This document shows, piece by piece, positions 1 to 64,000 of a DNA stretch of 64,000 bases; within the stretch, counting starts at the first letter, position 1; each line of letters begins with the position of its first letter. The notes beneath the pieces are model-generated. The model saw nothing but the letters and a program-made list of their open reading frames with translations. It searched no databases and was not told the origin of the DNA. The stretch is from Devosia sp. Leaf420 (lineage in GTDB: Bacteria; Pseudomonadota; Alphaproteobacteria; Rhizobiales; Devosiaceae), in assembly GCF_001425445.1 (NCBI RefSeq), contig NZ_LMQU01000012.1, positions 82,278 through 146,277 on the forward strand. Reading direction: 5' to 3'. The translations under genes were made by a program, and so were the position numbers.

Positions 1-2
1 GC

Positions 3-230
3 AATGCCGTGCCGACGCGGGATGGAACGAGGGTCATGGAGATGATCGAGGATATCCCGGCGATTGGCCCCGTCACGGCCAAGGTGCGCCTGCCAGCGCC
101 GCCGCGTCGCGCCTTCGAGGCCGTCTCGGGCGAGCCGGTGGAGGTGACCGATCTTGGCAATGGGCAATATGGGGTAACGCTTGAGCGCATGCGCATCCAT
201 GCGGCCATTGTGTTTGAACAAAATGCCTAG
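3..230 (+). CDS. C-terminal end of an unidentified protein (possibly a glycoside hydrolase)
   Basis: An open frame enters from the left edge and stops at TAG 228-230, so only about 75 C-terminal residues are visible. They read as beta-sandwich-like sequence and end in the pattern LERMRIHAAIVFEQ. Such an alternating hydrophobic strand is often found at the very end of multidomain glycosidases with a beta-galactosidase-type C-terminal domain, and the complete GHL6-like enzyme at 15437-17542 ends in a similar way. The location next to a LacI regulator and a fucosidase fits a carbohydrate enzyme. The function itself cannot be read from this fragment. Confidence 0.55.
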   Translation, partial: NAVPTRDGTRVMEMIEDIPAIGPVTAKVRLPAPPRRAFEAVSGEPVEVTDLGNGQYGVTLERMRIHAAIVFEQNA

Positions 231-342
231 CGTGACAATTGCTTGGCCGGGCCCTGTGGCGCCCGTGCCCAAGCCGCATTATGCAGGTGAAAAGCGTCCG
301 GGGCGATTTTTCCGGGCGCGTTCACCAGGGATACGAAGACGG

Positions 343-1371
343 ATGACCGACCAAGCGATCAATAGAGCACGCCCGGCGACAATTATCGATGTTGCGCGGG
401 CAGCCGGTGTCGCCGTTGGCACTGTGTCGCGCTATCTCAACGATCAGCCCATTCGCGGCGGCAATCGCGAGCGCATCGCCCAGGTGATCGACGAACTGGG
501 CTATCGCCGGAACAGCGCCGCTGCAGCGATGAAGACCAATACCAGCCACATGGTTGGGCTCATGGTCCCCGCCGTCGGCGAATTCCACGCCGCTTTGCTC
601 GATCGTCTCAGCCGGCACATGCGCCAGACCGGGCGCGCAGTGCTCTGCTATTGCCACGATACCGACCCCAGTTCGTTCATGGACGGGATCGAGTTTTTCG
701 CCGGCCATCGCGTCGATGCGGTGGTGATGGATGGCAATGAAGAGCTTCGCCAGCGGCTTGAGCCCTATATCAGCCAAGGCATGTTGACCGTGCTCTATGA
801 CAATGACTTGCCGGGCTTAGCCGCCGACCGGGTCTTTGTCGAAAACCGCCGCGCCAGCAAGCGGCTCATCGATCATGTGCTCGATCTCGGTCATGAGCGG
901 GTGGCGATCATTCACGGGCATCTGGTCGATTCCGTCGCCCGCGATCGTCTCCAGGGCTATCGCGATGCGTTCCTCGCCCATGGTGTCGAAGAGCATCCCG
1001 AACTCGTCGTCGATGCGCGCTGGAACGAGCAACGCGGCTATAGCGCGATGGGCGATCTGATGGCGCTGCCCAATCCGCCGACGGCCGTCTTCGGGGCCAA
1101 TTACAATATGAGCATTGGCGCGCTGCGCTGGTTGCGCGAGCACAATGTCTCGATCCCGCAAGACATATCATTTGTCAGCTTCGACGATGTGCCGGCCTTT
1201 TCCGTGCACGTGCCGGGGATTACGGCAGTCGGTCAGCCGGTCGACAAGATGGCCGAGGCCATTGTTTCGATCCTTGCCGAACGGCTGGGCGATGGATCGC
1301 TCGGCAATCGCACCATACGCATCGATGCTGAAATCACTCTGAGAGGCTCCACCCGACGCTTGCGCCGGTAA
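343..1371 (+). CDS. LacI-family transcriptional regulator
   Basis: A 342-residue sugar-responsive repressor or activator. Residues 13-35 form the LacI helix-turn-helix, with the recognisable VARAAGVAVGTVSRYLN pattern. A periplasmic-binding-protein-like effector domain follows from about residue 65, including the family hallmarks GHERVAIIHG and ISFVSFDD near the C-terminus. The frame is open further upstream, but ATG 343 puts the DNA-binding domain at the usual distance from the N-terminus, so the longer start at 181 was rejected. It lies 25 bp upstream of an ABC ATPase and a GH95 fucosidase on the same strand, so it probably controls use of a fucosylated or related glycan. No operator could be identified with confidence. 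Confidence 0.93.
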   Translation: MTDQAINRARPATIIDVARAAGVAVGTVSRYLNDQPIRGGNRERIAQVIDELGYRRNSAAAAMKTNTSHMVGLMVPAVGEFHAALLDRLSRHMRQTGRAVLCYCHDTDPSSFMDGIEFFAGHRVDAVVMDGNEELRQRLEPYISQGMLTVLYDNDLPGLAADRVFVENRRASKRLIDHVLDLGHERVAIIHGHLVDSVARDRLQGYRDAFLAHGVEEHPELVVDARWNEQRGYSAMGDLMALPNPPTAVFGANYNMSIGALRWLREHNVSIPQDISFVSFDDVPAFSVHVPGITAVGQPVDKMAEAIVSILAERLGDGSLGNRTIRIDAEITLRGSTRRLRR

Positions 1372-1396
1372 GGAGCCACGCCTGGAGGAGGCGAGA

Positions 1397-2452
1397 ATGG
1401 CCAATGTTGCGCTGACCGATGTCAGCAAATCCTATGGAGCGCTCGAGGTCATCGAAGGCCTTAACCTCTTCATCGACGACGGGAGCTTCACGGTTTTCGT
1501 GGGGCCATCGGGATGCGGAAAATCGACGCTTCTGCGCATGATCGCCGGGCTCGAACCCATCACTAAGGGCACGCTTTCGATCGACGGAAAAACCATGAAC
1601 CAGGCCGACCCGATCGAGCGTGGCGTTGCCATGGTGTTTCAGAATTACGCGCTTTATCCGCATATGACGGTCGAACAGAATATCGGCTTCTCCCTGCGCA
1701 TGGCGGGGCTTAGCAAGGAAGACATCGCCGCCCGCGTCGCCGTTGCGGCTCGGACGCTGCAGATCGAACCGCTCCTCAAGCGCAAGCCGGGTCAACTTTC
1801 CGGAGGCCAACGTCAGCGCGTCGCCATCGGGCGCGCCATCGTCCGCGACCCCGAAGTGTTCCTTTTCGACGAGCCGCTGTCGAACTTGGATGCCGAACTG
1901 CGCGTGTCGATGCGCGTCGAGATCGCCAAGCTCCACAACCAGCTTGGCTCGACCATGATCTATGTCACCCACGACCAAACCGAAGCCATGACGCTGGCCG
2001 ACAAGATCGTCGTCATGCGCGCCGGCAAGATCGAGCAGGCCGGCACGCCTGAAGAACTCTATGATAACCCCGACAATCTTTTCGTCGCCGGCTTCATCGG
2101 GTCGCCCCGCATGAATTTCCTCCGCGGCACTCTTGGCGGCGGCACGGTGCGCCTCGAAAATGGCGGTTCGCTGCCTGCAAGCGGCACGGAGGACAAGGTG
2201 CTGGTGGGCGTCAGGCCCGAGCATTTCGTCGAGCCGGGGCAGGGCGCTGCAGACGTCTCGGTCACTGTCGATGTCGTCGAAAATCTCGGCGGCACGCGCT
2301 TTGTCTATGGCACACTCTCGTCCGGCGAAAGCGTCGTCATCGAGGCGCGCGAACGGCCGGGGATCAAGGCCGGCGACGTTCTCTCCTTCGGCATCAGGCC
2401 CGATCGGGCCATGCTTTTCTCTTCCTCTGGCGCTCGGCTGCGGAACATCTGA
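1397..2452 (+). CDS. Carbohydrate ABC transporter ATP-binding protein (MalK/UgpC type)
   Basis: A 351-residue cytoplasmic ATPase of the CUT1 sugar importer class. It has a Walker A motif (GPSGCGKST, about residues 37-45), a Q-loop, the signature LSGGQRQR, Walker B with DEPLSNLD and the switch His in THDQTEA. A C-terminal regulatory TOBE-like extension contains VGVRPEHF, as in MalK and UgpC. A good ribosome site (GGAGG) precedes the ATG. No permease or binding protein lies beside it, so its partners are either left of the window or elsewhere. Its stop codon overlaps the start of the fucosidase by one base (TGATG), which implies translational coupling. Confidence 0.93.
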   Translation: MANVALTDVSKSYGALEVIEGLNLFIDDGSFTVFVGPSGCGKSTLLRMIAGLEPITKGTLSIDGKTMNQADPIERGVAMVFQNYALYPHMTVEQNIGFSLRMAGLSKEDIAARVAVAARTLQIEPLLKRKPGQLSGGQRQRVAIGRAIVRDPEVFLFDEPLSNLDAELRVSMRVEIAKLHNQLGSTMIYVTHDQTEAMTLADKIVVMRAGKIEQAGTPEELYDNPDNLFVAGFIGSPRMNFLRGTLGGGTVRLENGGSLPASGTEDKVLVGVRPEHFVEPGQGAADVSVTVDVVENLGGTRFVYGTLSSGESVVIEARERPGIKAGDVLSFGIRPDRAMLFSSSGARLRNI

Positions 2453-4710
2453 TGACTGACATTCTCTGGTATCTCCAACCGGCCACCGAGTGGACGGACG
2501 CTCTCCCCTTGGGCAATGGCCGGCTCGGCGCCATGGTGCATGGTGGCGTCGGCCGCGAAGAACTTCAGCTCAACGAGTCAACGCTCTGGTCTGGCGGGCC
2601 ATATCAACCGACCAATCCCGAGGCCTTGCCTAACCTCGAAAAGGTGCGCAAACATCTTTTCGCCGGACGCTATCAGGCGGCTCACGATGTCGCCCAGTCC
2701 CATCTTCTTGCCAAACCGCACTCGCAGATGAGCTACCAGCCGGCAGGCAATCTCTTTGTCGATTTCCGGCATGAAGCGGTACCCGGCAGCTATGCGCGCA
2801 AGCTCGATCTCGCAACCGCCACCACGACGACCACCTATGCGCTACTGGGGTCCGGTCTTGATCCCGATGCCCCGCATTATACACGCACCGCCTTCGTCTC
2901 TGCGGCAGATGACGTCATGGTGCTGCATCTGGCATCCTCCGTACCAAAGCTGCTCGATTTCGAGGTGTGGCTCGATAGTCCGCAACCCGGCGATATTTTT
3001 GCGGGCGACGAGGGGAGCCTCGTCTATCGCGGCCGCAATTTCGGCAAGCATGGGGTCGATGGGCAACTCAGCTTCGGCATCGATGCGCATCTCCGGGTCA
3101 CAGGCGGCACGGTCGAGCGCCGCGGCCGCCGACTCGTGGTGCGCGATGCGACGGAAGCGCTCATTCTCCTCGATATCGCGACCAGCTTCGTTCGGTTCGA
3201 TGATGTTTCAGGGGATCCCAACGCCAAGCTTCTCGCGCGACGCGATGCCTACCTTGGGGCGGACGTCGAAACTCTCCGCACCCGCCACATCGCGGCCCAT
3301 CGGGCACAGTTCGATCGGTTGGATATCGACCTTGGCGCGGGCCGGGATGATCTTCCAACAGACCAGCGTATTGCCAATTTCGCCTCGGGCGACGATCCCG
3401 GCCTTGCCGCGCTCTATGTCCAATATGCGCGTTACCTGATGCTTTCATCGAGCCGCCCCGGCACGCAACCGACCACACTGCAGGGGATCTGGAACAAGGA
3501 CACGCGGCCGCCTTGGGGCAGCAAATATACCGCCAATATCAATCTCCAGATGAACTATTGGCTGCCCGATCCCGCCAACTTGCCGGACATGGTCGAGCCT
3601 CTCGTGGCGCTCGCCGAGGATCTGTCGACCACCGGCGCCGAAATGGCACGGGCTCACTATGGCGCCCGAGGCTGGGTGCTCCATCACAATACCGATCTCT
3701 GGCGCGCTACCGGCCCCGTCGATGGCGCCTATTGGGGCATGTGGCCGACAGGCGGCGCCTGGCTCATGGCTCAACTCTGGGATCACGCCCGTTTTGCCGG
3801 AAGCCCAGATGCTCTCGTGCGACGGCTCTATGGTCCCCTTAGAGGTGCCGTGCTGTTTGCGCTCGATACGCTCGTCGCCATGCCGGGGACAAATTATCTC
3901 GTCACCGCGCCATCCATCTCGCCGGAAAACCGCCATCCCCACGGCGTCGCGCTCTGCGCGGGTCCGACCATGGACAACCAGATCCTTCGCGATCTCTTTT
4001 CGGCCTTTGCCGAGGCTGCCGACCAATTGGAGGAGGATGCCGACCTCGTCCAGCAGGCCGAGGACGCGCGGAGCCGCCTTCCCGAACATCGCGTCGGCAA
4101 TGCGGGGCAATTGCAGGAATGGATGGAGGATTGGGACATGGACGTTCCAGAAATCCACCATCGCCATGTCTCGCATCTCTATGGACTTTATCCCAGCGAC
4201 CAGATCAGCACCGAGAGCACGCCCGAACTCGCTGCTGCCGCGCGCCGGTCGCTTGAAATCCGCGGTGACGAGGCGACCGGCTGGGGTATTGGTTGGCGCA
4301 TCAATCTCTGGGCCCGCCTTGGCGAGGGCAGCCACGCCCATGATGTGCTGAAGCTCCTGCTCAGCCCCGCGCGCAGCTACAACAACCTGTTCGACGCCCA
4401 TCCGCCGTTCCAGATCGATGGCAATTTTGGCGGTGCTGCCGGGATCCTTGAAATGCTGGTGCAGTCGAGCGAAGCCGAGATCCGGCTGCTCCCGGCTTTG
4501 CCGGAACAATGGCCGAGTGGGTCAGTGCGCGGCATTCGGGCCCGCGGCGGCATTGAGCTGGACTTGGTCTGGGCACAGTACCACGTTGCTTCGTTACGTC
4601 TGCGCAGCGCTGCGCAAAAAACGGTGACAGTTCGGGTGAACGGTCAGGCTTTCTCCATTGAAGTGGTCCCAGGTGTCGACGCTGTTCACGATTTTACCGA
4701 GGCGCCCTGA
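2452..4710 (+). CDS. GH95 family alpha-L-fucosidase-like glycoside hydrolase
   Basis: A 752-residue enzyme predicted to remove terminal alpha-1,2-L-fucosyl (or L-galactosyl) residues by inversion. The N-terminal domain starts with LPLGNGRLGAMV and ELQLNESTLWSGGP, which are diagnostic of GH95. The (alpha/alpha)6 barrel carries GIWN, PPWGSKYTANIN, QMNYW, PSISPENRH, HRHVSHLYGLYP and QIDGNFGG, the last holding the conserved Asp/Asn region of the active site. No signal peptide is visible, so it probably acts in the cytoplasm on imported oligosaccharides. It is translationally coupled to the upstream ATPase. Its 3' end faces the oxidase operon with only 8 bp between them. The family assignment is strong; the exact sugar is inferred. 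Confidence 0.93.
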   Translation: MTDILWYLQPATEWTDALPLGNGRLGAMVHGGVGREELQLNESTLWSGGPYQPTNPEALPNLEKVRKHLFAGRYQAAHDVAQSHLLAKPHSQMSYQPAGNLFVDFRHEAVPGSYARKLDLATATTTTTYALLGSGLDPDAPHYTRTAFVSAADDVMVLHLASSVPKLLDFEVWLDSPQPGDIFAGDEGSLVYRGRNFGKHGVDGQLSFGIDAHLRVTGGTVERRGRRLVVRDATEALILLDIATSFVRFDDVSGDPNAKLLARRDAYLGADVETLRTRHIAAHRAQFDRLDIDLGAGRDDLPTDQRIANFASGDDPGLAALYVQYARYLMLSSSRPGTQPTTLQGIWNKDTRPPWGSKYTANINLQMNYWLPDPANLPDMVEPLVALAEDLSTTGAEMARAHYGARGWVLHHNTDLWRATGPVDGAYWGMWPTGGAWLMAQLWDHARFAGSPDALVRRLYGPLRGAVLFALDTLVAMPGTNYLVTAPSISPENRHPHGVALCAGPTMDNQILRDLFSAFAEAADQLEEDADLVQQAEDARSRLPEHRVGNAGQLQEWMEDWDMDVPEIHHRHVSHLYGLYPSDQISTESTPELAAAARRSLEIRGDEATGWGIGWRINLWARLGEGSHAHDVLKLLLSPARSYNNLFDAHPPFQIDGNFGGAAGILEMLVQSSEAEIRLLPALPEQWPSGSVRGIRARGGIELDLVWAQYHVASLRLRSAAQKTVTVRVNGQAFSIEVVPGVDAVHDFTEAP

Positions 4711-4718
4711 TCGCGCAG

Positions 4719-5030
4719 TCAGATGCAGGCGCTGACGAAGGTTACGGGCAGGAAGACCAGAATTCCCGCGCCCAAGGCCGCGCGGTTTGCCCATACGGCC
4801 GCGATCGACAGCGTCGTCGTCGGCTCGCCTTCGCGGACTGGTTTGCCCATGGCGAGCCAGGCAAGCGGAATAAGGCTGGCCACATAGGCGCCGATCAGCA
4901 GCCAGCGGTGATTGGGCCAGCCATAGGCGCATCCGATCGCCTGGAGGCCATAGAGCACCACGAAGGCCAGCGACCACACTGTAAAGCCGGCGATCAAGAG
5001 CAGCAGGGCGCGGAGATCTTGCCGGACCAT
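4719..5030 (-). CDS. Small membrane protein of the cytochrome oxidase operon
   Basis: A 103-residue protein with about three hydrophobic segments (roughly residues 8-30, 44-62 and 80-102). It is the last gene of the oxidase operon. Its ATG overlaps the TGA of the subunit I/III gene (ATGA), so the two are translationally coupled. I did not recognise a named family. Position and topology fit an accessory or subunit IV-like component of the oxidase. The reading frame continues further upstream inside ctaD, but that extension is Arg/Pro-rich and lacks membrane character, so the coupled ATG at 5030 was chosen. Confidence 0.75.
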   Translation of the reverse strand: MVRQDLRALLLLIAGFTVWSLAFVVLYGLQAIGCAYGWPNHRWLLIGAYVASLIPLAWLAMGKPVREGEPTTTLSIAAVWANRAALGAGILVFLPVTFVSACI

Positions 5031-7531
5031 CAGGTGCCCCCCGCCCACGCCAGGAGCGTTGCAAGGCCAAGCGCCGGGATCATCGTCGCCGCGGCATAAC
5101 CATTCCAGAGCCAGGCGAGCACAAGTTCCGTCTGGCGGCGTGCTGAAACATAGCCCTGGGTCAGGCGCCAGAAGCCGTGTCCTGCCAGGAGCGCGGCAAG
5201 GCCGCAGTGAATGGCGGAAAATGAGAGCAGGGCAAACATGACAGCCTGCCGCGCGTGGTCGGTAGGGTTGGGCACTGCGGTCAACAGCACGATCAGCATG
5301 ACTAACGCTGCCACGTGTCCAAGTGCTGCGGCCAGCAGAAAACCCCCGGCGTTCTGGCCTGACAGATTGCGTTGCCGTGCCAGCCAGGAGGCTCCTGCGG
5401 CGGATGCTGATAGAATCCATGCAAGCCCGCTCAGCCAGACAGGCCAATCGATTGGCACGAGACCTTCCCAGTTCGGCGCGACTACCAGGAGAAACAGCCC
5501 GCCGAAAAGCAGCGACGAGAAGAGCGTTGCATTCATCACCAAGGCGCAGCGATTGGCGAGAACAGCCACATTGTTGGGACATTCGACATCAAGCGGGGCG
5601 GCTTCGCCCATGCCGATATCGATCAGTCCCTCGTCCTCCGTCTGTCCAATGTTGGCGGGCCAGATGAGGAACAAGATCAGCGTCAGCAGCGCACCGAAAG
5701 GGGCGAGCCAATAGAGCCCGAAGAGCATGGCGAGAAAAAAGCTTGCCGTCGCTAATGCCGTCCAGAGCGGCAAATAGGTGCGGCGCGGCAGGATAATGAC
5801 ATGCTCAGGCGCGCCAGTGAGCATATCGACGCCCATGGTTTCTTGATCTCCATTGCGGGTAAAGCCGAGATAGCCGTAGCCACCGGCCAATAGAGGTCCG
5901 ATCTTGGCTGGCTCCAATCCGTCCGCCCGCTCGTCGATCCTCGGGATCGCAGCGAAATTATAGCTCGGTGGTGGCGTTGGCGTCGCCCATTCGAGCGTTT
6001 GCGCCTGCCAGGGGTCGCGGCGGAAATAGCGGCCGAAGCGGAACTGCAGGACAAGATCGGCCAGAACTAGGCAGAAGCCCATGGTCAGGATGAAGCTGCC
6101 GAAAGACGACAGGAGGTTGAGCCAATCCCAACCCCAATTCGACGGATAGGTCGAGATGCGGCGTGGCATGCCCATGAGCCCGGTCAGGTGCATGAGGAAG
6201 AAGGTCAGGTTGAAGCCGATGAAGATCAGCCAGAAGGCCGGAATGGAAAGCTTATAAAGGCTCTGGCGCCCCGAAATGTGCGGCAGCCAATGATAGATGC
6301 CGGCGAGCATGGGGAAAACGAAACCACCCACCAGCACATAGTGGAGATGGGCGACGACGAAATGGGTGTCGTGCACCTGGGTGTTGAACGGCACCATAGC
6401 GAGCATGACGCCAGTTAGCCCGCCGATGACGAAAACGAAAAAGAAGCCGAAGACATAGAGCATCGGCACGTCCCATTTCGGCTTCCCAGAAGCCAGCGTG
6501 CCAAGCCAGGCAAATATCTGCACCGCGGTGGGTATGGCGACGAGGGCGCTGGCGGACGAGAAGAAGGCGAGCGCGAGATGCGGAATACCCACCGTGAACA
6601 TGTGGTGGACCCAAAGGCCAAAGGACAAAAAACCCATGGCGACGATAGCCGCGATGATGGCGCGATAGCCGAGGATTTGGCGCTGCGCAAAGACGGGAAT
6701 GATGGTCGAGAGCGCACCTGCCGCGGGCAGAAAGATGATGTAGACCTCCGGATGACCGAAAAGCCAGAAGAGGTGCTGCCAGAGAAGCGGATCGCCGCCG
6801 CGGGTGGGATCGAAGAAGGGGAGGTCGAAGGCGCGTTCGAGTTCGAGAAGGATCGAACCCAGGATGAGCGGCGGAAAGCCGACGATCATCATGCCCGAGG
6901 TGACGAGCATATACCAAGCCATCAGCGGCATACGGGCCAATGACATGCCTGGCGCGCGCATTTTGAGGATCGAGACGAAGATCTCGATCGCGGCAGTGAC
7001 GGCGGATATTTCGACGAAAGTGATGCCGAGCAGCCAGACATCAGCATTGATGCCCGGTGTGTAAGGCTTGGACGAGAGCGGGGTATACATGAACCAGCCG
7101 CTATCGGGCGCGGCGCCCAACAGCATCGCGACGATGAGGATCGTGCCGCCGAAAAGGTAGCACCAGAAGCCATAGGCGGTGAGCCGAGGAAAGGCCATGT
7201 CCCGTGCGCCCAGCATCTTGGGCAGCATATAGATGACGAAGCCCTCGAACATCGGGATGGCGAAAAGGAACATCATCACCGTGCCATGCATGGTGAAAAT
7301 CTGATTGTAGATTTCGGGTCCGATGAAGGCGCTGTTCGGCGTCGCAAGCTGCGCGCGGATCAGCATGGAGAGAAAGCCGCCGATGGCAAAGAAGGTGAGC
7401 GCCACCACCATGAAGCGCTTGCCGAGCACAGTGTGGTTGACGCTCGATAGCCGCCCAATGCCAGGCGGGGTCATCCAGATGCGCTCAAGTTCCTTGTGGA
7501 GGCGGATTGGCGAGATAGGCGTGTCGCTCAC
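5030..7531 (-). CDS. ctaD: Cytochrome c oxidase subunit I fused to subunit III
   Basis: An 833-residue integral membrane protein that reduces O2 to water and pumps protons. The subunit I part (about residues 1-560) keeps the key residues: His82 in MHGTVMM (low-spin haem), Asp111 in GARDMAFPR (D-channel entry), Glu262, His260 and Tyr264 in GHPEVY, His309-His310 (CuB), and His395/His397 in VVAHLHY (haems). From about residue 600 a second block of hydrophobic helices resembles subunit III, so the two subunits appear to be fused, as in some caa3-type oxidases. The GTG start overlaps the ctaC stop (GTGA); the ORF is open further upstream but only as frame-shifted ctaC sequence. The membrane partners CtaC and CtaG are in the same operon. 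Confidence 0.95.
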   Translation of the reverse strand: MSDTPISPIRLHKELERIWMTPPGIGRLSSVNHTVLGKRFMVVALTFFAIGGFLSMLIRAQLATPNSAFIGPEIYNQIFTMHGTVMMFLFAIPMFEGFVIYMLPKMLGARDMAFPRLTAYGFWCYLFGGTILIVAMLLGAAPDSGWFMYTPLSSKPYTPGINADVWLLGITFVEISAVTAAIEIFVSILKMRAPGMSLARMPLMAWYMLVTSGMMIVGFPPLILGSILLELERAFDLPFFDPTRGGDPLLWQHLFWLFGHPEVYIIFLPAAGALSTIIPVFAQRQILGYRAIIAAIVAMGFLSFGLWVHHMFTVGIPHLALAFFSSASALVAIPTAVQIFAWLGTLASGKPKWDVPMLYVFGFFFVFVIGGLTGVMLAMVPFNTQVHDTHFVVAHLHYVLVGGFVFPMLAGIYHWLPHISGRQSLYKLSIPAFWLIFIGFNLTFFLMHLTGLMGMPRRISTYPSNWGWDWLNLLSSFGSFILTMGFCLVLADLVLQFRFGRYFRRDPWQAQTLEWATPTPPPSYNFAAIPRIDERADGLEPAKIGPLLAGGYGYLGFTRNGDQETMGVDMLTGAPEHVIILPRRTYLPLWTALATASFFLAMLFGLYWLAPFGALLTLILFLIWPANIGQTEDEGLIDIGMGEAAPLDVECPNNVAVLANRCALVMNATLFSSLLFGGLFLLVVAPNWEGLVPIDWPVWLSGLAWILSASAAGASWLARQRNLSGQNAGGFLLAAALGHVAALVMLIVLLTAVPNPTDHARQAVMFALLSFSAIHCGLAALLAGHGFWRLTQGYVSARRQTELVLAWLWNGYAAATMIPALGLATLLAWAGGT

Positions 7532-8277
7532 TGGCCGGCCTCCATCAGAGCGGCAAAGTCTTCTGGCGAATGCGCCTCGACGCGGAAAAACATGATGTCG
7601 TGCCCTTCGCCGCAATATTCGGCGCATTGGCCCCAATAGGTGCCGCGTTCGTCGGCCTCGAGCCGGATGAGGTTGGTGTGGCCGGGAATGGCGTCGATCT
7701 TGCCGCCGAGGCGCGGGATCCAGAAGGAGTGGATGACATCGGCTGAAGTCACGGCAAAATCCACGGGTTGCCCGGCGGGTATGTGCACCACCTGCTCCTC
7801 GGACGTCGTGCCGTTAGGATAGCCGAAACGCCATTGCCAGCGTTCGGCGGTCACCTCGATGCGCAATGGTTTATCGCCGCGCGGCAGCAATTGTTCGCCG
7901 AGAACAAGCGCCGTACCCGTCAGCAGCACGAGCACCGGAATGGGCAGGATGAGGCCGCCGCCGATGATCCAATGCCCCGGCTTGAGCCGCGACAGAGTGC
8001 CAGTCCGGAAATAGGCGAGAAAGAACAGTGCCATGACGATGGCAAACAGCCCCATCGCGCCCCAGAGCATGACCCACCAGAGCGTCGCGAGATTGGCGGC
8101 ACGGGGGCCGGCTGGGTCAAGCGTCGATAATTCGCCGCCGCAACCGGCCAAGAGGAACGGCGTTGCTGCAAGAGCAGAGATTTTTGAGAGGGAAACGACC
8201 CAGTGGCGGATACGACGCAGGACAGCGAAGAGCGGGAAATCACGCTGGAAGAGGGGCGGGAGATCGACGCCGGTCAT
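7528..8277 (-). CDS. ctaC: Cytochrome c oxidase subunit II, lipoprotein
   Basis: The CuA-bearing subunit that takes electrons from cytochrome c. It has an N-terminal signal with the lipobox LLAGC, two transmembrane helices, and a C-terminal cupredoxin domain with the CuA ligands in CAEYCGEGHDIM and the His in VIHSFW. No cytochrome c domain is fused at the C-terminus. The start is uncertain. The first in-frame ATG is at 8277, which gives 249 residues and overlaps the divergent DUF2231 gene by 75 bp. A shorter product would have to begin at a rare codon such as CTG 8220. The gene is coupled to ctaD by a GTGA overlap. Confidence 0.9.
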   Translation of the reverse strand: MTGVDLPPLFQRDFPLFAVLRRIRHWVVSLSKISALAATPFLLAGCGGELSTLDPAGPRAANLATLWWVMLWGAMGLFAIVMALFFLAYFRTGTLSRLKPGHWIIGGGLILPIPVLVLLTGTALVLGEQLLPRGDKPLRIEVTAERWQWRFGYPNGTTSEEQVVHIPAGQPVDFAVTSADVIHSFWIPRLGGKIDAIPGHTNLIRLEADERGTYWGQCAEYCGEGHDIMFFRVEAHSPEDFAALMEAGQ

Positions 8278-8757
8278 CCCAACCCCATCATTCGTGAAAT
8301 TGCCGAAAAGGACGTGAGTTCGGCCATTGCCGTCGCCGGACATCCGCTTCACGCCATGCTGGTGCACTTCCCCATCGCCTTCGTGATCTCGACGCTGGGC
8401 ATCGACATTTTTTATTGGTTCACCGGGGACGAATTCTGGCTCGAAGTCGGCAAATGGTCGGCTGGCGCGGCATTCGTTTTCGGCGTGCTTGCGGCCGTCG
8501 TGGGCACGCTCGAATTGCTTGCCGTGCCCGGCATTCGTGTACGCGTCGCGAGCTGGAACCATGCGATTGCGGCCATGGTGATGTTGGCCATCGTCGGCGC
8601 CAATACCGGCCTTCGTCTCTTCTGGCCCGAAACCGTCTTGCCCAATGGCCTGATGCTCTCGGTTCTGTCGAGCATGGCCGCGGGCTTTGCCGGCTGGCAT
8701 GGAGGCAAGCTGATTTTCGATCATGGTGTCGGCCTCCTCATATCATCCAAGCAATGA
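8203..8757 (+). CDS. DUF2231 family membrane protein
   Basis: A 184-residue protein with a short polar N-terminus and four predicted transmembrane segments from about residue 50. The sequence HPLHAMLVHFPIAFV is the typical opening of DUF2231 membrane proteins, whose role is not established but which often sit beside oxidase or cytochrome genes. The GTG at 8203 has a purine-rich stretch (GAGAGGGA) about 13 bp upstream. A later GTG at 8314 would remove the overlap with ctaC and remains possible. It is the only plus-strand gene inside the minus-strand oxidase cluster, and its 3' end overlaps the CopD-like gene by 20 bp. Confidence 0.8.
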   Translation: MADTTQDSEEREITLEEGREIDAGHPNPIIREIAEKDVSSAIAVAGHPLHAMLVHFPIAFVISTLGIDIFYWFTGDEFWLEVGKWSAGAAFVFGVLAAVVGTLELLAVPGIRVRVASWNHAIAAMVMLAIVGANTGLRLFWPETVLPNGLMLSVLSSMAAGFAGWHGGKLIFDHGVGLLISSKQ

Positions 8758-9238
8758 AGGGACGGGCGATCTCGCCCAGCCGCCCCGGGACGAAGAGGTC
8801 CGCGACGAAGCCGGGCCATTCGAGCCGGGGTTTGCCCAGAACAAGAATGAGAATGGTGCTCACGGTCAGCAGCGTCAGCGGCATGACGATGAGAAACCGG
8901 ACCATGGGATAGGCGCGGTTGGGCTCGAAAAGCCGCAGGATCATCAGGCCGGAAAAGATATGGATGCCCGTCATCACCGAGACGGCCAGGAGCTTGGCTG
9001 AAAACCAGGCCTCATAGGTGGCCATCAGAAAGATCAGCACCGTCCCCGAACCGACCGCGACGAAGGCGGCGGGCGAGACGATCGCCACATAGAAAAACCG
9101 GGTGAAGGCGTGGAGGCGATAGAGGGCCTCGTCTTCGAGGCCCTTGCGCTGCAAATAGAGGAAGGGCAGGGCGATGAGCCCTGAACTCCAGAGCGCGATG
9201 CTGGCGACGTGAATAAATTTGAGCCACGTGACGATCAT
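8738..9238 (-). CDS. CopD-like integral membrane protein of the oxidase cluster
   Basis: A 166-residue protein with four hydrophobic helices. It starts with the pattern WLKFIHVASIALWSSGLIALPFLY and contains His residues in helix 1 (His10) and in GIHIFSG. That resembles the CopD/DUF2214-type four-helix membrane proteins found in oxidase and copper clusters. It is coupled to ctaG by an ATGA overlap, so it is probably co-expressed with the copper-insertion factor. A role in copper or haem handling for oxidase assembly is an inference from context. Confidence 0.75.
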   Translation of the reverse strand: MIVTWLKFIHVASIALWSSGLIALPFLYLQRKGLEDEALYRLHAFTRFFYVAIVSPAAFVAVGSGTVLIFLMATYEAWFSAKLLAVSVMTGIHIFSGLMILRLFEPNRAYPMVRFLIVMPLTLLTVSTILILVLGKPRLEWPGFVADLFVPGRLGEIARPFIAWMI

Positions 9239-9954
9239 CGCGCCGCCTGCCTGATCCCCAGCGCATCGACCAGTCGCCAGAGGACGAGTGCGAGAAGCGG
9301 CAGATTGGCCGGCACCCACATGATCAAGCCGCCAAGCTGCTGGTCGTCCACTGGCGAGAGGCCGAAGGCGGCGCTGGTGGTAAAATGCGGCAGGTAAAGC
9401 GGGTTCTGGGCAAAGACCAGCAGCGCCCCGAGCATGCCCATCTGAATGGCACTGGTCAGCGCGCCCAGAGCCGACGACATGGGGGCGGTGGAGTGGAGGA
9501 GGCCCAACCATAGCCAGGTAAAACTGGCGAGAAGGCTGAATTGCATCGCCCAGTAAATGAGGGGATGCGTGAAGGCCGACGTGTAGAGATCCGGGCTATG
9601 CCAAAGCCAAAGCGCCGCTGTCGACAGCGCAACAGGCAGCAAGAGATTGTGCCGTTCGCCCAAACGTTTCGGCAGTGCCAGCGCAAGCAGTGGCGCCACG
9701 ACCATCGTCAGGAGCACGTGATGCCCAACACGGGCCGAAAAGAGGCTAACGGTCAGCGCGCAAAGCGGCGAGACGAAGAGGATTGCAGCAATGAGCCAGG
9801 CGGACAGAAAGGCCATCCGCCTGACGTTCGAAGTGTCCCGAAGACAGAAACCGCCGACGAGAGCCACGGCAATAAGACCAGCCAGTAGGCCCGGTTCAAA
9901 ATTCCAGCGGCTCCAGAGGTCCGCAGGAATGGCCGGCTGGCCGCAATAGCTCAT
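9235..9954 (-). CDS. ctaG: Cytochrome c oxidase assembly factor, CtaG (caa3) type
   Basis: A membrane protein of about 239 residues with seven or so hydrophobic segments. It carries hallmark patterns of the caa3_CtaG family: DLWSRWNFEP near the N-terminus, ARVGHHVLLTMVVAPLLALALP with its conserved His pair, and LALWLWHSPDLY-like sequence before a third His region. This family is needed to deliver copper to the CuB or CuA site of caa3-type oxidases. ATG 9954 was chosen; a GTG 30 bp further upstream is also in frame. It is the first gene of the minus-strand operon that continues through the CopD-like gene. Confidence 0.85.
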   Translation of the reverse strand: MSYCGQPAIPADLWSRWNFEPGLLAGLIAVALVGGFCLRDTSNVRRMAFLSAWLIAAILFVSPLCALTVSLFSARVGHHVLLTMVVAPLLALALPKRLGERHNLLLPVALSTAALWLWHSPDLYTSAFTHPLIYWAMQFSLLASFTWLWLGLLHSTAPMSSALGALTSAIQMGMLGALLVFAQNPLYLPHFTTSAAFGLSPVDDQQLGGLIMWVPANLPLLALVLWRLVDALGIRQAAR

Positions 9955-9984
9955 GTCAAACGAGAAGGGTCCTGCCACGGCCAC

Positions 9985-10261
9985 GATTGCCCCTATAAAA
10001 CAAGGAGCGCCAAGGGCGCTGAGGGCGTTTTACGGACAAAGGTGGTCGGGCAAGTTTGCGCCAGGCCGCGGTTTTTCGCGAATAACGCAACGCCCTCGCA
10101 TAGGACACACGTCGTCCATCGCCACCCATCTGCCCCCTCATCGCTGTGCGATGCAACCTGCGCGCCCATTTGCTCTCCCTGCAGTCTCAGAGGCGCAACG
10201 CCGTGATTTCGACACGGTTCCACAAAGCCCACCGTTCGCGTGCCTGGAATTGCCTGCGCCC
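9985..10261. other. Non-coding gap upstream of ctaG
   Basis: About 280 bases without a convincing gene. Open frames on both strands have no recognisable protein character and no good ribosome site. The region should hold the ctaG promoter on the minus strand, but I see no clear -35/-10 pair. It also receives the 3' end of the NmrA-type gene. Confidence 0.5.
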
Positions 10262-11104
10262 TCAGGCTGCGAGCATGAGGTTTACCCGATAGGTGCTGAG
10301 AACGGCTTCGAGATCGTTCGGCGCACGGCCCGTGATATCTGCAACGCCCGCCGAGACACGATCCTCGCTGCCTTCCGCAATTGCCGCGTCCATAAGGGCA
10401 AGCGTCGTCGCGTAATCATCTGGCAGGCCATTGGCTCTGTGACGCGCGGCGAGTTGCTCCGGGGTCAGGTTGATGTGCCGTATCGTCCGCCCAGAAATCT
10501 TGGACAGAACCGCAGCGACATCAGCATAAGTCAGCGACTGAGGGCCGGTCAGCACGATATCCGCATTCTGCACGAGGCTTGAATCCAACAGGACCCTTGC
10601 GGCAACTGCAGCGATGTCGCTCGCGTCGATAAACGGGACGCGGCCTTGGCCGGTAGCCGAGTAAATCGCATTGTCCTCGTGGATGGACGACAGGTGCTGC
10701 GTGACGAAATTCTGCATGAACCATGTCGGGCGTAATACCGACCAGTTCACATCCTGCTCCGCGAGCCACTCATGCACCGCCCCCATCATCGGCCCGCCGC
10801 GCGGCAGCGATGAGGCCGAAAGCAGCACGAATTTTTCGACCCCTCCCTCGATGGCCTGCTCCAGAAATGGCAGCATCACCGCAAGCGGCTCGCTCGTATC
10901 CGTCGGCGCAACGAGATAGATTTTGCTCACGCCATCGAGTGCCAGATCATAGCTTTGGCCGTCCCGCCAATCGAATTGCCGATCGTGCGGACCATCCGGC
11001 TTGCGCGTGGCTCTGACGAAGTCGGCCTCTGCGGTGTTGAGGTGGCGTGTGAGAGCACTGCCGGTCGTTCCCGTTGCTCCGGTAATGAGAATGCGGTCAG
11101 CCAT
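10262..11104 (-). CDS. NmrA/SDR-type NAD(P)-binding oxidoreductase
   Basis: A 280-residue Rossmann-fold protein with the dinucleotide-binding motif ITGATGTTG at residues 7-15. Typical NmrA/atypical SDR patterns follow (GVEKFVLLSASS, LRPTWFMQNF, FIDASDIAAVA). Members bind NAD(P)H and act as quinone or other reductases, or as redox sensors. The substrate cannot be told. The ATG overlaps the 3' end of the frame-corrected SnoaL-like gene by 8 bp, so the two form an operon. They are divergent from a TetR gene with shared operators, so both are probably repressed until a toxic or xenobiotic ligand is present. Confidence 0.88.
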   Translation of the reverse strand: MADRILITGATGTTGSALTRHLNTAEADFVRATRKPDGPHDRQFDWRDGQSYDLALDGVSKIYLVAPTDTSEPLAVMLPFLEQAIEGGVEKFVLLSASSLPRGGPMMGAVHEWLAEQDVNWSVLRPTWFMQNFVTQHLSSIHEDNAIYSATGQGRVPFIDASDIAAVAARVLLDSSLVQNADIVLTGPQSLTYADVAAVLSKISGRTIRHINLTPEQLAARHRANGLPDDYATTLALMDAAIAEGSEDRVSAGVADITGRAPNDLEAVLSTYRVNLMLAA

Positions 11105-11541
11105 TGTTCGCCCCGTTCTTCTTTGCCGGATTGGCCTCTGCCGTCGTCATCAGAGCGACGGGGTTCCAGTAATCCTTGTAGTGAACGATCTTGCCTTGCC
11201 TTGTGCGGATCACCGAAATGTATCGCTGCTCATAGGGTTTTGCTGGTCGCCTTCACCGTCCCCACACCTTCGAATTCAACGATGGTAACGTCCGGATCTT
11301 CGGTCCGAAGGACCGCGACATTGTCGAGCGCATCGATCGTGATCATGTCCCCGACATTTTTCAGATAGGCCCGCAGAGCCTCCTTGCCGTCCACCCGCTT
11401 GACCATGTCCGGGAGCGCATAGGGAAACTCCATCACGACATCATCGGCGACCATGTCGATATAAGTCGGCGCGTTTTGGTCGACGCGATCTGCCAGCGCA
11501 TAGCGCAGCATGGCGGAGAAGCTTTGAAATGGATCCGTCAT
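11097..11541 (-). pseudogene. SnoaL/NTF2-fold protein, apparent frameshift
   Basis: The frame starts at ATG 11541 (MTDPFQSF) and encodes an NTF2-like fold (FSAMLRYALADRVD, FPYALPD, VEFEGVG). It stops early at a TGA just after ATSKTL, near 11231. If one A is removed from the AAAA run at about 11237-11240, the protein continues as SKPYEQRYISVIR, then GKIVHYKDYWNP, to a TGA at 11097-11099. That restores the classic SnoaL C-terminal strand and the coupling with the next gene. So the gene is either newly broken or the base is a sequencing error in a homopolymer. SnoaL-like proteins are small cyclases, isomerases or unknown enzymes. The rest of the frame is intact, which favours a very recent change or an error. 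Confidence 0.75.
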
Positions 11542-11558
11542 TGGACTAACCTTTCGTC

Positions 11559-11574
11559 GGAACACTATCGTTCC
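11559..11574. promoter_or_regulatory. Candidate TetR operator, copy 1
   Basis: Inverted repeat GGAAC-N6-GTTCC between the SnoaL-like gene and the divergent TetR gene. The same spaced palindrome recurs at 11598-11613, which suggests a specific binding site rather than chance. Confidence 0.6.
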
Positions 11575-11595
11575 AACCATCTAGGGAGCGTTACG

Positions 11596-12219
11596 ATGGA
11601 ACGCAACCGTTCCGACGAAAAGAATTCTGGTCGGCTTGCGAGTGGCGCTGCGGTGAAGCGTCCTCAAATCACCGACGCATTGAGCCGCGCCTTCTTTGAA
11701 GAATGGGCGCGTGTCGGCTATGCCCGGCTTAGTCTCGAGAAAGTTGCCGGCGCCGCTGGCGTCGGCAAGGCGGCGCTCTATCGCCGGTGGTCGTCAAAGG
11801 CCGAGATGGCGAGCGATCTCCTCTCCCAAGTTGGCATTGATCTGACCCGGACTGAGGACATGGGCTCGCTTGAAGCCGACGTCGAAGCGCTCCTCCGCGC
11901 TATCCGGCGGGTTCTGCGCCATCGCGTGATAAAGCGCATCCTCGTCGATCTTCACGCCGAAATGGGCCGTGAGCCGGCCTTGGCCGACGCCATTCGGCCC
12001 TTTCAGTTCGCACGGCGCGAGCAGGCCAATGCCTTTATGGATCGCGCCATCGCGCGTGGCGAGTTGCCGCCGACGGTCGATCGCGCAGCAATTGCCGATT
12101 TTCTCGCAGCTCCGCTCTATTGGCGGCTCATCGTTCTCGGGGGCAAAGCCGGGTGTGAGCACATTCGTCGTCTGGCCCGGATGATTGCGGCCGCGGCGAA
12201 AGCGAGTGGAGACGAATAG
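11596..12219 (+). CDS. TetR-family transcriptional regulator
   Basis: A 207-residue regulator. The N-terminal helix-turn-helix lies around residues 30-65 (LSLEKVAGAAGVGKAALYRRW), followed by an all-helical ligand domain of the TetR_C type. ATG 11596 is preceded by AGGGAG at proper spacing; a longer in-frame start inside the divergent gene was rejected. The first codons overlap one of two GGAAC-N6-GTTCC palindromes, so the protein probably autoregulates and also represses the divergent SnoaL-like/NmrA pair. The ligand is unknown. Confidence 0.92.
   Translation: MERNRSDEKNSGRLASGAAVKRPQITDALSRAFFEEWARVGYARLSLEKVAGAAGVGKAALYRRWSSKAEMASDLLSQVGIDLTRTEDMGSLEADVEALLRAIRRVLRHRVIKRILVDLHAEMGREPALADAIRPFQFARREQANAFMDRAIARGELPPTVDRAAIADFLAAPLYWRLIVLGGKAGCEHIRRLARMIAAAAKASGDE
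11598..11613. promoter_or_regulatory. Candidate TetR operator, copy 2 (inside the tetR start)
   Basis: A second GGAAC-N6-GTTCC palindrome (extended to GGAACG/CGTTCC). It covers codons 1-6 of the TetR gene and lies 39 bp from copy 1, close to four helical turns. Confidence 0.6.
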
Positions 12220-12226
12220 AGGAAGA

Positions 12227-13219
12227 TTAGTCAGTCAGGGTTTTCACCGAGGCCCGCTCGACCAGTTTAGGCACCAGCATCACCCGCTGCGGCGGAAGCC
12301 GGTACCGGGTGCCGTGCATCCGGTCGAGAAGCAGGCGGAAGGCCGCGATGCCCATATCGCCGCCGGGCAGCCGAACTGTCGTCAGGGGCGGAGAGATCTG
12401 CGTCGCAGCAGCAAAATCGCCATAACCGACGACCGAAATGTCTTCAGGAACCCGCAAACCCATGCGGTGCAGTTCAGAAACGACATGGACCCCCAGCGCA
12501 TCGTGCGCGCAGAATAGAGCCGTCGGCATGTCGCCCTCGATCTTGAGATCAAGAAACGCCCCGGCAAAGCCGTCCCCGCCGAACTGGATTTCGATGACGC
12601 TGGCCCCGTCCTGATTGATCAGCGCTTCGCGGAGGCCAAAAAGGCGCTCCATGCGGCCGCGCAATACCCGGCTGCCATGCACGAAGCCGATCCGCCGGTG
12701 GCCGCGCTCCAACAGATATTGCCCGATGGCATTGCCTGCCTCATGGTCGGCGCCGGTCACCTGGTCGACCTCTTCGAGCGGCAGCACCCAGCCCAATCGC
12801 ACGACGGGCTTTCCGGCCGCCTTCAAGACCTGCAAGGTCGCGGTATCATGTTGCCCGACAAGGACAACGCCGGCGCTCACGCGCGCAATGTTCTCGACAC
12901 TGGTGGCTACTGCCGTCCAGTGGATTTGCACCTGATAGCCCGACTCCGCCGCCTCCCTCTGGATGCCGTTCTGCATCTGCATCCAGAGTTCGCTGTTCAC
13001 CGGGTCATGGTCGTTGAAGATGATGTGGATTGCAGGGCGGGTTGCTGCCACGTCGACAGCGCGAAGGTAACCCAGTTCGAGCGCCTTGGCCGTCACGCGC
13101 GTCCGGGTTTCTTCGCTAACGCCATCCTTACCCGCAAGAGCTCTCGAAACCGCGAACTTTGAGATCGCCAATTGGTCGGCGATTTCCTGCAATGTGATTT
13201 TCTTCAATCGCTCACCCAT
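12227..13219 (-). CDS. LacI-family transcriptional regulator
   Basis: A 330-residue LacI-type regulator. The DNA-binding domain is at residues 7-30 (KITLQEIADQLAISKFAVSRALAG). The hinge and effector domain follow, with GHRRIGFVHGS, DALGVHVVSEL and ISVVGYGDF. It is divergent from the binding-protein-dependent sugar operon that starts at 13426, so it most likely controls that operon and itself through the 206-bp intergenic region. It is convergent with the TetR gene, with only 7 bp between the stop codons. Confidence 0.92.
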   Translation of the reverse strand: MGERLKKITLQEIADQLAISKFAVSRALAGKDGVSEETRTRVTAKALELGYLRAVDVAATRPAIHIIFNDHDPVNSELWMQMQNGIQREAAESGYQVQIHWTAVATSVENIARVSAGVVLVGQHDTATLQVLKAAGKPVVRLGWVLPLEEVDQVTGADHEAGNAIGQYLLERGHRRIGFVHGSRVLRGRMERLFGLREALINQDGASVIEIQFGGDGFAGAFLDLKIEGDMPTALFCAHDALGVHVVSELHRMGLRVPEDISVVGYGDFAAATQISPPLTTVRLPGGDMGIAAFRLLLDRMHGTRYRLPPQRVMLVPKLVERASVKTLTD

Positions 13220-13425
13220 GGCGTTTGTTAGGTTGTATCACGCCAAAAGTTTTGCGCAAGTTTTGTATTTTCGGTCATAATAGCTGAGCAATTTCAGTGA
13301 AATGACCATATTTCGATTTTCTCCATTTCAATCCGCCTAAACGTATTGACCTAACAGTCTGGTATTGATTGGCTATTGTTAGCTTGAAGAGCGGCGTTTT
13401 AGCCGTCCGAGCTGAGGAGGGATCG
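13220..13425. promoter_or_regulatory. Divergent promoter/operator region
   Basis: An unusually AT-rich stretch between a LacI gene and an ABC operon. It contains two palindromes that could be operators: TTGCGCAA at 13252-13259, embedded in a direct repeat AAGTTTTG-CGC-AAGTTTTG-like context, and the perfect 13-mer ATTTCA-G-TGAAAT at 13291-13303. A TTGACC at 13346-13351 could be a -35 element, but no well-spaced -10 follows. The strong ribosome site GAGGAGG lies just before ATG 13426. Confidence 0.5.
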
Positions 13426-15354
13426 ATGACCAATATTTCTCGCAGAACATTTCTGGCCGCAACTGGCGCTGTACTCGTGCTGCCGGCCATTCCGGCCTTC
13501 GCTCAGGCGCCGTTGAAGGAAGCGCCGGCGCTGGCCGAAGCGGTTGCTGCCGGTACTATTCCGCCGCTCGCCGAACGCCTGCCGCTCAACCCTATGGTGG
13601 TGCAGCCCTTCGAAAGCGTCGGCCAATATGGCGGCGACCTCCGCGCTGCGCTTGTCGGCGGCGGCTCGCTCAACATGATGCACCGCTATCAGGGCTATGA
13701 GCCGCTCGTGCGCTATACCCCAGGTTTCGGCGGAGTCATCCCCAATGTCGCCGAGAGCTTTGAAGCCAACGAAGATGCGACGGCCTATACGTTCAAGCTA
13801 CGCGAAGGCCACAAGTGGTCCGATGGCACGCCCTTCACCACCGACGACGTGATGTTCTTCTACGAAGACATCCTCCTCAACGAAGAGCTCGCCCAATCCC
13901 CGCCGACCCCGCTCCGCTCGACCGATGGGAGCACTGCGACCTTCGAAAAGATCGACGATCTGACCTTCCGCATCGTCTTCGCCCAGCCCAATGGCCTCCT
14001 GCCGCTGCGTCTCGCCTGGGCCAATGATGATCGCACGACCCGCACCCCGCGCCACTATCTCGAGCAGTTCCACATCAAGTACAATCCTGATGCCGACAAG
14101 CTCGCGACTGATCAGGGCCTGACCGGCTGGGTCCAGCTCTTCCAGATCAAGAGCGGTATCGCTGTCGATGGCGAAATCTTCAAGAACAAGGACATGCCGA
14201 CGCTTTACGGCTGGCGCGTCACCCAGCCGATCGGCGAGTCCGCCGAATACTCGATCTCCGAGCGTAATCCCTACTATTTCAAGGTCGATACCGACGGCAA
14301 TCAACTGCCCTATATCGACCGGATTACCTATGCGGTCGCGGCCGACAACGAAGTACTGCTGCTCAAGGCGCTGCAGGGCGAGATCGATCTTCTCGACCAG
14401 TGGATCTGCACCCCGGCCAACCGCGCCGTGCTCTATGATGGGCAGGAAACCGGCCAATACGGGTTCTACACCACGACCTCGACCGAGCCCAACGAGATGG
14501 TGTTCCAGCTCAACCTGACCCATCCCGATCCCGCCAAGCGCGCGCTTTATCAAAACAAGGATTTCCGCGCCGCGCTCAGCCATTCGATCGATCGTCAGGC
14601 CGTCATCGATACGATCTTCATCGGGCAGGGCGCGCCGGCTCAGCCATCCATCCGCCCCGAAGATCCGCTCTACAATGAGCAGCTCGCCACCCAGTTCACC
14701 GCCTACGATACCGCCAAGGCCAATGAACTCTTGGATGCCATCATTCCCAATAAGGATGGGGAAGGCATGCGCCTCGACGAGGCCGGCAAGCGCGTGACCA
14801 TAATCTTCGAGATCGATCAGGTCCGCCAGACCTTCGTCGACAGCTTCCAGCTTGTCCTGCCCATGCTCCGCGCCGTTGGCATCGACGCCCAGATGCGCAC
14901 CATGGATCGCTCGCTCTGGGAAGTCCGCGTGCGTCAGGGCGGAGAATATGACGCCACTGTGCACAAATTCGGCGGCAATGGCGGCATCGTCGCCATTCTC
15001 GATCCGCGTTACTTCTTCCCCAATACCACCGAGGCCATGTACGCCAAGGGCTGGCAGATCTGGTACAACGACAAGGACTCCGTCGACGCCGTCGAGCCAC
15101 CGGAAGCCACCAAGCGCCAGTTCGAAGCCTATAACGAGTTGCGTCAGTCGAGCGACCCGGTTCGTCAGAACGAGCTGATGGCCGAAATCCTCCAGATCGC
15201 CGCCGACGAGTTCTACGTTTTCGGCATTACTCTGCCGCTCGACGGCTATGGCATCGTCGCCAATCGCCTCAAGAATGTGCAGCCGACCATGCCCAATTCC
15301 TGGGGTTATCCGACGCCCGCGCCGACCAATCCCGAGCAATACTACCTCAGCTGA
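13426..15354 (+). CDS. ABC transporter substrate-binding protein, family 5 (oligosaccharide/peptide type)
   Basis: A 642-residue periplasmic binding protein. The N-terminus is a twin-arginine signal (SRRTFLAATG, then hydrophobic, ending AFAQA at about residue 28), so export by Tat is likely. The mature protein shows the SBP_bac_5 hallmarks: FKLREGHKWSDGTPFTTDDVMF at about 124-145, then FRAALSHSIDRQAVIDTIF. The length is above that of simple oligopeptide binders and matches family members that bind oligosaccharides. The neighbouring GHL6-like enzyme, dehydrogenase and isomerases make a carbohydrate or glycoside the more likely ligand. The gene is followed by a strong hairpin at 15374-15403. 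Confidence 0.93.
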   Translation: MTNISRRTFLAATGAVLVLPAIPAFAQAPLKEAPALAEAVAAGTIPPLAERLPLNPMVVQPFESVGQYGGDLRAALVGGGSLNMMHRYQGYEPLVRYTPGFGGVIPNVAESFEANEDATAYTFKLREGHKWSDGTPFTTDDVMFFYEDILLNEELAQSPPTPLRSTDGSTATFEKIDDLTFRIVFAQPNGLLPLRLAWANDDRTTRTPRHYLEQFHIKYNPDADKLATDQGLTGWVQLFQIKSGIAVDGEIFKNKDMPTLYGWRVTQPIGESAEYSISERNPYYFKVDTDGNQLPYIDRITYAVAADNEVLLLKALQGEIDLLDQWICTPANRAVLYDGQETGQYGFYTTTSTEPNEMVFQLNLTHPDPAKRALYQNKDFRAALSHSIDRQAVIDTIFIGQGAPAQPSIRPEDPLYNEQLATQFTAYDTAKANELLDAIIPNKDGEGMRLDEAGKRVTIIFEIDQVRQTFVDSFQLVLPMLRAVGIDAQMRTMDRSLWEVRVRQGGEYDATVHKFGGNGGIVAILDPRYFFPNTTEAMYAKGWQIWYNDKDSVDAVEPPEATKRQFEAYNELRQSSDPVRQNELMAEILQIAADEFYVFGITLPLDGYGIVANRLKNVQPTMPNSWGYPTPAPTNPEQYYLS

Positions 15355-15373
15355 TCGCTCCCAACGTCAGCTT

Positions 15374-15403
15374 TGCACCGGCGGTCCCTCCGCCGCCGGT
15401 GCA
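15374..15403 (+). other. Stable hairpin after the binding-protein gene
   Basis: Perfect 11-bp stem TGCACCGGCGG / CCGCCGGTGCA with an 8-base loop, 20 bp after the SBP stop and without a T-run. It probably protects the upstream mRNA or attenuates read-through, so that the binding protein is made in excess. Confidence 0.6.
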
Positions 15404-15436
15404 CACACCATAAAACCAGAACAACCGGATCGTCCG

Positions 15437-17542
15437 ATGCTCAAGATCGAAGACAGCCCGTCTACTCTCCGGACGCCAGATTGGTACAAGACGGCCACGC
15501 GCTGGACGCAGCTCACGTTCGTCGAGGACGATCCGCAGCGCTATGACCCCGCCTTCTGGGTCGATGTGTTCAAGCGCACCCAGTCCAACGCCATCTGCCT
15601 CTCGGCCGGCGGTTACATCGCTTACTATCCAAGCGAAATTCCGCTGCATTATGTGTCAAAGTTCATCGGCGACACCGACCCCTTTGGCACGCTTGTCGCT
15701 GAAGCGCGCAAACTCGACATGCACGTCATGGCCCGGGTCGATCCCCACGCCATCCATGCCGACGCCGCCGAAGCGCACCCCGAATGGGTGTCGCTCACTG
15801 CCGATCGCCAGCCGCGCGAGCACTGGGCCATGCCCGGCATTTTCGTCACCTGCGCCTATTCGAGCTACAATTTCGACTTCATGACCAAGGTGATCGTCGA
15901 GATCGCGGAAAAATACGACATCGACGCGCTCTTCGGAAATCGCTGGCAAGGTCACGGCGTCTGCTACTGCAAGGCCTGCGAAGACAACTTCCGCCACGCG
16001 AGCGGCTTCGACCTGCCGGAAACGACCACCGCTTCCGATCCCGTCTGGCAGGCTTGGGCCGCCTGGCGCCGCACGACGCTGACCAAGCTCGTTGCCCATT
16101 GGGACACCGAAGTCAAAAAGGTGAAGCCGCATGCCAGCTTCATTCCCAATATGAGCGGTTCCTCGCTCATGGAATTCGACCTTTCGGTCATCAAGAAGCA
16201 TTGCCCCATTCTGTTCGTCGACCACCAGGGCCGCCGCAATGTCGAGCCCGCGTGGTCCGCCGGCCGCAACGGCAAGCGCATCCGCGCCACGTTCCGCGAT
16301 CGGCCAGTGGGGCTCATCACCTCCATCGGTCCCGAGGAAATCCCGCGCTGGAAGGACTCGGTACAGACCGGCCCCGAAATCGAGCAATGGATCCACGCCG
16401 GCATCACCCAGGGCCTCTTTCCCTGGTTCACCAAGTTCAACGCCTGCATCCCGGATGATCGCTGGGTCGAGCCGACGGCCAATGCCTTCAAGCTCCACGC
16501 CAAGGTCGAGCCGGTCATCGGCTCCATGCTGCCGAAGGCCGAGATCGCTGTCATCGATCCCGCAACAACCCTCCGCCATTGGGACCCCGACAAGCGTCAT
16601 CTCGCCGAACTCAACGACATGGGTTTTTACCACGCCCTCGTCGAAGCCCGGCTGCCGTTCGAATTCCTCTCCGACCAGATCATGACCATCGAGGAACTGC
16701 GCCGTTACAAGCTCGTCATCCTCGCCAACGCCACTTACCTGTCCGATGCCCAGTGCCAGGCGCTGCGCGATTTCGTCGCCGAAGGTGGTTCCGTCGTCGC
16801 CGCGCACCAGACCTCGCTCTACGACGAAAAGGGCGCGGCCCGATCCGACTTCGGCCTCGCCGATGTCTTCGGCGTGAAAATGACCTCGGCTCCGCGCGCC
16901 AATGTCCGCAATTCCTACGTCGCTCTCAAAGGCACCCATCCGATCAATGCTGGCTTCGGCACTGCCCAGCGCATCATCGGCGGCACCGAGGACGTTGCGG
17001 TTGAACCCACCACATCAGTGGAAACGCCTTTTCTCAAGATCCCAGACTTCCCCGATCTGCCGATGGAAGAAGTCTATCCGCGCCTGCCGCCCCAGGGCGT
17101 CGGGGTCGCCGCCCGCACGACCGAAGCCGGTGGCCGCGTTGTCTACATCCCTTGGAATATCGGCGAGGTGTTCTGGACCTATATGGCCGAAGACCAGGGC
17201 CGCCTCATCGCCAACGCCGTCAAATGGGCGCTTGGCAAGGAACCCGAAGTCACGGTAATCGGCCGCGGTGTCTTCGATGTCGGCCTCCACGAAGACGAAA
17301 AGGGCAGGGCGCTCTGCCTCCTCAATCTCACCAATCCGATGATGATGAAGGGACCCCTCCGCGATACCTGGCCCGTTGGCCCGCTGACAGCCACGCTCGA
17401 AATCCCCCAGGGGAAAAAAGCTAAATCCGTCAATCTTTTGGTCGCGGATAAACAAGTGCAATTTGCAATCGCCGACGGCCGTGTAACCGTCGACATCAGC
17501 CAGATCGAGACCATGGAGGTGGTCCATCTGGTTTGGGAGTGA
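15437..17542 (+). CDS. GHL6-like glycosidase with beta-galactosidase trimerisation domain
   Basis: A 701-residue protein. The N-terminal half (about residues 20-340) looks like a TIM-barrel of the hypothetical glycosyl hydrolase 6 type: LSAGGYIAYYPS, MARVDPHA, HPEWVS, FDFMTKVI, and a CYCKAC cysteine pair. The middle (about 370-560) looks like the beta-galactosidase trimerisation (glutamine-amidotransferase-like) domain, with VILANATYLSDAQCQALRDFV and EGGSVVAAHQTS. No signal peptide is seen, so it should be cytoplasmic. It sits between the binding protein and permeases of one operon, which implies action on the imported substrate. Activity and sugar specificity are not known; the catalytic acids could not be assigned. 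Confidence 0.82.
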   Translation: MLKIEDSPSTLRTPDWYKTATRWTQLTFVEDDPQRYDPAFWVDVFKRTQSNAICLSAGGYIAYYPSEIPLHYVSKFIGDTDPFGTLVAEARKLDMHVMARVDPHAIHADAAEAHPEWVSLTADRQPREHWAMPGIFVTCAYSSYNFDFMTKVIVEIAEKYDIDALFGNRWQGHGVCYCKACEDNFRHASGFDLPETTTASDPVWQAWAAWRRTTLTKLVAHWDTEVKKVKPHASFIPNMSGSSLMEFDLSVIKKHCPILFVDHQGRRNVEPAWSAGRNGKRIRATFRDRPVGLITSIGPEEIPRWKDSVQTGPEIEQWIHAGITQGLFPWFTKFNACIPDDRWVEPTANAFKLHAKVEPVIGSMLPKAEIAVIDPATTLRHWDPDKRHLAELNDMGFYHALVEARLPFEFLSDQIMTIEELRRYKLVILANATYLSDAQCQALRDFVAEGGSVVAAHQTSLYDEKGAARSDFGLADVFGVKMTSAPRANVRNSYVALKGTHPINAGFGTAQRIIGGTEDVAVEPTTSVETPFLKIPDFPDLPMEEVYPRLPPQGVGVAARTTEAGGRVVYIPWNIGEVFWTYMAEDQGRLIANAVKWALGKEPEVTVIGRGVFDVGLHEDEKGRALCLLNLTNPMMMKGPLRDTWPVGPLTATLEIPQGKKAKSVNLLVADKQVQFAIADGRVTVDISQIETMEVVHLVWE

Positions 17543-17575
17543 GTGAGAGGAACCCTTCCAGCCGTCCGCGCCCAC

Positions 17576-17644
17576 GGCGTCATTCCCGCGAAAGCGGGAA
17601 TCCCATTCCCAACCCGAGATCCCCGCTTTCGCGGGGATGACGCC
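17576..17644. repeat. Intergenic inverted-repeat element
   Basis: Two 27-base arms, GGCGTCATTCCCGCGAAAGC... and its near-perfect reverse complement (25/27 identical, the differences forming G-U pairs in RNA), separated by 15 bases. The GTCATTCCCGCGAAAGCGGGAAT type of element is widely scattered in alphaproteobacterial genomes. Here it lies inside an operon, between the glycosidase and the first permease. Confidence 0.8.
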
Positions 17645-17688
17645 AAGAAAATAGAGAAACCAGTTTCTCCCCAATCGCCGCCGCTATC

Positions 17689-17708
17689 CCTCCCCTGCCA
17701 GGGGGAGG
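17689..17708. repeat. Second short intergenic hairpin repeat
   Basis: CCTCCCC-N6-GGGGAGG hairpin, followed by CTAGGTGGGGTT. It resembles the short GC-rich repeats common between Hyphomicrobiales genes and lies directly next to the larger repeat. Confidence 0.6.
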
Positions 17709-17796
17709 CTAGGTGGGGTTCTGAGGGAGCCACCAAACCACCCGGCCCGACGGCATCCCCGCCGGACCACCCCGCAAAGCCGAAAGAGGAGCGGCA

Positions 17797-18783
17797 ATGC
17801 TGAACTATATCTTGAAGCGACTGGTCTACATGATCCCGACCCTGATCGGCATGTCGATCATCTCGTTCGCCATCATCCAACTGCCACCGGGCGATTATCT
17901 GACTTCGTTACTCTCGACGCTCGCCGATGGCGGCGCGCCGATCGATCCCGCGACTGTCGAGCGCCTGCGTTCCCAATATGGCTTGGATCAGCCGATCTGG
18001 ATCCAATACGGCAAGTGGATGCTGGGCATCCTCACCCGCGGCGATTTCGGGTTCTCTTTTGAGTGGAACCAGCCAGTCTCGGAAGTGATCTGGTCACGCA
18101 TGGGCTCGACCCTCGCCATTTCCTTCGCCGCACTGCTCCTCGTCTGGGCCGTGTCGCTCCCCATCGGCATCTATTCCGCCGTGCGCCGCAATTCGATAGG
18201 CGACCACGTCTTTACCTTCTTCGGCTTCATCGGCCTTGCCGTGCCAAACTTCATTTTGGCGCTGACGCTGATGTATGTTTCCTTCCGCGTGTTCGGCCAA
18301 TCCGTCGGCGGCCTCTTCTCGCCCGAATATGTCGACGCGCCCTGGAGCCTCGAAAAACTCTGGGATCTGATCCTCCACCTCTGGATCCCCATCCTCGTCA
18401 TCGGCATGTCCGGCACAGCCGCGATGATCCGCATTCTCCGCGCCAATCTCACCGACGAGTTGTCAAAACCCTATGTGACCACGGCACGGGCCAAGGGGCT
18501 GCCGGAATACAAGGTCATCGTGAAATACCCGGTGCGGATCGCGCTCAATCCCTTCGTCTCGGCCATTGGCTGGGTGCTGCCCGAACTCGTTTCCGGCGTC
18601 ACCATCACCGCCATCGTCCTCAACCTGCCGACTGCGGGCCCGCTGCTCCTCCGGGCGCTCGTCGCGCAGGACATGTATCTCGCCGGGAGCTTCATTCTGC
18701 TCCTGAGCGTGCTGACCCTCGTTGGCATGCTCGTGTCCGACATCCTGCTCGCGCTGCTCGATCCGCGCATCCGCTACAATTGA
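17797..18783 (+). CDS. ABC transporter permease, DppB type
   Basis: A 328-residue inner membrane protein with about six helices. It starts with LNYILKRLVYMIPTLIGMSIISF, typical of DppB/OppB, and carries the cytoplasmic EAA-type loop TTARAKGLPEYKVIVKYPVRIALNP at about residues 227-251 that docks with the ATPase. The C-terminus LLALLDPRIRYN is also typical of the family. It pairs with the next gene to form the translocation channel for the binding protein at 13426. A GAGGAGC ribosome site precedes the ATG. Confidence 0.94.
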   Translation: MLNYILKRLVYMIPTLIGMSIISFAIIQLPPGDYLTSLLSTLADGGAPIDPATVERLRSQYGLDQPIWIQYGKWMLGILTRGDFGFSFEWNQPVSEVIWSRMGSTLAISFAALLLVWAVSLPIGIYSAVRRNSIGDHVFTFFGFIGLAVPNFILALTLMYVSFRVFGQSVGGLFSPEYVDAPWSLEKLWDLILHLWIPILVIGMSGTAAMIRILRANLTDELSKPYVTTARAKGLPEYKVIVKYPVRIALNPFVSAIGWVLPELVSGVTITAIVLNLPTAGPLLLRALVAQDMYLAGSFILLLSVLTLVGMLVSDILLALLDPRIRYN

Positions 18784-18792
18784 GGTGATGCG

Positions 18793-19959
18793 ATGACCCT
18801 TACGCCCATCCTCGATGCCAAGCTTGCCGAAGACGGCCCGGCCATTTCCGGCCTCAAGCCCGGCATGGACCCGATCTCCGACGCTGCCGCCGGTCAATGG
18901 ACCCTGATCTGGCGCAAATTCCTCAAGCAGAAAGTCGCCCTCTTCTGCGGCGGCGTGATTTTGGTTCTTTATCTCATCGGCGCCTTCGCCGAATTCCTCG
19001 CACCCGGCCTGCCCGACACCAGCCGCGCGCAATACACTTACGCGCCGCCACAAAGCATCGGCCTCTTCACGCCCGATGGTCAGTTCCAATTCCACGTAAA
19101 AGGCTACACCGTCGAGATCGATAAGGCAGCGCTCCGCCGCACCTTCGTCGTCGATGACAGCGTCATCGTCCCCGTGGGCCTTTTCGTCGAAGGTCCCGCC
19201 TATAAGTTCTGGGGCCTCTTCGAGACCAACCGGCACCTCATTGGCGCGCTCGATCCCACCCAGCCAATGTATCTGCTCGGTGCCGATCGCCTCGGCCGTG
19301 ATCTTCTCAGCCGGCTGATCTATGGCACGCGCATTTCCATGTCGATTGGCCTCATCGGTGTTTGCATGTCGCTGGTGCTCGGCGTCGTCCTCGGCTCCAT
19401 TTCCGGCTATTTCGGTGGCTGGGTCGATACCGTCATCCAGCGCATCATCGAAGTCGTCAGCGCCATGCCGACCATTCCGCTCTGGCTTGGCCTCGCCGCC
19501 GCCATTCCGCTCACCTGGTCACCGCTCAACGTCTATTTTGTCATCACCATCATCGTCTCATTGCTGGGGTGGACAGGCCTCGCCCGCGAGGTCCGCGGCC
19601 GCTTCTTCTCCCTCCGCAACGAGGACTTTGTGACGGCCGCCAAGCTCGATGGCTCCTCCGAACGCCGTGTCATCTTCCGGCATATCCTGCCCTCGTTGAC
19701 GAGCCATATCCTAGCCGTCGTCACGCTAGCCGTGCCTTCGATGATCATCGCCGAGACCTCGCTTTCTTTCCTCGGCGTCGGGCTCAAGGCGCCCGTAGTC
19801 TCCTGGGGCGTGCTGCTGCAGGACGCGCAGAATATTCGCTCGATCTCAACCGCGCCCTGGCTTCTCATCTGGCCAAGCCTTGCCGTCGTGATCGCGGTTC
19901 TCTCCTTCAATTTCTTCGGCGATGGCCTCCGCGATGCCGCCGACCCCTATGAAACCTGA
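18793..19959 (+). CDS. ABC transporter permease, DppC type
   Basis: A 388-residue permease that forms the second half of the channel. The N-terminal cytoplasmic stretch is followed by one helix (about residues 45-70). Then comes a long periplasmic insertion, and the five-helix permease core begins with LGADRLGRDLLSRLIYGTRIS, the usual DppC hallmark. The EAA loop is LDGSSERRVIFRHILPSL. It is longer than standard DppC (about 300) because of the insertion of roughly 90 residues between helix 1 and the core, a feature of the oligosaccharide-type members. It is 9 bp from the upstream permease. Confidence 0.93.
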   Translation: MTLTPILDAKLAEDGPAISGLKPGMDPISDAAAGQWTLIWRKFLKQKVALFCGGVILVLYLIGAFAEFLAPGLPDTSRAQYTYAPPQSIGLFTPDGQFQFHVKGYTVEIDKAALRRTFVVDDSVIVPVGLFVEGPAYKFWGLFETNRHLIGALDPTQPMYLLGADRLGRDLLSRLIYGTRISMSIGLIGVCMSLVLGVVLGSISGYFGGWVDTVIQRIIEVVSAMPTIPLWLGLAAAIPLTWSPLNVYFVITIIVSLLGWTGLAREVRGRFFSLRNEDFVTAAKLDGSSERRVIFRHILPSLTSHILAVVTLAVPSMIIAETSLSFLGVGLKAPVVSWGVLLQDAQNIRSISTAPWLLIWPSLAVVIAVLSFNFFGDGLRDAADPYET

Positions 19960-19972
19960 GGAGCCGATACCC

Positions 19973-21676
19973 ATGGAAAAGCCAGTCCTCAGCGTCGAAA
20001 ATCTCTCGCTCGATTTTCATCTTCGCACGCACATTCTCCATGCCGTCCGCGATGTGAGCTTTGAGCTCCACCGCGGCCGCACCCTCGCGCTCGTCGGCGA
20101 AAGCGGCTCCGGCAAATCCGTCACCGCGCGCTCGCTCATGCGCATCGTTGACAAGCCCGGCGTCATGGTCGGTGGCCGGATCATTCTCCGCACCCAGGGC
20201 CGCGAAGTCGATCTCGCCCAGCTTGCCTCCAATAGTCCCGAGGTCCGTGCCTTCCGCGGCTCCCGCATCGGTCTCATCTTCCAGGAGCCGATGTCCTCGC
20301 TCTCGCCAGTCCACACCATCGGCAGCCAGATCGATGAAGTGATCCGTTTGCATTCGGGGATGGACAAGCGGACCGCTCGCGCCCGCACCGTTGAGCTTCT
20401 TGGGCAGGTTGAGATTCCCAACCCCGCCGAAATGGCCGATCGCTACACCTTCGAATTCTCGGGTGGCATGCGCCAGCGCGCCATGATCGCCATGGCGCTC
20501 GCGGTCAATCCCGACATTCTCATCGCTGACGAACCGACCACGGCGCTCGACGTCACCACCCAGGCCGAAATCCTCGACCTCATCAAGCGCCTGCAGACCG
20601 AGCGCGGCATGGCCATGCTGCTCATCACCCACGACATGGGCGTCGTCGCCGAAGTCGCCGATGATGTCGCCGTCATGCGCTTCGGCCGCATCGTCGAGAC
20701 CGGCACGGTCGACGAGATCTTCCACGCCCCCCAGCACGCCTATACCCAGCGCCTTCTCGCATCGACCCTCAAACTCGAGCAACCCGCAGATGCTCGCGCC
20801 GAGGCCGTCATCACGCCCCAGCCGCTCCTGACGGTAAAAGGTCTCACCAAAGTCTATGGCGGCGCTAAAGGCTTTCTCGGCACCAAAAAATTCGCGCTCA
20901 AGGCCGTCGACGATGTCAGCCTGGTCCTCCATGCCGGCGAAAATCTCGGCGTCGTCGGCGAATCCGGCTCCGGCAAAACCACCCTTGGGCGCCTCATTCT
21001 CCGCATCGTCGAGCCGACTGCAGGACAGGTCCTCTACCGCCAAAAGGACGGTAAGGAGATCGACGTCACCGCGCTCTCCAAATCAGACCTGCGCAAATTC
21101 CACGCCGACGTGCGCCTGATCTTCCAGGACCCCTTCGCCTCGCTCAACCCCCGCATGACCATCCGCCAGATAATCGGCGATCCACTCGTCGTCGAAGGCA
21201 AGCTCAAGGGCAAGGAGATCGAAGAAAAGACCGCCGAACTCCTCCGGCTCGTCGGCCTCTCGCCCGATGTCATGGAGCGCTATCCCCACGCCTTCTCCGG
21301 CGGCCAGCGCCAGCGCATCGGTATCGCCCGCGCGCTCGCGCTCGATCCCCGCATCATCATCGCCGATGAAGCGACTTCCGCCCTCGACGTGTCGATCCGT
21401 AGTCAGATCCTCGATCTGCTGCTCGAGATCCAAAGCCGGCTCGAACTCTCCTTCATCTTCATCTCCCATGACATCTCCGTCGTTCGCTATTTCTGCGATC
21501 GCGTCGCCGTCATGCATCGGGGCAAACTGGTCGAGATCGGTCCGGCCGAAACGATCTGCACAAGCCCGAATGAAGACTATACCCGCGCCCTGATCTCGGC
21601 CGTTCCCAATCCTGACCCCCGCAATAAGCGGATGTTGCACCGAACACGCCTTGCGGCCCTCTCAACGTCAACGTGA
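19973..21676 (+). CDS. Double-domain ABC ATPase (DppD-DppF type fusion)
   Basis: A 567-residue protein with two complete nucleotide-binding domains, one for each half site of the importer. Domain 1 has [16 protein letters not shown] and DEPTTALD. Domain 2, from about residue 285, has [16 protein letters not shown] and DEATSALD, with Ala in place of the usual Pro after DE. Each ends with the oligopeptide-transporter-type C-terminal stretch. ATG 19973 follows GAGGAG; an earlier in-frame ATG lies inside the permease gene and was rejected. One such gene replaces the two separate ATPases used in the operon at 57-63 kb. Confidence 0.94.
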
Positions 21677-21686
21677 TGCTACCGAA

Positions 21687-22718
21687 ATGACTACCAATCA
21701 GCGTGCCGTGTTAACCGGCGCAGGCGCCATGAGCCGCAAGTGGCTCGACGCCATAAAAACTGTCGGCGGCGTCGATATCGTCGGCATTGTCGACATTAAT
21801 CCCGCCAATGCCGAGGCTCGCGCCGCCGAGCAAAACATCAATCCCGAGATCGGCACTGACCTCAAAGCGATGTTGGATAGATTATCTCCCGAGATCGTCT
21901 TCGACGTCGCCATCCCCGCCGTCCGTCACGGCATCGTCTCGACCGCCCTTGCGGCCGGCGCCCATGTGCTTTCCGAAAAGCCCATGGCCGAAACCCTTGA
22001 TCAGGCTCGCGATTTGGTCGCCCGCGCCGAAGCCGCCGGTCGTTTCCACGTCGTCATCCAGAACCGCCGCTACCTCGCCCAACTCCGCCGCATCCGCCGT
22101 CTCGTCGCCTCCGGCGCCATCGGGGATATCACTGGCGTCCACTGCGACTTTTTCCTCGATCCCCACTTCGGCGGCTTCCGCGAACAGATGCCCCACGTCC
22201 TCCTTCTGGACATGGCGGTCCACACCTTCGACGCCGCCCGCTTCGTCATCGACGATGCCGCCACCTCGGTCTATGCCGACGAGTGGAACCCCGCCGGCTC
22301 CTGGTACGAACGCGACGCCTCCGCCTTTGCTAGCTTCCGATTTTCGCAAGGCGCCGTAATGACTTACCGCGGCTCCTGGGCTGCGGCGGGCCTCCGCACA
22401 AGTTGGGAAAGCACCTGGCGCATCACCGGCACAGAGGGCTCCATCCTCTGGGACGGCGCCGACGACATCCGCGCCGAACGTGCTCAGCCTCATATCGCCG
22501 GTAAGCTCCTACCCGACACGCAAGCCCTTGAAATTCCAGCACTAGACCCGGCCGACCGCATCGGCGGCCACCTTGGCGTCATCACCGATTTTCTTGATGC
22601 CACCCGTGGCGGCCCCGAGCCCGAAACGGTCAGCCGCGAAAACATCAAAAGTCTCGCCATGGTCCTCGGAGCGATCGACAGCTCCACCTCCGGCCGTCGC
22701 GTAGAAATCGTAATTTAG
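21687..22718 (+). CDS. Gfo/Idh/MocA family oxidoreductase
   Basis: A 343-residue NAD(P)-dependent dehydrogenase. The N-terminal Rossmann domain (GAGAMSRKWLDAI; VDINPANAEA) is followed by the EKP motif (SEKPMAET, about residues 92-99), whose Lys is catalytic. The C-terminal alpha/beta domain has DMAVHTFD. Members oxidise or isomerise the ring or side-chain hydroxyls of sugars and inositols. The gene follows the transporter by 10 bp and is followed by two isomerase-like TIM barrels, so it probably performs the first oxidation of the imported sugar. Confidence 0.92.
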   Translation: MTTNQRAVLTGAGAMSRKWLDAIKTVGGVDIVGIVDINPANAEARAAEQNINPEIGTDLKAMLDRLSPEIVFDVAIPAVRHGIVSTALAAGAHVLSEKPMAETLDQARDLVARAEAAGRFHVVIQNRRYLAQLRRIRRLVASGAIGDITGVHCDFFLDPHFGGFREQMPHVLLLDMAVHTFDAARFVIDDAATSVYADEWNPAGSWYERDASAFASFRFSQGAVMTYRGSWAAAGLRTSWESTWRITGTEGSILWDGADDIRAERAQPHIAGKLLPDTQALEIPALDPADRIGGHLGVITDFLDATRGGPEPETVSRENIKSLAMVLGAIDSSTSGRRVEIVI

Positions 22719-22728
22719 GAGAAAATTC

Positions 22729-23643
22729 ATGGTCATAGCCCCCAAAGCCATTCGCATCGGCACGATGATCCGCGGCCACGAACCGGACCCGGTTGGCTAT
22801 CTCGAAAAGATCCTCCCGCACGGCTTTGAAAGCATCGAGCCCTATTTCTGGCAGACCGTAAACAAGGATCTGCCCGAGCTCGCCAAGCGGTTGAAAGACG
22901 TCATCGGCGACCGCGACGTCACCATGTCGACCCTGGGCATGTTCGGTAACCCCTTGGAAGAACAGCCAAAAGACATCGACACCCTGCGCGGCTGGGAAGC
23001 GCTGATCGACAACGCCCACCATTTTGGTGCCACCTGCGTCGCCGGCTTTACTGGTCGCATCCGCAATCGACCGCTGCCCGAAAGCCTGCCGCAGTTCAAG
23101 CAGATCTGGTCCGAACTCTCCAAGCGCGCCGCCGACAAGGGCGTAAAAATCGCCTTCGAAAACTGCGCCATGCGCGGCAATTGGGAAACCGGCGATTGGA
23201 ACATCGCCCACAATCCCGACGCTTGGGAAATGATGTTCAACGAGGTGCCGGAAGACAATCTCGGGCTCGAATGGGAGCCGTGTCATCAGATGGTCTATCT
23301 TATTGATCCCATTCCGCAAATTCGTAAGTGGGCGCATAAGTTCTTTCATGTCCATGGCAAGGATGCCACCATCCGTTGGGATGTCATCAAGTCCCAGGGC
23401 TATGGCGGCAAGGAGAAAGCCGTCTGGATGCGCACCCCCGGTTTTGGCGATACCAACTGGTTCGACGTCATCTCAGAACTCCGCCTCGCCGGCTGGTCCG
23501 GCTCCATTGATATCGAAGGCTGGCATGACCCGGTCTATCGCGAGGAGCTAGAAATGGTCGGCCAAGTCCACGCGCTCAACTATCTCAAAGCCGCCCGTGG
23601 CGGCGACTTCGTCCCCTATCCCGGCCCGCTCAAGGGAGCCTGA
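22729..23643 (+). CDS. Sugar phosphate isomerase/epimerase-like TIM barrel
   Basis: A 304-residue protein of the xylose-isomerase-like (AP endonuclease family 2) superfamily. Probable metal ligands are in LEWEPCHQ, HVHGKD and DIEGWHDP, arranged in the usual order. Such proteins interconvert keto and aldo sugars, epimerise ketoses, or act on 3-keto sugars made by Gfo/Idh/MocA enzymes. The direct upstream neighbour is such a dehydrogenase (10 bp), which favours the last option. It has a good ribosome site (TTAGGAG). Confidence 0.9.
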   Translation: MVIAPKAIRIGTMIRGHEPDPVGYLEKILPHGFESIEPYFWQTVNKDLPELAKRLKDVIGDRDVTMSTLGMFGNPLEEQPKDIDTLRGWEALIDNAHHFGATCVAGFTGRIRNRPLPESLPQFKQIWSELSKRAADKGVKIAFENCAMRGNWETGDWNIAHNPDAWEMMFNEVPEDNLGLEWEPCHQMVYLIDPIPQIRKWAHKFFHVHGKDATIRWDVIKSQGYGGKEKAVWMRTPGFGDTNWFDVISELRLAGWSGSIDIEGWHDPVYREELEMVGQVHALNYLKAARGGDFVPYPGPLKGA

Positions 23644-23646
23644 CCC

Positions 23647-24432
23647 GTGCCGCGTTTTTCTGCAAATATCTCAATGCTCTATCCCGAACTGCCCTTCTTG
23701 GAGCGGTTCGCTGCTGCAGCTACGGACGGCTTCGAGGCCGTCGAATATGTGGGCGCCTATGACCAGGATCCCGCTGAACTCAAATCATTGTTGAAGCAGC
23801 ATGGCCTGACCCAGGCTCTGTTCAACCTGCCAGCCGGCAACTGGGCTGCCGGTGAGCGGGGCATCGCCTGCCACGCCGATCGGATCGAAGATTTCCGCCA
23901 AAGTGTTGATAAGGCGATCGAATATGCCGAGGCGACGGCTTGCACGCAGGTCAATTGCCTTGCAGGCATCTCGCCAGCCGGTATCGATCGATCACCCCTC
24001 GAAAGCATCCTCATCGATAATCTCAAATATGCCGCGACGCGTCTTGCCGACAGGGGAATAAAGCTGCTGCTCGAGCCGATCAACACCCGCGACATTCCGG
24101 GATTCCTGATCAACTCGACCGATGACTACGAGCGTATTTCCGCAGCGGTCAGTCACCCAAATCTATATCTGCAATATGACTTCTATCACATGCAGGTGGT
24201 GCAGGGTGACCTGCTTCCAACCTTCAAGCGTCTCCAGTCGCACATTGCCCATGTGCAGATCGCCGACAATCCCGGACGCAACGAGCCGGGCACCGGCGAG
24301 ATCAACTACCCTAATATCTTCACGGCCTTGGATGAGGCCGGTTACGCAGGCTGGGTCGGGGCAGAATACAAGCCAAAGGCCGGCACGAGCGATGGCCTGA
24401 ACTGGCTCAGGGACTGGAGGGCATCAGCATGA
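23647..24432 (+). CDS. hyi: Hydroxypyruvate isomerase family protein
   Basis: A 261-residue TIM-barrel enzyme that matches the Hyi family closely: SANISMLYPELPFLERFAAA at the N-terminus, LLLEPINTRDIPGF with the metal Glu, the YDFYHMQ metal Asp/His, IADNPGRNEPGTGEINY and GAEYKP. Hyi interconverts hydroxypyruvate and tartronate semialdehyde. It starts with GTG three bases after the previous stop. The next gene, coupled by ATGA, encodes the reductase that uses tartronate semialdehyde, so the two make a functional pair that ends in glycerate. Confidence 0.92.
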   Translation: MPRFSANISMLYPELPFLERFAAAATDGFEAVEYVGAYDQDPAELKSLLKQHGLTQALFNLPAGNWAAGERGIACHADRIEDFRQSVDKAIEYAEATACTQVNCLAGISPAGIDRSPLESILIDNLKYAATRLADRGIKLLLEPINTRDIPGFLINSTDDYERISAAVSHPNLYLQYDFYHMQVVQGDLLPTFKRLQSHIAHVQIADNPGRNEPGTGEINYPNIFTALDEAGYAGWVGAEYKPKAGTSDGLNWLRDWRASA

Positions 24433-25280
24433 AAATCGGATTTATTGGACTCGGCGTCATGGGGCGGCCAATGGTCGGCCATTTGATTGCCGCAGGGCAC
24501 GAGGTCTTTCTCTACCGAGTGAAAGACGTCTCCCAGCATCTGGTCGAAGCCGGCAAGGCATTGGACAATCCAAAAGCGGTCGCCGAGGCTGCAGACGTGA
24601 TCATCCTCATGTTGCCCGATACGCCTGATGTGGAGGCGGTTCTCTTCGGCGATGACGGCGTTGCTCAAGGCCTCGCTATGGGCAAGCTCGTCATCGATAT
24701 GAGTTCGATTTCCCCTTTCGCCACGAAGGCCTTTGCGGCCCGCATCGCAGAGATTGGTGCTGGCTATGTAGACGCGCCTGTATCTGGCGGTGAAGTTGGC
24801 GCAAAAAATGCGGCGCTTACCATCATGGTCGGCGCCTCAGAAGGTGATTTCGAGAGAGCTCTGCCGCTGCTCAAGCTCATGGGCAAGAACATCACCCGGA
24901 TTGGTGGAGTGGGTGATGGTCAGACAGCGAAAGTGGTCAACCAGATCATCGTTGGTCTCACAATCGAGGCTGTAGCTGAAGGCCTGACCTTGGCAAAGGC
25001 GTCCGGCGCAGATCCGGCAAAGGTCAGAGAAGCCTTGATGGGCGGCTTTGCCTCTTCGCGTATTCTCGAGGTGCACGGCGAGCGGATGATCAACGAAACA
25101 TTTGATCCGGGTTTCCGCATCCGACTCCATCGCAAGGATATCGGGCTTGCTCTGGAGTCGGCAAAAGCGCTCGATCTTTATCTGCCGCACGCGGCAAATC
25201 TGCAGCAACTCATGAACAAAGCCATTGCCGATGGTCTTGGCGACAAAGACCATTCAGCGCTCATCAAAGCGCTGAGTTGA
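24429..25280 (+). CDS. glxR: 2-hydroxy-3-oxopropionate (tartronate semialdehyde) reductase
   Basis: A 283-residue beta-hydroxyacid dehydrogenase. It has the NAD(P) motif GFIGLGVMGRPM at residues 4-15, the substrate motif DAPVSGGEVGA at about 117-127 and the catalytic Lys in GDGQTAKVVNQ. It reduces tartronate semialdehyde to D-glycerate, following Hyi. The family also contains 3-hydroxyisobutyrate dehydrogenases, but the Hyi partner favours this call. It is the last gene of the operon, and a hairpin lies in the short gap before the convergent iron operon. Confidence 0.9.
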   Translation: MKIGFIGLGVMGRPMVGHLIAAGHEVFLYRVKDVSQHLVEAGKALDNPKAVAEAADVIILMLPDTPDVEAVLFGDDGVAQGLAMGKLVIDMSSISPFATKAFAARIAEIGAGYVDAPVSGGEVGAKNAALTIMVGASEGDFERALPLLKLMGKNITRIGGVGDGQTAKVVNQIIVGLTIEAVAEGLTLAKASGADPAKVREALMGGFASSRILEVHGERMINETFDPGFRIRLHRKDIGLALESAKALDLYLPHAANLQQLMNKAIADGLGDKDHSALIKALS

Positions 25281-25284
25281 GATT

Positions 25285-25319
25285 GGTCGATGAGGAGGCG
25301 GCGTTGGTCTCCTCCGACC
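25285..25319. terminator. Hairpin between convergent operons
   Basis: The arms GGTCG-AT-GAGGAG and CTCCTC-CGACC pair with a two-base bulge around an 11-base loop. It fills the 42-bp gap between two convergent operons and could terminate or stabilise both transcripts, although neither side has a clear T-run. Confidence 0.45.
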
Positions 25320-25322
25320 AGA

Positions 25323-26294
25323 CTAGTCCGGCCGCACGTCCGGAACTGGCGCCAAGAGTGCAATTAGCGTGTAGGCGAGCGAGCCGAGAGCAGAATAAGA
25401 AGAGGCGAAGGTTTCGTCGCGCGGGACAGCGATCAGGCGGCCATTCTGGCAAGCTTTGAGGAAGGCGCAGTAACCGGGGATCGTCGCTTCGAGCAGGTCA
25501 TAAGCGTCCTGCGCTGTTTCCCCTTCTTCAGCCCGATAGGTGACGAGGATCAGGTCTGCGTCGAGTTCGGGCAGGCGTTCCGGGCTGAAATCGGCGAACT
25601 TGCCGTATTCGATTTCCTTGACAGCGTCTGGCATGGCGAAGTCGGCCTCGTCGAGGAGACGCCCTAGCGCTGCAAAGTGGCGGTATGATCGGATTTGGCC
25701 TTCGACTGCCGCGATGACGTTTACGGAAATATTTGGTGCATCGACCTGGGCCTTGAGCTGATTGAGCTGCTGCGCGTAGCGCGTTTCGAGAAGCTTTAGC
25801 GCGTCACCCGTGCCGGTGATTTCGGCGAGGCGATCATAGAGCTCGAACTTGTCGCTTCGGTTGAAATCGAGCAGCACGGTCGGGGCGATACTGGCGAACG
25901 CCTCCGGGTCCTGGTTAGTCGAGAGGATGATCAGATCGGGATCGACGGCGGCGACAGCCTCGGGGTCGATCTCGGTGCCGGTGCCAAGGAAGGTGATCGG
26001 GGCCGTATCGAAATCGACGCCGGTCAGCATCTTGGATGAGCGCATGAAGGGTTGGCTCTCGATGACCACGCGACCGTGGCTGCCAACGGGCGTGACGCCA
26101 AGCTCGATCAGCGGCACGGAAAAGAACAGGTCCTGCAGCGAGGCGATGCGCTGGGGATCGGCAGGGATTTCAACACTGCGGCCGGCATCGTCGGTAATGG
26201 TCCGCGTTTCCTGCGCGAGGGCGGGCAGGGCAAGGCATGTCGCGAGCAGCGCGGCGGCTGCGGTGGTCAGGGCGCGGGAGGGTAATGAAAACAT
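25323..26294 (-). CDS. Iron-siderophore ABC substrate-binding protein (copy 1)
   Basis: A 323-residue FhuD/FecB-type periplasmic protein. It has a Sec signal peptide ending ALPALAQ (cleavage about residue 27), then the two-lobed PeripBP_2 domain with VEIPADPQRIASL, DPEAVAAVDPDLIIL and a helical linker. It ends with a Cys pair region (GYCAFLKACQNG) shared with copy 2. ATG 26294 begins a clear signal peptide; the upstream frame extension was rejected. It is the last gene of the iron-uptake operon, so the operon encodes two binding proteins for one permease pair, perhaps for two chelates. Confidence 0.92.
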   Translation of the reverse strand: MFSLPSRALTTAAAALLATCLALPALAQETRTITDDAGRSVEIPADPQRIASLQDLFFSVPLIELGVTPVGSHGRVVIESQPFMRSSKMLTGVDFDTAPITFLGTGTEIDPEAVAAVDPDLIILSTNQDPEAFASIAPTVLLDFNRSDKFELYDRLAEITGTGDALKLLETRYAQQLNQLKAQVDAPNISVNVIAAVEGQIRSYRHFAALGRLLDEADFAMPDAVKEIEYGKFADFSPERLPELDADLILVTYRAEEGETAQDAYDLLEATIPGYCAFLKACQNGRLIAVPRDETFASSYSALGSLAYTLIALLAPVPDVRPD

Positions 26295-26316
26295 CGGCTG
26301 CGTCCGGCTATTGAAG

Positions 26317-27228
26317 TCAGGGAGTGGCGGAATAGGGTGTGACGTCGTCGAGGCACCAGCGAAGGACGTCTTCGCCCTCATTGTCGGCGACGACGCTGCA
26401 ATTGCCCTGCATGAAGAAGGTCTGGGCATGCATGCTTATGGTCAGTTTTGTGCCGGCGATTTCGGCCTCCAGCGCCAGGGTCTGTCCCTCTGCGGCCGTC
26501 TCGGGCAATTCGCCGTGGAGGTGGACGGTTTGTTCGGCTTTGCCGTTCCGGTTTGCCCAGGCCATGGCGGCGATTTCGGCGACTTGGATGGGTTCGGCGA
26601 TATCGGTGCGGCCCTTGTAAGCCGCGACGTAAACGCGGCCTTGTTCAAGCGCGGCGAGGAATGCCGGCGCCTGGGCGGCGGTCATGCGGCCATAGCGCTG
26701 GCGCTGCGGCATAACGACGATGGAGGCAGCGAAGCGGCAGCCGCCGATATGGGTGGCCTGTACGATGTGGAATTTGGTCGCGTCAGCGGCGGCCACCAGC
26801 GCCTTGTAGGTCGAAAAACCGTGGCGGGCACAGCAGGCGTCGCGACGGCTGTCTGTGCAGACGATGATGACCTGTCGCGGATCGTGGCGGCCTTCGAAGA
26901 CCCGGCCATCGACATAATCGCCGATTGCCTTGATCAAGGCGGCTTCATCCGTGAAGTCGGCATAGGTGCCTTCGGGGACGGCGTGGAGCGTCGGCAGACT
27001 GCCTTCGGCTTCGACTTTGTCGATCAGCGCGACATGGAGGCCGCCTTTGGCGGCGGCATGCATGGCGGCGCGCAATTCGGGCGACATGCCGGCCGATTCC
27101 CAACGTGGCGTGCGCCACTGTCCGCGGGGCCAGGCTAGCATGAGCGCGCGTTTGGGCGCATTGCCGGTGCCGGCTAAGGGTTCGCCGCGTTCTAGACAGA
27201 GGTCAGTGCAGAAGAGATGCTTGGCCAT
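26317..27228 (-). CDS. Sucrase/ferredoxin-like (thioredoxin-fold) Fe-S protein
   Basis: A 303-residue cytoplasmic protein of the Suc_Fer-like family. It has an N-terminal FCTDLC and a core with VCTDSRRDACCARHG and THIGGCRFA, whose Cys/His residues are those expected to hold a [2Fe-2S] cluster in this family. It is encoded within a siderophore uptake operon and coupled to the upstream binding protein by a TAATG overlap. A role as reductase that releases iron from the imported ferric chelate, or as an iron-dependent electron carrier, is an inference from that context. Confidence 0.85.
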   Translation of the reverse strand: MAKHLFCTDLCLERGEPLAGTGNAPKRALMLAWPRGQWRTPRWESAGMSPELRAAMHAAAKGGLHVALIDKVEAEGSLPTLHAVPEGTYADFTDEAALIKAIGDYVDGRVFEGRHDPRQVIIVCTDSRRDACCARHGFSTYKALVAAADATKFHIVQATHIGGCRFAASIVVMPQRQRYGRMTAAQAPAFLAALEQGRVYVAAYKGRTDIAEPIQVAEIAAMAWANRNGKAEQTVHLHGELPETAAEGQTLALEAEIAGTKLTISMHAQTFFMQGNCSVVADNEGEDVLRWCLDDVTPYSATP

Positions 27229-28205
27229 TACGGCGCTTCGACGAAAGGCGTGAACGGGCGGCCCGCGACATTGTTCTCGACCAGCTCGAGCGCCAGTTCG
27301 AGGCCGGTCATGGTGCTGCCGAACGTGGGTCCGGGGAGGACGACAAACTGCCCGTTCTGGCAGGCGGTGAGGGCGGCGCACCACCCGGGGGCAAATTTTT
27401 CGTAGGCCGCGCGGATGGTTTCGGGCGTCGCGTCGGGCTGCTGGCGGTAGAAGCCGAAGATGAAATCCGCGTCGAGTTGCTGGATCAGTTCGGCGCTCCA
27501 GGAGGCTTGCGTGGCGTTGAGGGCTGCAACGGCGGCGGGCTGGGCAAAGCCGAGATCGGAGAGAACCTGGGTGATAGCGCCGAGATTGGCACGATAGACC
27601 CATAGATCGTCGGCTTCTGGGAACATGAATGTGGTGGTCGCCGAGATCGCTGCGGTATCGCCGATGAAGCTCTTGGTGCGCTCGATATTAGCTTGGTAAC
27701 TCTGATAGCGCGCTTCGAAATTGCCTGACTGACCGCTGACATCGGCAAGGGTGCGGAGGGTTTCGATGAGGCCAAGGGCCCCATTGTCGATGACTAGCGT
27801 CGGCGCGATCGACTGGAGCTGATCGACGACGGCTAAATCGGTATAGGTGCCGCCGATGATGAGATCGGGCTGCAGAGCGGCGATGGCCTCCACGTTCAGC
27901 GCGTTGAATTGGCCGACATATTGGATGTCTGTATTAGCATAGTCGATCCCGAGCGTATCCATGCCGCCGCGCATGAAGGTCTTGCCTTCGGCATCGACGC
28001 GGCCGGCGCTGCCGACGACCGAGGCGCCGAGCTCGTAGAGTGGCAGGGCGATGATCTGGTCATTGAGCGCAACGATGCGCTGCGGGGCGACGGGGATATC
28101 AAAGGTGCCGTTGGCCGCGGTGACATTGCGGGTTTCCTGCGCGAAGGCGGGGATGGCGAGGGTCAGCGCGAGGCCAGCCAGGGCGAAAAGGGTACGAAGC
28201 GACAT
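27228..28205 (-). CDS. Iron-siderophore ABC substrate-binding protein (copy 2)
   Basis: A 325-residue paralogue of the protein at 25323-26294. It has a Sec signal peptide (AIPAFAQ, cleavage about residue 23), then FDIPVAPQRIVALND, NVEAIAALQPDLIIGG and the shared C-terminal Cys-containing ALTACQNGQFVVLPG. It is the first binding protein after the permeases (13-bp gap). The two copies differ clearly in sequence, which fits different ligands. Confidence 0.92.
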   Translation of the reverse strand: MSLRTLFALAGLALTLAIPAFAQETRNVTAANGTFDIPVAPQRIVALNDQIIALPLYELGASVVGSAGRVDAEGKTFMRGGMDTLGIDYANTDIQYVGQFNALNVEAIAALQPDLIIGGTYTDLAVVDQLQSIAPTLVIDNGALGLIETLRTLADVSGQSGNFEARYQSYQANIERTKSFIGDTAAISATTTFMFPEADDLWVYRANLGAITQVLSDLGFAQPAAVAALNATQASWSAELIQQLDADFIFGFYRQQPDATPETIRAAYEKFAPGWCAALTACQNGQFVVLPGPTFGSTMTGLELALELVENNVAGRPFTPFVEAP

Positions 28206-28218
28206 GGGTAACTCCGGT

Positions 28219-29289
28219 TCAGTGCGTTTGCGTTGGTCGCGTGCGGACCAGGAGGATGACGAAGACGGGGACGCCGATTGCGGCGGTGATGATGCCGGCC
28301 GGGATCTGGATCGGCGCGAACGCGGCGCGGCCGAGAAGATCGGCGAGCGAGACGAGAATGGCGCCCCAGAGAGCGGTGAGGATGAGGTGCAGACCCATGC
28401 CAGCCCGCGCGAGGCGCTTGGCGGCGTGCGGGGCGATCAGGCCGACGAAGCCGAGGGGGCCGACGACGGAAGTAGCAACCGCGGCGAGGGCGACGGCAAT
28501 GGCGAGCTGGATATTGTTGGCAAGGCGGATGGGGGCGCCGAGGCCGGTGGCGGTGCCTTCGCCGAACCGCATGGCGCTCATGGTGCGGCTGAGTGCGAGG
28601 AGGATAGGCGCGAGGATAACAGTCCAGCCGGCAAGGGTCGCGACATCGTTCCAGTTGGTGGCATTGATGGATCCGGCGAGCCAGGAAAGGGCGGCCATGG
28701 CGCGGTCGATCTCGCTATAGGTGAGGAGCGCGGAGGTGATGGAGGCGACAAAGGCCGAGAGGCCGATGCCCATGAGGATAAAGCGGATGGCGCCACCGCC
28801 CTGGCGGGTGTGCGACAGACCCTGGATGGCAAGGGCCACGGCGATGGCGCCGAAGAAGGCAGCCCAGGGGCGGAAAAGGGCGAGCGAGGCGGGGAAAAGA
28901 ACTGTTAAGGCGACGACGGCGAGGGCGGCGCCCTGGCTGATGCCGACAAGGGAGGGATCGGCGAGGCCGTTGCGCGTGGCGTTCTGGAGGGTGGCGCCGG
29001 AGAGCGCCATCATGGCGCCGACGAGAGCGGCGGCGAGGGTGCGGGGGAAGCGGAATTCCCAGACGACGTTGTCGATGGCGCTCGAAATAGTGATGCCGCG
29101 CAGGGTGTTCCAGACTTCTTCGAGCGCGATGCCGTAGGTGCCGGTGGCGAGGCTGATGCTCATCACCAAGAGGAGGATAAGTGTGAGCGATGTGGCGGTG
29201 ATGAGGGCGCGAAGGGGGATGCGGAGCGCGATTCGCTCGTCGAAGAGGCGCAGGACGAGGTGGCGGGGCGCGGCGGTGGCGTGGCTCAT
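28219..29289 (-). CDS. FecCD-family iron transport permease
   Basis: A 356-residue inner membrane protein with about nine to ten helices. Family marks are FRFPRTLAAALVGAMMALSGATLQ, the NGLADPSLVGISQGAA loop, and GPLGFVGLIAPHAAKRL, the coupling helix to the ATPase. It forms a heterodimer with the upstream permease and is coupled to it by ATGA. Confidence 0.94.
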   Translation of the reverse strand: MSHATAAPRHLVLRLFDERIALRIPLRALITATSLTLILLLVMSISLATGTYGIALEEVWNTLRGITISSAIDNVVWEFRFPRTLAAALVGAMMALSGATLQNATRNGLADPSLVGISQGAALAVVALTVLFPASLALFRPWAAFFGAIAVALAIQGLSHTRQGGGAIRFILMGIGLSAFVASITSALLTYSEIDRAMAALSWLAGSINATNWNDVATLAGWTVILAPILLALSRTMSAMRFGEGTATGLGAPIRLANNIQLAIAVALAAVATSVVGPLGFVGLIAPHAAKRLARAGMGLHLILTALWGAILVSLADLLGRAAFAPIQIPAGIITAAIGVPVFVILLVRTRPTQTH

Positions 29290-30308
29290 CGTGTCCTCCG
29301 GCGGACGAGATGGACGAAGAGCGGCGCGCCGATCATGGCGGTGATGATGCCGGTCGAGATTTCGCGGGGCGGGATGGCCACGCGGGCGATGATGTCGACG
29401 CCAAGGAGATAGGCCGCGCCGGCAAGGGCGGCGTAGGGGACGATCCAGCGATAGTCGGAGCCGACATAGAGGCGGACGACATGGGGGATGACGAGACCGA
29501 TGAAGCCGAGGGGACCAGCGAGGGCGACGGCTCCGGCAGTGAGCACGACCACGACGGCGAGGAGCTGGGCCTTGAGGGGCCCTGTGCGGACGCCGAGGCC
29601 CTGGGCAACGTCGTCACCCATGGCGAGGACGGTGACGCGGGGGGCGAGGAGAATGCCGGCAAGGAGCGCGACCAGCATGGGCGGGCCGACATAATAGAGC
29701 ATGGTCACGTCGCGGCCAGCGAGGCTGCCAGTGAGCCAAACACGAAGGTTTTCAAAGGTTTCCTGGTTGAGCAGGTGGATGGCGGAGATCACGGCGCCGA
29801 GGAAGGCGCTGACTGAGGCGCCTGCAAGGGTCATGCTCAGCGGCGTGGCGCCACCGGGGACAAGTCTGGCGATGATGTAGACGATCGCTGCGGCGCCGAG
29901 GGAGCCGGCCATGGCGATCCAGGGCAGGAGGGCCATGGTGGCGAGGCCATAGACCGAGGTGGCGATGACGACGGCAAAGGCGGCGCCACTGGTGAGGCCG
30001 AGGAGGGCTGGATCAGCCAGGGGATTGCGAGTGACGCCCTGCATCAGCGCGCCGGCAAGGGCCAGGGTGGCGCCGACGACCACGGCGATCACGGCGCGCG
30101 GCAGGCGCAGGTTGAAGACGATGACGTGGTCGAAGTCCTTGGAATCGAAAGCGAAAAAGGCATCGACGACGGTGCCGAGCGGCAGGGCTTTGGCGCCGAC
30201 GGCGATGTGGAGAAGGAAGAGACCGGCGAGGATGGCGAGCAGAACCGGCACGCCGGACCATGAGCGCGCGGAATGGCGAACGGGCGATGGTGCGGCTGCA
30301 ACCGTCAC
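29286..30308 (-). CDS. FecCD-family iron transport permease
   Basis: A 340-residue inner membrane permease with the same family marks as its partner: LRLPRAVIAVVVGATLALAGALMQG, NPLADPALLGLTSGAA and GPLGFIGLVIPHVVRL. The GTG start overlaps the ATPase stop (GTGA). The frame is open for 15 residues more upstream, an Arg/Pro-rich stretch that is antisense-like and was excluded. Confidence 0.92.
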   Translation of the reverse strand: MTVAAAPSPVRHSARSWSGVPVLLAILAGLFLLHIAVGAKALPLGTVVDAFFAFDSKDFDHVIVFNLRLPRAVIAVVVGATLALAGALMQGVTRNPLADPALLGLTSGAAFAVVIATSVYGLATMALLPWIAMAGSLGAAAIVYIIARLVPGGATPLSMTLAGASVSAFLGAVISAIHLLNQETFENLRVWLTGSLAGRDVTMLYYVGPPMLVALLAGILLAPRVTVLAMGDDVAQGLGVRTGPLKAQLLAVVVVLTAGAVALAGPLGFIGLVIPHVVRLYVGSDYRWIVPYAALAGAAYLLGVDIIARVAIPPREISTGIITAMIGAPLFVHLVRRRTR

Positions 30309-31111
30309 TGCGCAGCCTCGAGGACGCGGCGGCGGGCGCCGACGGGGACGCAAACGAGGCGGCCGCTGACCGGATCGCGGAGCACGCTGGCATCGAGATC
30401 GAAGACGTGTTTCAGGCGGTCGGCGGTGAAGATATCGTTGGGTTCGCCGGCGGAAACGATCTTCCCGTCCTTCATCATGACGAGGTAATCGGCATAGGCC
30501 GCAGCGAGGCTGAGCTCGTGGAGAACTATTAAAAGCGTGTGGCCGCGATCGTGGGCGAGGCTGGCGAAAAGGTCCATCAGATCGACCTGGACCTTGAGGT
30601 CGAGGAAGGTCGTTGGCTCGTCGAGAAGGATGAGGCGGGTCTCCTGGGCGAGGACCATGGCGACCCAGCAGCGCTGGCGCTGGCCGCCGGAAAGCGTATC
30701 GACGCTGCGATCAGCAAACTGGGTGATACCGGCAGTTTCGATAGCATATTCAACGGCTTCTTCGTCGGCGCGAGTCCATTGGCGGAGAAGGGACTGGTGC
30801 GGATAGCGGCCTTGGGAGACGAGTTCGCGGACGGTCAGGCCTTCGGGGGCGACTGGGCCTTGGGGGAGAAGGCCGAGTTTGGAGGCGACGGCGCGGGTGT
30901 TGAGCGCGTGGATGTCTTTGCCTTCGAGAAGCACCTGGCCGCGGGACGGGGATAGAATACGCGCCAGGGTCTTGAGCAGGGTGGATTTGCCGCAGCCATT
31001 GGGGCCGACGAGGACGGTGACCTTGCCATCTGGGACGAGGAGATCGACGGCATCGAGGATGGGGGCGTCGGCGTAGCCGGCGTCGATACCGACTGCTTCG
31101 AGACGGCTCAT
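30305..31111 (-). CDS. Iron-siderophore ABC transporter ATP-binding protein (FecE type)
   Basis: A 268-residue ATPase with Walker A GPNGCGKST (about residues 37-45), the signature LSGGQRQR, Walker B LILLDEPTTFLD and the switch His in IVLHELSLAA. It powers the FecCD-type permease pair downstream. ATG 31111 follows GGAGA at good spacing; a TTG six codons upstream was rejected. It is the first gene of the six-gene iron operon, and a TGA-N9-TCA box lies about 50 bp before it. Confidence 0.94.
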   Translation of the reverse strand: MSRLEAVGIDAGYADAPILDAVDLLVPDGKVTVLVGPNGCGKSTLLKTLARILSPSRGQVLLEGKDIHALNTRAVASKLGLLPQGPVAPEGLTVRELVSQGRYPHQSLLRQWTRADEEAVEYAIETAGITQFADRSVDTLSGGQRQRCWVAMVLAQETRLILLDEPTTFLDLKVQVDLMDLFASLAHDRGHTLLIVLHELSLAAAYADYLVMMKDGKIVSAGEPNDIFTADRLKHVFDLDASVLRDPVSGRLVCVPVGARRRVLEAAQ

Positions 31112-31162
31112 CGGGGTCTCCGGGCTCAAGCAAGTACTGGCGTGTCTTGGTTCAATTTAACC

Positions 31163-31177
31163 TGAGTGTCAAGTTCA
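31163..31177. promoter_or_regulatory. Candidate iron-response (IRO/RirA-type) box
   Basis: TGA-N9-TCA lies 52 bp upstream of the first gene of the iron operon. The pattern equals the IRO box bound by RirA in Rhizobiales. It has only six fixed bases, so a chance match is possible. Confidence 0.4.
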
Positions 31178-31212
31178 GATATAGGCGCAATGAGGCTTCG
31201 ACGGGTATGAAA

Positions 31213-31243
31213 AAGCCCTCCGAAATTTTCGGGCGGAGGGCTT
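31213..31243 (-). terminator. Rho-independent terminator of the GH3 gene
   Basis: Perfect 10-bp stem AAGCCCTCCG / CGGAGGGCTT with an 11-base loop. Read on the minus strand it is followed by a run of T (the plus strand shows AAAA just before it). It lies 22 bp after the stop of the minus-strand beta-glucosidase gene. Confidence 0.85.
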
Positions 31244-31265
31244 AATGTCGTGGCGGCGCAGTGCG

Positions 31266-33734
31266 TTAGACGGGCAGCATCAGCGTGGTGTTGCGCGTCA
31301 GCTTTGCGGTGAGCGGCAGGTCGGCGGAGGATTGGCCGACGTGGAGGGTGAAGTCGCCGGCTTCGACCAGCCAGTGCTTGGCTTCGGTGCGGAAAAAGGC
31401 GAAGGAGCGGGCGTCGAGGGGGAGGATAACTTTTTTGGACTCGCCGGGCTCCAGGGCGATTTTGGCGAAGGCCTTGAGTTCTTTCGCGGGGCGCGGGGAC
31501 GAAGATTGGGCGTCTCCGACATATAATTGGACCACTGTCGAGCCCGCGCGCGGACCCGAATTCGTTACCATTACGCTAACATTGACATCGCCATCGGCCT
31601 CAAACCGTGACTCTTCGACAGTCAGGTCGCCGAGATCGAAGCGCGTGTAGCTCAAACCGAAGCCGAAGGGGTAAAGCGGGGTCATGCCCAAGCGGTCATA
31701 GTGGCGATAGCCGACGAAAATCCCTTCTTCGTAACGCACCTTGCCTTCAAGCCCTGGATAGACTTCGCGGTCCTGGCTGTGAGCCGGGTTATCGGCCCAG
31801 CGGACGGGGAAAGTCTGGGGCAGTCGGCCGCCGGGTTCGGCGGCGCCGGTCAGAACATCGGCGATGGCGTTCCCGGCTTCCTGGCCGGGGTACCAGGCTT
31901 GGAGGACCGCTTCGACCTGATCGATCCAGGGCATTTCGACGGGGCCGCCGGTCTGGAGGATGACGACGGTTTTGGGGTTGGCCTTGGCGATGGCGGCGAC
32001 GAGGTCGTTCTGGCGGCCTGGGAGTTCGATGCCGTCGAGGTCGCTGCCTTCGGTGTCCCATTCGCCATTGCGGCCGATGAAGAGGAGAGCGATTTCGGCG
32101 TCGGCGGCGAGAGCGGCTGCGTCATCGATGGCCTCTTGGCCGAGCGGGAAGCCGATGCCGCAGGCGAAGGCGGCGAGGCCGAGCGTGGCAAAGTCCTTGG
32201 TGCCGAATTCGATGGTGATGTCGTAGGTGCGGCCCGCTTCCATATCGATCGTGCCGACGACTTCATCGCAGCCTTCTTCGAAGAAGGTGCGGCCCTTGGT
32301 CCAATTGGTCCAGGCATCGGCGACGAGCTTGCCATCGACATAGACCTTGGTGAAACCGGCCGAATAAATGCCGACACGATGGGTGCCGGTGTTTTCGGCG
32401 GTGTAGCTGCCGGTGACGCGGGCGGAGAAGTGGAGGGGATCGACCTTGCCCTCGGCAACTTGGCCGATCCAGAAGGCCTGGGCGTCTTCCATTGTGCCGG
32501 TATGGACCGGGTTGCCTTCGAGCTTTTCGTTGGCGAAGTAATCGACCTTGAGCGTGCCGCGGAGCAATGGCTCGAAGCGATCATTGGTGCAGCCGGGAGC
32601 GTAGGTCAGGCGGTTTTCGCCAAGCTGGTCGACGAGGCCTTCCCAAGGCGAGATGCGATAGTGGGCGTTAAGCTGGGCGCTGCCGCCACCCATGATCTGG
32701 GCGCGCTTGGCATTGGGGCCGATGACGGCGATCTTGCCATTGCCGGCGAGCGGCAAAATGCCCTGGTTCTTGAGCAGCACGGCGGCTTCGGCCCCAGCGC
32801 GGCGGATGAGGGCGCGGTGTTCGGGGCGATCATTGGCCTCTTCATTGTGGGGGCGGTGATCGTCGAGCGATCCGGTGCGCTGCATCAGGCGCAGCATGGC
32901 AAGAACGCGCTTCTCGAGCGTTGCTGCAGAGACAGCGCCGGAATTGACGGCGTCGATCAGCTTTTGGCCACGATCGCGCGCGGGGCCGGGCATTTCGAGA
33001 TCGAGGCCGGTATTGACGGTTTCGGCGGTCGAGTGCGAGCCGAACCAATCGGACATGACGATGCCATCATATTTCCACTCGTCGCGGAGGACGGTGGTCA
33101 GCAGCCAATTGTGCTCGGAGGTGAATGTGCCGTTGAGGCGGTTATAGGAGCTCATGACGCCCCAGGTGCCAGCCTTTTTGACCGCCCATTCGAAGGGGAT
33201 CAGATAGATTTCTCTGAGGCTCCGCTCGTCGATCTGGCTCGACATGGCCGTGCGCTCGATCTCGCTCTCATTGCCGACGAAATGCTTGATGGTCGCGCCG
33301 ATGCCCTGATCCTGAAGGCCGGTGATATAGCCCACGGCGAGCTCGGCTGAGAGGAAGGGGTCTTCAGAATAGCATTCGAAATTGCGGCCATTGGTGACCG
33401 AGCGATGGATATTGACCGTGGGCGCCAGCAGCATATGCGCGCCCTTGGATTTGACCTCATCGGCGAGTGCGGTGCCTATCTCGTGGGCCAGTTCGACATT
33501 CCAGGTGGCGCCGATGGCGATGCCGACCGGGAAGCTCGCCGACTTGACGCCGCCGATCAGAGATCCGCCGCCGCGTGCGCCATTGGGACCATCGCTGACG
33601 CGCAACTTGCCGATGCCGAGACGTTGGACCGCGGGCACGGACCAGAAATCCTCGCCCGAGAGGAGCGAGACTTTTTCTTCGAGCGTCAGCTCGGCGAGGA
33701 GTTGCTTGATGCGGTCTTCGGTCTGGTCGGTCAT
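31266..33734 (-). CDS. GH3 family beta-glucosidase with PA14 domain
   Basis: An 822-residue glycosidase. The N-terminal (beta/alpha)8 domain (about residues 10-290) has LRVSDGPNGARG, KHFVGNESE, and IVMSDWFGSHS with the catalytic nucleophile Asp. The C-terminal sandwich domain is interrupted by a PA14 domain (about 390-530; VDYFANEKLEG, TGTHRVGIYSAG). It ends with a fibronectin III-like domain (FGFGLSYTRFD, VTNSGPRAGSTVVQLYV). There is no signal peptide, so it is likely cytoplasmic. The order GH3-N, split GH3-C with PA14 and Fn3 is common in bacterial beta-glucosidases. It follows a GntR gene by 72 bp and ends at a strong terminator. Confidence 0.95.
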   Translation of the reverse strand: MTDQTEDRIKQLLAELTLEEKVSLLSGEDFWSVPAVQRLGIGKLRVSDGPNGARGGGSLIGGVKSASFPVGIAIGATWNVELAHEIGTALADEVKSKGAHMLLAPTVNIHRSVTNGRNFECYSEDPFLSAELAVGYITGLQDQGIGATIKHFVGNESEIERTAMSSQIDERSLREIYLIPFEWAVKKAGTWGVMSSYNRLNGTFTSEHNWLLTTVLRDEWKYDGIVMSDWFGSHSTAETVNTGLDLEMPGPARDRGQKLIDAVNSGAVSAATLEKRVLAMLRLMQRTGSLDDHRPHNEEANDRPEHRALIRRAGAEAAVLLKNQGILPLAGNGKIAVIGPNAKRAQIMGGGSAQLNAHYRISPWEGLVDQLGENRLTYAPGCTNDRFEPLLRGTLKVDYFANEKLEGNPVHTGTMEDAQAFWIGQVAEGKVDPLHFSARVTGSYTAENTGTHRVGIYSAGFTKVYVDGKLVADAWTNWTKGRTFFEEGCDEVVGTIDMEAGRTYDITIEFGTKDFATLGLAAFACGIGFPLGQEAIDDAAALAADAEIALLFIGRNGEWDTEGSDLDGIELPGRQNDLVAAIAKANPKTVVILQTGGPVEMPWIDQVEAVLQAWYPGQEAGNAIADVLTGAAEPGGRLPQTFPVRWADNPAHSQDREVYPGLEGKVRYEEGIFVGYRHYDRLGMTPLYPFGFGLSYTRFDLGDLTVEESRFEADGDVNVSVMVTNSGPRAGSTVVQLYVGDAQSSSPRPAKELKAFAKIALEPGESKKVILPLDARSFAFFRTEAKHWLVEAGDFTLHVGQSSADLPLTAKLTRNTTLMLPV

Positions 33735-33806
33735 GCGGGACTTCCGTCGATGAAAAGGTTGCGCGCAGAGCTTCCTTGGCACTTTCCGGCGAGAGGCGGA
33801 AGGGCG

Positions 33807-34490
33807 TTAGGCGCCGATCTGTTGGGAAACAAGGCCGGTGCGGGCCGAGGCGATGTGCTTGCGCATGATGAGTTCGGCAAGGTCGGCGTCGCGGTCGGCG
33901 ATGGCATCGACAATGCGCTCATGTTCGGTCAAGGCGCGCTGGGCGCGGCCGGGCACGATGCGGTGCTGCATGCGGTAGAGGCGAAAGAGGGTGTAATATT
34001 CGCCGCAGAGCAGATCGAAGAGATGCTGATTGCGGCCGATGCGAGCAATCATGAAGTGGAAATCGGAATTGGCCGTTGCCTGCCAATAGACCATGGCATC
34101 GTCGGTCGAGAGCATCTCGCGGTGCATTTTCAGCATGGCGCGCAGCCGATCGACTTCCTCTTCCGTCGCATGCTCGGCGGCTTGGCGGGCGGCGAGGCCC
34201 TCGAGGACTTCGCGGATGGTGAAGAGTTCGAGGGCGTTGGCCGCGGTGGGCACGACGACCCGGACGCCCTGGCGCGGCGCACGGGTGACGAGCTTGCGCT
34301 CCTCGAGTCGGCGGATGGCTTCGCGCAGGGGGCCGCGGCTGACACCATATTGGGCGGCGAGACGCGGTTCGCTGAGCTTGGTGCCGGCGGCAAAGGTGCC
34401 CCGGACGATGGCCTCGCTCATCTGTTCGAAAAGCTGGTCGGTGAGGAGGCGGTCATCCGCCTCCCCAATTGTGTCGATCGCTTGATCCAA
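33807..34490 (-). CDS. GntR-family regulator (FCD subfamily)
   Basis: A 227-residue regulator. The winged-helix domain lies in residues 15-80 (GTFAAGTKLSEPRLAAQYGVSRGPLREAIRRLEERKLV in pattern). A helical FCD effector domain follows, with the metal-type residues of the family (Asp/His in NSDFHFMIA and the C-terminal HERIVDAI). The TTG start has GGAG at proper distance. It is the last gene after tctCBA and the PrpD-family gene, with 20 bp to the latter, so it probably responds to the organic acid handled by that operon. Confidence 0.92.
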   Translation of the reverse strand: MDQAIDTIGEADDRLLTDQLFEQMSEAIVRGTFAAGTKLSEPRLAAQYGVSRGPLREAIRRLEERKLVTRAPRQGVRVVVPTAANALELFTIREVLEGLAARQAAEHATEEEVDRLRAMLKMHREMLSTDDAMVYWQATANSDFHFMIARIGRNQHLFDLLCGEYYTLFRLYRMQHRIVPGRAQRALTEHERIVDAIADRDADLAELIMRKHIASARTGLVSQQIGA

Positions 34491-34510
34491 GACGATCTCC
34501 TTTGCCGGTC

Positions 34511-36034
34511 TCAGTCGAGACCGTGATCGAAGATGCCCTGGCCGGTGGGCTTCGATGGAGTCACGCTGCCCTGGGGCAGGGCCGGGATGAGGACATCGAG
34601 CGTGCCGGCGGCTAGGTTGGCAAAGCCCTTGGCGGCGTCGAGGAAGGTCTGGCGATCCGCGTCAGCCAGTTGGCCCTTGGTGAGGGTTTCGAATTTGCCG
34701 GCATAGTCGGGCCAGGTCCAGGGGTGGTTGCCATTGGGGTGGGCGTCGGCAACGCCGCGCTCGCCGGTGATGACGCGGCCATCATCGAGGGTGACGATGA
34801 TCTTGCCACCGAAAGCGCGCTTGTCCGGGTTGGGGTCAAGGTAGCGCACGGTCCAGGAGGGTTCTTCGACGGTGCGGATCTTGTGCCAGAGGGCGACGGT
34901 GGACGCGGTGCGGGCGCGCTCACGAGTGTAGGAATCGACGTGGTGCCATTTGCGGTCTTCGAGGGCGACCGCGAGGATATACATGATCGAATGATCGAGC
35001 GTTTCGCGGCTGGCCTCCGGGTCCATCTTCTGCGGATCATTGGCGCCGGTGCCGATGACATTATGCGTGTGATGGCTGGTTTCGAGGAGGATGTCTCTAA
35101 CCTTGGAGAGGTCGCCAATTTCCCTGGAGAGGTCGATGGCGAGATCGATCAAGGCCTGGGCCTGATATTCGGCTGAGTGGGCCTTGGTGTAGGTTTCCAT
35201 GATGCCGCGCGGGCTCTCGCCGGGGGCAGGGAGAGAGACCTGATAGGCGTCGTTCTTGCCGCCGAGCATATAGGCGAGCACGGAGTCTTCGCCTTCATAG
35301 ATCGGGGAGGGCGAGGCCTCGCCGCGCATGGCGCGATCGACGCATTCTATGGCGAGCTTGCCCGAGAAGCCGGGGACATAGGCCTTCCACGACGAGATTT
35401 CGCCCTTGCGCGATTGGCGGGTGGAAAAGCTCAGGTGCACGGCCTGGTTGACCGCTTGGAAGATCACTTCGGTTGGGAGGCCCAGCATGGCGCCGATGGC
35501 GGCGGTGGTCGCGGGGGCGAGGTGGGCGACGTGGTCTTTCTTATATTTGTGGAGCGAGATGGCCTTCACCAGAGCCACATGGACTTCATACGTTACGGCG
35601 ATGCCGCGGGCGAGGGCCTTGCCGTCGATGCCCAATTGCTGGGCTACGGCGATCAACGGGGAGATGGCGTCGCCGGGGTGGGAATAGTCGGCGGCGAGGA
35701 ACGTGTCGTGAAAGTCGAGTTCGCGGACGGCGGTGGCATTGGCCCAAGCGGCCCATTCGGCATCGACGCGGGTGCCGCTGCCGAGGCCATAAAGGGTCGA
35801 GCCGCCCTTGCGCGGATGGGCGAGCGCCATGGCGCGGGCGGCAGCGACGGGGGCGCGATTGATCGCGGCGAGACCAACGCTGGCATTGTCGACGATACGG
35901 CAGGCGATCATTTCGACGACGTCGTCATCGAGCGGGCCGCAATTGGCGGCGAACTCGGCGATGTGCCAGGCGAGCTGGTCCTCGCGCTTGAGATTGGCGG
36001 CGGAGGGATGAACTTTGACGTCGTAGGTTTTCAT
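34511..36034 (-). CDS. MmgE/PrpD family dehydratase (2-methylcitrate dehydratase-like)
   Basis: A 507-residue cytoplasmic protein with the all-helical MmgE/PrpD fold. Recognisable stretches are RELDFHDTF, HPGDAISPLIAVAQ, YEVHVAL, KRAFGGKI and the final lid region. The family includes 2-methylcitrate dehydratase (propionate catabolism), cis-aconitate decarboxylase and related acid-processing enzymes. The tctCBA transporter directly upstream makes a tricarboxylate or similar acid the likely substrate. No prpB or prpC is nearby, so a full methylcitrate cycle is not shown. Confidence 0.88.
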   Translation of the reverse strand: MKTYDVKVHPSAANLKREDQLAWHIAEFAANCGPLDDDVVEMIACRIVDNASVGLAAINRAPVAAARAMALAHPRKGGSTLYGLGSGTRVDAEWAAWANATAVRELDFHDTFLAADYSHPGDAISPLIAVAQQLGIDGKALARGIAVTYEVHVALVKAISLHKYKKDHVAHLAPATTAAIGAMLGLPTEVIFQAVNQAVHLSFSTRQSRKGEISSWKAYVPGFSGKLAIECVDRAMRGEASPSPIYEGEDSVLAYMLGGKNDAYQVSLPAPGESPRGIMETYTKAHSAEYQAQALIDLAIDLSREIGDLSKVRDILLETSHHTHNVIGTGANDPQKMDPEASRETLDHSIMYILAVALEDRKWHHVDSYTRERARTASTVALWHKIRTVEEPSWTVRYLDPNPDKRAFGGKIIVTLDDGRVITGERGVADAHPNGNHPWTWPDYAGKFETLTKGQLADADRQTFLDAAKGFANLAAGTLDVLIPALPQGSVTPSKPTGQGIFDHGLD

Positions 36035-36056
36035 GGTCGAGCGGGAGTCCTTGATC

Positions 36057-37544
36057 TTAGGCGTGGGCGCGGAGGCGCTTGAGGAAGATGGGCAGAGCGA
36101 GAAGCAGCACCGCAAGGGTGATGAGGATTGCCGAAAGTGGCGTCGAAACCAGGACCATCGGATTGCCCTGACCGGCGGCAAGGGCGGTGCGGAGCTGGGT
36201 TTCTGCCATCGGGCCGAGGATGAGTCCGATCAGCACCGGCGCGATGGGGAAATCATAGACGCGCATGACATAACCGGCGAGGCCGACGACGAGCATGATG
36301 GTGAGGTCCACCCATGACCCGGCAAGACCCCAGACGCCGATCATGGCGAAGACGAGGATGCCGGCATAGAGCTGCGGCCGGGGGATGCGGAGGAGCTGCA
36401 CCCAGATGCCGACGAGCGGCAAATTGAGCACCAGCAACATGACATTGCCCACATAGAGCGAGGCGATGAGGCCCCAGATCAGCGCGGGGTTCGAGGTGAA
36501 GAGGAAGGGGCCGGGCTGGAGGCCGTAGTTCTGGAAGGCGGCCAGCAGCACCGCCGCGGTGGCCGAGGTGGGGAGCCCGAGCGTCAAGAGGGGCACGAGG
36601 ATGCCGGCGGCGGCGGCGTTGTTGGCGGCCTCCGGGCCGGCGACGCCTTCGATGGCGCCCTTGCCGAATTCTTCGGGATATCTGGTGAGTTTGCGTTCGA
36701 GCGTATAACTCAGCATGGTCGGGATTTCCGAGCCGCTGCCGGGGAGTGCGCCCATGGGAAAGCCGATGGCGGTGCCGCGCAGCCATGGTTTCCAGGAGCG
36801 GGCAAAATCCTGCCTGGTCATCCAGAGCTGGCCCTTGATGGGGGCCATGACGCCGGGGGTCGAGCGATAGCGGCTCGCGACATAGAGGATTTCGCCGACG
36901 GCAAAGAGCGAGACGAGGACCACGGTCAGCGCAATGCCGCGGAGAAGCTGCATATTGCCGAAGGTGAGGCGCGCTTGGCCGGTCATGGTGTCGATGCCGA
37001 TGACGCCGATGGCGATGCCGAGAAAGAGCGAGATGAAGCCGCGGGTGCGCGAGGTGCCCATGACGACGGCCACCGAGCAGAAGGCGAGCGCGGTGATGGC
37101 GAAATAGTCGGTCGGCTTGAAATAGAAGGCGAGTTCGGCGACGGCGGGCGCGGCGAAGGTCAGGCAGAGCGTCGCGATGGTGCCGGCGACGAAGGAGCCG
37201 ATGGCGGCGGTGGCGAGGGCTGCAGCGCCGCGACCGGCGCGGGCCATCTTATTCCCTTCGAGCGCGGTCATCATCGAGCCGGCTTCGCCGGGGGTGTTGA
37301 GGAGGATCGAGGTGGTCGAGCCGCCATACATGGCGCCGTAGAGAATGCCGGCAAACATGATGAAGGCGGAGGTCGGGGCGAGGGCTGTGGTGACGGGCAG
37401 CAGCAGAGCGATGGTCAAAGCCGGGCCAATGCCGGGCAGGATGCCGATGGCCGTGCCGAGAACGGAGCCGACGAGCGCCCACATGAGATTGGTCGGCTGC
37501 AGGGCGACGCCGAAGCCTTGGAGGAGGAGTTCAAAGGTTCCCAC
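36057..37544 (-). CDS. tctA: Tripartite tricarboxylate transporter, large permease TctA
   Basis: A 495-residue membrane protein with about twelve hydrophobic segments. TctA hallmarks are seen: [15 protein letters not shown], the [23 protein letters not shown] motif at about residues 65-87, and [16 protein letters not shown]. It forms the secondary carrier together with TctB and takes ligand from TctC in the periplasm. It lies three bases after tctB. Confidence 0.95.
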
Positions 37545-37547
37545 GGC

Positions 37548-38072
37548 TCATACCCCCAGCGGCGGAAAGAAGCGGCCAAGCTGGAGGCCGAGCTGATGGA
37601 ATAGGAACCAACTGCCGGAGGCGAGAATGGCGCCATAGACGAGGTCGAGATACCAGCGGCGCGAACCGAAAGCGTTGGCGACGAGGACGAAGGAGAGGGT
37701 GGCGGTGAAGGGCATGCCGAGCGGGCCCATGGTGACGATCGGCAAAGCGACGGCGACGAGAGCGGTGAGGAATGCGCGCCTGTCCATTTTGGTGGCGCCG
37801 TCAGCGTCTTCGGCGTCCTGCGCCTCAAACGTTTCGCCGCGCCAGATTTGCACCATGAGGAGGGCGCCTAGGAGCAGCAAGGCCCCGCCAGCGACGGTGA
37901 CGAAAAGGCCGGGTCCGACGGCGGCATAGCGGGCGCCCTGCGGCAGGCCGAAGGCGTTGTAGAGCCAGACGGCGCCCATGACCATGAGGCCAAGGCCGAT
38001 CCAATAGGGTTTTGGCGTGGTGGAGGCAGCCGCGCGGCTGCCTCCGGTCGTGTTGCGCTCGTCAGTTGACAA
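37548..38072 (-). CDS. tctB: Tripartite tricarboxylate transporter, small permease TctB
   Basis: A 174-residue protein with four hydrophobic segments (about residues 22-45, 50-75, 100-130 and 140-165), as is usual for TctB. The sequence AVGPGLFVTVAGGALLLLGALL fits the family. The start is a TTG that overlaps the end of tctC by 11 bases; no better start lies before the first helix. Confidence 0.88.
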   Translation of the reverse strand: MSTDERNTTGGSRAAASTTPKPYWIGLGLMVMGAVWLYNAFGLPQGARYAAVGPGLFVTVAGGALLLLGALLMVQIWRGETFEAQDAEDADGATKMDRRAFLTALVAVALPIVTMGPLGMPFTATLSFVLVANAFGSRRWYLDLVYGAILASGSWFLFHQLGLQLGRFFPPLGV

Positions 38073-39018
38073 GGCCGGCGTCCTTCAGGATCTGGCCCTG
38101 GCGCTCGGTTTCTTCGGCGATGAAGGCGCCGAATTCTCCGCCGGGGAGGAAGTAATCTTCCCAGCCCTGGGCTTCGAGCACGGCCTTCCACGCATCGCTC
38201 TGGGAGAGCTTGGTGAAGTTGTCGACCCACATGGCATAGTTGTCATCCGGCGCGCCGGGGGCAGCGAGGATACCGCGCCAATTGGCGATCTCGACGTCAT
38301 AGCCGGCTTCCTTGAAGGTCGGCACATCGGGGAGATTGGGGCGCCGTTCGGCCGAGGTCACGGCGAGGAGCTTGATGCGACCCTGTTCGGCGAACTGGGC
38401 GAATTCGGACGTGCCGGAGACGCCGGCCACGAGCGTGCCATTGACGATGGCCGTCACGGTTTCGGCGCCCGAGGTCTGCGGGATGTAGTTGAGATCGGCG
38501 ACAGGGATATCGCCGGCCTGCGCCAGCAAAGCGAGCGAAATGTGGTCGACGCCACCGGCAGAGCCACCGCCGAGTGCAGCGGCGCCAGGATCAGCCTTGA
38601 TCCCGGCAACGAGGTCAGCCAGCGTGTTGTAGGGCGAATCTGCAGCCACCGCGATCACCAGATATTCCGCCGTCATGCGGGCAACGGGGCGGAATTCGGC
38701 GAGGTTGATCGGCGAATTGTTGAGGGCGATGGCGCCGACGGTGATGGCGCCGAAAACGGCGAGGGAATCGGGCTGGCCGCTGGCGGTGCCGAGGAATTCG
38801 GCGAGACCGACAGTACCGCCTGCGCCGCCCGTATTGGTGAAATTGACGCCGCCGGTATAGATGCCGGCATCGTTCATGGCCTGAAAGGCCTGGCGGCCGA
38901 GGCTATCCCAGCCGCCGCCTGGATTGGCCGGCAGCATGACATTGACCTGCGCCACTGCAGCGCCGGTGCCGAGCGCAGCCGTCATCGCCAAGACGGCGAG
39001 CGTCTTCGAAAAGTACAT
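38062..39018 (-). CDS. tctC: Tripartite tricarboxylate transporter, binding protein TctC
   Basis: A 318-residue periplasmic receptor of the Bug/TctC family. It has a Sec signal (ALGTGAAVAQ, about residues 15-24), then NVMLPANPGGGWD and DVPTFKEAGYDVEIANWRGI, typical family motifs. It is the first gene of the operon tctC-tctB-tctA-prpD-gntR. The gap of 141 bp upstream should hold the promoter. Confidence 0.94.
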   Translation of the reverse strand: MYFSKTLAVLAMTAALGTGAAVAQVNVMLPANPGGGWDSLGRQAFQAMNDAGIYTGGVNFTNTGGAGGTVGLAEFLGTASGQPDSLAVFGAITVGAIALNNSPINLAEFRPVARMTAEYLVIAVAADSPYNTLADLVAGIKADPGAAALGGGSAGGVDHISLALLAQAGDIPVADLNYIPQTSGAETVTAIVNGTLVAGVSGTSEFAQFAEQGRIKLLAVTSAERRPNLPDVPTFKEAGYDVEIANWRGILAAPGAPDDNYAMWVDNFTKLSQSDAWKAVLEAQGWEDYFLPGGEFGAFIAEETERQGQILKDAGLVN

Positions 39019-39159
39019 GTGATCCTCCCAGGCGCAGGGTCCGTTCTTTAACGGTTCTTCGCTGCGCCGATATGTCGACAGTTTTGACGCTTCGAACTGA
39101 TCATGGATCGGTTTTTGGCGTCAAGGGAGAATGTTCTGCCGACAGAATTGAGCTTGGGA
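39019..39159. promoter_or_regulatory. Gap upstream of tctC
   Basis: A 141-bp non-coding stretch between the urocanase homologue's stop and tctC. It should carry the tctC promoter and the end of the upstream operon. I see no convincing terminator hairpin or operator in it, so read-through from upstream cannot be excluded. Confidence 0.4.
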
Positions 39160-40824
39160 TCAATTGCTGAGGCGGATGTAGGGGATGTCCTTGGCCGCTA
39201 TTTCGTCGAGGCTTTCTTCGTAACCGGCATCGGCATAGCGCATGACGCCGAGGGCGGTGTCGTTGGTGAGGGCGCGGTCGAGGCGTTCGTCGGCTTCGGG
39301 CGTGCCATCGGCAATGACAGTGACGCCGGCCGAGGTCATGTAGCCGGCATAGCCGCCGCCGCCGGAGTGGACGACGACGAGATCGGCCATGGACGAGCAA
39401 AGCAGCATGGCGTCGAGGAGGGGCCAATCGGCGATGGCGTCGGAGCCGTCCTTCATGCGCTCGGTCATGATATTGGGATGGGCCATGGCGCCGGCATCGA
39501 GGTGATCGCGGCTAAAGGCGACGGGGCCCTTGAGTTCGCCCGTGGCCACCATGGTGTTGACGGCGCGGGCGAGGGCGGTGCGTTCGCCATGGCCGAGCCA
39601 GGCGATGCGCGCGGGGAGGCCTTCGAAGGGGACGTATTGGCTGGCGAGGCTGATCCAGTTGGTGACGATCCGGTTCTCCGGAAACATGTCGAGGAGTTTT
39701 CGGTCGATTCTGTGAATGTCCTCGGGGTCGCCGGAGAGCGCCATCCAGCGGAAGGGGCCGATGGCGCGGGCAAAGAGCGGGCGCAGATAGGCTTCGGTGA
39801 ATATCGGAATATCGAAGGCGTTGTCGACGCCGCCGGCCTGAGCATGGGTGCGAATGAGGTTGCCATTGTCAAAGACTTCGGCGCCAGCGGCCTTGAAGCC
39901 GAGCATGGCTTCGACATGATCGACGATGGAGGCGCGGCTTGCGGCCATGAGCTGGCCCTGGCCGTCGGTGCGGAGGCGCCGGACCTCTTCGAGGCTCATG
40001 CCCTTGGGGACATAGCCATAGACGAGATCGTGGGCGGCGGTCTGGTCGGTGACGATATCGGGGATGATGCCGCGGCGAAGGATTTCGGGATAGATTTCGG
40101 CGGCATTGCCGACGAGGCCGACGGAAAGCGCGCGCTTTTCGCTTGTGGCGGTTTCGGTGAGCGCGAGGGCGGTGTCGAGATCGGGGGCGATCTCTTGGAG
40201 ATAGCCGATGGCCTGGCGCTTGCGAGCGCGCTCGGGATCGACATCGACGCAGAGGATGGCGGCACCGGCCATGCGCCCGGCAAGGGGCTGGGCGCCACCC
40301 ATACCGCCAAGGCCGGCGGTCAAGACGAATCGACCAGCGAGGGTGCCGCCGAAGCGGTTCTCGGCGATGCGCATGAAGATTTCATAGGTGCCCTGAATGA
40401 CGCCCTGGCTGCCAATATATTGCCAGGCGCCAGCGGTGAGGCCGCCCCAGCAGATGAGGCCTTTTTTCTCTAGCTCGTAGAAGACTTCGGCGCGGGCCCA
40501 TTGGCCGACGAGATTGCAATTGGCCATGATGACCAAGGGCGCCTTGGCTTGGGTTTTGAGAAGGCCGATAGGTTTGCCGGATTGGATGAGGAGGGTCTGG
40601 TCCTCGTCCATGCGGAGAAGGGTTTCGACGATGGCCTTGTGGCTCGCCCAATTGCGTGCGGCCTTGCCGAGCGAGGCATAGACGATCAGCTCATCGGGGT
40701 TTTCGCCGACGGCAAGGACGTTTTCGAGCAAGCGCAGCAAGGCTTCCTGGCGCCACCCCTTGGCCCGCAACTCCGGACCGCCGGGAATGGGAAAATTGGG
40801 ATGGCGGGGATTGGGGCTGGGCAT
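39160..40824 (-). CDS. Urocanase-family hydratase, divergent (candidate thiourocanate hydratase)
   Basis: A 554-residue NAD-dependent hydratase clearly homologous to HutU. The NAD site GLGGMGGAQPLAGRMAG (about residues 174-190) and the YIGSQGVIQGTYE stretch are kept. It differs at places that are nearly fixed in true urocanases: the RPLFC active-site cysteine is Ala here (RPLFARAIGPFRW), the usual YGQMTAGSWIYIG reads WGGLTAGAWQYIG, and the glycine-rich HHGGGVGMGFSQH reads HSGGGGYAGYMTS. With the MIO-less lyase and DUF917 neighbours, hydration of thiourocanate in ergothioneine breakdown is more likely than normal histidine degradation. The homology is certain; the substrate is inferred. Confidence 0.85.
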   Translation of the reverse strand: MPSPNPRHPNFPIPGGPELRAKGWRQEALLRLLENVLAVGENPDELIVYASLGKAARNWASHKAIVETLLRMDEDQTLLIQSGKPIGLLKTQAKAPLVIMANCNLVGQWARAEVFYELEKKGLICWGGLTAGAWQYIGSQGVIQGTYEIFMRIAENRFGGTLAGRFVLTAGLGGMGGAQPLAGRMAGAAILCVDVDPERARKRQAIGYLQEIAPDLDTALALTETATSEKRALSVGLVGNAAEIYPEILRRGIIPDIVTDQTAAHDLVYGYVPKGMSLEEVRRLRTDGQGQLMAASRASIVDHVEAMLGFKAAGAEVFDNGNLIRTHAQAGGVDNAFDIPIFTEAYLRPLFARAIGPFRWMALSGDPEDIHRIDRKLLDMFPENRIVTNWISLASQYVPFEGLPARIAWLGHGERTALARAVNTMVATGELKGPVAFSRDHLDAGAMAHPNIMTERMKDGSDAIADWPLLDAMLLCSSMADLVVVHSGGGGYAGYMTSAGVTVIADGTPEADERLDRALTNDTALGVMRYADAGYEESLDEIAAKDIPYIRLSN

Positions 40825-40833
40825 GGAAGAACC

Positions 40834-41925
40834 TTAGGCGTTGGCGCCGTCGAGGGCATAGCGGGCAATTTCGATGCCCATCTGCTTTTCGACATATGGG
40901 TAGACGGTTGGATCGAGCACCGAGGCGCTGAGCGGGATTTTGGATTTCGGTACGTGCAGCACGAAAATCTGCATGCCTTCGCGCAACTGGCCGACGCTGA
41001 GGGGTTCGCCCTCGGCGGAGAGGGTGGTGATGACATCGGGGAAGGTGGCGGTGCGGGCGCCATCGCGGCCATCGACGGCCATATATTCGTTCATGACGTG
41101 GAGGACGTCGCCGCTCGACAGGGTAACGGCGCCGATGTCGAAGGCGTCCTTGGTGTAGAGCACCGCTTTTTTGAGGATCGTGCCCTCGCAGAGCACGGTG
41201 CCATTGGTGGTCTTGGCGATGGTGTCGATGATGGCGGTGCCGCCCTTGGCTTGGGCGGCAATGATGGCTTCGCCGAGTTTGAGGGCAAGGGAGATGCCGC
41301 CGAGTGCGGCGTGGCGGCGGACATAGCTGGCGCGGAGCGGATTGCGGCAGGAGGCGATGAAACCGCCGGACTGGTCGGCGGCGGTGCGGAGAATGGGCGA
41401 GATTTTCGCCGTGGCACCGCGGGTGACGAGCTCGATATAGCGGTTTTCGGCGCGATTGCCGCCGACGGCCGTCTGGATCATTTGCTCGGGCGAGCCGGCC
41501 ATGCCGATCGAGCCCATGTCGCCAGTCGGGTGGGCGCGAATATCGCCGACGGCATCGACGACCTTGGTGCCGAGGACGGCGGAGGGGAGCCAGCCGTTGA
41601 GAGTGGACGACTTGCCGTTTTGACCGATCATCAGGCCGGAGAGTTTCTCGCCGAGCGCTTCCTGCAGCAGTTGGACCGCCTTGATGTAGTCGACGCCCTG
41701 CATTTCCCACGGGGTGGTGGAGGCGGGAGCGCCGATGGCCGCGGCGGTGGCGACCCAGGCGTTTTCGTCGAGTTCTTCGATGCTGACGAGTTCGGGCTTG
41801 CCGACGCTGACCGCGGCATAGCCGAGCTGGCGGCCATGATCGGCCCAGCCGCCGCCACCGGCCGCATAGACGGAGCCTCCAAGCACGGCGGCTTCGACGT
41901 CCTTTTCAGTCAATATGCGTCCCAA
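40834..41925 (-). CDS. DUF917 (S-Me-THD) family protein, candidate thiohydantoin-processing enzyme
   Basis: A 363-residue protein with the DUF917 hallmark near its N-terminus (VLGGSVYAAGGGG, residues 14-26). The domain pattern continues with GDMGSIGMAGSPEQM and ends in a beta-rich C-terminal part with GDVLHVMNEYMAVDG. Members are annotated as hydantoin-utilisation or S-methyl-thiohydantoin desulfurase type proteins. It lies 9 bp upstream of the urocanase homologue, whose product would be a thiohydantoin (thioxo-imidazolone propionate). That makes this the likely next enzyme. The start is a TTG after GGGGAT. The exact reaction is inferred. Confidence 0.82.
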   Translation of the reverse strand: MGRILTEKDVEAAVLGGSVYAAGGGGWADHGRQLGYAAVSVGKPELVSIEELDENAWVATAAAIGAPASTTPWEMQGVDYIKAVQLLQEALGEKLSGLMIGQNGKSSTLNGWLPSAVLGTKVVDAVGDIRAHPTGDMGSIGMAGSPEQMIQTAVGGNRAENRYIELVTRGATAKISPILRTAADQSGGFIASCRNPLRASYVRRHAALGGISLALKLGEAIIAAQAKGGTAIIDTIAKTTNGTVLCEGTILKKAVLYTKDAFDIGAVTLSSGDVLHVMNEYMAVDGRDGARTATFPDVITTLSAEGEPLSVGQLREGMQIFVLHVPKSKIPLSASVLDPTVYPYVEKQMGIEIARYALDGANA

Positions 41926-41941
41926 GCCTGATCCCCTTTAT

Positions 41942-42694
41942 TCAATTTGCGGCCGCTTGCTTTTGGCCTGTGCGGGCGGTGAGCCAGCGTTCAAGCCCGG
42001 CGAGGGCATCATAGATCAATACGGCGAGGATGCCGACGATCAAACCGCCCTGGAGGACGAAGGCCGTGTTGCCCGATTGCAGGCCGGCTATGATGACTTC
42101 ACCGAGGGTGCGCGCGGCGACGGTCGAGCCGATGGTGGCGGTCGCGAGGGCGATGACCGTCGAGAGGCGAATGCCGGCGAGAATGACGGGAAGGGCGAGG
42201 GGGAGTTCGACGCGCATCAGGCGCTGTCGGCCGGTCATGCCGACGCCGCGGGCGGCTTCGATGACGTTGGGCGGGAGGGTGGTGAGGCCGGTCAGCGTGT
42301 TTTCGAAGATCGGCAGGAGACCATAGAGGAAGAGCGCGATCAGGGTTGGCGCGGTGCCGAAGCCGAGAATGGGGACGGCAAGCGCGAGGACGGCGACGGG
42401 CGGAAACGTCTGGCCCACATTGGCGATGGTGCGCGAGACGGGCAGGAATTCGGCGCCGAAAGGGCGGGTGACGAGAATGGCGAGGCCGACGGCGACCACG
42501 GTCGAAAGCGCGATGGCGATGGCGACAATGGTCAGGTGGCTGATGGTGATATCGAGCAGATTGCCTTGATTGTAGATGGCCGGCTGGGTGGGGCGGGCGA
42601 ACAGGGCGAAGAAGCCCTGGAAGAGGTCGGGCTGGATGAGCAACGCGACCAGCACCAAGAAGACCGCGAGCCTGATGAGGAGGCCGATTTTCAT
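41942..42694 (-). CDS. Betaine/osmoprotectant-type ABC transporter permease
   Basis: A 250-residue inner membrane protein with five to six helices. The permease core has TIANVGQTFPPVAVLALAVP and the coupling stretch EAARGVGMTGRQRLMRVELPLALPVI, typical of OpuC/YehW-type betaine permeases. The ATGA overlap with the ATPase shows coupling. It pairs with the larger permease at 43623. Confidence 0.92.
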   Translation of the reverse strand: MKIGLLIRLAVFLVLVALLIQPDLFQGFFALFARPTQPAIYNQGNLLDITISHLTIVAIAIALSTVVAVGLAILVTRPFGAEFLPVSRTIANVGQTFPPVAVLALAVPILGFGTAPTLIALFLYGLLPIFENTLTGLTTLPPNVIEAARGVGMTGRQRLMRVELPLALPVILAGIRLSTVIALATATIGSTVAARTLGEVIIAGLQSGNTAFVLQGGLIVGILAVLIYDALAGLERWLTARTGQKQAAAN

Positions 42695-43626
42695 TGCGGA
42701 CGCGCCGCCATACGCGCGCAGGCGGCGAGGGTGATTATGCCAATGGCTTGGCCGTCGCGGGTGACGGGCGCGGCAGTGCGGCCCGACCAGAGGAGGTCGC
42801 TATAGGCATCGCGGAGGCTGGCGTCGGCCGCGATGGGGCTGCCGGTGGCGGTGCCGGTTTCGACATGGTCGCCAACGCGGGTCAGCGAGAGGAGGCGGAA
42901 GGGCCGGTCCGAGGTGCCGATGAGGTCGGCGACGAAGGGCGTTGCCGGATTGACGATGATTTCGGCGGGTTCGGCATATTGGAGGAGCTTGCCCTTATCC
43001 ATGACGGCGATGCGGTCGCCCAAGTGGATGGCTTCCTCCATGTCGTGGGTGACCAGCACGATGGTGGTGCCAAGCTTGCGCTGGATGGCGAGGAGATCTT
43101 CCTGGGCCTTGGCGCGGATGAGCGGATCGAGGGCGCCGAAGGGTTCGTCCATGAGAAGGATATTGGGGCCGGCGGCGAGGGCGCGGGCGACGCCGATGCG
43201 CTGCTGCTGGCCGCCCGAGAGCTCGTGGGGCATCCGATTGCGGAACTGGGCGGGGTCGAGCTGGAATAGCCCCAGCAGCTCATCGACGCGGGCTTCGATC
43301 TTCGATTTTTCCCAGCCAAGCAGCTTTGGGACGGTGGCGATGTTTTGGGCGACGGTCCAATGGGGGAAGAGGCCGTGGCCCTGGATGGCGTAGCCGATGC
43401 GGCGGCGGAGCTCATGGGCGGGGACGTCGCGGATATCTTCACCGTCGATGCGGATGGTGCCGGCAGTGGGCTCGACGAGGCGATTGATCATGCGCATCAG
43501 CGTCGTCTTGCCCGAGCCCGAGGTGCCGACGATGACGCTCATGGTGCGGGGCGGAATGGTCAGGCTGATGTGGTCGACGACCGTGGTGCCATTATAGGAT
43601 TTGACGATGTCCTCGATTTCGATCAT
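42691..43626 (-). CDS. Betaine/osmoprotectant-type ABC transporter ATPase
   Basis: A 311-residue ATPase of the ProV/OpuCA group. It has Walker A GTSGSGKTT (about residues 34-42), YAIQGHGLFPHWTVAQNIATVP (typical of betaine ATPases), LSGGQQQR and Walker B LLMDEPFGALDP. A short C-terminal CBS-like regulatory part follows (VTRDGQAIGIITL). The ATG overlaps the upstream permease stop (ATGA). Confidence 0.93.
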   Translation of the reverse strand: MIEIEDIVKSYNGTTVVDHISLTIPPRTMSVIVGTSGSGKTTLMRMINRLVEPTAGTIRIDGEDIRDVPAHELRRRIGYAIQGHGLFPHWTVAQNIATVPKLLGWEKSKIEARVDELLGLFQLDPAQFRNRMPHELSGGQQQRIGVARALAAGPNILLMDEPFGALDPLIRAKAQEDLLAIQRKLGTTIVLVTHDMEEAIHLGDRIAVMDKGKLLQYAEPAEIIVNPATPFVADLIGTSDRPFRLLSLTRVGDHVETGTATGSPIAADASLRDAYSDLLWSGRTAAPVTRDGQAIGIITLAACARMAARPQ

Positions 43627-44813
43627 GCGCCGCGTCCCTTGATACTGATCTGTTCGACGATGGCGTCGAGAATGACTGCGGCGGCGAAGGCGAGGCCGAC
43701 GGTGGGCACGGCGCCGAGGAGCACGAGGTCCATCGCCGTCTGGCCGATGCCTTGGAAAACGAAAACGCCGAAGCCGCCGCCGCCGATAAGCGCGGCGATG
43801 GTGGCGAGGCCGATATTCTGGACGAGCACGATGCGGATGCCGGTGAGAATGACCGGCAGGGCCAGCGGCAGCTCGATATTGAGGAGGCGCTGGCGATCGG
43901 TCATGCCCATGCCGCGCGCGGCATCGACTACTTGGCCATTGACGCCGAGGAGGCCAACGACGGTGTTGGATACGATGGGCAGGAGCGAATAGGCAAAGAG
44001 CGCGATGAGGGCCGGGGCGATGCCGATGCCGGAAATGCCGATATTGCTGGCGCCGGGGATGTTTGCGGCGACCCACGCGAGGGGGGCGATGAGGAGGCCG
44101 AAGAGCGCGATCGAAGGAATGGTCTGGACGATGTTGAGCGTGTTGAGCACGGCAGCGCGCAGCGGTTTGACGCGATAGCAGAGAATGCCGAGGGGGATAC
44201 CGGCGAGGGTGGCTATAGTGACGGAACCGAAGGCGAGGACGAGGTGGGTGCGCGCTTCCTGCCAGAACGCGGGCGCGCGGCTGGCATATTCCTTGAGAAG
44301 CGAGAGATTGCTCCAGAGGCCACTCCAGAGGATCAGGCCGATGGCGCCGAGTACGATGGCAAGCAGTGCGACGCGCCAGACGGGGCGGAGGCGGAGGCGT
44401 GTCAGAGCGTCGGTGACCATCAGCGAGAAGGCGAGGAGCAGCAGCCAGAAGCCGGCGCCAGGGGCGACGCGGGCATAGTTGTTGTCAGCGGGCGTCAGAT
44501 GGCTGGCGGCGGCGCCGATGGCAAAGGCGAGAACGGCGAGGGCGAGGAAGCCGGCGGCCAGTTTGACGATGGGGCGGAAGCGGACAAGCGCTGTCGCGAG
44601 TGCGGCGCCGATCGCGGCGATCAGGAGGATGGACCAGCCGTCGTCCAGCGAGCCGACGATGCCGATGCCTTCGCCAGGGACAATGCGGTTGGCGCGAAAG
44701 AGGGCGAAAGGCAGGGCGAGACCGGCAAGACCAATAATGGCGACCAGCACCCCGAGTTTATCGAGGCGATGCCAGGGCTTCTTTTCGATGTCTGCTGACG
44801 CTGCAAGACTCAA
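43623..44813 (-). CDS. Betaine/osmoprotectant-type ABC transporter permease, long form
   Basis: A 396-residue permease. An N-terminal extension of about four hydrophobic helices (residues 20-175) precedes the ordinary permease core, with NIVQTIPSIALFGLLIAPL and DAARGMGMTDRQRLLNIELPLALPVI. This long arrangement resembles YehY-type permeases, where the extension's role is unclear. It follows the binding-protein gene after a hairpin, and is the first of three tightly coupled transporter genes. Confidence 0.92.
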   Translation of the reverse strand: MSLAASADIEKKPWHRLDKLGVLVAIIGLAGLALPFALFRANRIVPGEGIGIVGSLDDGWSILLIAAIGAALATALVRFRPIVKLAAGFLALAVLAFAIGAAASHLTPADNNYARVAPGAGFWLLLLAFSLMVTDALTRLRLRPVWRVALLAIVLGAIGLILWSGLWSNLSLLKEYASRAPAFWQEARTHLVLAFGSVTIATLAGIPLGILCYRVKPLRAAVLNTLNIVQTIPSIALFGLLIAPLAWVAANIPGASNIGISGIGIAPALIALFAYSLLPIVSNTVVGLLGVNGQVVDAARGMGMTDRQRLLNIELPLALPVILTGIRIVLVQNIGLATIAALIGGGGFGVFVFQGIGQTAMDLVLLGAVPTVGLAFAAAVILDAIVEQISIKGRGA

Positions 44814-44860
44814 GCTGTGGGTTCCAGCTCCGGTTGTCCGACGCGTGGCCGGGCTTGAAA

Positions 44861-44883
44861 AGGGCGGGCTTGTGGCCCGCCCT
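44861..44883 (-). other. Hairpin after the betaine-type binding-protein gene
   Basis: Perfect 9-bp stem AGGGCGGGC / GCCCGCCCT with a 5-base loop. On the minus strand it is followed by TTTTC. It lies between the binding-protein stop (44890) and the permease start (44813) and should act as a partial terminator or mRNA-stabilising element. Confidence 0.65.
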
Positions 44884-44889
44884 AAGGGC

Positions 44890-45801
44890 TTAGCTCAGGA
44901 AGCCGTTCTTGGTGAGGTAGTCGGTTGCGACAGCAGCGGCAGGCTCGCCACCGACCTGAACGCGGCCGTTGAGGTCCTGCAGGACTTCGAGGGTCAGGCC
45001 TTCGAAGACGGGCTTCAGCAGTTCGGTGATCTGCGGATATTCCTTGAGGACTTCATCGCGGATGATCGGGGCGGGCTGGTAAACCGGCTGCACGCCCTTG
45101 TCGTCTTCAAGAACTTTCAGGCCCGAGGGAGCGATGCCGCCATCGGTGCCATAGACCATGGCGGCGTTGACGCCATTGGTCTGCTGGGCGGCAGCGGCGA
45201 TGGTGGCTGCGGTGTCGCCACCCGAGAGAACGACGAGCTGATCAGGGGTCAGGGTGAAGCCATAGACTTCCTGGAACTTTGGCAGCGCGGCCGGGGAATT
45301 CACAAATTCCGAAGATGCGGCCAGCTTGACTTCGCCACCGCCGGCAACCCAGGCGCCGAATTCGGTGAAGGTCGTCAGATTGTTGGTTTCGGCGACATCG
45401 TTGCGGATGGCGACGGCCCAGGTGTTGTTGGCGGGCGAGGGCGTCAGCCAGACGATCTTGTTGGCTTCAAGATCGAGCTTTGCAGCTTCGTTGTATGCGC
45501 TTTCGGCATTGTTCCAGAGCGGATCATCGGCCTTATCGAAGAAGAAGGCGGCATTGCCGGTATATTCGGGATAGATGTCGATTTCGCCAGCGATGATGGC
45601 TTCGCGCACGATCGGGGTGGCGCCGAGCTGGATGCGGTCTTCAACCTGGATGTTGTTGTTCTCAAGCACCTGCTTGATGATGTTGCCGAGAACGCCGCCC
45701 TCGGTGTCGATCTTGGACGAGACCACGACCTGAGCCTGGGCAGTGCCGGCCAGCACGACGAATGCGGATGCTGCAGTCAGCAGCTTGGCGGTGAGGCGCA
45801 T
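44890..45801 (-). CDS. Betaine/osmoprotectant-type substrate-binding protein (candidate ergothioneine binder)
   Basis: A 303-residue periplasmic protein of the OpuAC/ProX-like family. It has a Sec signal (AFVVLAGTAQA, cleavage about residue 22), then VVVSSKIDTEGGVLGNI and GEIDIYPEYTGNAAFFF, the classic ligand motif of this family for quaternary ammonium compounds. ATG 45801 has a good GGAGAT site. The gene directly follows the MIO-less lyase (79 bp). Since ergothioneine is a betaine, and known ergothioneine importers (EgtU-type) belong to this family, that ligand is the favoured inference. Confidence 0.88.
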   Translation of the reverse strand: MRLTAKLLTAASAFVVLAGTAQAQVVVSSKIDTEGGVLGNIIKQVLENNNIQVEDRIQLGATPIVREAIIAGEIDIYPEYTGNAAFFFDKADDPLWNNAESAYNEAAKLDLEANKIVWLTPSPANNTWAVAIRNDVAETNNLTTFTEFGAWVAGGGEVKLAASSEFVNSPAALPKFQEVYGFTLTPDQLVVLSGGDTAATIAAAAQQTNGVNAAMVYGTDGGIAPSGLKVLEDDKGVQPVYQPAPIIRDEVLKEYPQITELLKPVFEGLTLEVLQDLNGRVQVGGEPAAAVATDYLTKNGFLS

Positions 45802-45818
45802 ATGTATCTCCGTTAGGG

Positions 45819-45833
45819 ACCGGACGCTCCGGT
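45819..45833. promoter_or_regulatory. Short palindrome before the binding-protein gene
   Basis: ACCGGA-CGC-TCCGGT, a perfect 6-bp inverted repeat 18 bp upstream of ATG 45801. It could be an operator or a small mRNA hairpin near the ribosome site. It is isolated, so support is weak. Confidence 0.3.
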
Positions 45834-45880
45834 TGTTTCTTAGCCTAGCGAGTTGCCCGGGGTAGGCGAGGCTTGGGTTT

Positions 45881-47440
45881 CTACAGACCCTCCCCCAACG
45901 CGAAAAACTCATCCACCTCTTCAATGGTCGAGTGAGAAATCAGTTCGCCAAGAAAATCTTCCGAGCCCAAAGATTCTTCAAGGTCTTCGACTTCCGAGGA
46001 AAGCGGGCGATCGACTGTGTAGGTTTTCGAGCAGTTTCGGACCCGCGCATAGACCATTCCGGGCACGTTGCCAGGCTGGTCGCCGGAAATGTCCATGGCT
46101 TGGGCGGCGAGCATGGCTTCGAGAGCGGCAAGGCGCTGCAGCGCCAGGATTTGCCGCTCGAAACGCTCGACGACAAGGGGCAGGAAGGCGGCTTCGTCTT
46201 CCATGCCGTCGGCAACGACCATGGAATTGGCCGAGATGGGCGCAGTCATCGAGAGGACGCGGGCAAAGAGTTCGCCGGCAAGCTTGATGGCGGGGCCGAA
46301 GCCGGTGGCGACATGGCCGGGAAAGACGAGATTGACCGGCAGATCGCGGCGGCCGCCATTGCCGAGGAGGACGCAGCGATTGAACGAATTGCGCGCGACA
46401 TGGGCAAGGCCAAGCTGGGCGGCCTGGATGAAGAGGGTGACATCAAGCGGCAGGGAGCCGCCGGAAGTGAGCACCTGGCCATTGGCGACGACGGGATTGT
46501 CATCGGTGCGGCCGGTGGCGGCAAGGAGGGTGCGGCCGGCGACGCGGAGGGCTTCGAAGCCGGTGCCGAAAACCTGGCTCATCATGCGGAGGCTCAACGG
46601 GTCCTGGATCTGGGTGGCATTGGGCCAATCCCAGCCGCGGGCATTGAAATAGAGCCAGGCGCCGATGCGGCTTTCGCCTTCGGTGCCGGCATAGGCGACG
46701 GCTTTCCAGGGATCGCGCGAGGCGCCGAGTGCGCCGGCGGTGGTGATGGCGGTGGCGAGCAGCACGCGAACTGATGCGGCGGCCCGGCGCAGGGCATCAG
46801 CGGCGGCGGCATAGCCGACGGCATTGGTCGAGACCGAGGCAAGACTATCGCGGGCGGCGAGATGAACCGGGGCGAGGCCGGCTGCGGCGAGGGCATGATC
46901 GGCGGGGAGGCGCTCGCCATCGAAAAAGGCTTCGCCGGCCCCGGTCAGCACGGCGCCGATCTGGCCCATGAGACCGATATCGGCGCAGCCGATGGAGCCG
47001 GTGCGGCGGACGACGGGGACGACGTCGCGTTCGAGAAGATCGAGATAGGCCGAGACGAGGGATGGCGTGCAGCCGACCTTGCCGGTGAGCAGCATATTGG
47101 TGCGGATGGCCATGGCCATGCGGACGATGTGGCGCGAGAAGGGTTCGCCGGTGCCGAAATGGTGGGCGCGGACGAGGCCGATATTGAAGGCGTCCATCTC
47201 GTCCTGCGACCAGGCGATGTCCTTCATGGCGCCGACGCCTGTGGTGGCGCCATAGACGGGTTGGCCGGCCGCTATAGCGTTTTCAATGGCTTGGCGCGAA
47301 TGGGCGACGGCGGCCAACGCATCTGGATCGGGCACGAGCGGGGCGCGGTGCTGGGCGATGCGCGCCAGATCGGCAAAGCTCAGCGGGCCGCCGGAAAGGC
47401 TAAGCGGGGTGCGGTCTTGACGGTGGGTGCCGGCGGGCAT
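45881..47440 (-). CDS. MIO-less aromatic amino acid lyase homologue (candidate ergothionase)
   Basis: A 519-residue protein of the histidine/phenylalanine ammonia-lyase superfamily, with the usual length and fold. YGATTGVGAM (about residues 63-72) keeps the active-site Tyr region. The MIO-forming site, GS(V/I)G-Ala-Ser-Gly in true ammonia-lyases, reads GSIGCADIG here (about residues 148-156), so Ala-Ser-Gly is replaced by Cys-Ala-Asp and no MIO group can form. Another marker, QDPYSLR, is QDPLSLR. Ergothionase, which removes trimethylamine from ergothioneine, is a known MIO-free branch of this superfamily. The neighbouring betaine importer, DUF917 protein and divergent urocanase support the same role. 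No ordinary histidine ammonia-lyase activity is expected. Confidence 0.85.
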   Translation of the reverse strand: MPAGTHRQDRTPLSLSGGPLSFADLARIAQHRAPLVPDPDALAAVAHSRQAIENAIAAGQPVYGATTGVGAMKDIAWSQDEMDAFNIGLVRAHHFGTGEPFSRHIVRMAMAIRTNMLLTGKVGCTPSLVSAYLDLLERDVVPVVRRTGSIGCADIGLMGQIGAVLTGAGEAFFDGERLPADHALAAAGLAPVHLAARDSLASVSTNAVGYAAAADALRRAAASVRVLLATAITTAGALGASRDPWKAVAYAGTEGESRIGAWLYFNARGWDWPNATQIQDPLSLRMMSQVFGTGFEALRVAGRTLLAATGRTDDNPVVANGQVLTSGGSLPLDVTLFIQAAQLGLAHVARNSFNRCVLLGNGGRRDLPVNLVFPGHVATGFGPAIKLAGELFARVLSMTAPISANSMVVADGMEDEAAFLPLVVERFERQILALQRLAALEAMLAAQAMDISGDQPGNVPGMVYARVRNCSKTYTVDRPLSSEVEDLEESLGSEDFLGELISHSTIEEVDEFFALGEGL

Positions 47441-47471
47441 GAGGCCTCTGGAACTATGGGCAGCTTTCTCA

Positions 47472-47500
47472 GAGATAGCCTAGCCGCATTGCCCCGCCAA
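47472..47500 (-). promoter_or_regulatory. Possible promoter of the lyase operon
   Basis: On the minus strand TTGGCG, then 17 bases, then TATCTC lie in the 67-bp gap before the lyase ATG (47440). This is a partial match to a sigma-70-type promoter, and it would make the lyase the first gene of its own operon. Confidence 0.3.
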
Positions 47501-47507
47501 GCGAACC

Positions 47508-48293
47508 TCAAACAGACTTGAGCATGCCGCCATCGACACGGATGAGGCTGCCGGTGACATAGGATGCTTTGTCGCTCGCGAGAAAGGCGACGACATCGGC
47601 CAGTTCCTCGGGGCGGCCATAGCGGCCGGCGGGGATTTGCGAGAGCGACTGGGCCTTTACCTCATCGACGGTCTTGCCGAGGCGCTTGGCGGCGGCGGCG
47701 TCGAGTTCATCGACGCGGTCGGTATGGATGCGGCCCTGAACGATGACATTGGCAGTGATGCCGTCAGCGGCGACTTCGGAAGCGAGGGTTTTGCTCCAGC
47801 CGACCAGCGCCTGGCGGAGAGCATTGGATATGGCGAGGCGCGGGATGGGGGCTTCGACGCCCGAGGAGGTGAGGGTAATGATGCGGCCCCATTTGCGCTC
47901 TTTCATGCTGGGCAAGAGGGACTGGCTGATGGCGATGAGCGGGGTGATCATGGTGTCGAACTGGCGCGAAAAGTCAGCAGGCGCAAGCGCTTGCGCTTCG
48001 CCAGGCGGTGGGCCGCCGGAATTGTTGACGAGGATATCGGCACCGCCATCGGCCGTGATCTTGGTGATCAGCGCCTCGATGGAGGCGGGGTCGGCCAGGT
48101 CGAGAGAGACGGCGCTAATGCTGCCGCCGAGGGTTTTGTCGACGTTGGCATCGAGCGCGGCGATGGCGTCGGTGGAGCGGGCGGCGCCGATGACGTGGGC
48201 GCCTTCATTGGCGAGGGCGAGGGCGGTGGCGGCGCCGAGGCCCTTGCTGGCGCCAAGGACGAGGGCGCGCTTTCCTTCGATTCCGAGCTTCAT
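47508..48293 (-). CDS. SDR-type protein lacking the catalytic Tyr-Lys pair
   Basis: A 261-residue Rossmann-fold protein of the short-chain dehydrogenase family. The cofactor motif LGASKGLG is at residues 13-20 and VDGGM lies near the C-terminus. The expected NNAG reads NNSGGPPPG. The active-site Y-x3-K is replaced: the aligned stretch is LAISNAL, with Leu for Tyr and Asn for Lys. A recognised SDR subgroup has this change, and its chemistry is not the usual one. It is the last gene of the four-gene sugar-acid operon (ATGA overlap with the aldolase-like gene). Sugar or sugar-acid dehydrogenation is possible but not shown. Confidence 0.85.
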   Translation of the reverse strand: MKLGIEGKRALVLGASKGLGAATALALANEGAHVIGAARSTDAIAALDANVDKTLGGSISAVSLDLADPASIEALITKITADGGADILVNNSGGPPPGEAQALAPADFSRQFDTMITPLIAISQSLLPSMKERKWGRIITLTSSGVEAPIPRLAISNALRQALVGWSKTLASEVAADGITANVIVQGRIHTDRVDELDAAAAKRLGKTVDEVKAQSLSQIPAGRYGRPEELADVVAFLASDKASYVTGSLIRVDGGMLKSV

Positions 48294-49216
48294 GCGGCAA
48301 TCTCCTTGAGGCGCTTTTCTTGCCGGGCGAGGAGGCGTTCGACATCGGCGATGTCGAGTTTGCTCAATGCCGGCGCGGGTTTACGGAGAGTAGCTGACGA
48401 AATGACGCCGCGTTTGGCAAGCACATATTTGCGGCAGGCGAGGCCGATGCCCTGTTGCTGCTCGTAGCGGGCGAGCGGGAGATAGGCGTCGAAGATGTCA
48501 TGAGCGCGGTCGGGATTGCCCTTGGCGTAGTTTTCGACGACGCCGACCATCATTTCGGGGAAGCAGAAACCAGTCATGGCACCATCGGCGCCGCGGCCCA
48601 TTTCTTCGGGAAGGAAGAGGCCGCCATTGCCGCAAAGGATTGAAATTCTTCGGGTTTCGCCCTTGTCGCTGGAAGCGCGGAGGGTGGTGATTTTCGATAG
48701 GCCGGGCCAATCTTCATGCTTGAGCATGACGCAGGTCGGGATATCCCTAACGATGCGATCGATGACTTTTGGGGCGATGGTGACATTGGTTGTCAAGGGG
48801 TAATCCTGGAGGACCCAGGGGGTCTTGCCGAGGACGTCGCCGACCGAGGCGAAGTAGGCGTAGATCTGGTCGTCCGTCTTGAGGGTCCAGGACGGGGCGA
48901 CCATGACGCCTGCGGCGCCGATTTCCATAACGGAATCAGCGAGTTCGCGCATGGGGGCGAGGCCGGGAGCGGTGACGCCGACGACGACGGGGATTTTGGC
49001 GCGGGAAATGACGCGGCGGGCGATTTCCCTGGATTCTTCAGCAGTTAGCTTGGGCGCTTCGCCCAATTGGCCGAGGATGGTGAGGCCGGTGGCGCCTTTT
49101 TCCTCATAGAAATCGACCATGCGATCGACGCTTGCCCAATCCACTTCGCCGGTGTCGGAAAAGGGTGTGACGGCAATGACATAGACGCCTTTGGCATCTT
49201 CGGTCAGAAGGGGCAT
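48290..49216 (-). CDS. DapA-family (dihydrodipicolinate synthase/KDG aldolase-type) lyase
   Basis: A 308-residue TIM-barrel lyase. The Schiff-base Lys lies in VMLKHED (about residue 167), and the partner Tyr in LQDYPL. The substrate loop is LGQLGEAPKL in place of the more usual GTTGE. The family covers dihydrodipicolinate synthase, 2-keto-3-deoxy sugar acid aldolases and dehydratases. Since an IlvD/Edd dehydratase is in the same operon, cleavage or dehydration of a 2-keto-3-deoxy sugar acid is the favoured role. ATG 49216 was chosen over an upstream in-frame extension. Confidence 0.9.
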   Translation of the reverse strand: MPLLTEDAKGVYVIAVTPFSDTGEVDWASVDRMVDFYEEKGATGLTILGQLGEAPKLTAEESREIARRVISRAKIPVVVGVTAPGLAPMRELADSVMEIGAAGVMVAPSWTLKTDDQIYAYFASVGDVLGKTPWVLQDYPLTTNVTIAPKVIDRIVRDIPTCVMLKHEDWPGLSKITTLRASSDKGETRRISILCGNGGLFLPEEMGRGADGAMTGFCFPEMMVGVVENYAKGNPDRAHDIFDAYLPLARYEQQQGIGLACRKYVLAKRGVISSATLRKPAPALSKLDIADVERLLARQEKRLKEIAA

Positions 49217-49238
49217 GAGGCGACTCCGGTTGTTGGGC

Positions 49239-50099
49239 TCAGTGAGAAAAATAGAGGGTGGCGGCGTTGTTGGCAAAGACCGCGGCGTGATGTGCCGGGG
49301 GGATAGTGTCGAGGCTGAGCGCGATCAGATCGTCGTCCTCGGGGACGGTCTTGAAAAGCTCGGTATGGGGCCAATCGCTGCCCCAAAGGACGCGGTTTGG
49401 GTAGCATTCCGTTAGCGTTGAAACGGCTGAACGATAGAACTGGTTATTCGGGGCGTCACTGAGGCGATAGGGCGCGGAAATTTTCACGTAAACGCGGCCG
49501 GTTTCGAGAGCGTGGTCGAGATCGTCGAGGGCGGTGCCGGGATCGTCGAGGGCGATGAAGGCGAGGTGATCGATGACGCCGGTAATGTCATAGCGCGCTG
49601 TGAGATCAGCGACGGTCCCGATGGCTTCGGGGCCGATCTGGAACTGGGCGTGCCAGCCGAGGGCGCGAATGCGCGGGGCGAGAGTGGCGAAAGCGTCAAA
49701 GCCGATGCCGGATTTATTGCGCAGGTTGAAGCGGACGCCGCGAACGCCGAGGGCGTCAAGCCGCTGGAGTTCGGCGTCGCTGGTTTCGGGCGGAATGACG
49801 ACGACGCCCCGGACGCGATCGGCGTGGCCGGTCAGCGCTGTCAGGAGGACGCGATTGTCTAGGCCGTAGACGCTTGGTTGGACGAGGACGCCGCGGGCGA
49901 TGCCGAAGGTTTCGGCGAGGGCGAGCCAGTTGTCGATTGGTTCGATCCGCGGCGTGTAGCTGCGCGGGATGGCGAGCGGAGCCGCGGGGGCGAAGACGTG
50001 AAAATGGGCGTCGCAGGTGTTTTCGGGCAGGCGCAGATTGGCCGGATTGCGCAGGGGGCGCGGGGGGAGGCAGAGCGTGGCGTCGAGCACGTCAGCCAT
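49239..50099 (-). CDS. Amidohydrolase-2 family lactonase-like hydrolase
   Basis: A 286-residue metal-dependent TIM-barrel hydrolase. The HxH metal motif is in CDAHFHVF (residues 29-36), a metal His in GVIDHLA and the catalytic Asp in WGSDWPH. The family contains sugar-lactonases such as L-fuconolactonase and L-rhamnonolactonase, and pyrone-dicarboxylate lactonase. It is encoded together with a sugar-acid dehydratase (8-bp overlap), so hydrolysis of an aldonolactone is the likely step. Confidence 0.88.
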   Translation of the reverse strand: MADVLDATLCLPPRPLRNPANLRLPENTCDAHFHVFAPAAPLAIPRSYTPRIEPIDNWLALAETFGIARGVLVQPSVYGLDNRVLLTALTGHADRVRGVVVIPPETSDAELQRLDALGVRGVRFNLRNKSGIGFDAFATLAPRIRALGWHAQFQIGPEAIGTVADLTARYDITGVIDHLAFIALDDPGTALDDLDHALETGRVYVKISAPYRLSDAPNNQFYRSAVSTLTECYPNRVLWGSDWPHTELFKTVPEDDDLIALSLDTIPPAHHAAVFANNAATLYFSH

Positions 50100-51792
50100 G
50101 GTCTTTGGCGGCCATCAGGAAATCGAAATCGAGACCATCGTCGGCCTGGGTGACGTGGCGATCGTAGAGTTGGGCGTAGCCGCGGGGTGGCGATGGCGGC
50201 GGCGCAGGCAGTGCAGCCATGCGGGCGGCGAGCTCGGTGGCGGAGATCAGGAGTTCGAGGCGGCGATTGGGCACGTCGAGGCGGATGCGGTCGCCGGTGC
50301 GGACCGCCGCAAGGGGGCCGCCATCGGCGGATTCGGGGGTGATGTGAAGGACGACCGTGCCGAAGGCGGTGCCGCTCATGCGTGCATCGGAAAGGCGGAC
50401 CATGTCCTTGACGCCTTGGCGGGCGAGGTGGCGCGGAATGGGAATGTAGCCGGCTTCGGGCATGCCGGGAGCACCCTTGGGGCCGGCATTGCGGAGAACG
50501 AGGACATCGTCGGCGGCGATGTCGAGACTGGGATCGTCGAGGCGTTCGGTCATGTCGCGGACCGAGTCAAAGACAACGGCGCGGCCTTCGTGGACCTGCA
50601 GCTTTGGATCGGCCGCGGCGTGCTTGATGACGGCGCCGCGGGGGGCGAGATTGCCCGAGAGAACCGCGATGGCGCCGGCAGGCGAGATGGGCGCGGTGCG
50701 CGGGCGGATGATCTGGGTTTCGTAGCGCGCGGGCAGGGTGCCGATGGTGTCGCCAAGCGTGCCGCCGAAGGCGCGAGGGGCGGCGAGATCGAGCAGATCG
50801 GTCAATTCCGAGAGGAGGCGCGGGACGCCACCGGCGGCGTGGAATTCGCCCATATAGCCGGTGCCGGTTGGTTTTAGATCGACAAGGACTGGGACCTTTT
50901 GGCCGATGGCGTCGAATTCGGCCATGTCGAGCTTTTTGCCCAGGCGCCCATAAATGGCGGCGAGATGGACGACGGCATTGGTGGAGCCGCCGAGGGCTTG
51001 GAGCGTCACGAGGCCGTTGCGGAGGGCGGCAGGGGTCAGAACTTCTGCGGTGGTGAGGCCGGTTTCGGTCATGGCGACGGCGGCGCGGCCGGTTTCTTCG
51101 GCAAGGCGCATGCGCTCGGACGAGGTGGCGGATGCTGAGCCGGCCATGGGGAGGGAGAGGCCCATGGCTTCCATTAAGGCCGCCATGGTGGAGGCCGTGC
51201 CCATGACGGTGCAGGTGCCGACGGAGCTGGCGAGCTTGCCATTGATCTCGGCGACTTCGTCGGCATCGATCTGATCGGCGCGATATTGGGCCCAGATGCG
51301 GCGGCAATCGGTGCAGGCGCCGAGGCGTTCGCCGCGATGGCTGCCGGTATCCATGGGGCCCGTGGGGAGGACAATGGCCGGGACTTCGCTCGAAGCGGCG
51401 GCCATGACCTGGGCGGGGATGGTTTTATCGCAACCGCCGATCAGAATGACCGAATCCATGGGCTGGGCGCGGACCAGTTCCTCGGTTTCCATGGCCATGA
51501 GATTGCGCAGGAACATGGAAGTGGGCGAAGCAAAGCTCTCGTGGATCGACATGGTCGGGAAGACCATGGGCATGCCGCCGGCCAGCATGACGCCGCGCTT
51601 GGCCGCTTCAATCAGCTGCGGGACATTGCCGTGGCAGGGATTATAATCGGAATAGGTATTGGCGATGCCGACGATGGGGCGATCGAGCGCGTCATCGGAA
51701 TAGCCCATGGCCTTGATGAAGGCCTTGCGCAGGAACAGCGAAAAATCCTGGTCGCCATAGCTGGTCAACCGTCTGCGAAGCCCGCGGGTCAC
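50092..51792 (-). CDS. IlvD/Edd-family sugar acid dehydratase
   Basis: A 566-residue Fe-S dehydratase. The cluster cysteines are in NPCHGN, GGCDKT and GTCTVMGTAS, and further family blocks are GGSTNAVVHLAA and LSDARMSG. This is the pattern of the branch that contains L-arabinonate and D-xylonate dehydratases rather than of DHAD proper, judging by length and by the sugar-pathway neighbours. It would turn an aldonate into a 2-keto-3-deoxy acid. The GTG start has GGGGAGG before it. It is divergent from a Gfo/Idh/MocA dehydrogenase across a region with a perfect palindrome. Confidence 0.92.
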   Translation of the reverse strand: MTRGLRRRLTSYGDQDFSLFLRKAFIKAMGYSDDALDRPIVGIANTYSDYNPCHGNVPQLIEAAKRGVMLAGGMPMVFPTMSIHESFASPTSMFLRNLMAMETEELVRAQPMDSVILIGGCDKTIPAQVMAAASSEVPAIVLPTGPMDTGSHRGERLGACTDCRRIWAQYRADQIDADEVAEINGKLASSVGTCTVMGTASTMAALMEAMGLSLPMAGSASATSSERMRLAEETGRAAVAMTETGLTTAEVLTPAALRNGLVTLQALGGSTNAVVHLAAIYGRLGKKLDMAEFDAIGQKVPVLVDLKPTGTGYMGEFHAAGGVPRLLSELTDLLDLAAPRAFGGTLGDTIGTLPARYETQIIRPRTAPISPAGAIAVLSGNLAPRGAVIKHAAADPKLQVHEGRAVVFDSVRDMTERLDDPSLDIAADDVLVLRNAGPKGAPGMPEAGYIPIPRHLARQGVKDMVRLSDARMSGTAFGTVVLHITPESADGGPLAAVRTGDRIRLDVPNRRLELLISATELAARMAALPAPPPSPPRGYAQLYDRHVTQADDGLDFDFLMAAKDHG

Positions 51793-51849
51793 GATATCCT
51801 CCCCTGCCGCGTCTTGGTGCGGCTTGTCGGGTCATTCCTACAGGCGTCA

Positions 51850-51868
51850 GCATTATTGTCAATAATGC
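51850..51868. promoter_or_regulatory. Perfect palindromic operator, GCATTATTG-T-CAATAATGC
   Basis: A 19-bp inverted repeat with 9-bp arms and a single central base in the divergent promoter region. It contains TTGTCAATAAT (51856-51866), which recurs upstream of the GH39/ABC region. It is a likely site of the GntR protein encoded at 53032. Confidence 0.7.
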
Positions 51869-51975
51869 GGATGGCGTTGTGTGCGGTTTTGGTTGTGCAT
51901 GTTGGTTATATGCGCTTAAATTCAGGCAAATCGCTGCTGTGGCTGATTTCGCTGCGAGGCGCGAAGAAACGATAA

Positions 51976-51986
51976 ATTATTGACAA
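51976..51986 (-). promoter_or_regulatory. Second copy of the TTGTCAATAAT motif
   Basis: ATTATTGACAA on the plus strand is the exact reverse complement of TTGTCAATAAT. It lies 10 bp before the GTG start of the dehydrogenase gene, next to its AAGAGG ribosome site, where a bound regulator would block expression. Confidence 0.6.
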
Positions 51987-51995
51987 GAGGCGATT

Positions 51996-52997
51996 GTGCG
52001 GATCGGATTGGTGGGGGCGGGCTGGGTCACGCAATATCATTTGCCGGCATGGACAAAACTCGGGGATGTCGAGGTGGTGGCGATCTGCGATCCCGATGAG
52101 GCGGCGCGGAATGCGCGGGCGGATGAATTTGGGATCGCGGGGCGGTACGCGTCTCTGGCCGATATGCTGCAAAGCGAGCGGCTCGATGCGCTCGATATTG
52201 CCTCGCCGCGGAAATTTCATGCCGAGCAGGTGATGTTGGGAGGAGAGCGCGGCTTACCGATGCTGTGCCAGAAGCCGCTCGGGGTCGATCTCGCGGAGGC
52301 AGAAGAAGTGGTCGCGGCGGTGTCGGGCAGGGCGCGGCTGATGGTGCACGAGAACTGGCGCTTTCGGCCCTATTATCGGCAATTGCGGGCCTGGCTCGAC
52401 GAGGGGCTGATCGGCGAGGTTTTCGAGGCACGTCTCGATTTTCATTCGAGCGGGATGATTGCCGATGGCAAGGGTGAGCGGCCGGCGCTGGTGCGGCAGC
52501 CGTTCTTCCGGCGCGAACAGCGGCTGCTGGTGATGGAGGTATTGATCCATCACCTCGATAGTCTGCGGTTTTTGCTCGGGGAGTTGGCGCTGACATCGGC
52601 TCGGCTGCGGCGGAGCAATGACGAGATTATCGGCGAGGATCAGGCTGTGTTGCGGCTGGAGCGGCTGGCGGACGGAATGCCGCTCAACGTGTCGGGTAAT
52701 CTCGCGGTGCATGGCGCGCCGCCGGCGCCGAGCGATCAGCTTTGGCTTTGGGGGAGCGAGGGCACGATCCATTTGGATGGGACAGTGCTGAGACTATTGG
52801 GGTCGAGCCCGCGCGAGATGCGGTTCGATGGGCCGGAGAGCTATCAGGCGGCCTATGACGGGGCCGTGGCGCATTTCGTCGATTGCATGCGAACGGGCAG
52901 GGCGTTCGAAACCAGCGCGGCCGATAATCTCGAAACGCTGCGGCTGGTGGAGGCCGCCTATGCGGCGAGCCAGTTTAAACCGGCGGGGACTCTCTGA
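51996..52997 (+). CDS. Gfo/Idh/MocA family oxidoreductase
   Basis: A 333-residue NAD(P)-dependent dehydrogenase with GLVGAGWVTQYHLPAW at the N-terminus (Rossmann motif), CDPDEAARNARADEFG and the EKP-type motif in the variant form CQKPLGVDLAEA (Gln-Lys-Pro). The C-terminal domain has the conserved LIHHLDSLRF His. It could oxidise an aldose to the lactone that the amidohydrolase hydrolyses. It begins with GTG and is transcribed together with the GntR regulator (34-bp gap). Confidence 0.92.
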   Translation: MRIGLVGAGWVTQYHLPAWTKLGDVEVVAICDPDEAARNARADEFGIAGRYASLADMLQSERLDALDIASPRKFHAEQVMLGGERGLPMLCQKPLGVDLAEAEEVVAAVSGRARLMVHENWRFRPYYRQLRAWLDEGLIGEVFEARLDFHSSGMIADGKGERPALVRQPFFRREQRLLVMEVLIHHLDSLRFLLGELALTSARLRRSNDEIIGEDQAVLRLERLADGMPLNVSGNLAVHGAPPAPSDQLWLWGSEGTIHLDGTVLRLLGSSPREMRFDGPESYQAAYDGAVAHFVDCMRTGRAFETSAADNLETLRLVEAAYAASQFKPAGTL

Positions 52998-53031
52998 TAG
53001 AAGGGCGGGGTAACCTCCCGGGGCCGCCAGC

Positions 53032-53682
53032 ATGACCGAGCATCACGAGACCGAACCCGAAGACGTGAAGATCGTGCGCGCGCTCGAGGAGGACATCATC
53101 TTCGGGCGCTTGGCGCCGGGCTCGCGCCTCACCGAGGACAAGCTCCTGTCGCGCTTTCCGGTGACGCGGCATTTCGTGCGGCAGGCGCTGGTGCAGCTTG
53201 AGCAGATGGGCGTCGTCGTGCGCGAGCGCAACAAGGGCGCCACGGTGCGCTCGCTGACCCCGAGCGAGGTCGAGCAAATCTATGCTGTGCGCGAACTGGT
53301 GCAACGGCAGGCGGCATTGATGATCCCGCTGCCGGCGCCGCAGGGGCTGATCGATGAGCTACAAGAGATTCACAAGGAGCATGGCGAGCATATCGAGGCG
53401 GGTTATCTGCGCGGCGTGCACGAGACCAATGACCGCTTTCACCTGACGCTGTTCGGGGCCTGCGGGAACAAATACCTCGTGCAGGCGATCGAGCTCTATA
53501 TGCGCTACAGCCTGCCGGTGCGGGCGAATTCGATGGCGGATCGGGCGGCGCTCGATATTTCGCACAGCCAGCATCGGCTGATGATCGAAATGCTGGGCGG
53601 GCGGGATAATTGGGTTCTGGCGCAGTTGTGCGTGGACCATCTGCAGCCGTCGAAGAAGCGGTATATTGGGTTGGTCGAATAA
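53032..53682 (+). CDS. GntR-family regulator (FCD-like)
   Basis: A 216-residue regulator. The winged-helix part lies at residues 10-75 (GRLAPGSRLTEDKLLSRFPVTRHFVRQALVQLEQMG in pattern), then a helical effector domain of the FCD type with the ligand/metal His in HETNDRFHLTLF and HSQHRLMIEM. Its position in the dehydrogenase operon, and the palindromes on both sides of the sugar regulon, make it the best candidate regulator of the genes at 47.5-63 kb. Confidence 0.92.
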   Translation: MTEHHETEPEDVKIVRALEEDIIFGRLAPGSRLTEDKLLSRFPVTRHFVRQALVQLEQMGVVVRERNKGATVRSLTPSEVEQIYAVRELVQRQAALMIPLPAPQGLIDELQEIHKEHGEHIEAGYLRGVHETNDRFHLTLFGACGNKYLVQAIELYMRYSLPVRANSMADRAALDISHSQHRLMIEMLGGRDNWVLAQLCVDHLQPSKKRYIGLVE

Positions 53683-53726
53683 GCGGGTGAGAGAAGGTCC
53701 CCTCACCCGGATCGCTAGGCAATCCG

Positions 53727-53749
53727 ACCTCTCCCCCGAAGGGAGAGGT
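53727..53749. repeat. Intergenic hairpin repeat A
   Basis: Stem ACCTCTCCC / GGGAGAGGT around a 5-base loop. It is preceded by a smaller hairpin GGATCGC-TAG-GCAATCC. It belongs to the Rhizobiales-type intergenic palindromes that occur in many copies in such genomes. Confidence 0.7.
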
Positions 53750-53790
53750 GTCGCTGCGCGATGTCTTCGGTGGTAGTCGCCGAAAGATCC

Positions 53791-53835
53791 CCCTCATCCG
53801 GCCCTTTGGGCCACCTTCTCCCCGAGAGGGAGAAG
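53791..53835. repeat. Intergenic hairpin repeat B
   Basis: CCTCATCC, then GGCCC-TTT-GGGCC, then CTTCTCCC-N5-GGGAGAAG. This is the well-known double-hairpin form of the Hyphomicrobiales intergenic repeat. Together with repeat A it fills the 258-bp gap between the GntR gene and the orphan tctC gene. Confidence 0.75.
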
Positions 53836-53941
53836 AATAAGAAGGGGGGCAAACTTGAATTGTGCAGGTGGGCTGCTGCGGCTAGCATCTTTCTCAGGTC
53901 GTAAAACGGCCGGGCGCGGGAGGCGCCTTGAGGAGGATTTG

Positions 53942-54916
53942 ATGAAGCTTGCTTTTGTGGTGCCGGCCTTGGTGGCCGGGACTTTGGCGCTGGTGGCGCC
54001 TGTCTTGGCTCAGGGGGATTTTCCGAGCCATCCGATCAATCTCGTCGTGCCGTTTGCGGCGGGCGGATCGACGGATCTCGTCGGGCGTATCGTCGCCGAA
54101 GCCATGTCCAAGGAGCTTGGGCAGAATGTGCTGGTGGTGAACCAGGCTGGGGCTGGGGGCGTCGTTGGAGCGACGGCGGTGGTCGATGCGGCGCCGGATG
54201 GGTACACGATCCTGATGGGGACGATCGCGACGCATGCGCTGAGCGCTTCGCTTTATGCGACGCCGCCGTTTGATCCTTCGGCCGATTTCACGCCAATTTC
54301 TCTGCTGGTGACCGTGCCGAATGTGTTGCTGGTCAACCCCGATTTTCCAGCCAAGACTGTCGAGGAATTGATCGCAAAGCTCAAGGCGGAGCCGGAGCAG
54401 CATGCTTATGCCTCGTCGGGCAATGGGACCCCGCTGCATCTTTCGGGGGAATTGTTCAAATCTATGACCGGCACGGACATGGTGCACGTGCCCTATCAGG
54501 GGTCTGGGCCGGCACTGGTCGATGCGCTTTCGGGCGCGGTGCCGATCATTTTCGATAATCTGCCTTCGGCGAGCGAGCATATGAAGGCGGGGACGCTACG
54601 GCCGCTGGCGGTGACGACGCTGGAACGGAGCGCGAGCTTCCCCGACGTGCCGACGATTGATGAGGCCGGGGTGCCGGGCTATGAGACCAACACCTGGAAT
54701 GCGCTGTTTGCGCCGGCCGGGACGCCACCCGAGGTGATCGAGAAGCTCAATGCGGCGGCGGTGGCGGCGGTCAATGATCCAGCGGTTAAGGCGCAGTTGG
54801 CGGAGGCTGGGGCGGTGGTCGTCGGGTCGACGGCTGAGGAACTGGCCGAGCATGTTAAGAGCGAAGTGGCGCGCTGGGCGCCGGTGATCGCCGAGGCAGG
54901 CGTTTCGATCCAGTAG
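53942..54916 (+). CDS. Orphan TctC/Bug-type binding protein
   Basis: A 324-residue periplasmic receptor of the tripartite tricarboxylate transporter family. It has a Sec signal (ALVAPVLAQG, about residues 17-26), then INLVVPFAAGGSTDLVGRIVA, GAGGVVGATAV, DGYTILMG and VPYQGSGPALVDALSG, all typical. No tctA or tctB is nearby, so it must use permeases from elsewhere or act as a sensor. The ATG at 53942 follows GAGGAGG. The gene is isolated between repeats and a DUF3072 gene. Confidence 0.93.
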   Translation: MKLAFVVPALVAGTLALVAPVLAQGDFPSHPINLVVPFAAGGSTDLVGRIVAEAMSKELGQNVLVVNQAGAGGVVGATAVVDAAPDGYTILMGTIATHALSASLYATPPFDPSADFTPISLLVTVPNVLLVNPDFPAKTVEELIAKLKAEPEQHAYASSGNGTPLHLSGELFKSMTGTDMVHVPYQGSGPALVDALSGAVPIIFDNLPSASEHMKAGTLRPLAVTTLERSASFPDVPTIDEAGVPGYETNTWNALFAPAGTPPEVIEKLNAAAVAAVNDPAVKAQLAEAGAVVVGSTAEELAEHVKSEVARWAPVIAEAGVSIQ

Positions 54917-54967
54917 GGAACGGGTTGCGGGTCGTGAACGTTTAGAGAACAAACAAGGAGTTCTCAG

Positions 54968-55195
54968 ATGTCCACGACCAATCCCAAAATCGATCCGGGT
55001 CCGCATTCCAATCTCGAAAAAGATCCGAGCGAATGGACGACCGGCGACGATCCGATGACGGATGCGCAGGGGTCTTATTTGAAGACGCTTTCGGAGCAGG
55101 CGCATAAGCCGGAGCAGTTTGCTGATGATCTGAGCAAGGCGGAAGCCTCGGAGCGGATCGACGCGCTGCGGCAGGAATTGGGGCTGGGTTCGTAA
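54968..55195 (+). CDS. DUF3072 small protein
   Basis: A 75-residue hydrophilic protein. The core (DPSEWTTGDDPMTDAQGSYLKTLSEQAHKP in pattern) matches DUF3072, a small domain of unknown role found in many alphaproteobacteria. A clear AAGGAG ribosome site lies 10 bp before the ATG. It is followed by a strong hairpin shared with the convergent GH39 gene. Confidence 0.85.
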   Translation: MSTTNPKIDPGPHSNLEKDPSEWTTGDDPMTDAQGSYLKTLSEQAHKPEQFADDLSKAEASERIDALRQELGLGS

Positions 55196-55215
55196 GTACT
55201 ATCTCCGCAAAATAA

Positions 55216-55247
55216 AGCACCCCGCCGAGGGAGGTCGGCGGGGTGCT
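55216..55247. terminator. Bidirectional terminator-like hairpin
   Basis: Perfect 13-bp stem AGCACCCCGCCGA / TCGGCGGGGTGCT with a 6-base loop between two convergent genes. On the minus strand it is followed by TTATTTT, a good terminator for the GH39 gene. On the plus strand there is no T-run. Confidence 0.8.
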
Positions 55248-55284
55248 GTCGCGACAAATCAGCAAGGGCTGATTTGCGCGGAGT

Positions 55285-56886
55285 TCAGTAGTCGATGCGG
55301 AGGAGAGAGACGCCCTGGCGGGGGAGAGTGGTCGTCAGGGTGACGGCGCCGTTGGAGGCTTCGGCTACAGAGGTTTCGAAGACGGCGAGTTGGCCGGAGG
55401 CTTCCAGCTTCTTGTAGTCGTCGCCGGTGACCTCCTGAGGCGAGCCCATGGCTTTCCACACGCCGAAGGAGTTGGAGTGATCCTTGTCCATGCGGTAGTG
55501 GGTCAGCTTGTGGCTGCCGGGCTTTATGCCTTTGAGTGACAGGGTGACATTGGCGGCGCCGTCTTCGACGTCGTCATCGTGGTAGTTCCAGACGAGGATC
55601 GAGACGCCGGTATCGTCGCGGGTGGCGACGGCGTTGACGTCGGGTTGCTCGCGGACGCCGTGTTCCATGATGGTCTGGATATCGAGGGCGTGGTCGGATT
55701 TGGCCTCGACCCATTCGCCTTTGAGCTTGCCGAGCATGCGGAAGCCATTCAGCACCGCCTTATCGACGCCATTGGTCGCGAGATCGCGGAAGCCGTCGTA
55801 CCAGGGCTGGTCTTCGAAGAGGAAGGCCCAGGTGACAGCGCCTTCGATCTCGATGCCGGCGCGCTGGCTGAGTTCGTAGGTGCGGATCATGCTTTCGACG
55901 ACATAGGCGCCGTAGAGCGGCCCGTTGCGATAGCCGTTTTGCGGATGGACGCGGGCGGAGCAGGCAGCGCAGCCTTCGGGGTCGGATTCGCCGATGACCG
56001 TGGGCAGATGGCGCAGGGTCGGGAATTCGTTGACGATGGCGAGGTTGGCCTCGATGTCGCGGAGCTGCTTGTGGAGGCCCATGCGGACATGGTCCTTCCA
56101 GATCACCGGATTGCCCTTGGCGTGGAAGGCGATGAAGTCGATGGGGGAATCGTTGTCGACGACGTGCTGCAGGAATTCGCGGAGGAATTTCTGCGCCTTG
56201 GGGTTGTTGAAAGCGCCGCAGGTGTGGGGGCCGCCGACGCGGGCGCCGGGCAGGGCGGCTTTGATGGCACGGGCGGCGACATCGTACATTTCGCAGAATT
56301 GCGGGATCGTACCCTTCCAATAGATGCCATCGGGCTCGTTCCAGACTTCCCATGGCCAGGAGAGGACTTTTTCCTCGCCATAGCGATCGGCGAGGTGCCG
56401 GGCCCAGGCGTGGATGAGGTCGCCCCACTTCTTGAGATTGTTGGGCGGATTGGCCCAGCCCGTCAGGATGGTGGCGTAGGGATCGGTCGGGGTCCAATGG
56501 TGCCGGTATTCGCCTGGATCGTCGGAGAGGGCTTCGGGCATGAAGCCGACCTGGATCAGCGGGATATTGCCGGCTTCGACATAGGCGTCGAAGATCTGGT
56601 CCATGATGGTCCAATCGTAGACCGGGTTGCCGTCGGCGTCTTCGGTATAGGCATTGGTCGAGCCCCATTTGAGGGCATATTTGCCATCGCCTGAGGTCAG
56701 AAGATTGTGCGTGCGCACGCGCGGGGGCTCGGGGCTGAGCTCGGTCAGGGCGTTGAGCAGCTTCTTGCCATTGGCGGTGTAGGTGTAATTCGGCTCGTCA
56801 TAGCCGAACCAGTTCCACAATGGCCGGTAAGCACCGCGGCTTGCGCCCGCGTCCACATCGATGCGGACGTCGTAAGTCGTGGTCAT
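55285..56886 (-). CDS. GH39-type glycoside hydrolase (beta-xylosidase-like)
   Basis: A 533-residue enzyme. The (beta/alpha)8 catalytic domain shows WEVWNEPDG (acid/base Glu, about residue 182) and VIGESDPEG (likely nucleophile Glu, about residue 290). Together with GGPHTCGAF and the N-terminal GYDEPNYTYT this is the GH39 pattern (beta-xylosidase or alpha-L-iduronidase group). A C-terminal beta-sandwich follows. There is no signal peptide, so it acts on imported oligosaccharides. ATG 56886 was chosen, since the extra 13 residues upstream are poorly supported. The promoter region is shared with the ABC transporter at 57203 and has several copies of the regulatory motif. Confidence 0.85.
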   Translation of the reverse strand: MTTTYDVRIDVDAGASRGAYRPLWNWFGYDEPNYTYTANGKKLLNALTELSPEPPRVRTHNLLTSGDGKYALKWGSTNAYTEDADGNPVYDWTIMDQIFDAYVEAGNIPLIQVGFMPEALSDDPGEYRHHWTPTDPYATILTGWANPPNNLKKWGDLIHAWARHLADRYGEEKVLSWPWEVWNEPDGIYWKGTIPQFCEMYDVAARAIKAALPGARVGGPHTCGAFNNPKAQKFLREFLQHVVDNDSPIDFIAFHAKGNPVIWKDHVRMGLHKQLRDIEANLAIVNEFPTLRHLPTVIGESDPEGCAACSARVHPQNGYRNGPLYGAYVVESMIRTYELSQRAGIEIEGAVTWAFLFEDQPWYDGFRDLATNGVDKAVLNGFRMLGKLKGEWVEAKSDHALDIQTIMEHGVREQPDVNAVATRDDTGVSILVWNYHDDDVEDGAANVTLSLKGIKPGSHKLTHYRMDKDHSNSFGVWKAMGSPQEVTGDDYKKLEASGQLAVFETSVAEASNGAVTLTTTLPRQGVSLLRIDY

Positions 56887-56962
56887 TGTCTTGTCTCCAC
56901 CCTTGATAGCTGCGTTTTGGGTCATTGCCCGTTTGGTGCGGTGAGCCTACTCGGGCGCGTGT

Positions 56963-56981
56963 CTTTGTCAATAATACAAAG
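56963..56981. promoter_or_regulatory. Operator candidate: TTGTCAATAAT within CTTTGT-N7-ACAAAG
   Basis: The 11-mer TTGTCAATAAT at 56965-56975 is identical to the copy in the 51.8-kb promoter region and lies within a 6-bp inverted repeat CTTTGT/ACAAAG. It is about 80 bp upstream of the GH39 start. Confidence 0.65.
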
Positions 56982-56986
56982 GTGGA

Positions 56987-56997
56987 TTGTCGATTAA
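56987..56997 (+). promoter_or_regulatory. Motif variant TTGTCGATTAA
   Basis: A variant of the TTGTCAATAAT motif, 22 bp (two helical turns) after the first copy. Its phase with the others supports real binding sites. Confidence 0.45.
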
Positions 56998-57038
56998 ATC
57001 CCGCACTCTGGCGATAAGTGGCGTGAAAATGCGCCGTT

Positions 57039-57049
57039 TTGTCGATAAT
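57039..57049 (+). promoter_or_regulatory. Motif variant TTGTCGATAAT
   Basis: One mismatch to TTGTCAATAAT, 52 bp (about five turns) after the previous copy and closer to the ABC operon start at 57203. Confidence 0.5.
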
Positions 57050-57071
57050 CCTGTTGCCCTCGGTCAAAATA

Positions 57072-57082
57072 TTGTCGATAAA
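57072..57082 (+). promoter_or_regulatory. Motif variant TTGTCGATAAA
   Basis: Two mismatches to TTGTCAATAAT, 33 bp (about three turns) from the previous copy. The whole 316-bp stretch 56887-57202 holds no gene; apart from these sites and the GGAGG before ATG 57203, I see no other structure in it. Confidence 0.45.
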
Positions 57083-57202
57083 GCTGTTGGCGCGGACTGC
57101 CGGGAGGAATTGGCGGGCGGCGTCGAGGTGAGGGAGGCGATGTGCGGCAAAGGCCTGCGCAGTCGCTGCCTGCGCAAAGCGCGGGCCACAGGAGGAACGA
57201 CC

Positions 57203-59137
57203 ATGCTCTTTCGGAAGCTGGTGGCAACCGCGCTAGCGATCGCCAAGGTGGCGATGCCAGTCGCTATAGCCGCAACGGCGGTGCCGGTAGCCGCCCAGGA
57301 TTTCATCGCGGGCATTCCGCGTAATGAGGCGCTGATTATTCAGGGTCCGGCAGCGCAGAATGCCGAATGGTTCAACCTTTGGGCGCCGGGCGGCGGGGCG
57401 AGCACTAATGGCTTGCAGCAGCTGACCGCCGATACGTTCTGGTTCATCAATCCCGAAGGGGTGGGCGACGCGGCCTGGACCAATGCGCTGGCGACCGAAA
57501 AGCCGATCTATAATGACGATTTCACGCAGATGACCGTCAAACTGCGGGATGGCATCTTCTGGAGCGACGGGGTTCAGTTTTCGGCTGACGATGTCGTCTA
57601 TACGGTCGAGACGCAGGTCGAACATGCCGGCATGGGCTGGAGCGCGCCGTTTACGGTCAATGTCGAGAGTGTCGAAGCGACCGATCCATTGACGGTGGTT
57701 TTCAATCTCAAGGAACCCAATTCACGGTTCCATACGCTCTTTACCGTGCGCTGGAATGCGGCCTGGATCATGCCCAAGCATGTGTTCGAAAAGGTCGAGG
57801 ATCCACTGACCTATAACGCCAATCCGCCGGTGTCGCTCTCGGCCTATGTGCTCGACAGCTATGACAGCGCGGGCAATTGGGTGATCTGGAAGCTGCGGGA
57901 GGACTGGCAGCGCACCTCGATCGGCATGACGCTCGATAAGGCGCCGGACGTGAAATATGTCGTCTATCGCAATGCGGGCAATCCCGATGCGCGCGTCATC
58001 GAGCAGATGAACCACAATCTCGATGTGATCAACGACATTGCGCCCGAAGGCATGTTCACCATTGCCCGCGATGCGCGCGAAACCACCGCGTCATGGTTCC
58101 CGGGCTTCCCCTTTGCCCATCCCGATCCGACACTGCCGTCAGTGCTCTTCAACCACCAGCGCGAACCATACGCCAATAAGGACGTTCGCTGGGCGCTGGC
58201 CCTGATGATCGATATCCGCGCCGTGGCCATGGGGTCTTATCGCGGGGCAGCGAACCTGGCTGCACTGTCCGTGCCGCCGACCGGTACGGCCGTGGTCGAT
58301 TATTACGAGCCGATGCAGGAATGGCTCAACGGCTATGAGCTCAATACCGGCACGCGGACCATAAAGCCTTACGACCAGACCGTGCCGCAGCAGATCGCTG
58401 CGCTCGTCAAACCGCAATGGGGCGAGGACATTCCGGACGATCCGGCCCAGCTTGCCAAGATGTTCGGCAATGGCTGGTGGAAGCAGGACGTGCAGGCGGC
58501 AGCGGAACTGCTGCAGAAAGCCGGCTTTACCAAGAACGGCAACCAGTGGATGAAGCCCGATGGCACGCCATTCACCATCAAGCTGATGGTCGAGGGCGAC
58601 AATGTTCCGACGCTCGCGCGTGCCGGCACCATCATCGCCCAGCAGTGGTCGATGGAAGGGGTGCAGACGACGGTGGACGTCGCGGGGCCGACCAACGGCC
58701 AGCGTCTCGGCGGCGGTGACTTCGATGTCGCCATCTACTGGACCGTCGAGACCTGGGGCGGCCACCCGGACCTTTCGTTCTTCCTCGAAAGCTATCACTC
58801 CGATTTCGTCAAGCCAGCCGGGGAAACCCAGCCGCCGCGCAACCTGACCCGTTGGACAGATGAACGGCTCGACCAGATCATCGAAGCCAATCGCGTGATC
58901 GGGTTCGACGCCCCACAGGTCACCCAGCTCGGGATGGACTATCTCAAGCTTGCCGTCGAAGAGATGCCGTTCATTCCGCTGATGGCCTACAACAAGTTTG
59001 CGCCTTTCGACACGACCTACTGGACCGGTTATCCCAGCGCCGAGAATCCCTATTCGGCTTCGGGTCCGTTCTGGAGCAACCTGCGCTACATGGTGGTGGC
59101 CCTCGAAGCCAACCCGAACGCACCGGCTGCACAATAG
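57203..59137 (+). CDS. ABC transporter substrate-binding protein, family 5 (oligosaccharide type)
   Basis: A 644-residue periplasmic protein. It has a Sec signal peptide ending AVPVAAQ (cleavage about residue 33). The SBP_bac_5 pattern includes VKLRDGIFWSDGVQFSADDVVYT at about 112-134. Length and type match family members that carry oligosaccharides rather than peptides. The GH39 gene next to it supports a xylo- or other glycoside ligand. ATG 57203 has GGAGGAACG before it; the upstream open frame was rejected. A strong hairpin follows the gene. Confidence 0.93.
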   Translation: MLFRKLVATALAIAKVAMPVAIAATAVPVAAQDFIAGIPRNEALIIQGPAAQNAEWFNLWAPGGGASTNGLQQLTADTFWFINPEGVGDAAWTNALATEKPIYNDDFTQMTVKLRDGIFWSDGVQFSADDVVYTVETQVEHAGMGWSAPFTVNVESVEATDPLTVVFNLKEPNSRFHTLFTVRWNAAWIMPKHVFEKVEDPLTYNANPPVSLSAYVLDSYDSAGNWVIWKLREDWQRTSIGMTLDKAPDVKYVVYRNAGNPDARVIEQMNHNLDVINDIAPEGMFTIARDARETTASWFPGFPFAHPDPTLPSVLFNHQREPYANKDVRWALALMIDIRAVAMGSYRGAANLAALSVPPTGTAVVDYYEPMQEWLNGYELNTGTRTIKPYDQTVPQQIAALVKPQWGEDIPDDPAQLAKMFGNGWWKQDVQAAAELLQKAGFTKNGNQWMKPDGTPFTIKLMVEGDNVPTLARAGTIIAQQWSMEGVQTTVDVAGPTNGQRLGGGDFDVAIYWTVETWGGHPDLSFFLESYHSDFVKPAGETQPPRNLTRWTDERLDQIIEANRVIGFDAPQVTQLGMDYLKLAVEEMPFIPLMAYNKFAPFDTTYWTGYPSAENPYSASGPFWSNLRYMVVALEANPNAPAAQ

Positions 59138-59143
59138 GCCCTG

Positions 59144-59166
59144 CGGGCGGGGCATGACCCCGCCCG
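59144..59166 (+). other. Hairpin after the binding-protein gene
   Basis: Perfect 9-bp GC stem CGGGCGGGG / CCCCGCCCG with a 5-base loop, starting 7 bp after the SBP stop and followed by TTTCCTTT. It probably terminates most transcripts after the SBP gene, or stabilises them. Confidence 0.65.
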
Positions 59167-59201
59167 TTTCCTTTGATTCATAGTTCGAAACGGGCACGCA
59201 G

Positions 59202-60206
59202 ATGGACGGCTTTGCCAAATATCTCGTCCGGCGCCTCTTCCAGTTTTTCCTCGTGATTTTCCTGGGCGTTTCGCTGGCTTTCGTCATCACCAAGCTTTCC
59301 CCGGTCGATCCGGTGGAACAATCCGTGTCGTTGATGACCAATTTCGGTGCTACCGACCCGCGGGCGGTGGAACTGATGCGCGAAGCGCTGCAGGAGCTTT
59401 ATGGCCTCAAGGGCTCGATGATCGAGCAATATGTGGGGTTCTGGGGTCGCGTGGTGCAGGGCGATTTCGGACCCTCGCTTTCATCGTTCCCGACGCCGGT
59501 GATGTCGCTGATCATGAGCGCCTTGCCCTGGACCGTTGGGCTTCTGACATTGGCGCTGATCATCACCTGGACGCTCGGCAACCTGCTCGGGGCGTTGGCG
59601 GGCTACTACCGCAACAATACGCTCTTAAAACTGTCGGGCGCGGCGATCATGGCGCTCCATCCGGTGCCGGCCTATATCATCGGTCTCGTGTTACTGCTTG
59701 CCTTCGGCTTTATCTGGCCGGTGCTGCCGATCTCGGGCGGGGCGCAGATGAACCTGCAGCCGGCGTTCAGTTTCGACTATATCCGCTCGCTTATTCTGCA
59801 CGGCACGCTGCCGGCGCTGACGCTGGTGCTCGTCGGGATCGGGAGTTGGTTCATTTCCATGCGGTCACTGGTCTCCAATATCGTGACCGACGACCATGTG
59901 GTCTATGCCGAGCTCGGCGGGGTGAAATCGAGCAAGATCTTTTCCCAATATGTGGCGCGCAATGCGCTGCTGCCGCAGTTGACGGGGCTGGCACTTAGCC
60001 TTGGCAATGTCTTTGGCGGCGCCGTTATCACCGAATTTCTCTTCAATTATCCCGGCGTCGGGCGGCTCCTGATCCAGGGCATTTATCGCGGCGATTATTC
60101 GCTGGTGCTCGGGGTGACGACCATGTCGATCGTGGCGGTGGCTGTCGCCGTCTTCATCATCGATCTCATCTATCCGCTCATCGATCCGCGGGTGAGGCAC
60201 GGCTGA
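59202..60206 (+). CDS. ABC transporter permease, DppB type
   Basis: A 334-residue inner membrane permease. It starts FAKYLVRRLFQFFLVIFLGVSLAFVI, typical of DppB-like proteins. The coupling loop is YAELGGVKSSKIFSQYVARNALLPQ, and it ends DLIYPLIDPRVRHG. It forms the channel with the next gene (TGA, two bases, ATG). Confidence 0.93.
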   Translation: MDGFAKYLVRRLFQFFLVIFLGVSLAFVITKLSPVDPVEQSVSLMTNFGATDPRAVELMREALQELYGLKGSMIEQYVGFWGRVVQGDFGPSLSSFPTPVMSLIMSALPWTVGLLTLALIITWTLGNLLGALAGYYRNNTLLKLSGAAIMALHPVPAYIIGLVLLLAFGFIWPVLPISGGAQMNLQPAFSFDYIRSLILHGTLPALTLVLVGIGSWFISMRSLVSNIVTDDHVVYAELGGVKSSKIFSQYVARNALLPQLTGLALSLGNVFGGAVITEFLFNYPGVGRLLIQGIYRGDYSLVLGVTTMSIVAVAVAVFIIDLIYPLIDPRVRHG

Positions 60207-60208
60207 CC

Positions 60209-61066
60209 ATGTTCAAGATTCTTCGCGACTTGCTGCGCTATAACCGGGAATTCGCCATCGGCTTCGTGCTGACGCTCGGTGTTTTCCTTTTCGCTCTGGC
60301 GCACTTCTGGGCGCCAATGCCGGACAGCGCCATCTATCTCCTGCCGCCCGACATGCCGCCTTCGGCGCAATACTGGTTCGGCACGACATCGCGCGGGCAG
60401 GACGTGCTCTGGCAGATGAGCTCGGCGATCTGGAACACGATGCTGTTTGGGATCACCGTGACCATCCTCAGTCGTTTGCTCGCGGTCGCCGTGGGCATGA
60501 TCTCGGGCTATCTCGGGGGCAAGTGGGACGAGGCGTTGATGACACTCAACGACACCATGATCGCGCTGCCCAATATTCCGATCCTCTTGCTCGTCTATTT
60601 CGTGATGCGGGATTCGATGAGCTGGCCGGTGCTGGCGGCGACGGCCGCGCTCCTCGGGTGGAACTACGATGCGCGGCTCATCCGCTCGGTCACGCTGAGC
60701 TTGAGGAACCGGGAATTCACGCGTCATGCGGTGTTCGCCGGGATGAGCGTGCCGCAGATCCTAATCCGCCAGCATCTGCCCTATGTCATGCCGGTGATCT
60801 TCTTTACCGCGATGAACAACCTGATCTGGGCCATCGGGCTCGAGGTGACGCTATCGGTGCTCGGTTTTTCCGACATCAACCGACCGACCATTGGGGGGAT
60901 GATCTATTGGGCCAACCAGCACCAGGCGATAATCGCCGGCATCTGGTGGTGGATCGTGTTTCCGATCATCGCCATCGTGCTGCTGTTCCTCGGGCTGTTC
61001 CTGCTCGCGATATCCGTCAACGAATATATCGACCCGCGTAGTCGCTTGAGCCGGATGGGAGCGTGA
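60209..61066 (+). CDS. ABC transporter permease, DppC type
   Basis: A 285-residue permease. After one helix comes the short DppC-like hallmark WFGTTSRGQDVLWQMSSAIW, then the five-helix core with the coupling loop TRHAVFAGMSVPQILIRQHLPYVMP. The C-terminus INEYIDPRSRLSRMG-like sequence is standard. It lacks the insertion seen in the paralogue at 18793. Confidence 0.93.
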   Translation: MFKILRDLLRYNREFAIGFVLTLGVFLFALAHFWAPMPDSAIYLLPPDMPPSAQYWFGTTSRGQDVLWQMSSAIWNTMLFGITVTILSRLLAVAVGMISGYLGGKWDEALMTLNDTMIALPNIPILLLVYFVMRDSMSWPVLAATAALLGWNYDARLIRSVTLSLRNREFTRHAVFAGMSVPQILIRQHLPYVMPVIFFTAMNNLIWAIGLEVTLSVLGFSDINRPTIGGMIYWANQHQAIIAGIWWWIVFPIIAIVLLFLGLFLLAISVNEYIDPRSRLSRMGA

Positions 61067-61068
61067 CC

Positions 61069-62094
61069 ATGCTGTCTGTTGTTGAGAAAACGCCGCTCAG
61101 CGTCGACGCCGCTCCGGTGCTGAAAGTCGAAGGCCTCAAGGCCTATTACCAGATGAACTACTTTGGCGTACGCCGGGAGGTTCGGGCGGTCGACGATGTG
61201 ACGCTGACCATCAAGCGCAACGAGATCTATGGGATTGCTGGGGAGTCCTCCTCGGGGAAATCTTCGCTGATCAAGACCATTGCCGGGGCGATTACGCCGC
61301 CGCTGCGGGTGGTCGAGGGCTCGGTCAAGTTCGATTTCGGAGGCAAGGTGCTCGACGTCTATGGTGAGCCGGAGCGGATGAAGAAGGCGCGCTGGCAGCA
61401 CCTCTCCTATATCATGCAGGGTTCGATGAACGTGCTGAACCCGGTGCGCAAGGTGAAGCACGCGTTTCACGACTTTGCCTTCGAGCATATGGGGCTTTCG
61501 GAACGAGCATTTCGGGAGCGGGTGGAAAAGCACCTGCAGCGGATCGGGCTTGATCCGCGGGTGCTTGAATCCTTTCCGCACCAGCTTTCAGGCGGAATGC
61601 GGCAGCGATTGACGATCGCGCTGGCGACGGTGTGCGAGCCCGATTTCATCATTGCGGATGAGCCGACGACGGCGCTCGATGTCTTGGTGCAGCAGGATGT
61701 GCTGGCGCTGATCAAGGATATCCAGCGGCGCATGGGCGCTTCGATCATCTTCGTGACGCATGACATGACGGTGCATGCCGCGATCGCCGATCGGATCGGC
61801 ATCGTCTATGCGGGGCGGCTGGTCGAAGAGGGGCCGACGCTCGATGTGTTCAGGCAGCCCCAGCACCCTTATACGGCGCATCTGATTGCGAGCTTGCCAA
61901 GGCTCGGCGACAAGACGCGGCGCTCGGCCCTGCCGGGGAAGCCGCCGAACCTTGCCGAGCCGCCGAGTGGCTGCCGGTTTCATCCGCGCTGTCCGCTCGC
62001 CATCGACAAATGCAAGACCGATAATCCGCCGCTCGAGAACAGGCTTTCAGGCCGGGTCGCCTGCTGGCGGGCCGGAGAGGTGGCTGCAGCATGA
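61069..62094 (+). CDS. ABC transporter ATP-binding protein (DppD type)
   Basis: A 341-residue ATPase. Walker A reads GESSSGKSS, with Ser for the usual Gly at position four. [16 protein letters not shown] and THDMTVHA follow. The C-terminal oligopeptide-transporter domain has a Cys motif (GCRFHPRCPLAIDKC) that may bind an Fe-S cluster in this family. ATG 61069 was preferred over GTG 61063 because the TGACCATG arrangement repeats that of the previous junction. Confidence 0.92.
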   Translation: MLSVVEKTPLSVDAAPVLKVEGLKAYYQMNYFGVRREVRAVDDVTLTIKRNEIYGIAGESSSGKSSLIKTIAGAITPPLRVVEGSVKFDFGGKVLDVYGEPERMKKARWQHLSYIMQGSMNVLNPVRKVKHAFHDFAFEHMGLSERAFRERVEKHLQRIGLDPRVLESFPHQLSGGMRQRLTIALATVCEPDFIIADEPTTALDVLVQQDVLALIKDIQRRMGASIIFVTHDMTVHAAIADRIGIVYAGRLVEEGPTLDVFRQPQHPYTAHLIASLPRLGDKTRRSALPGKPPNLAEPPSGCRFHPRCPLAIDKCKTDNPPLENRLSGRVACWRAGEVAAA

Positions 62095-62933
62095 GCGCGC
62101 TTCTTGAACTCAATCATGTGAACAAGGACTATGCGGTCGGCGGGTTTCTCGACCGGTCGATCCTTCATGCGGTCAAGGATGTCAGCTTTAAGATCAGCGA
62201 TACGGCGCCGGAGATCTTCACCATTGTCGGGGAATCCGGCAGTGGCAAGACGACGACGGCGCGGATGATCCTCGGCAATGAGACGCCGACGAGCGGGAGC
62301 CTGACCTTTGAGGGGCAGGATATCGCCAAAATTCGCAGCCGGGCGGACAAGCTCAAGTTTATGGCGCGGGTGCAGCCGATTTTCCAGAACCCGTTCGAGG
62401 CATTCAATCCGCTCTCGACGCTCGATTATTATCTCTATTCGACGGCTAAGCGGTTTCTGGGGCTAAAGCGCAAGACCGAGATCGAGGCGGAGGTCGACAA
62501 GGCGCTCAACCATGTGGGGCTGAGCCTTGCCGAAGTCCGCGGCCGCTATTCGCACGAGCTTTCGGGTGGGCAGTTGCAGCGTATCGCGGTGGCGCGGGCG
62601 CTGATACCGGAGCCGAAACTGATCGTGGCGGATGAACCGGTGTCGATGGTCGATGCGTCGCTGAGGATGTCGATTGTCAATCTCTTCCGGGATTTGCGGG
62701 ATACGCTCGGGGTCTCGATCATCTACATCACCCACGATCTCTCGACGGCCTATTATATCTCGGACCGCGTGATCATCATGCACAAGGGAGATGTGGTGGA
62801 GGCGGGGGCGGCGCAGACGGTGCTGGGCAATCCGCAGCACGATTATTCCAGGGCGCTCGCGAGTGCGGTTCTGCCGCCCGATCCGGTTTTGGCGCGGCGG
62901 ATCATCGAAGAGAAGATGGCGGCGCGGGGCTAG
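62091..62933 (+). CDS. ABC transporter ATP-binding protein (DppF type)
   Basis: A 280-residue ATPase, partner of the previous one. Walker [10 protein letters not shown] (about residues 45-53), LSGGQLQR, Walker B LIVADEPVSMVD and ITHDLSTAYY. Val-Ser-Met-Val-Asp in place of the common SALD is typical of a DppF-like subgroup. ATGA overlap with the preceding gene. It is the last gene of the operon, and its stop overlaps the convergent kinase gene by four bases. Confidence 0.92.
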   Translation: MSALLELNHVNKDYAVGGFLDRSILHAVKDVSFKISDTAPEIFTIVGESGSGKTTTARMILGNETPTSGSLTFEGQDIAKIRSRADKLKFMARVQPIFQNPFEAFNPLSTLDYYLYSTAKRFLGLKRKTEIEAEVDKALNHVGLSLAEVRGRYSHELSGGQLQRIAVARALIPEPKLIVADEPVSMVDASLRMSIVNLFRDLRDTLGVSIIYITHDLSTAYYISDRVIIMHKGDVVEAGAAQTVLGNPQHDYSRALASAVLPPDPVLARRIIEEKMAARG

Positions 62934-64000
62934 GTCTCCGTCGGGCGGAGAAGGCGGTGGACCGCCTGCACGACTTTGAGGAGTGATGCCGGCTTCTGGA
63001 TCTGGGTGATGCCGGCAAGGCCGGGCGGGATGATCTCGGTGTCGTAGCCGGTAAGAAAAAGGAACGGGGTCGCTCGTTCGCCGAGATAGGCAGCGAGTCC
63101 GAAGCCGGCGCCGGTGCCGAGATTGATGTCGAGAATGGCGGCGTCGGGATGTTCGGTTTCGGCGCTTTCCTTGGCGCGCATTTCGTCGGCGAAGGGGCCG
63201 ATGACGGTCGCGCCGGCGCGGCGGAGAGCGGTCGAAACGTCGGAGGCGAGGAGGTAGTCGTCTTCCGAGACGAGAATGCGATAGCCGGACAGATTGGGCG
63301 CCTGGGCAAGATCGAGACTGCCGCCGTGGACCGAGACGGGGGTGGGCGAGGCGGTGTCGAGAATGCTGGCCTTTTCTGGCAGCGGGAATTCGAGCGTGCA
63401 GCGAAGGCCGGTGGGGGAGAATTGCATCTCGCCGGTGCCGTCCAATTCATATGGGATGCGTCGCTCGATCAGTTCGCTGCCAAAGCCGCGACGGCGGGGT
63501 TCGCTGAGATCTGTCAGCCCGCTTTCCTGCCAATCGATGTGGAGCCAATCGGTCCCGCGGCGCACCTGCTGGGTCCACCGGATCGTGAGCTTGCCGTGGG
63601 GCACGGCGAGGGCGCCATATTTGGCGGCATTGGTGGTGAGTTCGTGAATGGCGAGTGTCAGGACCTCGATGGCCTTGGGGCCGAGTTCGATCGGTGGGCC
63701 ATCGAGCGTCACCTGCCCAGGCTGGGGCGCGTGGGCCGAAACCTCTTCCTCGATCATCGTCCCCAAAATCGTGCCGGTCTCGGTGCTACGCGTCAGTAGA
63801 GCCTGGACGCGGGCGAGGGCGGTGAGGCGGCCGGCGAGGAGGCTTTGGTAGCTCGCGACGCTGTCGGCGGTCGAGGCGGAGCGACTGGCGATGGACCGGA
63901 TCACCGCCATGATGTTGCGCACGCGATGCTGCAATTCGGCGAGCAACACGGCCTGGTGTTCGGTCGAAATGCGCGCGTCAGTAATGTCGGTCGAAAAGCC
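62930..64000 (-). CDS. Hybrid sensor histidine kinase with C-terminal receiver (partial)
   Basis: The N-terminal part lies beyond the right edge; 356 residues are visible. The kinase is of the HWE/HisKA_2 type: the phospho-acceptor His is in LLAELQHRVRNIMAVIRS, the ATP-binding N-box in AIHELTTNAAKYGAL, and WQESGL and FGSELIERRIPY follow. A receiver domain ends the protein, with acidic SEDDY, the phospho-acceptor Asp in AAILDINLG and the conserved Lys in IQKPAS. Kinases of this kind often relay stress or light signals in alphaproteobacteria, and the missing N-terminus probably holds PAS or GAF sensors (the visible edge ends a PAS-like DITDAR linker). No link to the sugar operon is apparent. 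Confidence 0.9.
   Translation of the reverse strand, partial: GFSTDITDARISTEHQAVLLAELQHRVRNIMAVIRSIASRSASTADSVASYQSLLAGRLTALARVQALLTRSTETGTILGTMIEEEVSAHAPQPGQVTLDGPPIELGPKAIEVLTLAIHELTTNAAKYGALAVPHGKLTIRWTQQVRRGTDWLHIDWQESGLTDLSEPRRRGFGSELIERRIPYELDGTGEMQFSPTGLRCTLEFPLPEKASILDTASPTPVSVHGGSLDLAQAPNLSGYRILVSEDDYLLASDVSTALRRAGATVIGPFADEMRAKESAETEHPDAAILDINLGTGAGFGLAAYLGERATPFLFLTGYDTEIIPPGLAGITQIQKPASLLKVVQAVHRLLRPTET

Follow-up and report, generated by a model that had tools for sequence, protein, structure and literature searches.

The gene at 45881-47440 on the minus strand of the window (by which I mean the whole 64,000-nucleotide stretch of Devosia sp. Leaf420 DNA that was analysed) very probably encodes an ergothionase, an ergothioneine trimethylamine-lyase, its substrate and product being read from genomic context. 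The kind of enzyme is known, and the window lyase is a well-supported, poorly annotated branch of it; what is new is a separate alphaproteobacterial clade of predicted ergothionases, together with signs of further homologues that do without MIO. The features that the argument draws on are these:

45881..47440, minus strand: MIO-less lyase, predicted ergothionase, 519 aa (PF00221; best PDB match 6s7j)
46979..46987, minus strand: codons of Cys152-Ala153 (the MIO triad site, one residue short) and Asp154 (the conserved post-triad Asp)
46502..46504, minus strand: codon of Asp313, found in 6s7j too, Ser/Thr in the HutH proteins compared (computed from the residue number)
46283..46285, minus strand: codon of Lys386, found in 6s7j too, Val/Thr in the HutH proteins compared (computed from the residue number)
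44890..45801, minus strand: OsmF-type substrate-binding protein of a betaine-type ABC importer (NF049931, 494 over 400 bits; start ATG 45801)
43623..44813, minus strand: ABC permease (PF00528)
42691..43626, minus strand: ABC ATPase (PF00005; start ATG 43626)
41942..42694, minus strand: second ABC permease (PF00528)
40834..41925, minus strand: thiohydantoin desulfurase (NF058529, 587 over 440 bits)
39160..40824, minus strand: thiourocanate hydratase (NF058530, 1043 over 930 bits)

The lyase open reading frame is intact over its 519 residues and, as the preliminary description had it, the codons after GSIG read TGC GCC GAT on the minus strand (46987-46979), giving Cys152-Ala153-Asp154. The same description took these three residues as a replacement of Ala-Ser-Gly by Cys-Ala-Asp, which is wrong, since the Asp is the normal neighbour that follows the triad and the triad itself has become CA plus a deletion. 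In the HMMER alignment, with which MAFFT agrees, Asp154 pairs with the conserved post-triad Asp of P. putida HutH and the loop reads GSVG-ASG-D in that enzyme versus GSIG-CA-D in the window lyase; another MAFFT run sets the gap one residue earlier (C-AD) and leaves the difference in length unchanged. As aligned, then, the Ala-Ser-Gly site is two residues (Cys-Ala) and a one-residue deletion, and the loop of the Treponema denticola ergothionase 6s7j, SSIG-EG-DI, has the same deletion. The alignment check against HutH and ergothionase thus bore out the absence of the triad while ruling against residue-for-residue replacement, and the earlier statement that the protein cannot form MIO holds for the Ala-Ser-Gly route. 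A single-sequence structure prediction for the lyase reached a mean pLDDT of 35.

The shortened loop is not a matter of chance, because all 61 rows of the family alignment (which leaves out L001, L002, L003 and every match that scored no more than 250 bits, and in which the window and L004 are one and the same protein) have a loop that is one residue short and is without Ala-Ser-Gly. The motif is GSIGCAD in 49 rows, GSIGAAD in five and GSLGCAD in two, with GSIGCGD, GSMGCAD, GSLGTGD, GSLGTAD and GSMGTGD occurring once each. Cys152 was considered as a catalytic nucleophile and rejected: the first loop residue varies, being Ala or Thr in 8 of the 61 rows, and the sister clade has Glu, Gln, Ala or Val at this site, a variation that argues against a catalytic Cys. 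Invariant in 61/61 rows, by comparison, are Tyr63, His93, Arg285, Asp313, Lys386 and Glu414; 6s7j has equivalents of all six, and Tyr63, His93, Arg285 and Glu414 are common to HutH also. One Gln site, where the window lyase, 6s7j and HutH all have Gln, is His in 14/61 family rows. Of the 75 genus genomes (the genus is probably Devosia), 39 hold relatives at E 1e-80 or better, three of them as partial matches (G344, G289 and G357); such relatives occur also in 28/397 genomes of the order, own genus counted in, and at E 1e-60 in 4/289 genomes of the class; these three genome sets overlap, and each takes in the window's own genome.

The best PDB match to the window lyase is ergothionase 6s7j (160 bits), ahead of two HutH proteins (131 and 130 bits), and a 12-member family profile gives 303 bits to 6s7j versus 253 to 7tqr and 238 to P. 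putida HutH. The NCBI HutH model scores the window lyase at 219 bits, far below its cut-off of 539. With HutH the lyase shares its fold family and several active-site residues, and differs from it in lacking Ala-Ser-Gly, in falling under that cut-off and in possessing the Lys and the Asp that the HutH proteins compared do not have. With the T. denticola ergothionase (6s7j, 6s7q) it has in common PF00221, a triad one residue short and the same Lys, Asp, Tyr, His, Arg and Glu, and the differences here lie in the loop (EG in that enzyme, CA in this one), in a separate supported branch and in low overall identity. An ergothionase without MIO is already in print, according to section 14 of PMC13405746, which cites Maurer et al. 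(2019), and this makes the absence of MIO in the window lyase less surprising. Elsewhere the genome encodes a separate lyase that keeps the loop GSVGASGD and scores 557 over 524 bits with one NCBI HutH-type model and 537 versus 539, a narrow miss, with another.

In an unrooted tree of 26 rows, whose bootstrap had not fully settled and in which two rows sit on long branches, the window family (100/100), a clade of 6s7j and Burkholderia-type sequences (97/95) and HutH (100/99) separate cleanly, so that the window family forms its own branch beside the 6s7j clade; going by these sequences, MIO may have been lost once or several times. The ergothionase of Burkholderia sp. HME13 is biochemically known, according to PMC13405746. 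The Burkholderia-type enzyme is represented here by a Burkholderia arboris locus (L119), whose lyase resembles that of the window in its MIO-less loop GSIG-EA-D, in its Lys and Asp and in adjoining a thiourocanate hydratase and a desulfurase (71% and 66% identity), although it sits in the 6s7j clade and not in the window family. Not every MIO-less relative has the Lys, for a Sinorhizobium meliloti member of the 6s7j clade carries Ala at the Lys386 site. Its gene on pSymA (L117, 9851-11491, plus strand) is annotated as a 'histidine ammonia-lyase', yet it has the MIO-less loop GSVG-QA-D as well as the Ala, and it adjoins genes for an ABC transporter and one annotated as a dimethylsulfoniopropionate lyase. 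Two more MIO-less lyases of this clade are plasmid-borne, one in Paracoccus saliphilus (L121), where its neighbours are hut genes and a gene for a putative sulfate exporter, the other in Polaromonas sp. JS666 (L118) next to a YeiH-family gene, and both sets possibly serve an ergothioneine-sulfonate route.

Since the window family lies on a branch apart from the 6s7j and Burkholderia-type clade, the substrate has to be deduced from context, and here the operon is informative. The lyase heads a same-strand run of genes for the OsmF-type binding protein, a permease, the ATPase, a second permease, the desulfurase and the hydratase, in which neighbouring genes either overlap slightly or are separated by no more than 79 bases. 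Both the hydratase and the desulfurase fall under the cut-offs of the S-methyl versions in NCBIfam, and although the hydratase clears the broad HutU cut-off as well (693 versus 375 bits), the thiourocanate model scores it higher; a control HutU from a hut cluster behaves in the opposite manner, with 1013 bits for the HutU model and 683 for the thiourocanate model (cut-off 930). The importer clears the OsmF equivalog cut-off and receives only 92-96 bits from the EgtUC ergothioneine-transporter model. Upstream of the lyase (47508-51792, minus strand) lies a catabolic set of sugar-acid type, comprising an SDR, a DapA-like protein, an Amidohydro_2 protein and an IlvD/Edd dehydratase. The DapA-like, amidohydrolase and IlvD/Edd genes (48290-51792) were considered as part of the system and set aside, as they occur in no cluster of at least three neighbourhoods; the SDR (47508-48293) stood outside that clustering, masked by the choice of an antisense reading frame.

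The same company is kept across relatives. Among 37 neighbourhoods (the window and 36 relatives' loci; the lyase of L076 is present, though the choice between overlapping reading frames dropped it from this analysis), 31 hold the hydratase, 31 the desulfurase, 28 the OsmF-type binding protein, 28 an ErtD-type and 25 an ErtE-type gene, the window itself being without the last two, and in most neighbourhoods examined the lyase stands at the operon head. When the diverged members were checked against NCBIfam, four of five hydratases (out of the 31) exceeded the cut-off, the fifth being truncated by the end of its stretch, and all five desulfurases (again out of 31) did so. Six neighbourhoods are hydratase-less, and four of these genomes have a hydratase over the cut-off elsewhere; a thiourocanate hydratase over the cut-off was not found in two relatives' genomes, G477 and G538. 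Across the 75 genus genomes, with HutU-like matches of 536-691 bits set aside and partial hydratases in G344, G340 and G357 counted as present, lyase and hydratase are both present in 38, both absent in 35, and found singly in one genome each way (Fisher p 4e-19, a value that overstates independence, as the genomes are related). The lyase-only genome, G347, is 55% complete, and the hydratase-only genome, G350, has in its gene set another MIO-less lyase with the loop GSVG-VG-DL, whose best solved match is 6s7j (194 bits) and which has Glu at the Asp313 site. In Rhizobium sp. SL42 a lyase, an amidohydrolase, a Zn-dependent hydrolase, a DUF917 gene and a 'urocanate hydratase' stand together, and the lyase, the one annotated relative seen, is labelled 'aromatic amino acid ammonia-lyase'; tblastn shows this gene set in Shinella sp. 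PSBB067 and Ochrobactrum quorumnocens too.

A five-step ergothioneine pathway was reportedly described by Beliaeva in 2022. The ergothioneine catabolism gene set of NCBIfam is matched by the hydratase and desulfurase of the window operon and by ErtD and ErtE in the operons of relatives; in this genome, by contrast, the ErtD and ErtE candidates lie on another contig, C1, with 732 over 600 bits for the ErtD-like and 552 over 520 bits for the ErtE-like protein. Their identity to the operon-type copies is only 56-61% and 45-49%, respectively, and their participation in the window pathway is accordingly a deduction. On C1 (L109, 9923-14438, minus strand) these ErtE- and ErtD-like candidates stand next to the ASG-bearing HutH-like gene and to genes for an ABC transporter.

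Put together, the predicted route would begin with the OsmF-type ABC importer bringing ergothioneine into the cell, a specificity assigned from context, after which the lyase would eliminate trimethylamine to give thiourocanate. Because trimethylamine is a good leaving group, the MIO electrophile would not be needed, and the early expectation of a leaving group of this type has gained ground, as the 6s7j match together with the operon hydratase and desulfurase points to a probable trimethylammonium substrate. Lys386 and Asp313 are, we infer, the best candidates to take over activation, and with Tyr63 and Glu414 they would probably replace MIO through acid/base and electrostatic activation. After that, the hydratase and desulfurase would convert thiourocanate into hydantoin-5-propionate, releasing sulfide, and the pathway would be completed to glutamate by the ErtD- and ErtE-like enzymes that other parts of the genome encode.

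What else could such a gene be? The nearest competitor, improbable as it is, would be a MIO-less lyase that happens to sit with thiourocanate genes and acts on another histidine-type betaine (hercynine, S-methyl-ergothioneine or ergothioneine sulfonate). Related enzymes of the 6s7j clade may indeed serve other substrates, given that in Paracoccus they adjoin hut genes together with a putative sulfate exporter and in Polaromonas a YeiH-family gene, and the T. denticola ergothionase accepts ergothioneine sulfonate, which would favor this alternative too. However, the window hydratase and desulfurase exceed the thiourocanate and thiohydantoin cut-offs and not the S-methyl ones, no gene of sulfite-exporter type was identified among the operon genes, and the own genome yielded neither a second hydratase-family match at E 1e-100 nor a HutI over the cut-off, as one would expect of a route from hercynine to urocanate.

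Two other possibilities fare worse still. A decayed or non-catalytic homologue retained for another role would be suggested by the loss of the MIO triad and by nothing else, and it is very hard to reconcile with an intact frame, with catalytic-type residues invariant in 61 rows and with a position at the operon head conserved in most neighbourhoods examined; the preliminary description had likewise judged this a specialised enzyme and not a decayed gene, and frame and conservation side with it. That the protein is a true ammonia-lyase or aminomutase, making MIO or some other electrophile in an unusual way, seems barely conceivable: the PF00221 fold and the Tyr63, His93, Arg285 and Glu414 common to HutH would fit, and against these stand 61 family rows with a loop one residue short and devoid of Ala-Ser-Gly, a first loop residue that may be Cys, Ala or Thr so that none there is essential for an electrophile, a best solved match to an enzyme reported without MIO, and another, triad-bearing lyase in the same genome. 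An ergothionase therefore remains the reading by which I would explain the window gene.

Beyond this family, a profile scan of 398 genomes of the phylum, in which no more than three candidates per genome were scored, gave among those candidates five genomes whose scores exceed 770 bits and 13 places that score 265-320 bits, while the 18 lower-scoring loci that were read (L143-L160, none above 257 bits) have GSVGASGD. Seven of the 13 places were aligned as a third set (L136-L142, in genomes G464, G584, G494, G661, G429, G565 and G993, with surroundings in L161-L168), and 7/7 have a shortened loop (AG or AA) and the Lys, with Ala or Gly instead of Asp at the Asp313 site; in a further two, in L162 and L167, the loop alone was read and is likewise short. 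In group g287, five genomes have two third-set lyase places each. These sequences suggest that further MIO-less lyases of other specificity may exist. The Lys near the lost MIO site is found in 21/22 MIO-less rows of one alignment, S. meliloti having Ala, and in 7/7 of another.

The third-set gene L142 (G993, L165) belongs to a hut cluster in which HutU, HutI and HutF pass their cut-offs and which also encodes a BCCT transporter and a binding protein of OpuAC type. The OpuAC-type importer and hut genes were weighed as proof of a hercynine lyase and kept as a lead only, since pseudomonad hut clusters carry such OpuAC-type importers for histidine. The cluster in L165 also has a HutH-like protein (12981-14612, minus strand) in which GSVG runs directly into YLTHMA, the whole ASG apparently being deleted; its scores with the two HutH models, 494 and 515 bits, nevertheless fall only a little short of the respective cut-offs, 539 and 524.

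A joint reading of all these groups would make MIO-less PF00221 proteins a wider class of betaine lyases, for the most part unannotated, with the Lys as the usual substitute for MIO, the residue before DNP (Asp/Glu versus Ala/Gly) telling sulfur-bearing substrates (ergothioneine and its sulfonate) from others such as hercynine, and L136-L142 as a new specificity; I regard it as speculative and rather unlikely, the Ala at the Lys site of S. meliloti making it somewhat less probable than it would otherwise be.

Whatever becomes of that wider proposal, the shortened loop together with the Lys and the Asp provides a simple annotation rule for separating such enzymes from HutH. In a 2026 paper, ergothionase is described as limited to few genera on the basis of BLAST with a Burkholderia sequence, and the paper itself cautions that such a search may miss divergent homologues (PMC13405746). 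The window clade is a case of this kind, and it places a predicted ergothionase in 39/75 genomes of the genus and in 28/397 genomes of the order, the genus itself included.
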